This document shows positions 1 through 21,428 of a DNA stretch of 21,428 nt, one piece after another; the stretch's first letter is position 1; each line of letters starts with the position of its first letter. A program made the translations under genes and the position numbers. The notes beneath the pieces are model-generated. The model had not been told where the DNA came from. It was given only the letters and a program-made list of their open reading frames with translations, and made no database searches. Origin of the DNA: a virus; the IMG/VR virus record IMGVR_UViG_3300044640_002310, positions 1-21,428 of that record; one strand, written 5' to 3'.

Positions 1-325
1 TAAATGCGTCAGTAATTAACTGTAGTGCGTCGGGCATTAATTCATCATCGTGATCTAACTCTACTAGAATGTCACCCTCGGCTGCCATCATGCACTGACG
101 TTTAACTCTGCCAATGCTTCCAGAATTAACATGTGATTTATGCGCCATCAATCTAAATCTTTCATCAGACGCTAAACCATAAATTTGATTCCATGTATTG
201 TTATTTGTAGAGTCATCCCAAACGACCAATTCCCAATCGGTATAAGTCTGAGATTTAAGACTTGCCCAAGTTCTAGCTAGAATACTTGGATCAGTATTAT
301 AAGTTGGTGTACAAATAGAAATCAT
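1..325 (-). CDS. Family 2 glycosyltransferase, N-terminal part (runs off the window)
   Basis: The minus-strand frame starting with ATG at 325-323 stays open to the window edge (108 residues seen). It begins MISICTPTYNTDP, the usual GT-A family 2 nucleotide-binding opening, followed by WDD at 36-38 and a DxD-type metal/sugar-nucleotide site LDHDDEL at 90-96. Such enzymes move a sugar from a nucleotide sugar to a glycan or protein acceptor in the cytoplasm. A TGAGG ribosome site lies about 7 nt before the ATG, and a sigma-70-like promoter stands at 357-386. Acceptor and sugar cannot be told. It may belong with the glycan cassette at 5.9-10.1 kb. The C-terminal half lies outside the window. Confidence 0.9.
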   Translation of the reverse strand, partial: MISICTPTYNTDPSILARTWASLKSQTYTDWELVVWDDSTNNNTWNQIYGLASDERFRLMAHKSHVNSGSIGRVKRQCMMAAEGDILVELDHDDELMPDALQLITDAF

Positions 326-356
326 TTAAGCCTCAGTATCAATAAAATATATGTAT

Positions 357-386
357 ATATTATCACATTAATTTGCAATGTGTCAA
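357..386 (-). promoter_or_regulatory. Sigma-70-like promoter for the glycosyltransferase at 1-325
   Basis: Read on the minus strand, TTGACA (386-381) is followed after 18 bp by TAATAT (362-357). Start of transcription would fall near 350, leaving a leader of about 25 nt that carries TGAGG before the ATG at 325. The -35 is a perfect match to the bacterial consensus, so host RNA polymerase holoenzyme is the likely reader. Seen by eye only. Confidence 0.6.
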
Positions 387-417
387 TAATCCTTACTCTT
401 ATTTAAGGACTTTAGTC

Positions 418-424
418 TTACTAT
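418..424 (+). promoter_or_regulatory. TACTAT-type -10 element before the large surface protein gene
   Basis: TTACTAT at 418-424 is followed by A/T-rich DNA and lies 25 nt before the preferred ATG at 450. The same heptamer precedes several other transcription units in this window (see 4188, 4201, 5864, 11055, 13183, 15467, 16556). No -35 hexamer is evident. Position relative to 450 rather than 435 also argues for the downstream start codon. Confidence 0.5.
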
Positions 425-449
425 TTTATCGAGGATGGGAGTCTTTATC

Positions 450-3275
450 ATGCGGAATTTTATTGGTAACTTATTTAGGTTTTCTACTATATCACTAGCT
501 ATTGTTGGCTTTTTCGCGCCACTATCAAGTGCGCACGCAAGCAACTTATTAGTCAACGGAGATTTTAATGGATCGTCCGGATGGACTGTCTCTCAAAATG
601 GAGGCTCTGGAGTTTTATTCAATGGCGCTTTGCGATTTTCCTATCAGACCGGCGAAGTATTTCAAGCTATCACTGTTACACCAGGGGATACTGTAACTCT
701 TTCATTTGCGGTTGACAACAGTCTAACAAATAGCGTAGGCCAAGGTGTTGTATCGGACACCTGGACAGCAACGATATCTTCTAATTCTCCTTCTCCCGCC
801 TCAGCCACAGTCACTAGATCTGTTGCTCATGATCTTGAAAACTTCAGCCTGTCCATTACCATTCCGCAAGGTGCAACGACCGCTACAATAACCTTTAGTG
901 GTATGGACAAAGGTTTTTGGAGTGGGCACTACGGTCCAAGTATTGATAATGTCTCCATAGGAGTGACCCCAGCGGCTTTCGTCCCGACAGGGTATCCAGC
1001 AGACCAGCAGTGGGAAGCAGTGACTTACGGTGATGGAAAATTTGTGGCCGTTGCTTCGTCCGGAGATGGCAACCGTGTCATGACTTCAACAAATGGCAAT
1101 TATTGGACCTCAAGAACGTCTGCTTCTGATAGTAACTGGCAGGGGATCACCTACGCCGACAATCAGTTTGTTGCGGTTGGTTCAAATGCTGTAATGACCT
1201 CGCCTGATGGAGTTACTTGGACATCAAGAACTGCGCCAGTTGGCGAGTGGCAAGCAATCACGAACTGTGGCGGTCTTTTTGTTGCTACCGCAACTTGGGG
1301 TAGCAATTATGTAATGTCTTCCACAGATGGTGTTGAATGGACATTACGCACTCCATCTTATGGATGGTCACATGACGCTGTTGCCTGTAGTGCAACAATT
1401 CCACGGTTTGTATCTGTGTCTCAGTTTGGTAGAGCATGGTCTTCCGCCAATGGAACTACTGGCTGGTCTACTCAAAACCCTGGTGCAATTGTGGATATCC
1501 GAACAGTTGCGTTTGGTAATGGTCGTTTCTCGTGGCTTGAGTACAGCACAAACTCGGGAAATAGATACGGCGGTTACTCCATAAATGGATTGAACTGGTC
1601 TGCTGGACTTGTTCCATCTAACCAGTGGAAATACATCACCTACGGCGAAGATAAATTTATTGCGGTAGCGGAAGGTGGATTAAATTCCCGCTCCGCTTAT
1701 TCAACCGATGGTGCGAACTGGACGCTAGGTTCTGGAGTTCCAAATAACTCGTGGCAAGGGGTTGCTTATGGGGCTGGAAAGTATGTTGCTGTAGCAAACT
1801 CTGGAACAGACAACAGAGTTATGACTTCTGCGGATGGTCAATCATGGGAGAGTCTGTCTGTCACTCCTCCTCCGTACTTCAATGCCGTCACAAACCTGAC
1901 GGCTGTTGCCAACGCAGATGGAAGCGTGAACCTTGACTGGGATGCGCCAACATCAAGCAATGTTGACATCTACGCTTATGCAGTTAGTTTTTACGACCTT
2001 GACGAAATTGGTGGAACCACCTCAGGCGGTTGGGGTTTATCGACTAATCAAGGAACTACTTATTTGTTAAGCACTGGGATGTTCTCTGGTAGCAATCCTC
2101 TCACGACTGGATACGGACCAGTTCGCTTTGGCATTAAAGCAGGAAATCAGAGCTGCTTTTCCAGCGCAGGCGTAGGTCCATGCGTGTATGGACCCGAAGT
2201 CACTGTTGATGCAACTGTTCTTGATCCAACCCCCGCCACAACAACTACCACCGAGCCCGAACCAGAAACAACTACCACAACTGAGCCCGAGCTAGAAACA
2301 ACAACTACCACCGAGCCAGAGGCAGAAACCACCACCACAACTGAGCCAGAGCCAGAAACAACTACTACAACTGAGCCGGAACCAGAAATAACTACTACAA
2401 CTGAGCCAGAAACAATTCCTCCTGTAGTTATTCCTCCAGATACAGATCCCCCTACAGTTGATCCGGAACCAGAAACTACAGTTCCCGAACCAGAAACAAC
2501 TATTCCTGAACCAGAAGTTATAGAGCCGGAGCCTGAGACTACTGTTCCGGAAGAAATATCTGATCAAGTGGATGAGATTTTATCTGGAGATTTAACTGAA
2601 GAAGAATTTGCTAATGCCGTAGATGAAATTTTAACTTCAGCTGATAACGAAGAAGAATTAGTTGCTGCAGCTACAGAACTATTATCTGGTGACCTATCGG
2701 AAGAGCAGTTCACAGAGGTTATTGATCAAGTGTTTGCGGAAGAGTTAAGCGATGAAGCGTTTGCTGAAGTGCTTGATACCGTGTTTGAAGAACCACTGAG
2801 TGACGAAGAGTTTACTGCAGTCATTGATGCCGTCTTAGATCAGCCATTGAGTGATGAGCAATTTGAAAATCTAGTTGACGTGTTGAGTAGTGAAACAGTT
2901 ACTGATGAGCAAGTACAGGAAGCTGTCGATGCAATTATAGAAAATGGAATCACGGAAGAGCAAGCAACTGAGATTGCCACAAGTGCAGAGGTACTATCAT
3001 CTATCGATGGAGAACAAGCAGCTGAAATCTTTGCTGAGATCCCCATAGATGACATAACAGATGAACAGGCTTTGGAAATTATTGCTGCGGTACAAGAAGC
3101 TCCAACAGAAGTCCGTTCTTCATTTGAAGAAGAAATAAACATATTTGGCTCAGGAAGTTTAAATACTTATGTGCCGTTAGGTTCCAATATAAATGTGGGA
3201 CAGAGAAGAGCAGTTATAGCTGCAGGAGCAGTTATTGCTGTTGCTCCAGTAGCTGGAGCCTCAAGAAGAAAATAA
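450..3275 (+). CDS. Large secreted beta-propeller surface protein with Thr/Pro/Glu linker and acidic repeat tail
   Basis: Unnamed surface protein of 941 residues from ATG 450; an in-frame ATG at 435 is less likely because GGGAG (438-442) is well spaced only for 450. Using numbering from 450: signal peptide 1-30, ending SSAHA; jelly-roll/CBM-like domain about 32-172; seven repeats of W(Q/E)x(I/V)xYGxxxFVAV followed by an Asp-box-like S-x-D-G-x-x-W at about 187-470, hence probably a seven-bladed propeller; fibronectin III-like domain about 478-590; TTTTTEPE linker about 595-700; acidic 17-residue repeats of LSDEEFxxVIDxVLxxP type about 702-895; conserved-looking TYVPLGS, then a hydrophobic segment and RRK end that may anchor it. 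It probably acts on the host surface or as an adhesin. The tail resembles Acidimicrobiia proteins from memory, suggesting acquisition from a host. No catalytic residues recognised. Confidence 0.85.
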   Translation: MRNFIGNLFRFSTISLAIVGFFAPLSSAHASNLLVNGDFNGSSGWTVSQNGGSGVLFNGALRFSYQTGEVFQAITVTPGDTVTLSFAVDNSLTNSVGQGVVSDTWTATISSNSPSPASATVTRSVAHDLENFSLSITIPQGATTATITFSGMDKGFWSGHYGPSIDNVSIGVTPAAFVPTGYPADQQWEAVTYGDGKFVAVASSGDGNRVMTSTNGNYWTSRTSASDSNWQGITYADNQFVAVGSNAVMTSPDGVTWTSRTAPVGEWQAITNCGGLFVATATWGSNYVMSSTDGVEWTLRTPSYGWSHDAVACSATIPRFVSVSQFGRAWSSANGTTGWSTQNPGAIVDIRTVAFGNGRFSWLEYSTNSGNRYGGYSINGLNWSAGLVPSNQWKYITYGEDKFIAVAEGGLNSRSAYSTDGANWTLGSGVPNNSWQGVAYGAGKYVAVANSGTDNRVMTSADGQSWESLSVTPPPYFNAVTNLTAVANADGSVNLDWDAPTSSNVDIYAYAVSFYDLDEIGGTTSGGWGLSTNQGTTYLLSTGMFSGSNPLTTGYGPVRFGIKAGNQSCFSSAGVGPCVYGPEVTVDATVLDPTPATTTTTEPEPETTTTTEPELETTTTTEPEAETTTTTEPEPETTTTTEPEPEITTTTEPETIPPVVIPPDTDPPTVDPEPETTVPEPETTIPEPEVIEPEPETTVPEEISDQVDEILSGDLTEEEFANAVDEILTSADNEEELVAAATELLSGDLSEEQFTEVIDQVFAEELSDEAFAEVLDTVFEEPLSDEEFTAVIDAVLDQPLSDEQFENLVDVLSSETVTDEQVQEAVDAIIENGITEEQATEIATSAEVLSSIDGEQAAEIFAEIPIDDITDEQALEIIAAVQEAPTEVRSSFEEEINIFGSGSLNTYVPLGSNINVGQRRAVIAAGAVIAVAPVAGASRRK
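2236..2416 (+). repeat. Tandem repeat coding for (E)TTTTTEPEP units
   Basis: About six imperfect copies of a roughly 30-nt unit built from ACA/ACT/ACC Thr codons followed by GAG-CC-GA(A/G)-CC encode the low-complexity Thr-Glu-Pro linker inside the large surface protein. Third codon positions vary between copies, so the protein sequence rather than the DNA seems conserved. Units of this kind are prone to gain or loss by slippage. Confidence 0.75.
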
Positions 3276-3290
3276 CAACAGGGAGATATA

Positions 3291-3479
3291 ATGAAAAAAT
3301 TTATAACTAAATTAATAGCTGCACTTTATGAGCAGGCCTGGACAATAGCTGGAACCATATTAGTTCTTATTACTTTGTCTGGCGATATACAATCATGGGG
3401 AATTAAGATCAGCATTGCCACTTTAGTAATAGTATTATTTGGTGCTGTAATCAAAAAAGAAATGGATGAGTCTGATTAA
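3291..3479 (+). CDS. Small two-helix membrane protein
   Basis: 62 residues from ATG 3291, with GGGAG about 7 nt upstream, 15 nt after the stop of the large surface protein and so probably co-transcribed. It has a short basic N-terminus (MKKFITK), a first hydrophobic span around 16-30, a short polar turn GDIQSWG, a second span around 38-54, and a charged KKEMDESD end. The pattern fits a hairpin inner-membrane protein. It may help display or insert its neighbour, or act as a holin-like protein, but nothing in the sequence decides this. Its stop is 2 nt from the stop of the convergent gene at 3482. Confidence 0.65.
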   Translation: MKKFITKLIAALYEQAWTIAGTILVLITLSGDIQSWGIKISIATLVIVLFGAVIKKEMDESD

Positions 3480-3481
3480 TC

Positions 3482-3853
3482 TTATTCTAAGATAAGATCT
3501 TCAGGAATAATCCATAATTTACATACAGCGTTAGGCTCAATCTTGCCAGCTACTATTTCGCATCCCTGACCACCCATAAAGAAAACACAGTTAGAACAAA
3601 TCATACCCTGCTTGATAAAAGGGTTAGCTTTAGCCGGAGCATAATGTGCTCCGTTAGCTTTTGATGTCTGGTCAAACTTTCCAAACATCTCAACCAAATG
3701 TTCATAATGATCGTACATCATTCTTTGGCGAGGATTTAACTTTTCTTCGGGATCATCTGGATCCGTAGAATCTTCAGGCATTTCTTCTTCGGGCATTTCC
3801 TCATCATCAGGAGAACTATATTCTGATAGCCAATAGTTATTCATTGCCATCAT
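3482..3853 (-). CDS. Cys-rich small protein, paralogue of the gene at 3837
   Basis: 123 residues (or 120 from the ATG at 3844). The N-terminus MNNYWLSEY resembles MSIYWLAEF of the neighbour; then comes a very acidic stretch about 15-40 and a C-terminal Cys cluster ICSNCVFF...GCEIVAG...AVCKLW (about 85-114). The four Cys in a C-x2-C-x(8-10)-C-x(12-14)-C layout suggest a zinc or iron-sulfur site; proteins with this signature are common in tailed phages and sometimes labelled HiPIP-like, with no firm role known to me. It overlaps the upstream gene by 17 nt, so both are read as one unit from the promoter at 4201-4207. Confidence 0.75.
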   Translation of the reverse strand: MMAMNNYWLSEYSSPDDEEMPEEEMPEDSTDPDDPEEKLNPRQRMMYDHYEHLVEMFGKFDQTSKANGAHYAPAKANPFIKQGMICSNCVFFMGGQGCEIVAGKIEPNAVCKLWIIPEDLILE

Positions 3854-4169
3854 CTTTTTTTGAGCTATCTACTGCGCCATCCCAAATCGCAGCTAATCTA
3901 CAATAGCCATTATCTTCTACTGTCTGAGCTACGATCTTGCAAACACCGTTACCTTCATATAGGGCACAGTTTGCACACTTAACGCCAATAGATAGATTAT
4001 CGTTTTCGATTCCGGGCACATATCCTACCCAGATACCATTGCCATCACCGTTGGAAAGCTTCCCATACTTACCCACTATACCTATTAGGGCGTTGGCATA
4101 TTCTTGTTCTGCCGGAGGAAGTTTATTTTCCATTTCTTTTAAAAATTCAGCTAACCAATAAATTGACAT
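3837..4169 (-). CDS. Cys-rich small protein, first of a tandem pair
   Basis: 110 residues from ATG 4169, with AGGAGAAAA directly upstream as ribosome site. The C-terminal half carries VKCANCALYEGNGVCKIVAQ followed by GYCRLA, the same four-Cys layout as the paralogue downstream, and the N-terminus MSIYWLAEFLKEME matches it too. The acidic insert of the paralogue is missing here. A tandem duplication followed by divergence is the simplest history. A metal-binding role is inferred from the Cys spacing; the function is unknown. It is divergent from the HExxH gene at 4234, with both promoters packed in the 64-nt gap. Confidence 0.78.
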   Translation of the reverse strand: MSIYWLAEFLKEMENKLPPAEQEYANALIGIVGKYGKLSNGDGNGIWVGYVPGIENDNLSIGVKCANCALYEGNGVCKIVAQTVEDNGYCRLAAIWDGAVDSSKKDDGNE

Positions 4170-4187
4170 TTTTCTCCTAAAAGATAG

Positions 4188-4194
4188 TTACTAT
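4188..4194 (+). promoter_or_regulatory. TACTAT-type -10 element for the HExxH gene
   Basis: TTACTAT on the plus strand, 40 nt before ATG 4234. It is followed by GTATATATAG, whose end forms the oppositely directed element at 4201-4207, so the two divergent promoters interlock within 20 bp and cannot easily be occupied at once. Confidence 0.45.
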
Positions 4195-4200
4195 GTATAT

Positions 4201-4207
4201 ATAGTAG
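4201..4207 (-). promoter_or_regulatory. TACTAT-type -10 element for the Cys-rich pair
   Basis: CTACTAT read on the minus strand (4207-4201), followed by ATATACAT, 31 nt before the ATG at 4169. Same motif class as at 5864, 13183, 15467 and 16556. It faces the plus-strand copy at 4188-4194. Confidence 0.5.
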
Positions 4208-4233
4208 CATGTTTTGATAACTTATGAGGAACA

Positions 4234-5625
4234 ATGGATAGACCTATACTAAAAACCATTTCACCTGGGACGACTCCAATCACCAGGAGTATTGATGACT
4301 TTATTTTTAATATTACAGATGAAGCTAGGGCAGTTGTAGATCCTGCTAAGCTTGATTTTTTATCAAAAACTATGTCAACAGGAATGCAGGATACTGCACC
4401 AAAAGTCTTTACATTAGGTGGATTAGGAATTGGTAAGGTAGTAGATGAAAGTGTAATATCTAGACGTAGTGCGACTACTGTTAGCTCCGCAGCAGAGTTT
4501 CTAGAAAAAGTTGGAAATAACTTTACTAGAGGACGAGGTAGGGGTAGTAACATGAGCATGGACGGTATAAGGGCTAAAAAAAACCTTGAAGGAGCAGCCT
4601 CTTTATTGGGAGAAAGTCCTACAAGTTTAAGATTCGGAGAAATCAAAGATTTTATTGGGATTAATGCCTCAGTTATGAACGAAGACAAAATGTATAAATC
4701 GTCTCAAGTCGTGTTTCATGAACGTGGCCACACAGCTTCCAAGGTTGCCGGACTACACGGCACTCCAATGCATGAGGAATTACGATACGTAAATCCATCT
4801 AATAGCGCAATGACAGATCAGGATCGGTATATTTCAAAAATGGTTAATCATTCCCTGGAAGAATCAAGAGCTGAAACTTATTCATATCATAAAATTTTTC
4901 AATCAGACGAAATTTCAAAGATAGGGGAAACTGAAGCTATTTTTAAAAATACTGGATATTATAAACCATTTGGAACCGGCGGTCCTGATGGCCTAGAAAA
5001 TCCTTTTCATTTTACGTATGGGCAGAAACAAATAGAGAGTATCAAAGGCTCCCTCAAACCAGGAGAGTTTTTTGATGAAATGGACACAATAATAAAAGGC
5101 GAGATTCATGCTAATGCAGCGCTTTTATCAACTGTTAGTTTTGGAAAGGGTGACGAAACCCAACTCCCTTTTCTAGAAAAACACACGGCGGATGTTAGGG
5201 CAAGTATACTAGAAAAACATGGGGAAAAATATGCTCTTGAATATGATGAAGCTTTACAAAAATATGGAAAACATGGACGATTAGGTTTGAGCTCTGATGC
5301 AAAAATTGTGTCAGAGGTAGCTGCCGAAACAGCCAGAAAAGAGGCAGCCCGGGCAGCAGCTGAAGCAGCTGCTTTTGACCCTGAAAATTTTTCTTCTTTC
5401 TCTATTGGCGATGAGCCTAAAAAAATATCGGCAAGGATTGCCTCTAAAGAAATACCCCAAACTATAGAAGAAGGAGTAGGGGTAGCCACTAGGCGTTCCG
5501 GTGCAACGCGAGGTTTATTGGCAGCTTCTACTGAAGCTTCATCCCATGTAGCGTCTGGTACTGGAGGATCTAGAATGCTAAGAACTGCAGGTGCAGCTCT
5601 ATCAATCCTAAGAAAAAGATTTTAA
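4234..5625 (+). CDS. HExxH-containing putative zinc metallopeptidase of unknown family
   Basis: 463 residues from ATG 4234, preceded by GAGGA at 4226-4230. The key feature is VVFHERGHTAS: H162-E163-R-G-H166 is a complete HExxH zinc-peptidase motif on a predicted helix. About 43 residues on, LEESRAET (208-215) could give a third Glu ligand as in gluzincins. The N-terminal 100 residues are not recognised, with a Gly/Arg-rich patch RGRGRG at 99-104. An Ala-rich helix lies at about 362-380, and the C-terminus is basic (LRKRF). No signal peptide or membrane span is seen, so it is cytoplasmic, injected with the DNA, or virion-borne. It is a plus-strand gene in a minus-strand region and abuts its convergent neighbour with no gap. 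The peptidase activity is inferred from the motif only. Confidence 0.7.
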   Translation: MDRPILKTISPGTTPITRSIDDFIFNITDEARAVVDPAKLDFLSKTMSTGMQDTAPKVFTLGGLGIGKVVDESVISRRSATTVSSAAEFLEKVGNNFTRGRGRGSNMSMDGIRAKKNLEGAASLLGESPTSLRFGEIKDFIGINASVMNEDKMYKSSQVVFHERGHTASKVAGLHGTPMHEELRYVNPSNSAMTDQDRYISKMVNHSLEESRAETYSYHKIFQSDEISKIGETEAIFKNTGYYKPFGTGGPDGLENPFHFTYGQKQIESIKGSLKPGEFFDEMDTIIKGEIHANAALLSTVSFGKGDETQLPFLEKHTADVRASILEKHGEKYALEYDEALQKYGKHGRLGLSSDAKIVSEVAAETARKEAARAAAEAAAFDPENFSSFSIGDEPKKISARIASKEIPQTIEEGVGVATRRSGATRGLLAASTEASSHVASGTGGSRMLRTAGAALSILRKRF

Positions 5626-5829
5626 TCAGACAATACAGTTTCTTGAGCAGAACTTTTCATTATTATGCTCATAAACTATGCCACGTTGGAGTTCTCGACT
5701 GCATGCGGGGCAGATAAAGGATCTACCTTTTAATCCTACATATAGGATTGGCTTACCTGGTTGTTCTACTTTGAGGGTAGCTACGGGTGAATTCGAAACA
5801 TTTTTCTTTGCGGGCTTTTTACCGGCCAT
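5626..5829 (-). CDS. Small zinc-ribbon/treble-clef-like protein
   Basis: 67 residues from ATG 5829, with TAAGGAG as ribosome site. A basic N-terminus (MAGKKPAKKN) is followed by two Cys pairs, ICPAC (C40, C43) and FCSRNC (C61, C65), spaced as in small zinc-binding domains. It could bind nucleic acid or a protein; no family recognised. It is read alone from the promoter at 5864-5870 and its stop touches the stop of the convergent HExxH gene. Confidence 0.7.
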   Translation of the reverse strand: MAGKKPAKKNVSNSPVATLKVEQPGKPILYVGLKGRSFICPACSRELQRGIVYEHNNEKFCSRNCIV

Positions 5830-5863
5830 TTTGACTCCTTAGGTATTCAAGACATCTAGGAGT

Positions 5864-5870
5864 ATAGTAA
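5864..5870 (-). promoter_or_regulatory. TACTAT-type -10 element for the zinc-ribbon gene
   Basis: TTACTAT (5870-5864 on the minus strand) preceded by GTGA and followed by ACTCC, 34 nt before ATG 5829. It sits in the 51-nt gap after the glycan cassette, so the zinc-ribbon gene can be expressed independently of it. Confidence 0.5.
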
Positions 5871-5880
5871 TCACTTTTTC

Positions 5881-6621
5881 CTATTTGTAGTTATTTTGTA
5901 CGTAAACAGGATACGTTTCATCTATCTCATAATACTTTAGGGGAAATCTATCAAATGGATCTATTCCCTTTTCAATCCTATGCTTAATAGTTTCTAAAGA
6001 CTTGTATTCATTTTCATTATATTCTGTATGCGCAAATGATTCTATCTTATATATAATATTATTAATATCTGAAAAATAAGAAAAGTGCCAACCAGCGTTG
6101 GGTACTCTTGGCAAAAGTGCTTCTCTCATTTTTTGTGGACTATTTTTTTTCAACTCCGAGTATTTCAACGCAACTGGTCTAGCAGTTTGGTTGCAGTGAT
6201 CTGGAACCTGCCAATTAAAATTCCAAAAATATTGCCTATTATCTAAAGCTACAGGTTTTTTTATATTTTTTAATTTCTGTATAACAGATGATTTAATAAT
6301 TTCATCCACATCAGATATTAAAATTATGTCATTCTTTTTAGCAAAAGATAAACCATCCATGATGGCGTTTCGTTGAAAGTATTCTCTCTCCCAAGAAGTC
6401 ATTTCATCTTTTGGAAAATCAACCTTTATTTTAATTATTTTATCCAAAAATGGATTTATCCATTCACCTATATCTTCTAAATAGAAGGGCTTGCTATTGC
6501 CAGTAAAGGTTTTAGATGCCTCTACAATTACGAATGAATCAACACAAGAGTATAATTCGTGCAAGCGGATCTTTAGCATTTGTTCTTCATTAAAATACGT
6601 AAAGCAATCAAATATTTTCAT
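5881..6621 (-). CDS. GT17-type glycosyltransferase (beta-1,4-N-acetylglucosaminyltransferase-like)
   Basis: 246 residues. The opening IFDCFTYFNEEQMLKIRLHE (3-22), then VDSFVIVEASKTFTGNSKP (27-45) and ISDVDEI (102-108) are the hallmarks of glycosyltransferase family 17, whose animal member adds a bisecting GlcNAc and whose bacterial and viral members are mostly uncharacterised. D104/D106 would bind the nucleotide sugar. Length is typical for viral members. It is the last gene of the glycan cassette and overlaps its upstream neighbour by 14 nt, so translation is probably coupled. The sugar and acceptor are unknown; a capsid, tail or host-envelope glycan are all possible. Confidence 0.85.
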   Translation of the reverse strand: MKIFDCFTYFNEEQMLKIRLHELYSCVDSFVIVEASKTFTGNSKPFYLEDIGEWINPFLDKIIKIKVDFPKDEMTSWEREYFQRNAIMDGLSFAKKNDIILISDVDEIIKSSVIQKLKNIKKPVALDNRQYFWNFNWQVPDHCNQTARPVALKYSELKKNSPQKMREALLPRVPNAGWHFSYFSDINNIIYKIESFAHTEYNENEYKSLETIKHRIEKGIDPFDRFPLKYYEIDETYPVYVQNNYK

Positions 6622-7066
6622 ACACTAATACATTCTCATTTTTAAACATTGAATATCTTTTAATTTCAGTTTCCACTTGTGCGTTAATAGTTAGATATTT
6701 TCCAAGATCATTTGCCCAAACACCTGGATTTACCACCATTGCAAAACCGCCAGGTTTTAAAAAGCTTTTGATCTGACGGGCTACCATATCTGTGTCGTCG
6801 TTCAAAAGTTCTGGATCATAATTAAATGAAATAAATAAATCACAAATTGATTCACCAAAATATGTACCGTTTATACCAGCTTCCCAGTACTTACACTCGT
6901 CGTTAGAGAGATAATTTCCTCTTTCAGTATGCATCATAAAAGCGCCAATACCATGTTTAGGCATGTGTAAAACATCTAACAATTCTTTGCTATGGCCATA
7001 AAGAGTCGTAAATGTTCTTTGTGGAAACACATCTCTAATTATATGTGCTACGTAGTCCCAATCCAC
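6608..7066 (-). CDS. Methyltransferase-like protein lacking the usual SAM motif I
   Basis: 152 residues from a GTG at 7066, 8 nt after the stop of the preceding methyltransferase; no strong ribosome site is visible. The C-terminal half, ICDLFISFNYDPELL then QIKSFLKPGGFAMVVNPG (about 107-125), looks like strand 4 to strand 5 of a class I SAM methyltransferase, but no Gly-rich motif I (GxGxG) is seen in the N-terminal part. It may be a shortened or catalytically dead relative, or a partner of the adjacent methyltransferase. It overlaps the GT17-type gene by 14 nt. Confidence 0.6.
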   Translation of the reverse strand: MDWDYVAHIIRDVFPQRTFTTLYGHSKELLDVLHMPKHGIGAFMMHTERGNYLSNDECKYWEAGINGTYFGESICDLFISFNYDPELLNDDTDMVARQIKSFLKPGGFAMVVNPGVWANDLGKYLTINAQVETEIKRYSMFKNENVLVYENI

Positions 7067-7074
7067 GATATGTA

Positions 7075-7614
7075 TTATAACACAGGCTTACGGGCGTCGA
7101 CTTTGAGCCAGCCCCATTCATCTCCACGCTTAACATCTAATATTTCAAAACCCATTTTTTCAAAGTCGTCTTGCAACATTCTATGCGTTAAGCCCACAAA
7201 GTGAAAGTCAAAAGGATTAAGTTGTTCCGCAAAAAAGATTTGCTGCATTCTTCTGTCTCCATCGAGAGAGTCCATAGAGATTAATTGATTACAGGCTAGA
7301 ATAAAGTCTGGGACTTCTATTCTGATCATGCCACCTGGCTTAACAATTCTACACCACTCAGCTAATACTGATTGATATTCTTTCCAAGGAAAATGTTCTA
7401 GACATTCAGAGTTATAAACTATGTCAGCGTAATTATCTGGAAGATTGATTTTTCGTGCATCGCAAACTACGTCTACTGGGACAAAAGTTTTATTTACATG
7501 ATCATATAATGGTGTTGGATCTATATCTATATGCATCCAGTCTGAACCTAGGTATGTTCTGGTACCAATTACGACTTTTATGCCATTACCTTGTGGTATT
7601 GTTTCTAATCTCAT
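7075..7614 (-). CDS. Class I SAM-dependent methyltransferase
   Basis: 179 residues. VVIGTRTYLGSDWMHIDID (14-32) is a motif I/II region of the predicted SAM-dependent methyltransferase type found in sugar-modification clusters. DIVYNSECLEHFPW (64-77) and EWCRIVKPGGMIRIEVPDF (86-104) are motif III and the post-motif strand of the Methyltransf_11 fold. The ATG directly follows the TAA of the preceding GT2 gene. It probably methylates a sugar or sugar nucleotide in the cassette; the substrate is an inference from context. Confidence 0.82.
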   Translation of the reverse strand: MRLETIPQGNGIKVVIGTRTYLGSDWMHIDIDPTPLYDHVNKTFVPVDVVCDARKINLPDNYADIVYNSECLEHFPWKEYQSVLAEWCRIVKPGGMIRIEVPDFILACNQLISMDSLDGDRRMQQIFFAEQLNPFDFHFVGLTHRMLQDDFEKMGFEILDVKRGDEWGWLKVDARKPVL

Positions 7615-8475
7615 TTAAATTATTCTTCCTCGATAAAGATTTTGCCAACGTGGGACCTTGATAATATCTACTTCGCGCCCCAAAGCTGCTATATAAATTG
7701 TTTCTGGACTCTCATTTAACCCTTTAAGCTCAGGTTGCAACTGATACCATTCCTCCATGTAATGGGAAGTCCAATCTTCAAACCTAGTTACGTTAGGGCT
7801 ATGGTAGGTTACATGCGGGCCTACAAAGTATTTATTCCATTTATTCACCCAGTTAACTACGCCTGCATTAATTCTTTCCTGTGCATCAGGATTTCTAGTG
7901 CTTGTGGCGTCGTGAGAGACTACTACTGATGGATCAGCTACTATCTTCCAGCCACCTAATCTTATTCTAGTCTGGAAATCAACTTCTTCTTGATGCCCGA
8001 TCTCTGTATCAAATCCACCGATTTCTTTGTATCGTTGACGATTTAAAATCCAACAAAATCCAACACCCCATAATATTTCCATATATCTTGTACGCTGTAT
8101 AGGGTAAGCTCCACCATTAGGAAAAGCCATAGCGACTTCATGATTAGATTCTAGATAACTAGCCAATTTCTCATCCCAACCACGAGTAATAGCATACGCA
8201 TCGTTGTCAAGATAGCCGACATTGTTAGTCTCTGCCCACTCCAGTATTTGATTGACTGCTCCGACATATCCACTATTGTGATCTAGAAATCTTGGAATGA
8301 TTCTTGAATCTTCACTAGCGTGTCTTTCAATAACTTCTCTGACACCTGGGTCAGTTGAGGCGTTGTCGACAACTAGAAAACGCCAATCAGAAGTAGAATT
8401 TTCTCTCATATTAATGAGCATCATATTTAACTTCTGAGGATTATTATAACTAGCAGTGCCCATATCTATTCTCAT
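7615..8475 (-). CDS. Family 2 glycosyltransferase (rhamnosyltransferase-like)
   Basis: 286 residues from ATG 8475, whose ATGA overlaps the TGA of the preceding gene; a GTG start at 8490 is possible but less likely. The N-terminus MRIDMGTASYNNPQKL, VVDNASTD (35-42), HNSGYVGAVNQ (66-76), the DxD-type LDNDA (89-93) and GGFDTEIGHQEEVDFQTR (153-170) are standard for GT-A family 2 enzymes of the rhamnosyl/galactofuranosyl type. D90/D92 would bind the sugar nucleotide and the EE-D stretch at 163-166 would supply the base. It works in the cytoplasm. Neighbouring reductase and methyltransferases suggest a methylated deoxysugar, which is inference. Confidence 0.87.
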   Translation of the reverse strand: MRIDMGTASYNNPQKLNMMLINMRENSTSDWRFLVVDNASTDPGVREVIERHASEDSRIIPRFLDHNSGYVGAVNQILEWAETNNVGYLDNDAYAITRGWDEKLASYLESNHEVAMAFPNGGAYPIQRTRYMEILWGVGFCWILNRQRYKEIGGFDTEIGHQEEVDFQTRIRLGGWKIVADPSVVVSHDATSTRNPDAQERINAGVVNWVNKWNKYFVGPHVTYHSPNVTRFEDWTSHYMEEWYQLQPELKGLNESPETIYIAALGREVDIIKVPRWQNLYRGRII

Positions 8476-9209
8476 GGCTTCACCCACCACTGTCCGTTTT
8501 CATGGCGTACAAAACCTATTCTTACTAACATAGGATCCCATTCCCATTCATATTTATTATTAATGGCTAGGTGCATCGGGATAGAATTTCCATGCTCAGC
8601 GTCGCCTATTCCGAATGCGTTATTAGGAATAAACACACCGTTTTTCTTTAGGCAATTAAAAATAGCTAAAGCCCATTCATCTACGTTTACGACATGCTCG
8701 AGAAAATCTAGGGCGACAACACCGTCAAACTTATTGCTACCAATTGTTGGTGCAAAGCTATCAGTGAATAAAGTTTTGATATCTAGATCAGGGCGCTTGC
8801 TAAATCGGTACTGTGCAAAGTTAGCTGTTTTACTATTTTCCAAATCATGGTATGTTGTCTTAATGCCCTGCTCGGCCATTCGCAAACTAAGAGTTCCAAT
8901 TCCATCACCAATGCTTAAAACATTCTTTTTTCCAGAATGAAATAAACCTAAGGAAATTCCCTCACACATACCCTTGTAATTAAATCCCTCATCCAAGTGA
9001 TACGCAGATAGTTCCCATATATATGAGTCTGTAGTTCTATACCAATTCAATAAAGAATTAGGATCGTCTACATTAGTGCTGTTGTCAATAAAATCTTTAG
9101 CCACTTCATGATGGTTCGCATGGAATCCAAGACTCAATCTATCTTTTGCATCTTTTAAACTTATTCCTAGAAATCCTGAAATAAGTTCTGCCTGGTTATC
9201 TATATTCAT
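8472..9209 (-). CDS. SAM-dependent methyltransferase of the glycan cassette
   Basis: 245 residues from ATG 9209, chosen over an in-frame ATG at 9227 because GGGAGAAAG precedes it and its ATGA overlaps the TGA of the upstream reductase gene. Motif I is VLSIGDGIGTLSLRMAEQG (97-115). FDGVVALDFLEHV (161-173) is the acidic post-motif region, and IFNCLKKNGVF (183-193) the strand 5 region. The N-terminal 90 residues form a helical cap with LNWYRTTDSYIWEL. It probably O- or C-methylates a sugar. The small-molecule substrate is unknown. Confidence 0.82.
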   Translation of the reverse strand: MNIDNQAELISGFLGISLKDAKDRLSLGFHANHHEVAKDFIDNSTNVDDPNSLLNWYRTTDSYIWELSAYHLDEGFNYKGMCEGISLGLFHSGKKNVLSIGDGIGTLSLRMAEQGIKTTYHDLENSKTANFAQYRFSKRPDLDIKTLFTDSFAPTIGSNKFDGVVALDFLEHVVNVDEWALAIFNCLKKNGVFIPNNAFGIGDAEHGNSIPMHLAINNKYEWEWDPMLVRIGFVRHENGQWWVKP

Positions 9210-10066
9210 TTTTTCACTTTCTCCCATAATAAATATGAGGACATTAATCCTTCTTCGTAGGAATCTATATACAATGACTTACACCAAGTTGTATCTTTAG
9301 GTCTTGGAGCAATACCTTTAAAGTGCTCGTGAGATACACCTTTGATTATAGGGTTAATGCATCCGTGTACATTATACTTTAAATCTCGTGCTATAGCAAA
9401 TCTGCTACACTTTATCGGAATGCCTAAATGAACTATTTTTTCTTTAGCGTTCTTAAAATCTAAAGCTCTATTCCAAAGAATCTTTGCGGCATCTTGTGCA
9501 AACAGTGGAGAAAAAAATCGATCATCAACTTGGAGCTGCACTTCATCTTCTATCATTGATTCTAAAGGATTCTTGCGACCAATATCTTGGAAAGGTCTTA
9601 CTCCAATTACGAAAGTTAATCTACATATTTCTGTATTTTGATGAGCTAAAACTATATGTTCAGCAGTTAGTTTTTGTTTTCCATAATGAGTTAGAGGATG
9701 CGCTATATCAGTAGTATTGTAGCATGAGTTATCTCCGCTAAAAATACCCTGAGTACTTCCTTGTATCAAGTACTTATTATTCTTCGTTACCCATGTGCAT
9801 AATGTTTTAACTAAATCAACATTTACGCTTACATATTTTTGTGGATCCGATTCAACTACATCAACTCTATTCTCTCCAGCTAAATTGATAATTACATCTG
9901 GATTTATAATGTCTAAATCTTTCCGAACATCTTGATGATCAACATCTATCCCATACCATCCGGGACTAGAAGTCTTTCTTGAATAAATTACTTCAACATC
10001 TTTTGGCTCATTAATTTTCATATGCTGACCGACAACACCGCCAGCACCTAATATAAGAACTTTCAT
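9206..10066 (-). CDS. NAD(P)-dependent epimerase/reductase of the extended SDR family (RmlD-like)
   Basis: 286 residues from ATG 10066, with AAGGA upstream; a frame opening further upstream to 10132 runs through the tRNA and is rejected. The N-terminus MKVLILGAGGVVGQH has the Rossmann GxxGxxG. DVIINLAGENRVDVVE (57-72) and the YxxxK catalytic pair HYGKQK (127-132, Y128 and K132) place it with dTDP-4-dehydrorhamnose reductase-like enzymes that finish deoxysugar nucleotides using NAD(P)H. It is the first protein gene of the glycan cassette, 24 nt after the tRNA. Exact product is not determinable. Confidence 0.85.
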   Translation of the reverse strand: MKVLILGAGGVVGQHMKINEPKDVEVIYSRKTSSPGWYGIDVDHQDVRKDLDIINPDVIINLAGENRVDVVESDPQKYVSVNVDLVKTLCTWVTKNNKYLIQGSTQGIFSGDNSCYNTTDIAHPLTHYGKQKLTAEHIVLAHQNTEICRLTFVIGVRPFQDIGRKNPLESMIEDEVQLQVDDRFFSPLFAQDAAKILWNRALDFKNAKEKIVHLGIPIKCSRFAIARDLKYNVHGCINPIIKGVSHEHFKGIAPRPKDTTWCKSLYIDSYEEGLMSSYLLWEKVKK

Positions 10067-10090
10067 ATTTCCTTCTTTAAAAATAGTATT

Positions 10091-10184
10091 TGGCGGAGAG
10101 GGTGGGATTTGAACCCACGGACATTTTTTCAAACGTCGACATCTTAGCAGGATGTTCCATTCAACCGAACTCTGGCACCTCTCC
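10091..10184 (-). tRNA. trnS-GCU: tRNA-Ser (anticodon GCT)
   Basis: A 94-nt class II tRNA on the minus strand. The acceptor stem GGAGAGG pairs with CCTCTCC, followed by discriminator G and an encoded CCA (10093-10091). The anticodon arm ACATC-CTGCTAA-GATGT has GCT at 10148-10146. The long variable arm folds as GACGTTT/AAATGTC with a GAAA loop, as expected for serine. The T arm is GTGGG-TTCAAAT-CCCAC. It decodes AGC/AGT. It lies between two phage genes read the same way, 8 nt after the exonuclease stop, so it is probably processed from a longer transcript. Confidence 0.96.
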
Positions 10185-10192
10185 TAAATTTA

Positions 10193-10951
10193 TTAGGAAA
10201 CTATACCAGGTTTTTCCACATCTTCTGACATTCTAGTTCTACTCCATGCTCCGCATGAGTTGCAGTACCACTGTTGGTACGTTGCTACTTGAGTGTATCG
10301 TTGTCCACGACGCTGCAAATCATCTGATCCACATATTGGGCAACAGCTTTCTCCTGAATATACATTGAGATTTGGATGATTAGCCATCCATGGTCTCAGC
10401 TTCATGTAAACATTTCTCAATAGATCCACATCTTGTTTGGCATACTTTGTCATAGTCTTCCATGCCTTCATGTCTCCACGCATGCATCCAGCCCATGTAG
10501 CAAAGCCGCCCGTATCCACCTTGGCACCTACGCCCAAGTGCTTGCCTAAGTTATCTAGTTTATTACTATTGAACATAAAGTATCTTCTAGCAGATTTTAA
10601 TGTATCAATTTGTTTTACTGGCGAGACCGGTCCTAGATTGTGGTAAACAAATCTTGCATTTGCTTTACGCATATCGAATCTATCTCCATTATGAGCAATA
10701 ACGATATCAGCTTCATCTAAGAGGTCCCATAACTTCTTTGCAACATGTATATCATTTTCTGGGTCTTTAGCATAGGTGTCTGGGAAATCTACGAGAGCAC
10801 AGACTTGTGTTTTATTTTCATGTTCCCATCTATATGAGACGCACAGTAAATACCATTCGCGTTCATGTTCAATAACATTTTGTTCAAAGTGACCCCAAAC
10901 ATAACTCAAGTTTGGTGCAGTTTCTATATCATAATAAAGTATCTTTGCCAT
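10193..10951 (-). CDS. DnaQ-like 3'-5' exonuclease (DEDDy) with C-terminal zinc ribbon
   Basis: 252 residues. YYDIETAPN (6-14) is motif Exo I with D8 and E10; IAHNGDRFDMRK (85-96) is Exo II with D90/D93; YAKQDVDLL (170-178) is Exo III with Y170 and D174, the DEDDy arrangement of family B polymerase proofreading domains and RNase_H_2-type nucleases. C204, C207, C230 and C233 form a C-terminal zinc ribbon, probably for nucleic acid binding. No polymerase domain is attached, so it acts alone or with a polymerase encoded elsewhere, in proofreading, repair or host DNA breakdown. Promoter signals lie upstream at 10996-11001 and 11055-11061. Confidence 0.88.
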   Translation of the reverse strand: MAKILYYDIETAPNLSYVWGHFEQNVIEHEREWYLLCVSYRWEHENKTQVCALVDFPDTYAKDPENDIHVAKKLWDLLDEADIVIAHNGDRFDMRKANARFVYHNLGPVSPVKQIDTLKSARRYFMFNSNKLDNLGKHLGVGAKVDTGGFATWAGCMRGDMKAWKTMTKYAKQDVDLLRNVYMKLRPWMANHPNLNVYSGESCCPICGSDDLQRRGQRYTQVATYQQWYCNSCGAWSRTRMSEDVEKPGIVS

Positions 10952-10995
10952 ATGTACCTGTTTCAGTCTGGCTTATGTATTTAATCGCTGTAATC

Positions 10996-11001
10996 ATTAT
11001 A
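10996..11001 (-). promoter_or_regulatory. Extended -10 promoter candidate for the exonuclease/tRNA/glycan unit
   Basis: On the minus strand TGTTATAAT carries a perfect TATAAT (11001-10996) with an upstream TG, the extended -10 form that does not need a -35. Transcription would start near 10989, leaving a leader of about 38 nt before ATG 10951. It directly follows the hairpin at 11009-11047. Confidence 0.5.
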
Positions 11002-11008
11002 ACACAAA

Positions 11009-11047
11009 TGGTGGTGCAGTGCTCTCTAAAGTCACACCACACCACCA
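11009..11047 (-). other. Hairpin in the 111-nt gap between 11063 and 10951
   Basis: TGGTGGTG (11009-11016) and CACCACCA (11040-11047) form an 8-bp stem that continues outward past one mismatch. The enclosed bases can add a short inner stem. On the minus transcript it follows the small-protein operon and precedes the promoter at 11001, so it may end or slow transcription, but no U-run follows it. It could also be a leader structure of transcripts started at 11061. Confidence 0.4.
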
Positions 11048-11054
11048 CTTTATA

Positions 11055-11061
11055 ATAGTAA
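11055..11061 (-). promoter_or_regulatory. TACTAT-type -10 element downstream of the lysis operon
   Basis: TTACTATTATAAAG read on the minus strand, heptamer at 11061-11055, just past the stop codon of the small gene at 11063. The next start codon (10951) is 103 nt away, much further than for the other copies, so this copy is less certain and would give a structured leader. Confidence 0.35.
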
Positions 11062-11062
11062 T

Positions 11063-11272
11063 TTATTTATTAACTGTTTTTAAAATTAAAAAGAATAATT
11101 TCTGTAGTTGTTCTTCGGTAGTGCTGAAAATCATTTCTTGATTATCTCCAAACGTCAATTTTATCACATGCCCCTTGATTAATCCGCCCTCTGTTGTTAT
11201 CATTGAAGTTGATGGAGTAATTTCTATATTCTTCATTGCTGGCATAAAACCAGCAAAGGTCATATCATCCAT
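11063..11272 (-). CDS. Small hypothetical protein, last gene of the lysis operon
   Basis: 69 residues. Its ATG overlaps the TAA of the preceding gene (TAATG at 11274-11270), a clear sign of coupled translation and of a real gene. The protein is mostly beta-type, with VIKLTFGDNQEMIFSTTEEQL at about 36-56 and a hydrophobic C-terminal helix LQKLFFLILKTV. Such a layout is like small phage proteins that score a read-out of a feature as strand pairs, but no family is recognised and no function is offered. Confidence 0.65.
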   Translation of the reverse strand: MDDMTFAGFMPAMKNIEITPSTSMITTEGGLIKGHVIKLTFGDNQEMIFSTTEEQLQKLFFLILKTVNK

Positions 11273-11544
11273 TATTTTTTCTTCTTAAGAGTTGATACAT
11301 TTCTTGGAGCTTGCCCTTTAGCCCCTTTGACTGGCGTGCCTTGTGCTCTTTTTCTTTGTACTGCACTCTTTCTTTGTGCGGGCGAAAGCGCATTTGCTTT
11401 TGCTACCGGTAAACACTTAGCATATCCGCCACCCTTACCAGAGGTTCCACAGGGTTGCCACTTACCATTCTTCTTAGGTGCACCAATGTTAACCCATTTT
11501 TGATTAAACCATTTAGTTAAGCCTACACCTTTTGGGCCAGCCAT
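11272..11544 (-). CDS. Small basic phage protein with Lys-rich tail
   Basis: 90 residues from ATG 11544, 6 nt after the previous stop. The core WFNQKWVNIGAPKKNGKWQ (12-30), then CG and KCLPVAKANALSPAQRKSAV, belongs to a family of small basic proteins I have seen in cyanophage and other aquatic phage genomes, without known role. Two Cys (C32 and C44) could form a bridge or bind metal. The end is KKKK. A nucleic-acid-binding or virion-internal role is possible from the charge alone. Confidence 0.75.
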   Translation of the reverse strand: MAGPKGVGLTKWFNQKWVNIGAPKKNGKWQPCGTSGKGGGYAKCLPVAKANALSPAQRKSAVQRKRAQGTPVKGAKGQAPRNVSTLKKKK

Positions 11545-11550
11545 ATTATA

Positions 11551-11727
11551 TCATTTCTTTTTTCTGGGAGCTGAAGTAGTTTTCCACGACCCGCCCATTG
11601 CTTTGTATTTTTTAGCCGCCCAAGCATTTGCATATGCTGAAGGATAGACATCAAACTTTGATTTTGCTTGCGACTTAGCTTGACTCCATAGCTTTGGATT
11701 CTTTGGAACATTTCTTTTCTCTGCCAT
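11551..11727 (-). CDS. 58-residue basic phage protein (VPKNPKLW...YANAWA family)
   Basis: A short gene in the frame ATG 11727 to TGA 11551. The product begins MAEKRNVPKNPKLWSQAKS, continues KFDVYPSAYANAWAAKKYKAMGG and ends APRKKK. The KNPxLW...KFxVYPSAYANAWA...YK..GG signature is widespread in large aquatic phages and giant viruses as a small conserved protein of unknown function (DUF5872-like, from memory). Its ATG overlaps the TAA of the upstream 38-residue gene. An overlapping open frame at 11523-11711 is a shadow of this gene. Confidence 0.85.
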   Translation of the reverse strand: MAEKRNVPKNPKLWSQAKSQAKSKFDVYPSAYANAWAAKKYKAMGGSWKTTSAPRKKK

Positions 11728-11843
11728 TACTTTTTTCTTTTCTTTAAATTTTTTTCATAATCATCTTTATAAAACTGACCTTTGTTTTTTTTATCTTTTT
11801 CAATTTCTTTTTTAATTTTATCAGATGCTTTTTTGGCTGTCAT
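11727..11843 (-). CDS. 38-residue highly charged protein
   Basis: ATG 11843 to TAA 11729-11727, with the TAA overlapping the ATG of the next gene (TAATG). The product, MTAKKASDKIKKEIEKDKKN followed by KGQFYKDDYEKN and LKKRKK, is a single amphipathic charged helix rich in Lys and Glu. It lies 2 nt after the stop of the holin-like gene. Coupling on both sides supports expression. No function can be assigned; it belongs to the set of tiny Lys-rich proteins of this phage. Confidence 0.6.
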   Translation of the reverse strand: MTAKKASDKIKKEIEKDKKNKGQFYKDDYEKNLKKRKK

Positions 11844-11845
11844 AA

Positions 11846-12151
11846 TTAGCTTCTATCTTGATCGTAAATCTGATATCCGCTATCTGTAGGCTTTGTTTCC
11901 TTGTCCTTCAAACCGTTTGCTGCGAGAACTCCTGACAAACATCCGGAAAGGAATAGAACTATTGGAACTAACAAGGAATCAATAAAAGCTTTGTCATTGG
12001 GACTCTGTTGGTCAATCGGCTGAGTAACGAATACTAAAGCATACATTACGCCACAAACAATGACTGTAAATGTAAATGCTAAAGTCGCACCCACAAATAA
12101 AACCATACGAGCTTTTATTTCACTATTTGTATATCTTTTCTTTTCATTCAT
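11846..12151 (-). CDS. Two-span membrane protein, holin-like
   Basis: 101 residues from ATG 12151, whose ATGA overlaps the TGA of the lipoprotein gene. After a basic N-terminus (NEKKRYTNSEIKARM) comes a first span ATLAFTFTVIVCGVMYALVF (about 20-41), an outside loop TQPIDQQSPNDKAF, a second span LLVPIVLFLSGCLSGVLAANG (about 59-80) and a charged tail. The size, topology and place two genes after the endolysin suit a holin or antiholin, though similar proteins of unknown role are common in actinophages. A rival holin candidate is at 15673-15939. Confidence 0.72.
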   Translation of the reverse strand: MNEKKRYTNSEIKARMVLFVGATLAFTFTVIVCGVMYALVFVTQPIDQQSPNDKAFIDSLLVPIVLFLSGCLSGVLAANGLKDKETKPTDSGYQIYDQDRS

Positions 12152-12339
12152 TGAGGTACACTCCCGTATATATCTTCTGGACATGTTCCAGAAGCTGTAC
12201 AAATTGGTGGTTTACAATCCGCACTCTCCCAATTAGCTGGATCTTGACATGGATATCTATACGAATCGTTACATCCGCTTAATAATCCCATGCAAAATGC
12301 ACCTAACACAGCTGCTAATAGTAAAATTACTTTACGCAT
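12148..12339 (-). CDS. Small phage lipoprotein
   Basis: 63 residues from ATG 12339, which overlaps the endolysin TGA (TGATG). The sequence MRKVILLLAAVLGAFCMGLL followed by SGC has a perfect lipobox with the lipid-carrying Cys at 23. The mature 41 residues hold four more Cys (38, 49, 54, 60), which could form two disulfides outside the membrane. Placed between endolysin and holin-like gene it may help lysis or exclude superinfecting phage. In a host without an outer membrane, a Rz1-type spanin role would not be expected. Confidence 0.75.
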   Translation of the reverse strand: MRKVILLLAAVLGAFCMGLLSGCNDSYRYPCQDPANWESADCKPPICTASGTCPEDIYGSVPQ

Positions 12340-13151
12340 CAGCCAAACATCTTCTTCCAAGTAACGGGACCCACAGAGCCGTCAGCAGTTAAGCCGTTAG
12401 CAGTCTGCCATGCCTTAAGTGAGGCAACAGACTTGGGTCCGAAATCACCATCAGCTTTTGCTCCGATGACTGCCTGAACGAGCATAGCAGATGCGCCTTT
12501 TGAGCCGAGTCCAACTGGAGTTCCTGGGTATTCAAATACCATTGGGCCAGCTTCTACTGCGCCACCAGATGGCTTTAAAGCCTCTGCTGAAACTTGCACA
12601 GAGCCATCAGGCGAAGCGTCACCTAGTGCATACTGCCAGTGCCAAGCTTCGAATTCTTTAGAGGCTGCGTTATTACCTTGTAGGTAGAAACCATACTTTG
12701 GTGCATTGGCGCACATCCACTCAAAACATTTTCCACCCATTGAGGTGAGTTTGCCATTGGCGTCATAGCCAAGGTCAATTGCTAGTCCCCAGCCGTGATT
12801 GGAACCCTTAAGGCCAGTTGGGTCTGGGGCAGCTGAGGGAGCTTTGCCCTTCTTCAACCACCAAGTCTTACCCTCATATTGACGAGTAACACCAGTGCCA
12901 GTGTCAGTTGTTACATAGCGATCCATAAACATTGACAACTGACCCTGGAATGAGCGGTAATCTCCAACGTTTTTAAGCTTAAAACCAGCAGCTAACGCAG
13001 CGTCGTACATCTTATTAAATTGTGCTGCGACTGGTGCATACATTTTTCCTCCAGTTTTTACTGAAGCGAGGACGCTTTCCGCTAATTGGCCATTCTTGTA
13101 TTGCTTAAGGGCAGTTGGGACAACTAGTTTTATGTAAGGGTATTGACTCAT
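12339..13151 (-). CDS. Endolysin: M15 D,D/L,D-carboxypeptidase-type catalytic domain plus PG_binding_1
   Basis: 270 residues from ATG 13151, with AGGAGAT upstream. The catalytic part (about 40-180) has the VanY/M15 zinc signature: GDYRSFQGQ (63-71), SNHGWGLAIDLGY (117-129; H119 and D126 bind zinc) and EAWHWQY (168-174; E168 catalytic, H171 zinc). A Ser/Ala-rich linker leads to a C-terminal peptidoglycan-binding domain (about 209-270) with GSKGASAMLVQAVIGAKADG and FGPKSVASLKAWQ. It cuts peptide bonds in the host peptidoglycan. It heads the lysis operon under the promoter at 13183-13189. The mid-peptide bond cut is not predictable. Confidence 0.93.
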   Translation of the reverse strand: MSQYPYIKLVVPTALKQYKNGQLAESVLASVKTGGKMYAPVAAQFNKMYDAALAAGFKLKNVGDYRSFQGQLSMFMDRYVTTDTGTGVTRQYEGKTWWLKKGKAPSAAPDPTGLKGSNHGWGLAIDLGYDANGKLTSMGGKCFEWMCANAPKYGFYLQGNNAASKEFEAWHWQYALGDASPDGSVQVSAEALKPSGGAVEAGPMVFEYPGTPVGLGSKGASAMLVQAVIGAKADGDFGPKSVASLKAWQTANGLTADGSVGPVTWKKMFG

Positions 13152-13182
13152 GTATTAATCTCCTATTTTCTTATTTAATATA

Positions 13183-13189
13183 ATAGTAA
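13183..13189 (-). promoter_or_regulatory. TACTAT-type -10 element of the lysis operon
   Basis: CATTACTATTATATTAA read on the minus strand, heptamer TTACTAT at 13189-13183, 31 nt before the endolysin ATG and inside the 42-nt gap after the second M15-like gene. The flanks GACAT upstream and AT-rich downstream match the copy at 15467 closely. Confidence 0.5.
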
Positions 13190-13193
13190 TGTC

Positions 13194-13826
13194 TTATTTG
13201 AAACTTGGCCAGCCACCATTTATAAACCTAAAAGTTTTAAAAGCTTTATTAAAGTTTGATATCATTAAAGATCCGTTGTCTGCCATTGCAGGACTTACCT
13301 CTATATGTATATGACTAGCTCCAATGGTTTTCCCACCGTGAGCTAGATGGGCACTCGCGTCCCAAATTTTCCACCCATAAAAATTTTCTGCTCCTTCTAC
13401 TGGAGGCTTATTGGCTTGTCTGTCACATCGATAGCCAGCTCCAAACATATTTCTTTCCGTATATATTTCTGGAGGATCAGAAGTAGGGCGTACAAAATAT
13501 GGAATAGCTGGTGTTTTAGTTCCTGGAACATATACTCCACAGTAATCATGTATTTCTTCTATGCCCAAACTATCTGGAACACCTGATAAAAATCTTAACA
13601 AATTTATATTTAGATATCTAAAATCACCATCTGCTGGAACTATAGGGCCAACATCAAAAGCTCTACCCGTATAATGCACAGACTTTATGTTAGTATTGAG
13701 TGTACCAAGAGGTTGCATTTGAAAATAATAGCAAATTCGATCATAGAGAGCTCGCACTCCAGGCCTAGATTTTTGTTTGCCAACTTTTACATCACTTGTA
13801 CCAGTATAGGGTCTATTCTTTTTCAT
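13194..13826 (-). CDS. Second M15-like zinc peptidase
   Basis: 210 residues. VHYTGRAFDVG (50-60) gives the H51/D58 pair of the HxxGxAxD zinc motif of D,D-peptidases, and ASHIHIEVSP (170-179) supplies the third His (H172 or H174) near the C-terminus. The middle section, EIHDYCGVYVPGTKT, and a long insert to residue 165 are not like VanY, so it may be a distinct subfamily. There is no cell-wall-binding domain or signal peptide. It could be a virion-associated lysin used at entry, or a helper to the endolysin. Its start overlaps the stop of the small basic gene (ATGA at 13826-13823). Confidence 0.75.
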   Translation of the reverse strand: MKKNRPYTGTSDVKVGKQKSRPGVRALYDRICYYFQMQPLGTLNTNIKSVHYTGRAFDVGPIVPADGDFRYLNINLLRFLSGVPDSLGIEEIHDYCGVYVPGTKTPAIPYFVRPTSDPPEIYTERNMFGAGYRCDRQANKPPVEGAENFYGWKIWDASAHLAHGGKTIGASHIHIEVSPAMADNGSLMISNFNKAFKTFRFINGGWPSFK

Positions 13827-14032
13827 TTTTTCTTATTTTTATTAGTAATCTTTTTTAAAGTCTTCGCAAAATTTGCCTGTTGTACAGTTAATTTGCTGTA
13901 CTTACCTGGATTTTTAGTAACTGCCGTAGCAAAACCTGCTGGAGTTTTACCAGCTTTTTTAGCTTTGGCAGTGAATGCTCCAGGTCTTTTAATGGCTTTT
14001 TGAATCCATTTTTTATCAGCTGGCTTTGCCAT
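13823..14032 (-). CDS. Small basic phage protein (WIQKAIKRPGAF family)
   Basis: 69 residues from ATG 14032, overlapping the end of the surface-protein gene by 17 nt. The product has KKWIQKAIKRPGAFTAKAKK (7-26), then TPAGFATAVTKNPGKYSKLT and ends KNKKK. The W-I-x-x-A-I-K-x-P-G-A-F core is familiar from small proteins of many tailed phages, of unknown function. It is strongly basic and probably helical, so nucleic-acid or virion binding is plausible but unproven. Confidence 0.8.
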   Translation of the reverse strand: MAKPADKKWIQKAIKRPGAFTAKAKKAGKTPAGFATAVTKNPGKYSKLTVQQANFAKTLKKITNKNKKK

Positions 14033-15431
14033 ATTTTCTAGTCCTTCGATTCAATATAAATATTGCTATACCTATAGTAATCAAAAACGCGCCGATACTC
14101 ATAGATGAACTACCGTCTTGCCCTGTCGTTGGAAGTGGGCTCTGCGGAGTATCTTGTGACCCATGATCATGACTACTGTGGTCGTGAACTGTTGTTGTGG
14201 TTTCCTCCACGATTATTTGTGGCACTGTTGTAACATTCATAATAGTAGTTGTAGTTTCGGGTTCAGTTACGATAGGGGCTTGAGTTGTAGTTGTTTCGGG
14301 AACTGTAGTTAGGGGGATAGTAGTGGGAGCAATCGTCGTTGTTGCAATAGTCGTAGTAGGCGCTGGCGCATCCCATAAAACCGTAATTGAGACAACTTTC
14401 ACTACACCATTAACCGTTGCACTAGCGGTATAAACTGCCGTGCCCTGCGATGCCGTGTTGACAGTGATGTTAGCTATACCACTTGCATCAGTTGTTGCGG
14501 TAAAGGTTTGCCCTAAATCTGGACCAGAGAAAACTGTCATTGATACTGTGACTCCAGACTGTGGTACTCCAGCTAAAGTTTGAGCCGTTGCTGTAATAGT
14601 AATTGGCTCACCTGCACGAGGGGTTGCAGGACTATATGATAGTACAAAAGAACTAGGAAGAGATACACTGCCACCTCCAATGGAAACAGCCTTTCTAGAG
14701 TCGGATGCTTCTGGATATGGGTAGTCGACAAGAGTCTTTAATGTTCCTACATTGCCGGTGAAATACCCATGCCAGCACGCAGCTACAAGTGTATTTGTTA
14801 AACCAAAATCATTTACCCCATCAGTTGTAGCTTCTGGTCCACCATTGCACCCTCCATTATTATAGATAGCGCCAGGTAAAAGTGCAGTCAGCCAACCGTA
14901 CGATCCCATATTTGCAAACAGACCGCCACCACCATTAACAAAGTCAGCTATCTTTTCTGCATTGGCTGTAAATATTGCTTCAGTGCCGGATGAACGACTC
15001 CAGTTATCTGGTATCCATAATACAGCTGGAGGATTAGACGTAATTGTAGTACTAAAAAAATTGCTTATTTGTGAATCTGTAATATAAAAATCAATTATAG
15101 GAGCAGTGGGAAATTCAACTAAAAACTGTGCACTTAATTGACTGGCCCAGTTAGCCCCACATGAAGTGGTTGTTGCGTTAGATCCGACAATTGCAATATG
15201 GCCATTGTTTAGATTTCGCGCACCATCATGTACCTTCTTAAGAACCTTGGCTATATATTGTCCAGTACTTTCCCATCCAGAGTGACAAACTGGATCCATT
15301 CCATCTAATACGATTGGTCCACCACCGCCACTAGTAGCCAATGCTACTGATGAGTTACTAACTGGATTTAAAAACAATCCAATACCTATTGTTATTAGCA
15401 ATACTGATAAAATATTTTTGAATTTAGACAT
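14016..15431 (-). CDS. LPTTG sortase-anchored surface protein encoded by the phage
   Basis: 471 residues from ATG 15431 with GAGGGAGAT upstream. Signal peptide about 1-32, ending VALA. An alpha/beta domain about 40-255 has HIAIVGSNATT and ADFVNGGGGLFANMGSYGW, reminiscent of class I glutamine-amidotransferase/ThuA-like folds, but no catalytic set is clear. A bacterial Ig-like (Big_1-type) domain lies at about 262-352 with SGPDLGQTFTATTDASGIA. A Thr-rich linker at 356-415, a His/Asp-rich stretch VHDHSSHDHGS at 415-425, then LPTTG at 433-437, a hydrophobic helix at about 445-460 and NRRTRK make a complete sortase cell-wall sorting signal. A host sortase would therefore link it to peptidoglycan of the infected cell. 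It may block superinfection, alter adhesion or coat progeny. The host-like codon style is not obviously different. Confidence 0.88.
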   Translation of the reverse strand: MSKFKNILSVLLITIGIGLFLNPVSNSSVALATSGGGGPIVLDGMDPVCHSGWESTGQYIAKVLKKVHDGARNLNNGHIAIVGSNATTTSCGANWASQLSAQFLVEFPTAPIIDFYITDSQISNFFSTTITSNPPAVLWIPDNWSRSSGTEAIFTANAEKIADFVNGGGGLFANMGSYGWLTALLPGAIYNNGGCNGGPEATTDGVNDFGLTNTLVAACWHGYFTGNVGTLKTLVDYPYPEASDSRKAVSIGGGSVSLPSSFVLSYSPATPRAGEPITITATAQTLAGVPQSGVTVSMTVFSGPDLGQTFTATTDASGIANITVNTASQGTAVYTASATVNGVVKVVSITVLWDAPAPTTTIATTTIAPTTIPLTTVPETTTTQAPIVTEPETTTTIMNVTTVPQIIVEETTTTVHDHSSHDHGSQDTPQSPLPTTGQDGSSSMSIGAFLITIGIAIFILNRRTRKYGKAS

Positions 15432-15466
15432 ATCTCCCTCAATTTTTTAACTTGTCCGCGGGAGAT

Positions 15467-15473
15467 ATAGTAA
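15467..15473 (-). promoter_or_regulatory. TACTAT-type -10 element for the LPTTG protein unit
   Basis: GTCATTACTATATCTCC on the minus strand, heptamer TTACTAT at 15473-15467, 35 nt before ATG 15431. It lies just past the terminator at 15484-15518, so the surface-protein unit is insulated from the upstream operon. Confidence 0.55.
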
Positions 15474-15483
15474 TGACACAAAT

Positions 15484-15518
15484 AAAAAAAGGGCTATGAC
15501 ATGTAGCCATAGCCCTTT
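15484..15518 (-). terminator. Rho-independent terminator (usable in both directions)
   Basis: AAAGGGCTATG (15488-15498) pairs perfectly with CATAGCCCTTT (15508-15518), an 11-bp stem with a 9-nt loop. On the minus strand it is followed by a run of seven T (15490-15484). It closes the operon of small Lys-rich genes ending at 15536. The plus-strand side also has a short T-run. Confidence 0.85.
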
Positions 15519-15535
15519 TAATTAAAACGATTAAA

Positions 15536-15670
15536 TTACATCTTCTTCTTTTTCTTAGCTATTGCAGCCTGGATAAAAGGTGGAAGTTTCTTTTGTGCCG
15601 CTGTAAGACCAGCTGTCTTTTTTGAAGCTGTCTTCTTAGGTGCAGCTGCTTTCTTTTTCATCATTGCCAT
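15536..15670 (-). CDS. 44-residue Lys/Ala-rich protein
   Basis: ATG 15670 to TAA 15536, with GAGGGGG about 8 nt upstream, 2 nt after the stop of the holin-like gene. The product MAMMKKKAAAPKKTASKKTA then GLTAAQKKLPPFIQAAIAKK and ends KKKM. Lysine makes up about a third of it, in the style of histone H1 tails, flanking a short helix LPPFIQAAIA. It is the last gene before the terminator. DNA binding is a guess from composition. Confidence 0.65.
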   Translation of the reverse strand: MAMMKKKAAAPKKTASKKTAGLTAAQKKLPPFIQAAIAKKKKKM

Positions 15671-15672
15671 AA

Positions 15673-15939
15673 TTACACCCCCTCTACTTTCTTCTTTCCT
15701 TCAGTAGATTTCTTGTAATGCCACATCATGTGACCCTGCATTTGGTCATCAACTTTGTCGACCTGCTCATCTACATGATCTATCTTTAAGTGGAGGTCAA
15801 TGATTTGGTCTTTAACCTCTAGTAAGACAGAAGCTACTGTGTTATGATCATTTTTATTTTCTTTACGACTTCTCTGGATGAGAACAACTAGTGGCCCCAA
15901 AATTACAGCTGAAATTATTGTAGACCAGAAAGCTGACAT
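15673..15939 (-). CDS. Holin-like protein with one N-terminal span and coiled coil
   Basis: 88 residues. An N-terminal membrane span (about 3-22, FWSTIISAVILGPLVVLIQR) is followed by a basic patch and a heptad-rich helix VKDQIIDLHLKIDHVDEQVDKV (about 42-67), then MQGHMMWHYKK. One span plus a coiled coil resembles the DUF2746 proteins near lysis genes of actinophages, some thought to be holins. It may alternatively be a membrane scaffold. It sits 3 nt after the gene at 15943 in an operon of small proteins, about 2.5 kb from the endolysin, so a lysis role is uncertain. Confidence 0.7.
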   Translation of the reverse strand: MSAFWSTIISAVILGPLVVLIQRSRKENKNDHNTVASVLLEVKDQIIDLHLKIDHVDEQVDKVDDQMQGHMMWHYKKSTEGKKKVEGV

Positions 15940-15942
15940 AAG

Positions 15943-16230
15943 TCACCATTTCACTTTATTGGCCCAGAAGGCTGCAGACAGCTTGCCCTTGGCAATGTTG
16001 GCTGCGTGCCTTGCCTTAAAGGACTTTCTTCTTGCTGCGTCAGAAGCGGATTCACCCTTTTTCGCGGGAGATCCAGATACACCTTGCTGTCCAAAGCGAA
16101 TGGTTTTAACTTGATTTCCAGACTTAGCCACAACTACATGTGACTTAGTGGGATGACTGGGCGTACGCTTAGGTTTATTGTAGCCAGTAACCCCAGCTTT
16201 AGTTAGACGTGAATCTTTTTTTGTGGGCAT
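15943..16230 (-). CDS. Small basic phage protein (RTPSHPTKSHVV family, DUF6321-like)
   Basis: 95 residues from ATG 16230, with CAGGAAC upstream. The sequence contains LTKAGVTGYNKPKRTPSHPT (9-28), then IRFGQQGVSGSP (44-55), FKARHAANIAKGKLSAAFWA (71-90) and ends NKVKW. The pattern is a conserved protein of cyanophages and other large aquatic phages with no settled function; the family label is from memory. The C-terminal AxxWAxKVKW motif and high charge suggest a nucleic-acid-binding or virion-internal protein. Two overlapping frames in the same place are shadows. Confidence 0.85.
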   Translation of the reverse strand: MPTKKDSRLTKAGVTGYNKPKRTPSHPTKSHVVVAKSGNQVKTIRFGQQGVSGSPAKKGESASDAARRKSFKARHAANIAKGKLSAAFWANKVKW

Positions 16231-16257
16231 TGTTGTTCCTGAATAAATAAGATAGAG

Positions 16258-16371
16258 TTATTTCTTTTTTTTCTTTTTCTTTGGCGCTTTAGATATAACG
16301 GGACCACCACTGTTTTGGTTGCTGGTTCCCATTCTAGGTCCACTTATATAGACAAATTTCTTTATTGCCAT
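16258..16371 (-). CDS. 37-residue protein ending in seven lysines
   Basis: ATG 16371 to TAA 16258, overlapping no neighbour but only 2 nt after the preceding stop. The product MAIKKFVYISGPRMGTSNQN then SGGPVISKAP and seven consecutive Lys. The N-terminal half is a possible beta strand, the rest disordered. RBS is weak and the call depends on operon context and on similarity of style to the neighbours. No function assigned. Confidence 0.55.
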   Translation of the reverse strand: MAIKKFVYISGPRMGTSNQNSGGPVISKAPKKKKKKK

Positions 16372-16373
16372 GG

Positions 16374-16523
16374 TTACTTTTTATTCTTGTAAGCCGTCCA
16401 CTGACTTGAATAATGTCCACCTTTACGTGGAGTATCGATAACGTTCATTACTGAATCTTTCAATAATTTATAATAATTGTTGTCTGAAGAAGTCTTGCTT
16501 CCCCAACCTTTATCCTTAGCCAT
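16374..16523 (-). CDS. 49-residue basic protein
   Basis: ATG 16523 to TAA 16374, with AAGGTGGG about 8 nt upstream and a promoter-like CTACTAT 32 nt before the start. The product MAKDKGWGSKTSSDNNYYKL then LKDSVMNVIDTPRKGGHYSS and QWTAYKNKK. It heads the operon of small basic proteins that ends at the terminator near 15.5 kb. The YYKLLKDS and GGHYSSQW segments look like a compact fold rather than random sequence, but no family is recognised. Confidence 0.68.
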   Translation of the reverse strand: MAKDKGWGSKTSSDNNYYKLLKDSVMNVIDTPRKGGHYSSQWTAYKNKK

Positions 16524-16540
16524 AATGACCCACCTTAAAA

Positions 16541-16591
16541 TAATAGACTAGTTATATAGTAGTGTAAAAACCCTATATAACTAGTCTATTA
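16541..16591. repeat. Perfect 19-bp inverted repeat with 13-nt spacer, overlapping a promoter
   Basis: TAATAGACTAGTTATATAG (16541-16559) is exactly reverse-complemented at 16573-16591. It fills most of the 85-nt gap between two minus-strand genes. As RNA it would form a strong A/U-rich hairpin, but no long U-run follows on the minus strand. The CTACTAT element at 16556-16562 straddles the inner edge of the left arm, so the repeat could be an operator, a weak terminator for 16609, or both. Confidence 0.85.
16556..16562 (-). promoter_or_regulatory. TACTAT-type -10 element for the small basic protein operon
   Basis: CACTACTATATAAC on the minus strand, heptamer CTACTAT at 16562-16556, 32 nt before ATG 16523. 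It overlaps the left arm and spacer of the 19-bp inverted repeat, so a protein bound to the repeat would compete with RNA polymerase. Confidence 0.5.
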
Positions 16592-16608
16592 AAGACGATT
16601 TAGTTGTG

Positions 16609-16920
16609 TTATTTTTTATTTGGATTACTTTTTGGTGCAACCTTTTTTGCAGGCTTAGTGCCACCATGATTCTTGGACACTTGTCCCTTTGGTCTACCTG
16701 GCTTCTTAGCTGCAGTAGTAGGGCTGACGGTCTTATCCGCTGGATTAGCGGGTGTAATTTTTATATCTTTAGGGGTTGAATTAACCGACGTGGTTGGAGT
16801 CATCCAAATAATCGGCTCGTCTTCCTTGACATTAGTTTTATCATCTAAGTCATATCCACCAATTTTTGTTTTCTTTTTAAATAGAATTTTTCTTGCTATT
16901 TTTCTAATTAGTTTCATCAT
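16609..16920 (-). CDS. Basic protein with an AT-hook-like motif
   Basis: 103 residues, from the first of two adjacent ATGs, with AAAGG about 10 nt upstream. The N-terminal 18 residues (MMKLIRKIARKILFKKKTK) form a basic amphipathic helix; a middle part with IIWMTPTTS is disordered; KKPGRPKGQ (72-80) matches the AT-hook core GRP that inserts in the minor groove of A/T DNA; the tail is Lys/Asn-rich. DNA binding is therefore likely. In a phage this could mean genome compaction or transcription control. It is the last gene of the metabolism operon, just before the 19-bp inverted repeat. Confidence 0.68.
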   Translation of the reverse strand: MMKLIRKIARKILFKKKTKIGGYDLDDKTNVKEDEPIIWMTPTTSVNSTPKDIKITPANPADKTVSPTTAAKKPGRPKGQVSKNHGGTKPAKKVAPKSNPNKK

Positions 16921-16963
16921 TATTTTTTATCCTTTTCAATATTTGTTAGCTAACTATTGTTTA

Positions 16964-17284
16964 TTATTTTCCTTGTTGTGATTCTTTAATTAACTGATAT
17001 CTTTCGCCTGTTTCTTTTGAAACAATTGAAAAGCCATATGAAGCTGCAGCTTCGATCATTTCAGTTAACTTATCTTTATCTTCCAAAGAAACTTCATTCA
17101 ATGGCAAAGTAATACCTGCGTATACGTCGATATTCTCAAAATTACCAATGTTAATTTTTCTATTTACTCCACATATAAATACTGGATTAGTTGAAATAGA
17201 TATTTCTGAACTCAAAATATTCACCACCTGATCTATGGGAGAGTCTAATGACTGCTCCATTGCTGTTTTTGATATCTTAGGCAT
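16964..17284 (-). CDS. Conserved-looking hypothetical protein
   Basis: 106 residues; the ATG overlaps the end of the dNMP kinase gene by 8 nt. The recognisable segment is NRKINIGNFENIDVYAGITL (42-61), a strand-turn-strand pattern I associate with small phage proteins of unknown role, followed by a helix EDKDKLTEMIEAAASYGFSIV (68-88). It has no signal peptide and a single Cys (C39). Its place among DNA-metabolism genes hints at replication or recombination help, no more. Confidence 0.65.
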   Translation of the reverse strand: MPKISKTAMEQSLDSPIDQVVNILSSEISISTNPVFICGVNRKINIGNFENIDVYAGITLPLNEVSLEDKDKLTEMIEAAASYGFSIVSKETGERYQLIKESQQGK

Positions 17285-18074
17285 ACACGTCCGTAAAAGT
17301 TTGAACTAAATTTGTAGTAGCTAATGCTTGTTCCGCTATGTTTAAGTTGTCGGTGTTAATTATAGCAGAGGCTTTTTCTTTTATCAAATCAATTTCTTGT
17401 TCTGATCTATGATTCATTTGCTCGGGAGTCATGGCATGTCCGTCTCTACGCATCATTCTTTCATTTCTAATCTCATCAGACGCTTCGTAGCAAATGATTA
17501 ATCCATTGGGTTGATCAAGTATTTTCTTAGCTTCATTCTCAAATCTAACATCAGAGATAATGATAGCCATCGGCATATCTTGATCCTCAAACTCTGGAGT
17601 TCTCATATGGGATCTAAATAATTTATTAGCTTTTAGTATGCCCCACTTAGAAAAGCAGTCTTCATCGTATGCCCTACACAAGTCTCCTGCCTTTTGTAGG
17701 AAAGATCTTGGCTTATAGCCTTCAGGCTCTATGGGTAGATTGTAGATATCTTTCACTAGCTGGCAAAACATATCATAATCAGGAATAGTGCCTAAGGCAT
17801 TAGAGCCAAAAATGTCATACACAACCTCATGGATAGAAAATAACTGACGATCTTTCTGCCTAAAACCCAATGAGTTTTTTCTTATAGATGCCAACTCATA
17901 TAATGGTAGTGCAAAAAACAAATGATCCCATTTAACGTGATTTGACACAGGACTGACTTCTGCTTTAGGGACTATCTTTTCTGCAACTGATGTTTTCCCA
18001 GTCGCTGCCTTACCTGCTAGGCCAATAACTATCGGATAATCTTTATAAAATTTTTTATCTTTAATCATATCCAT
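17277..18074 (-). CDS. Deoxynucleoside monophosphate kinase
   Basis: 265 residues from ATG 18074; the third codon is also ATG (18068). It phosphorylates dNMPs to dNDPs to feed phage DNA synthesis. The P-loop is GLAGKAATGKTS (18-29, with K27 and T28), DHLFFALPLYELA (50-62) fits the NMP-binding region, IIISDVRFENEA (171-182) is a conserved core of T4 gp1-type kinases, and MNHRSEQEIDL (220-230) follows the lid. Length is close to gp1 (about 240). TATAAT preceded by TG directly abuts the ATG. It sits between RNase H and the 16964 gene in a co-transcribed row. Confidence 0.88.
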   Translation of the reverse strand: MDMIKDKKFYKDYPIVIGLAGKAATGKTSVAEKIVPKAEVSPVSNHVKWDHLFFALPLYELASIRKNSLGFRQKDRQLFSIHEVVYDIFGSNALGTIPDYDMFCQLVKDIYNLPIEPEGYKPRSFLQKAGDLCRAYDEDCFSKWGILKANKLFRSHMRTPEFEDQDMPMAIIISDVRFENEAKKILDQPNGLIICYEASDEIRNERMMRRDGHAMTPEQMNHRSEQEIDLIKEKASAIINTDNLNIAEQALATTNLVQTFTDVYA

Positions 18075-18084
18075 ATTATACCAT

Positions 18085-18519
18085 TCATATCCTATTTATT
18101 TTCTCTTTTCTTACTTCTAATTCATCTAAAAATTTATTTGCCAAGGCGTCTGGTTCCCAAACAAATGTTCTTTTAACTTGAATAACCCGAAAATTAAATT
18201 CATCTCTGATTTCCTCAATAGTCATCAGTAATGGGATTAGGGCTGCACTCTTGCATTTCCACTTACCGTTAACCTGATTAGCCACAACAGCTGAGTCTGT
18301 ATATATAATTGGGTCTATAAGATCAGCCATAGAACATATCAGCAGTCCTGCTATTACAGCTTCATATTCTGCTTCATTATTAGTTCTAGGACCTAATCCT
18401 CTGGCAAACTGTGCTATCTTTTTTCTGTTGCGATAAACAACGACAGAACAGGCAGCTTCTCCGATTTTCTTTTGACCCTGCCCTCTAGATGCTCCGTCAC
18501 AAAATACTTCTATGTTCAT
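18085..18519 (-). CDS. RNase HI-type ribonuclease H
   Basis: 144 residues. It cuts the RNA strand of RNA-DNA hybrids, for instance replication primers. The four acidic catalytic positions are visible: D8 in FCDGASRG, E49 in TNNEAEYEAVIAGL, D75 in YTDSAVVANQVNG, and D124 in WEPDALANKFLDE. The flexible-loop His of the E. coli enzyme has no obvious counterpart, as in several archaeal-type and phage RNases H. The gene lies 10 nt before the dNMP kinase start and probably shares its transcript. Confidence 0.88.
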   Translation of the reverse strand: MNIEVFCDGASRGQGQKKIGEAACSVVVYRNRKKIAQFARGLGPRTNNEAEYEAVIAGLLICSMADLIDPIIYTDSAVVANQVNGKWKCKSAALIPLLMTIEEIRDEFNFRVIQVKRTFVWEPDALANKFLDELEVRKEKINRI

Positions 18520-18556
18520 AAATAAAAAGCCAATCTTAAAAACTTAAACACTTTTT

Positions 18557-18763
18557 TCAATCAACCTTTACATCATAATCTATATTAAATCTTTTTGCTA
18601 CTTCTGTTAGATTTTTTTTAAGACTTGATGATATTTGAATTGTTTTTGTTAATAGATATTTATTACTTTTATATTCAACTTGTGTTGGAAAATTGAGATC
18701 TTCTTTTTCTGTAGAATAAAATTCTTCAGATGTATTAACACTTTTGTAATGACCGATAAACAT
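18557..18763 (-). CDS. Small hypothetical protein
   Basis: 68 residues from ATG 18763, with AAAGGA about 10 nt upstream and 12 nt after the preceding stop. The product is a beta-rich N-terminal half (MFIGHYKSVNTSEEFYSTEK) followed by a helix SSLKKNLTEVAKRFNIDYDV. No motif is recognised. Operon position among sigma, nuclease and nucleotide-metabolism genes is the only clue. Confidence 0.6.
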   Translation of the reverse strand: MFIGHYKSVNTSEEFYSTEKEDLNFPTQVEYKSNKYLLTKTIQISSSLKKNLTEVAKRFNIDYDVKVD

Positions 18764-18775
18764 ATTTCTTGTCCT

Positions 18776-19291
18776 TTAGTAGGTACTAAAATCCGATTCC
18801 AAATAGGAACCTTTTTCTTCTCTAAACGCAGCTACTTGCATGGACTGCATTTTGTCCATTAGCTTTCTAGCTGATTCTGATGCTATTCTAGCTGACGTTT
18901 CCATTGCTTCAGCTAGACTCATGATTGCCTCACAGGTAATCATTTCAGTGTGCTGTGACTCTGCTGCTGCCATGGCTGAAGCTTCTCTTTCAGCTTCATT
19001 CTTTCCGGCTCTATTTGATTTATAGACTCTTTTATAATTACCTTCTATAATCTTATATTGTGCTCTAGACATTCCAGCAAAGCGCGCTGCTCTACCATAG
19101 ACATTAGACGTGCGGGCAACTAGCGATGCAATAGTCTCTATGCCTAGATCTATAATGTCGACCTCTGGAATTTCTACAAAATATTTACTACTTTTTTCTA
19201 CGTCAGCGTATGCTTCGATAACCTCTTTTAATTGAGGTCCAAGAAAATTCTGCAATAGTTCTTGCAGTTTTTCCATTGATTGTAGGTTCAT
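18776..19291 (-). CDS. Helical phage protein of unknown function
   Basis: 171 residues. Its ATG at 19291 shares a base with the TAA of the sigma gene (TAATG at 19293-19289), so they are translationally coupled. The protein is nearly all helix, with VARTSNVYGRAARFAGMSRA (58-77), then YKRVYK and GKNEAEREASAMAAAES (96-112), and a Met/Ala-rich C-terminal helix AEAMETSARIASESARKLMD. Long Ala-rich helices with Tyr/Arg repeats are a feature of phage recombination mediators such as UvsY, but the match is weak. Location with nucleases, RNase H and dNMP kinase supports a DNA-transaction role. Confidence 0.7.
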   Translation of the reverse strand: MNLQSMEKLQELLQNFLGPQLKEVIEAYADVEKSSKYFVEIPEVDIIDLGIETIASLVARTSNVYGRAARFAGMSRAQYKIIEGNYKRVYKSNRAGKNEAEREASAMAAAESQHTEMITCEAIMSLAEAMETSARIASESARKLMDKMQSMQVAAFREEKGSYLESDFSTY

Positions 19292-20151
19292 TAATTCTTC
19301 TCCATATTAATTAGCATTGCGTATTCACTGAGATCATTTTCTATAATTAAATCTTTTACTTTATTTTTAATCTTAGACAAATGCTCTCTAACTGTATTTG
19401 GATGTTCATTAACTTTCTGAGATATTTCGCTGGATCGTTGTCCATCTACATATCTCCATTTTAGAAGTTGTCTTTCTTGCACTGTTAGTCTATCAAATGG
19501 CGCAATATTTTTCTCGCCCAAAACCCAAAATTCATCAATTTTATCTGCAGCCAATAACTGTTCCATACTATATTCCACTGGATCTGCTTTGAAACCAATC
19601 ACATAGTTCTCATCACCCTCATCATTAGTGGCATCGTCGTCTAATAATGGGAATGTCTTCCTGCCTAATTGATCAATAAGGAATGTATCTACGTTCTTTT
19701 TTAGTAAATAAAAAAAATAGCTATACAAGAAACCACTAAAGGGGATTGGACCTTTAGCTGAATCTTTTCTTTCGTATCGTCCTATGCACTGAAAGAAGGT
19801 CATATATACCGTTTGTCTGATGTCCTCCTCGTCCCCATATCTTTTTGCCATATAATGAATACCTCTCATGCATTCATTTATCACTCGCATGTTAGATCCA
19901 TTCATTTTATTCTTCATTAGGGCAAACCTTGTGCCAGAATCTTTGATAAATAAAGAGATAAACCTTCGTATGTCATAATCATTGAGATTAAATTTTCCAT
20001 AATATAATAGTGAAATATACTTTGTTAAGAAATTACTGAATACTTTTAAGAGTTCTTCTTGTGCTTTTGCTGAACCTTTTTTAGCTTTAGCGATTAGGTC
20101 TTGCATTTCATTCTCTTCTAAAGAGTAATATTGCTCCTTGTAAGCTGTCAT
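19291..20151 (-). CDS. Sigma-70-like RNA polymerase sigma factor of the phage
   Basis: 286 residues; ATG 20151 overlaps the TGA of the nuclease gene (ATGA). Region 2-like sequence RYGDEEDIRQTVYMTFFQCI (104-123), followed by RYERKD, resembles the core-binding and -10-reading helices of group 3/4 sigma factors (DxxQ/RxxF pattern). Region 4-like LTVQERQLLKWRYVDGQRSS (222-241), then SQKVNEHPNTVREHLSKIKNK (244-264), is a helix-turn-helix as in FliA/SigH. Between them are 100 residues with an acidic stretch DDDATNDEGDE. It would direct host RNA polymerase to phage promoters. The recurrent TACTAT -10 motif in this window is the obvious candidate target. T4 gp55 is the functional analogue, not necessarily a homologue. 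Confidence 0.85.
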   Translation of the reverse strand: MTAYKEQYYSLEENEMQDLIAKAKKGSAKAQEELLKVFSNFLTKYISLLYYGKFNLNDYDIRRFISLFIKDSGTRFALMKNKMNGSNMRVINECMRGIHYMAKRYGDEEDIRQTVYMTFFQCIGRYERKDSAKGPIPFSGFLYSYFFYLLKKNVDTFLIDQLGRKTFPLLDDDATNDEGDENYVIGFKADPVEYSMEQLLAADKIDEFWVLGEKNIAPFDRLTVQERQLLKWRYVDGQRSSEISQKVNEHPNTVREHLSKIKNKVKDLIIENDLSEYAMLINMEKN

Positions 20152-20714
20152 TTTTTACCTTCCCAGTTAACTATGTACTGACTATAAAAAACCTTTATGT
20201 CTTCGTAGAAGACAATTTGAGGAACTTCTATCTCAGCCATAAAATTCTTTGCGTCGTTTGAGTATTTACTTATGACGCATGTCATTTTTTTGAATTCATC
20301 AGGATAATACCTTTTAAATCTTTTTAATTTAATTTTACTTTTATCATCTAGATAGCCTTTAATCTCTACCCATTCACCATTTCGTTCTAGAAAAAAGTCA
20401 GGAGTATAACCCTTTGTTCCCCTTTTTATTGGGAAAGAAAAAACAGTAGGCTCAAATTTAAATTCTATTTTATAGATATTTAGGATTCTAACAAAGTTAG
20501 CTTCCCAGCTGGATCTAACATTAAGTTCTATATCTTTCCTGAATCCAGTCTTAGTGTATTGGTACGCGTTACCCTTTTTTCTTGTGAAGACCCCATCATC
20601 CTCTAGGATTACTTTATCGATCTGCCTGTTTCTGATGTTATTCAAATTAGGTTGTTTTTTAAAAGAAGATTTTTCCAAAAAAAAGTCTTCTGCCTTGACA
20701 ACATGTAGTTCCAT
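20148..20714 (-). CDS. PD-(D/E)XK endonuclease (TnsA/Vsr-like)
   Basis: 188 residues from ATG 20714, chosen because TAAGGAT lies 8 nt upstream; a start at 20756 would sit inside the -10 region of the promoter. Catalytic residues of the PD-(D/E)XK fold are seen: E71 in VRSSWEANFVRIL, D106 in GYTPDFFL, E117 and K119 in WVEIKGYLDD. The pattern RSxxE...TPDF...xEIKG is typical of TnsA-like nucleases often found singly in tailed phages. It probably cuts or resolves DNA in replication, recombination or packaging. It is the first gene of the operon read from the promoter at 20748-20776. Confidence 0.85.
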   Translation of the reverse strand: MELHVVKAEDFFLEKSSFKKQPNLNNIRNRQIDKVILEDDGVFTRKKGNAYQYTKTGFRKDIELNVRSSWEANFVRILNIYKIEFKFEPTVFSFPIKRGTKGYTPDFFLERNGEWVEIKGYLDDKSKIKLKRFKRYYPDEFKKMTCVISKYSNDAKNFMAEIEVPQIVFYEDIKVFYSQYIVNWEGKK

Positions 20715-20747
20715 TATGATATCCTTAATGCCTGTAAGCGTATATAT

Positions 20748-20776
20748 ATTATACACTATAAAATAAAAATATGCAA
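20748..20776 (-). promoter_or_regulatory. Sigma-70-like promoter of the nuclease/sigma/RNase H operon
   Basis: On the minus strand TTGCAT (20776-20771), 17 bp, TATAAT (20753-20748). Transcription would start near 20741, leaving a leader of about 27 nt with AAGGA before ATG 20714. Its -35 box is one arm of a palindrome whose other arm is the -35 of the divergent promoter. Confidence 0.7.
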
Positions 20777-20788
20777 AACAACTTGCAT
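20771..20788. repeat. Palindrome ATGCAA-N6-TTGCAT shared by two divergent -35 boxes
   Basis: ATGCAA (20771-20776) and TTGCAT (20783-20788) are exact inverted copies separated by AACAAC. Each arm, read in its own direction, is the -35 hexamer of one of the two promoters. A dimeric regulator or simply two matched -35 boxes could explain it. Confidence 0.7.
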
Positions 20789-20811
20789 TACCACTCAGGA
20801 AGCAGTATACT
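20783..20811 (+). promoter_or_regulatory. Sigma-70-like promoter for the small acidic protein, predicted leaderless
   Basis: TTGCAT (20783-20788), 17 bp, TATACT (20806-20811). The usual start point 7 nt past the -10 falls at 20818-20819, on the A of the ATG at 20819, so the mRNA would have no leader. Leaderless mRNAs are common in Actinobacteria. Confidence 0.65.
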
Positions 20812-20818
20812 AATCACC

Positions 20819-20983
20819 ATGAACACACTAACACACATCATCAACACAGCAATTGAAACAATTAACGACGAAATTATCGAGGACTTGGTTGTAGACCTCG
20901 GTTACGACTACGGCGACGCTGTCAAGGTAGTCACAGAGTTCAATGATTTTGATTTTGCTATCGATACAGACTCAGATTTCTGA
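20819..20983 (+). CDS. 54-residue acidic protein from a probable leaderless mRNA
   Basis: MNTLTHIINTAIETINDEII then EDLVVDLGYDYGDAVKVV and an Asp/Phe-rich end (DFDFAIDTDSDF). An N-terminal helix and a strongly negative charge (about 14 Asp/Glu). An upstream in-frame ATG at 20771 lies in the promoter and is rejected. Codon use is unlike the neighbours: AAC, ATC, GAC, TAC and CTC prevail where most genes here use the A/T-ending forms, which suggests high expression or a foreign origin. It could be a DNA mimic, an antirepressor or an inhibitor of host function; nothing decides. It ends before the terminator at 21007. Confidence 0.75.
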   Translation: MNTLTHIINTAIETINDEIIEDLVVDLGYDYGDAVKVVTEFNDFDFAIDTDSDF

Positions 20984-21006
20984 TTCTTTTTTTTAAAAAC
21001 TACGCA

Positions 21007-21040
21007 TAGAAAAGGGGCTGGGAAACCAGCCCCTTTTCTA
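21007..21040. terminator. Bidirectional terminator between convergent genes
   Basis: TAGAAAAGGGGCTGG (21007-21021) pairs perfectly with CCAGCCCCTTTTCTA (21026-21040) around a GAAA tetraloop, a 15-bp stem. On the plus strand it is followed by TTTTCTAT, on the minus strand by a short T-run. It ends the small acidic gene on one side, and the nuclease gene's stop codon (21040-21038) is part of the stem on the other. Confidence 0.9.
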
Positions 21041-21428
21041 TTTTCTATAACTATTGTTTTTATTTCTGTAAACACCAGTTGGACAAGCACCTGATTTGGC
21101 GTGATCACAGTAAGAGCATACTCTGCTATTGGCAGTGGGCGTAAAGTTTTGATCAACCATTATTTTTTGGATAGTGTCAATAAGCTTATTCTTAACTTCA
21201 TCTATATCTTCTTGAGTAAACAAATGGCCTTTTCTTTTTCCAGATCTTAAATAATAAAGTTCAGCGTATATTTCTTTTTCTGGAAATATATTATGAAGCG
21301 CAAGGGCATATATGCCTAGCTGCAGATTTGAGTGCACATGCTTCTGTGCAACTTCCCATTTACCAGTTTTATAGTCTGTTATGTTGACTCTATCTCCAAT
21401 AATATCTACCCTATCTATAAAGCCAATT
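21038..21428 (-). CDS. RecB/Cas4-type PD-(D/E)XK nuclease, C-terminal part (enters from the right edge)
   Basis: The frame is open from the edge (first full codon at 21427) to the TAG at 21038; 129 residues are seen. IGFIDRVDIIGDRVNITDYK (1-20), then TGKWE, is the GxIDRxD...xxDYKTGK active-site region of the RecB/AddB/Cas4 nuclease family (D5 or D8, D18, K20). SNLQLGIYALAL (34-45) is the QxxxY-like motif IV, and VCSYCDHAKSGACP (112-125) has three Cys that could hold an iron-sulfur cluster with a fourth upstream, as in Cas4/AddB. It would trim or resect DNA ends in phage recombination. The N-terminal half is outside the window; a GTG at 21337 is not the true start. Confidence 0.88.
   Translation of the reverse strand, partial: IGFIDRVDIIGDRVNITDYKTGKWEVAQKHVHSNLQLGIYALALHNIFPEKEIYAELYYLRSGKRKGHLFTQEDIDEVKNKLIDTIQKIMVDQNFTPTANSRVCSYCDHAKSGACPTGVYRNKNNSYRK

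Follow-up and report, generated by a model that had tools for sequence, protein, structure and literature searches.

The window, the whole 21,428-nucleotide stretch of viral DNA that was analysed (IMG/VR record IMGVR_UViG_3300044640_002310), contains an intact 463-residue open reading frame with an ATG start at positions 4234-5625 on the plus strand, the product of which we refer to as P0001. The genome position that P0001 shares with the corresponding genes of related phages is called the slot herein. The features of the locus are as follows:

3482-3853, minus strand: Cys-motif gene 2 (123 aa), an ORF overlapping gene 1; distantly similar to the C-terminal end of a phage DSL-LC01 CDS that is annotated as capsid maturation protease
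3837-4169, minus strand: Cys-motif gene 1 (110 aa), with HiPIP-like cysteine spacing, divergent from P0001 and a conserved slot neighbour; 252 relatives in IMG/VR, HIPIP Pfam match below cut-off
4170-4233, unstranded: 64-bp intergenic region between the divergent genes (from the coordinates), presumably holding both promoters
4226-4230, plus strand: Shine-Dalgarno-like GAGGA, read from the sequence, 3 nt before the ATG
4234-5625, plus strand: CDS of the predicted zincin metallopeptidase P0001 (463 aa); intact ORF with GAGGA upstream, dN/dS 0.30-0.38
4288-4305, plus strand: N-terminal motif SIDDFI (residues 19-24; strict pattern), with similar hexamers in several slot proteins
4717-4731, plus strand: HERGH (residues 162-166), predicted zinc ligands H162 and H166 and catalytic E163; all three invariant across five divergent groups
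4858-4875, plus strand: EESRAE (residues 209-214), predicted third zinc ligand E210 (or E209), E210 being preferred by analogy; E209, E210 and A213 invariant across five divergent groups
5314-5433, plus strand: fast-evolving linker (residues 361-400); dN/dS 0.68 and 1.02 in two of three comparisons, which were made with and among relatives
5434-5622, plus strand: C-terminal domain (residues 401-463) common to unrelated slot proteins by profile matches, dN/dS 0.18-0.28; the tag itself comprises the final ~45 residues (starting near 5482)

A sequence-only reading of this DNA had proposed an HExxH metallopeptidase-like protein here, and both motifs on which it relied, HERGH and EESRAE, were found in the intact 463-residue frame, the first Glu of EESRAE lying 43 residues after H166. 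When P0001 was shuffled 20,000 times, HExxH arose by chance in 2.2% of the shuffles, and HExxH together with EExxA in 0.08%. The same reading described a solitary plus-strand gene, which is correct locally, the genes on either side (3482-4169 and 5626-5829) being on the minus strand, but not further upstream, where 435-3275 and 3291-3479 are also on the plus strand. The P0001 gene is overlapped on the other strand by ORFs 4191-4688 and 5106-5489, both of which were regarded as spurious. The strict SIDDFI-type hexamer, a pattern picked post hoc, was present in 6 of 18 slot proteins versus 11 of 321 background ORFs.

Searches with P0001 against Pfam, NCBIfam, PHROG and PDB sequences gave chance matches only, in agreement with the earlier statement that the protein belongs to no recognised family. 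A profile of the family compared with solved structures returned sub-significant best matches (E 0.13-2) that were mostly zincins, such as oligopeptidase A and MMP-8, and the alignments shown fell on HExxH. AlphaFold models of the full protein and of fragment 91-350 had pLDDT values of 36 and 42, too poor to judge the fold; a helix was predicted at the E209/E210/A213 region in a low-confidence model only, and the Foldseek search was uninformative, its best hit (E 0.84) being to unrelated folds.

Close relatives of P0001 were present on four IMG/VR contigs, 85-95% identical and with both motifs unchanged where covered, and patterns derived from them recovered the same four contigs and none further. 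As these relatives were too alike to be informative, far relatives were sought. One, L136, was found by a position-blind DNA motif scan of all IMG/VR. Eighty further loci were obtained via the neighbouring Cys-motif gene (3837-4169), and in two of these 80 neighbourhoods an HExxH protein lay near the Cys-motif gene: L029 (FGHEIGH...HGLEEARAES) and L030 (VAHELTH...HAVEEVTAQ). A fourth, L259 (FHEIGHSAS...EEGRAEG), came from a whole-record HMM search in which the motif was not required, and is divergent from another Cys-motif gene. L136 resembles P0001 at the N-terminus (PITRTVDDFV versus PITRSIDDFI), at the zinc site (THEFGHSSSK...HGLEEGRAES) and at the C-terminus; it is likewise divergent from Cys-motif genes, and its frame is broken between two overlapping ORFs. 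Searches by tblastn of annotated phages with P0001, L029, L030 and L259, and of plasmids with P0001, found nothing, while tblastn with L136 gave a chance-level match only. A motif scan of bacterial genomes was rejected as a source of relatives, its yield being mostly spurious frames and polyvalent proteins. Near the Cys-motif gene of L064, a 2090-aa ORF (3966-10235, plus strand) ends in HEMMHWTG...EELVAE, which is typical of polyvalent/ArdC-type zincins.

P0001 and L136 are far homologues over their full length (E 5e-14, shuffle Z 22), and with the motifs masked and the tag removed the match was retained at E 1e-3, with 0 of 500 shuffles as good. The remaining groups were joined stepwise by shuffle Z scores of 8.5 (P0001-L259), 6.1 (L136-L029) and 7.9 (L029-L030); P0001 gave no significant match to L029 or L030 directly, and a profile with the motifs masked no longer found L259, L029 or L030. 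When the five groups (the window allele, L136, L259, L029 and L030), which are at most about 30% identical, were aligned, the sole invariant columns were H162, E163, H166, S169, E209, E210 and A213. Since L029, L030 and L136 were chosen partly by motif, this invariance is partly ascertained; L259 was not motif-selected, though the motif adds to its score. L030 has EEVTAQ where the others have EExRAE, and it lacks an uninterrupted reading frame. In G012 and G013 the zincin gene (L030:2111-3758, minus strand, and the same gene in L031) is split over two overlapping frames on both contigs, and the second frame ends in a tag-like sequence.

The sequence-only reading had named homologues lacking the motif among the evidence that would count against it; the close relatives carry it unchanged, and the four other groups keep it. 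At the sequence level P0001 has two traits of the zincin superfamily, an HExxH with both His conserved and a downstream Glu conserved among divergent homologues, and the conserved residues form the pattern expected of a zincin in which HExxH is followed by a Glu ligand. Other zincins carry NExxSD and ExxA motifs, and by analogy with these we favour E210 as the third ligand, with E209 possible. These data make it very probable that P0001 is a zinc metallopeptidase.

P0001 is under purifying selection overall (dN/dS 0.30-0.38 versus two relatives). Between the window and L003, adjacent genes had dS values of 0-0.03 and P0001 a dS of 0.22; judged from these distances, the window allele is swapped relative to its near-identical flanks. 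Further off, the endolysin gene also differs between the two (dS 0.23, dN/dS 0.08), so the genomes are mosaic away from P0001 as well. Compared with L001, the zincin of the window is 95% identical, and the glycosyltransferase and methyltransferase genes downstream of it (window 5881-9227; L001:11654-15482) are wholly different, which places a cassette boundary near the 3' end of the zincin gene.

The last ~60 residues of P0001 recur at the ends of otherwise unrelated proteins, namely L015/L091 (916 aa), L027/L093, L090 and L092. This C-terminal tag is short, rich in Ala and Gly, and hydrophobic in part. An independent profile, built from the C-termini of five other slot proteins (L019, L037, L038, L094 and L095), searched against 1436 C-termini, found P0001 on the first pass with E 7.7e-4; we set aside the subsequent iterations as circular. 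HMM iteration from the strict C-terminal family alone gave no extension, and only the reverse profile extended the family. Across 44 records, the tag profile detected one strong copy each in 20. G012 and G013 have a second, weak copy, which forms the end of the frame lying downstream of the broken zincin frame. The zincins of G011 and G016 do not carry the tag. As in G011 and G012 an acidic protein encoded separately, close to the zincin gene, also bears a tag, the data suggest that fused and separate tag forms coexist.

At the loci examined, tagged genes lie within a few kb of Cys-motif genes. Other slot occupants in related phages have N-terminal regions that are unrelated to P0001 and are either ADP-ribosyltransferase (ART)-like or of no recognised kind. 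The protein of L091:11521-12345 matches Pfam Arr-ms above cut-off. L090, whose own C-terminus is the tag, is 37% identical to G012:4145-4681 over 150 aa (E 2e-25), and the two are each related to the second part of the L091:11521-12345 protein (E 8e-11 and 6e-16, respectively); as this is not the part that best matches Arr-ms, the ART label of L090 is a lead rather than proof. L014 and L037 form another, unrelated occupant group, 51% identical to each other. The Arr-type ADP-ribosyltransferase gene near the slot in G004 (L091:11521-13009, plus strand) is split over two reading frames.

The Cys-motif protein distantly matches the C-terminus of a CDS annotated as capsid maturation protease in the Actinomycetia phage DSL-LC01, two genes from the major capsid gene. 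This CDS (L104, 65611-68166) combines a Peptidase_S78-like region just under cut-off with a C-terminal segment resembling the Cys-motif protein of the window. The slot has tail-fibre or minor-tail genes nearby in G001, G004, G009 and G011, and in G012 a capsid gene, an S78 protease and a portal are located about 7-12 kb from it. Capsid and protease families were not detected by profile in G013, which has the same slot as G012, so the capsid linkage in G012 may be an assembly join; as head-protease and major-capsid profiles were found in G012 and not in other zincin-bearing records, we do not claim capsid linkage generally. WhiB genes in 14 of 27 related records, the close relative G001 included, point to actinobacterial hosts, and a match to a baseplate wedge protein in G002 suggests a contractile tail. 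The carriers are most likely large tailed phages of freshwater actinobacteria; isolates of Nanopelagicales phages exist (PMC10202952). Elsewhere in the window, 11272-11544 (minus strand) encodes a member of phrog_23735 (E 1e-22), a family with a further match within the S78 head protease encoded by G012 (L120:16975-18777). The products of 435-3275 (plus strand) and 14016-15431 (minus strand) look exported, with signal-peptide-like starts and Thr/Glu-rich stretches; the latter ends in an LPTTG-like sorting signal with a weak Gram_pos_anchor Pfam match, and the L003 counterpart of the former keeps the C-terminal part and has a different N-terminal part.

The sequence-only reading had offered three functions for P0001: a virion-borne protease injected with DNA, a processing protease or a toxin-like moron. 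The first fits best, if indirectly, because of the shared C-terminal tag, the virion-gene neighbourhood and the exchange with ART-type proteins. The metallopeptidase part of that reading has good support from sequence; the tag, the exchangeable slot and the divergent Cys-motif partners did not feature in it. We consider the chances about even that P0001 is a zincin carried as virion cargo and probably injected, in which the catalytic part is exchangeable and the docking tag conserved. From the ORF, the zinc-site conservation, the shared tag, the slot and the allele exchange, all read directly from the sequence, we infer zinc binding, proteolysis, packaging, injection and a target. H162, H166 and E210 (or E209) would hold the zinc, with E163 activating water, and the C-terminal tag of ~45 residues would dock P0001 to a virion component during assembly. 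On infection, P0001 would exit the particle with the DNA and may cleave a host protein, or itself, early in infection. Since the slot and tag of related phages carry other proteins, some of which adjoin ART-like enzymes or have ART-like regions themselves, it appears that the docking tag is kept while the phages exchange the catalytic part. Such a cargo role would account for the diversity of the slot proteins and for each genome having one tag, as well as for the nearby tail genes and the exchange of the allele.

An alternative is a virion processing protease, which would act during assembly by cutting structural or cargo proteins of the phage, and possibly itself, without being an effector in the host. 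Tail-fibre genes adjoin the slot, the Cys-motif partner resembles the C-terminus of the DSL-LC01 CDS annotated as capsid maturation protease, and a processing role has been proposed in the literature for zincins that are packaged (P1 DdrB). An S78 protease was not detected in the zincin-carrying records G001, G002, G011, G016 and G064; several of the records are fragments, and G012 has an S78 head protease and a zincin together. In other phages of the group the slot is occupied by unrelated proteins that are not proteases, which argues that the zincin is not needed for assembly in general, and the allele is fast-evolving and exchanged, unlike that of an assembly protease. We therefore regard a processing role as unlikely.

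A zincin that acts inside the cell without being packaged, as a host-takeover or anti-defence effector with the tag serving as a membrane-binding or oligomerisation segment, would suit the composition of the tag; packaging is inferred only, and swapping fits host conflict equally well. The tail-fibre genes around the slot, and the occurrence of one tag per genome on very different proteins, which suits a docking signal better, make this rather unlikely in our view. That P0001 is not an active metallopeptidase at all, but a degenerate or structural zincin or a coincidental motif, appears highly improbable: the structure models are poor, and L030 combines its EEVTAQ with a broken frame, but the zinc-site residues alone are invariant over the five divergent groups and the motif combination is as rare in shuffles as noted above.

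Returning to P0001 as virion cargo, we tentatively extend this proposal, as a possibility short of an even chance, to a modular cargo system of actinobacterial phages. In this system a short C-terminal docking tag, present about once per genome near a conserved Cys-motif gene, would bring exchangeable enzymes (zincin, ART-like and others) first into the virion and from there into the host, either by fusion to them or by serving as an adaptor of its own. The tag would correspond, at the C-terminus, to the capsid targeting sequence of T4, and the zincins would be a new peptidase family. If this is true, one genome position in phages of abundant freshwater actinobacteria stores and swaps host-targeting enzymes, so that new effectors and anti-defence proteins could be found there; the short C-terminal tag becomes a candidate virion-loading signal, and the peptidase family is one absent from the family libraries searched.

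A virion-cargo zincin of this kind would operate much as T4 internal proteins, MuF toxins and polyvalent proteins do; in the latter two, zincins and ARTs occur commonly (PMC5512222; PMC5576092). Like the zincin-like MPTase domains of phage polyvalent proteins (Iyer et al. 2017, PMC5512222), P0001 combines HExxH with a Glu on a predicted later helix, is phage-borne and keeps ART company, and delivery with DNA has been proposed for those proteins, which were also matched in our blind motif scan. Unlike them, P0001 has one catalytic region in 463 aa rather than a large multidomain chain, no LPD or other Pfam domain, polyvalent or otherwise, was recognised in it, and its C-terminal tag is common to non-zincin proteins. 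The MuF polymorphic toxins of temperate phages (Jamet et al. 2017, PMC5576092) resemble the slot proteins in joining a constant segment to variable enzyme regions, metallopeptidase and ART types among them, with proposed capsid delivery. In the slot proteins, by contrast, the constant segment is short and C-terminal and the variable part N-terminal, and P0001 had no Pfam match to the MuF domain at E up to 10. On their defining traits, P0001 falls outside both the MuF toxins and the polyvalent proteins. The T4 internal proteins, highly diverse defence proteins in which only the targeting sequence is conserved, and Alt, an injected ART, share with the slot proteins a diverse cargo with only such a segment in common (PMC3012670). 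No sequence relation between the slot proteins and T4 proteins was found. The T4 targeting sequence is N-terminal and is removed by the prohead protease, whereas the best-supported shared segment of the slot proteins is C-terminal.
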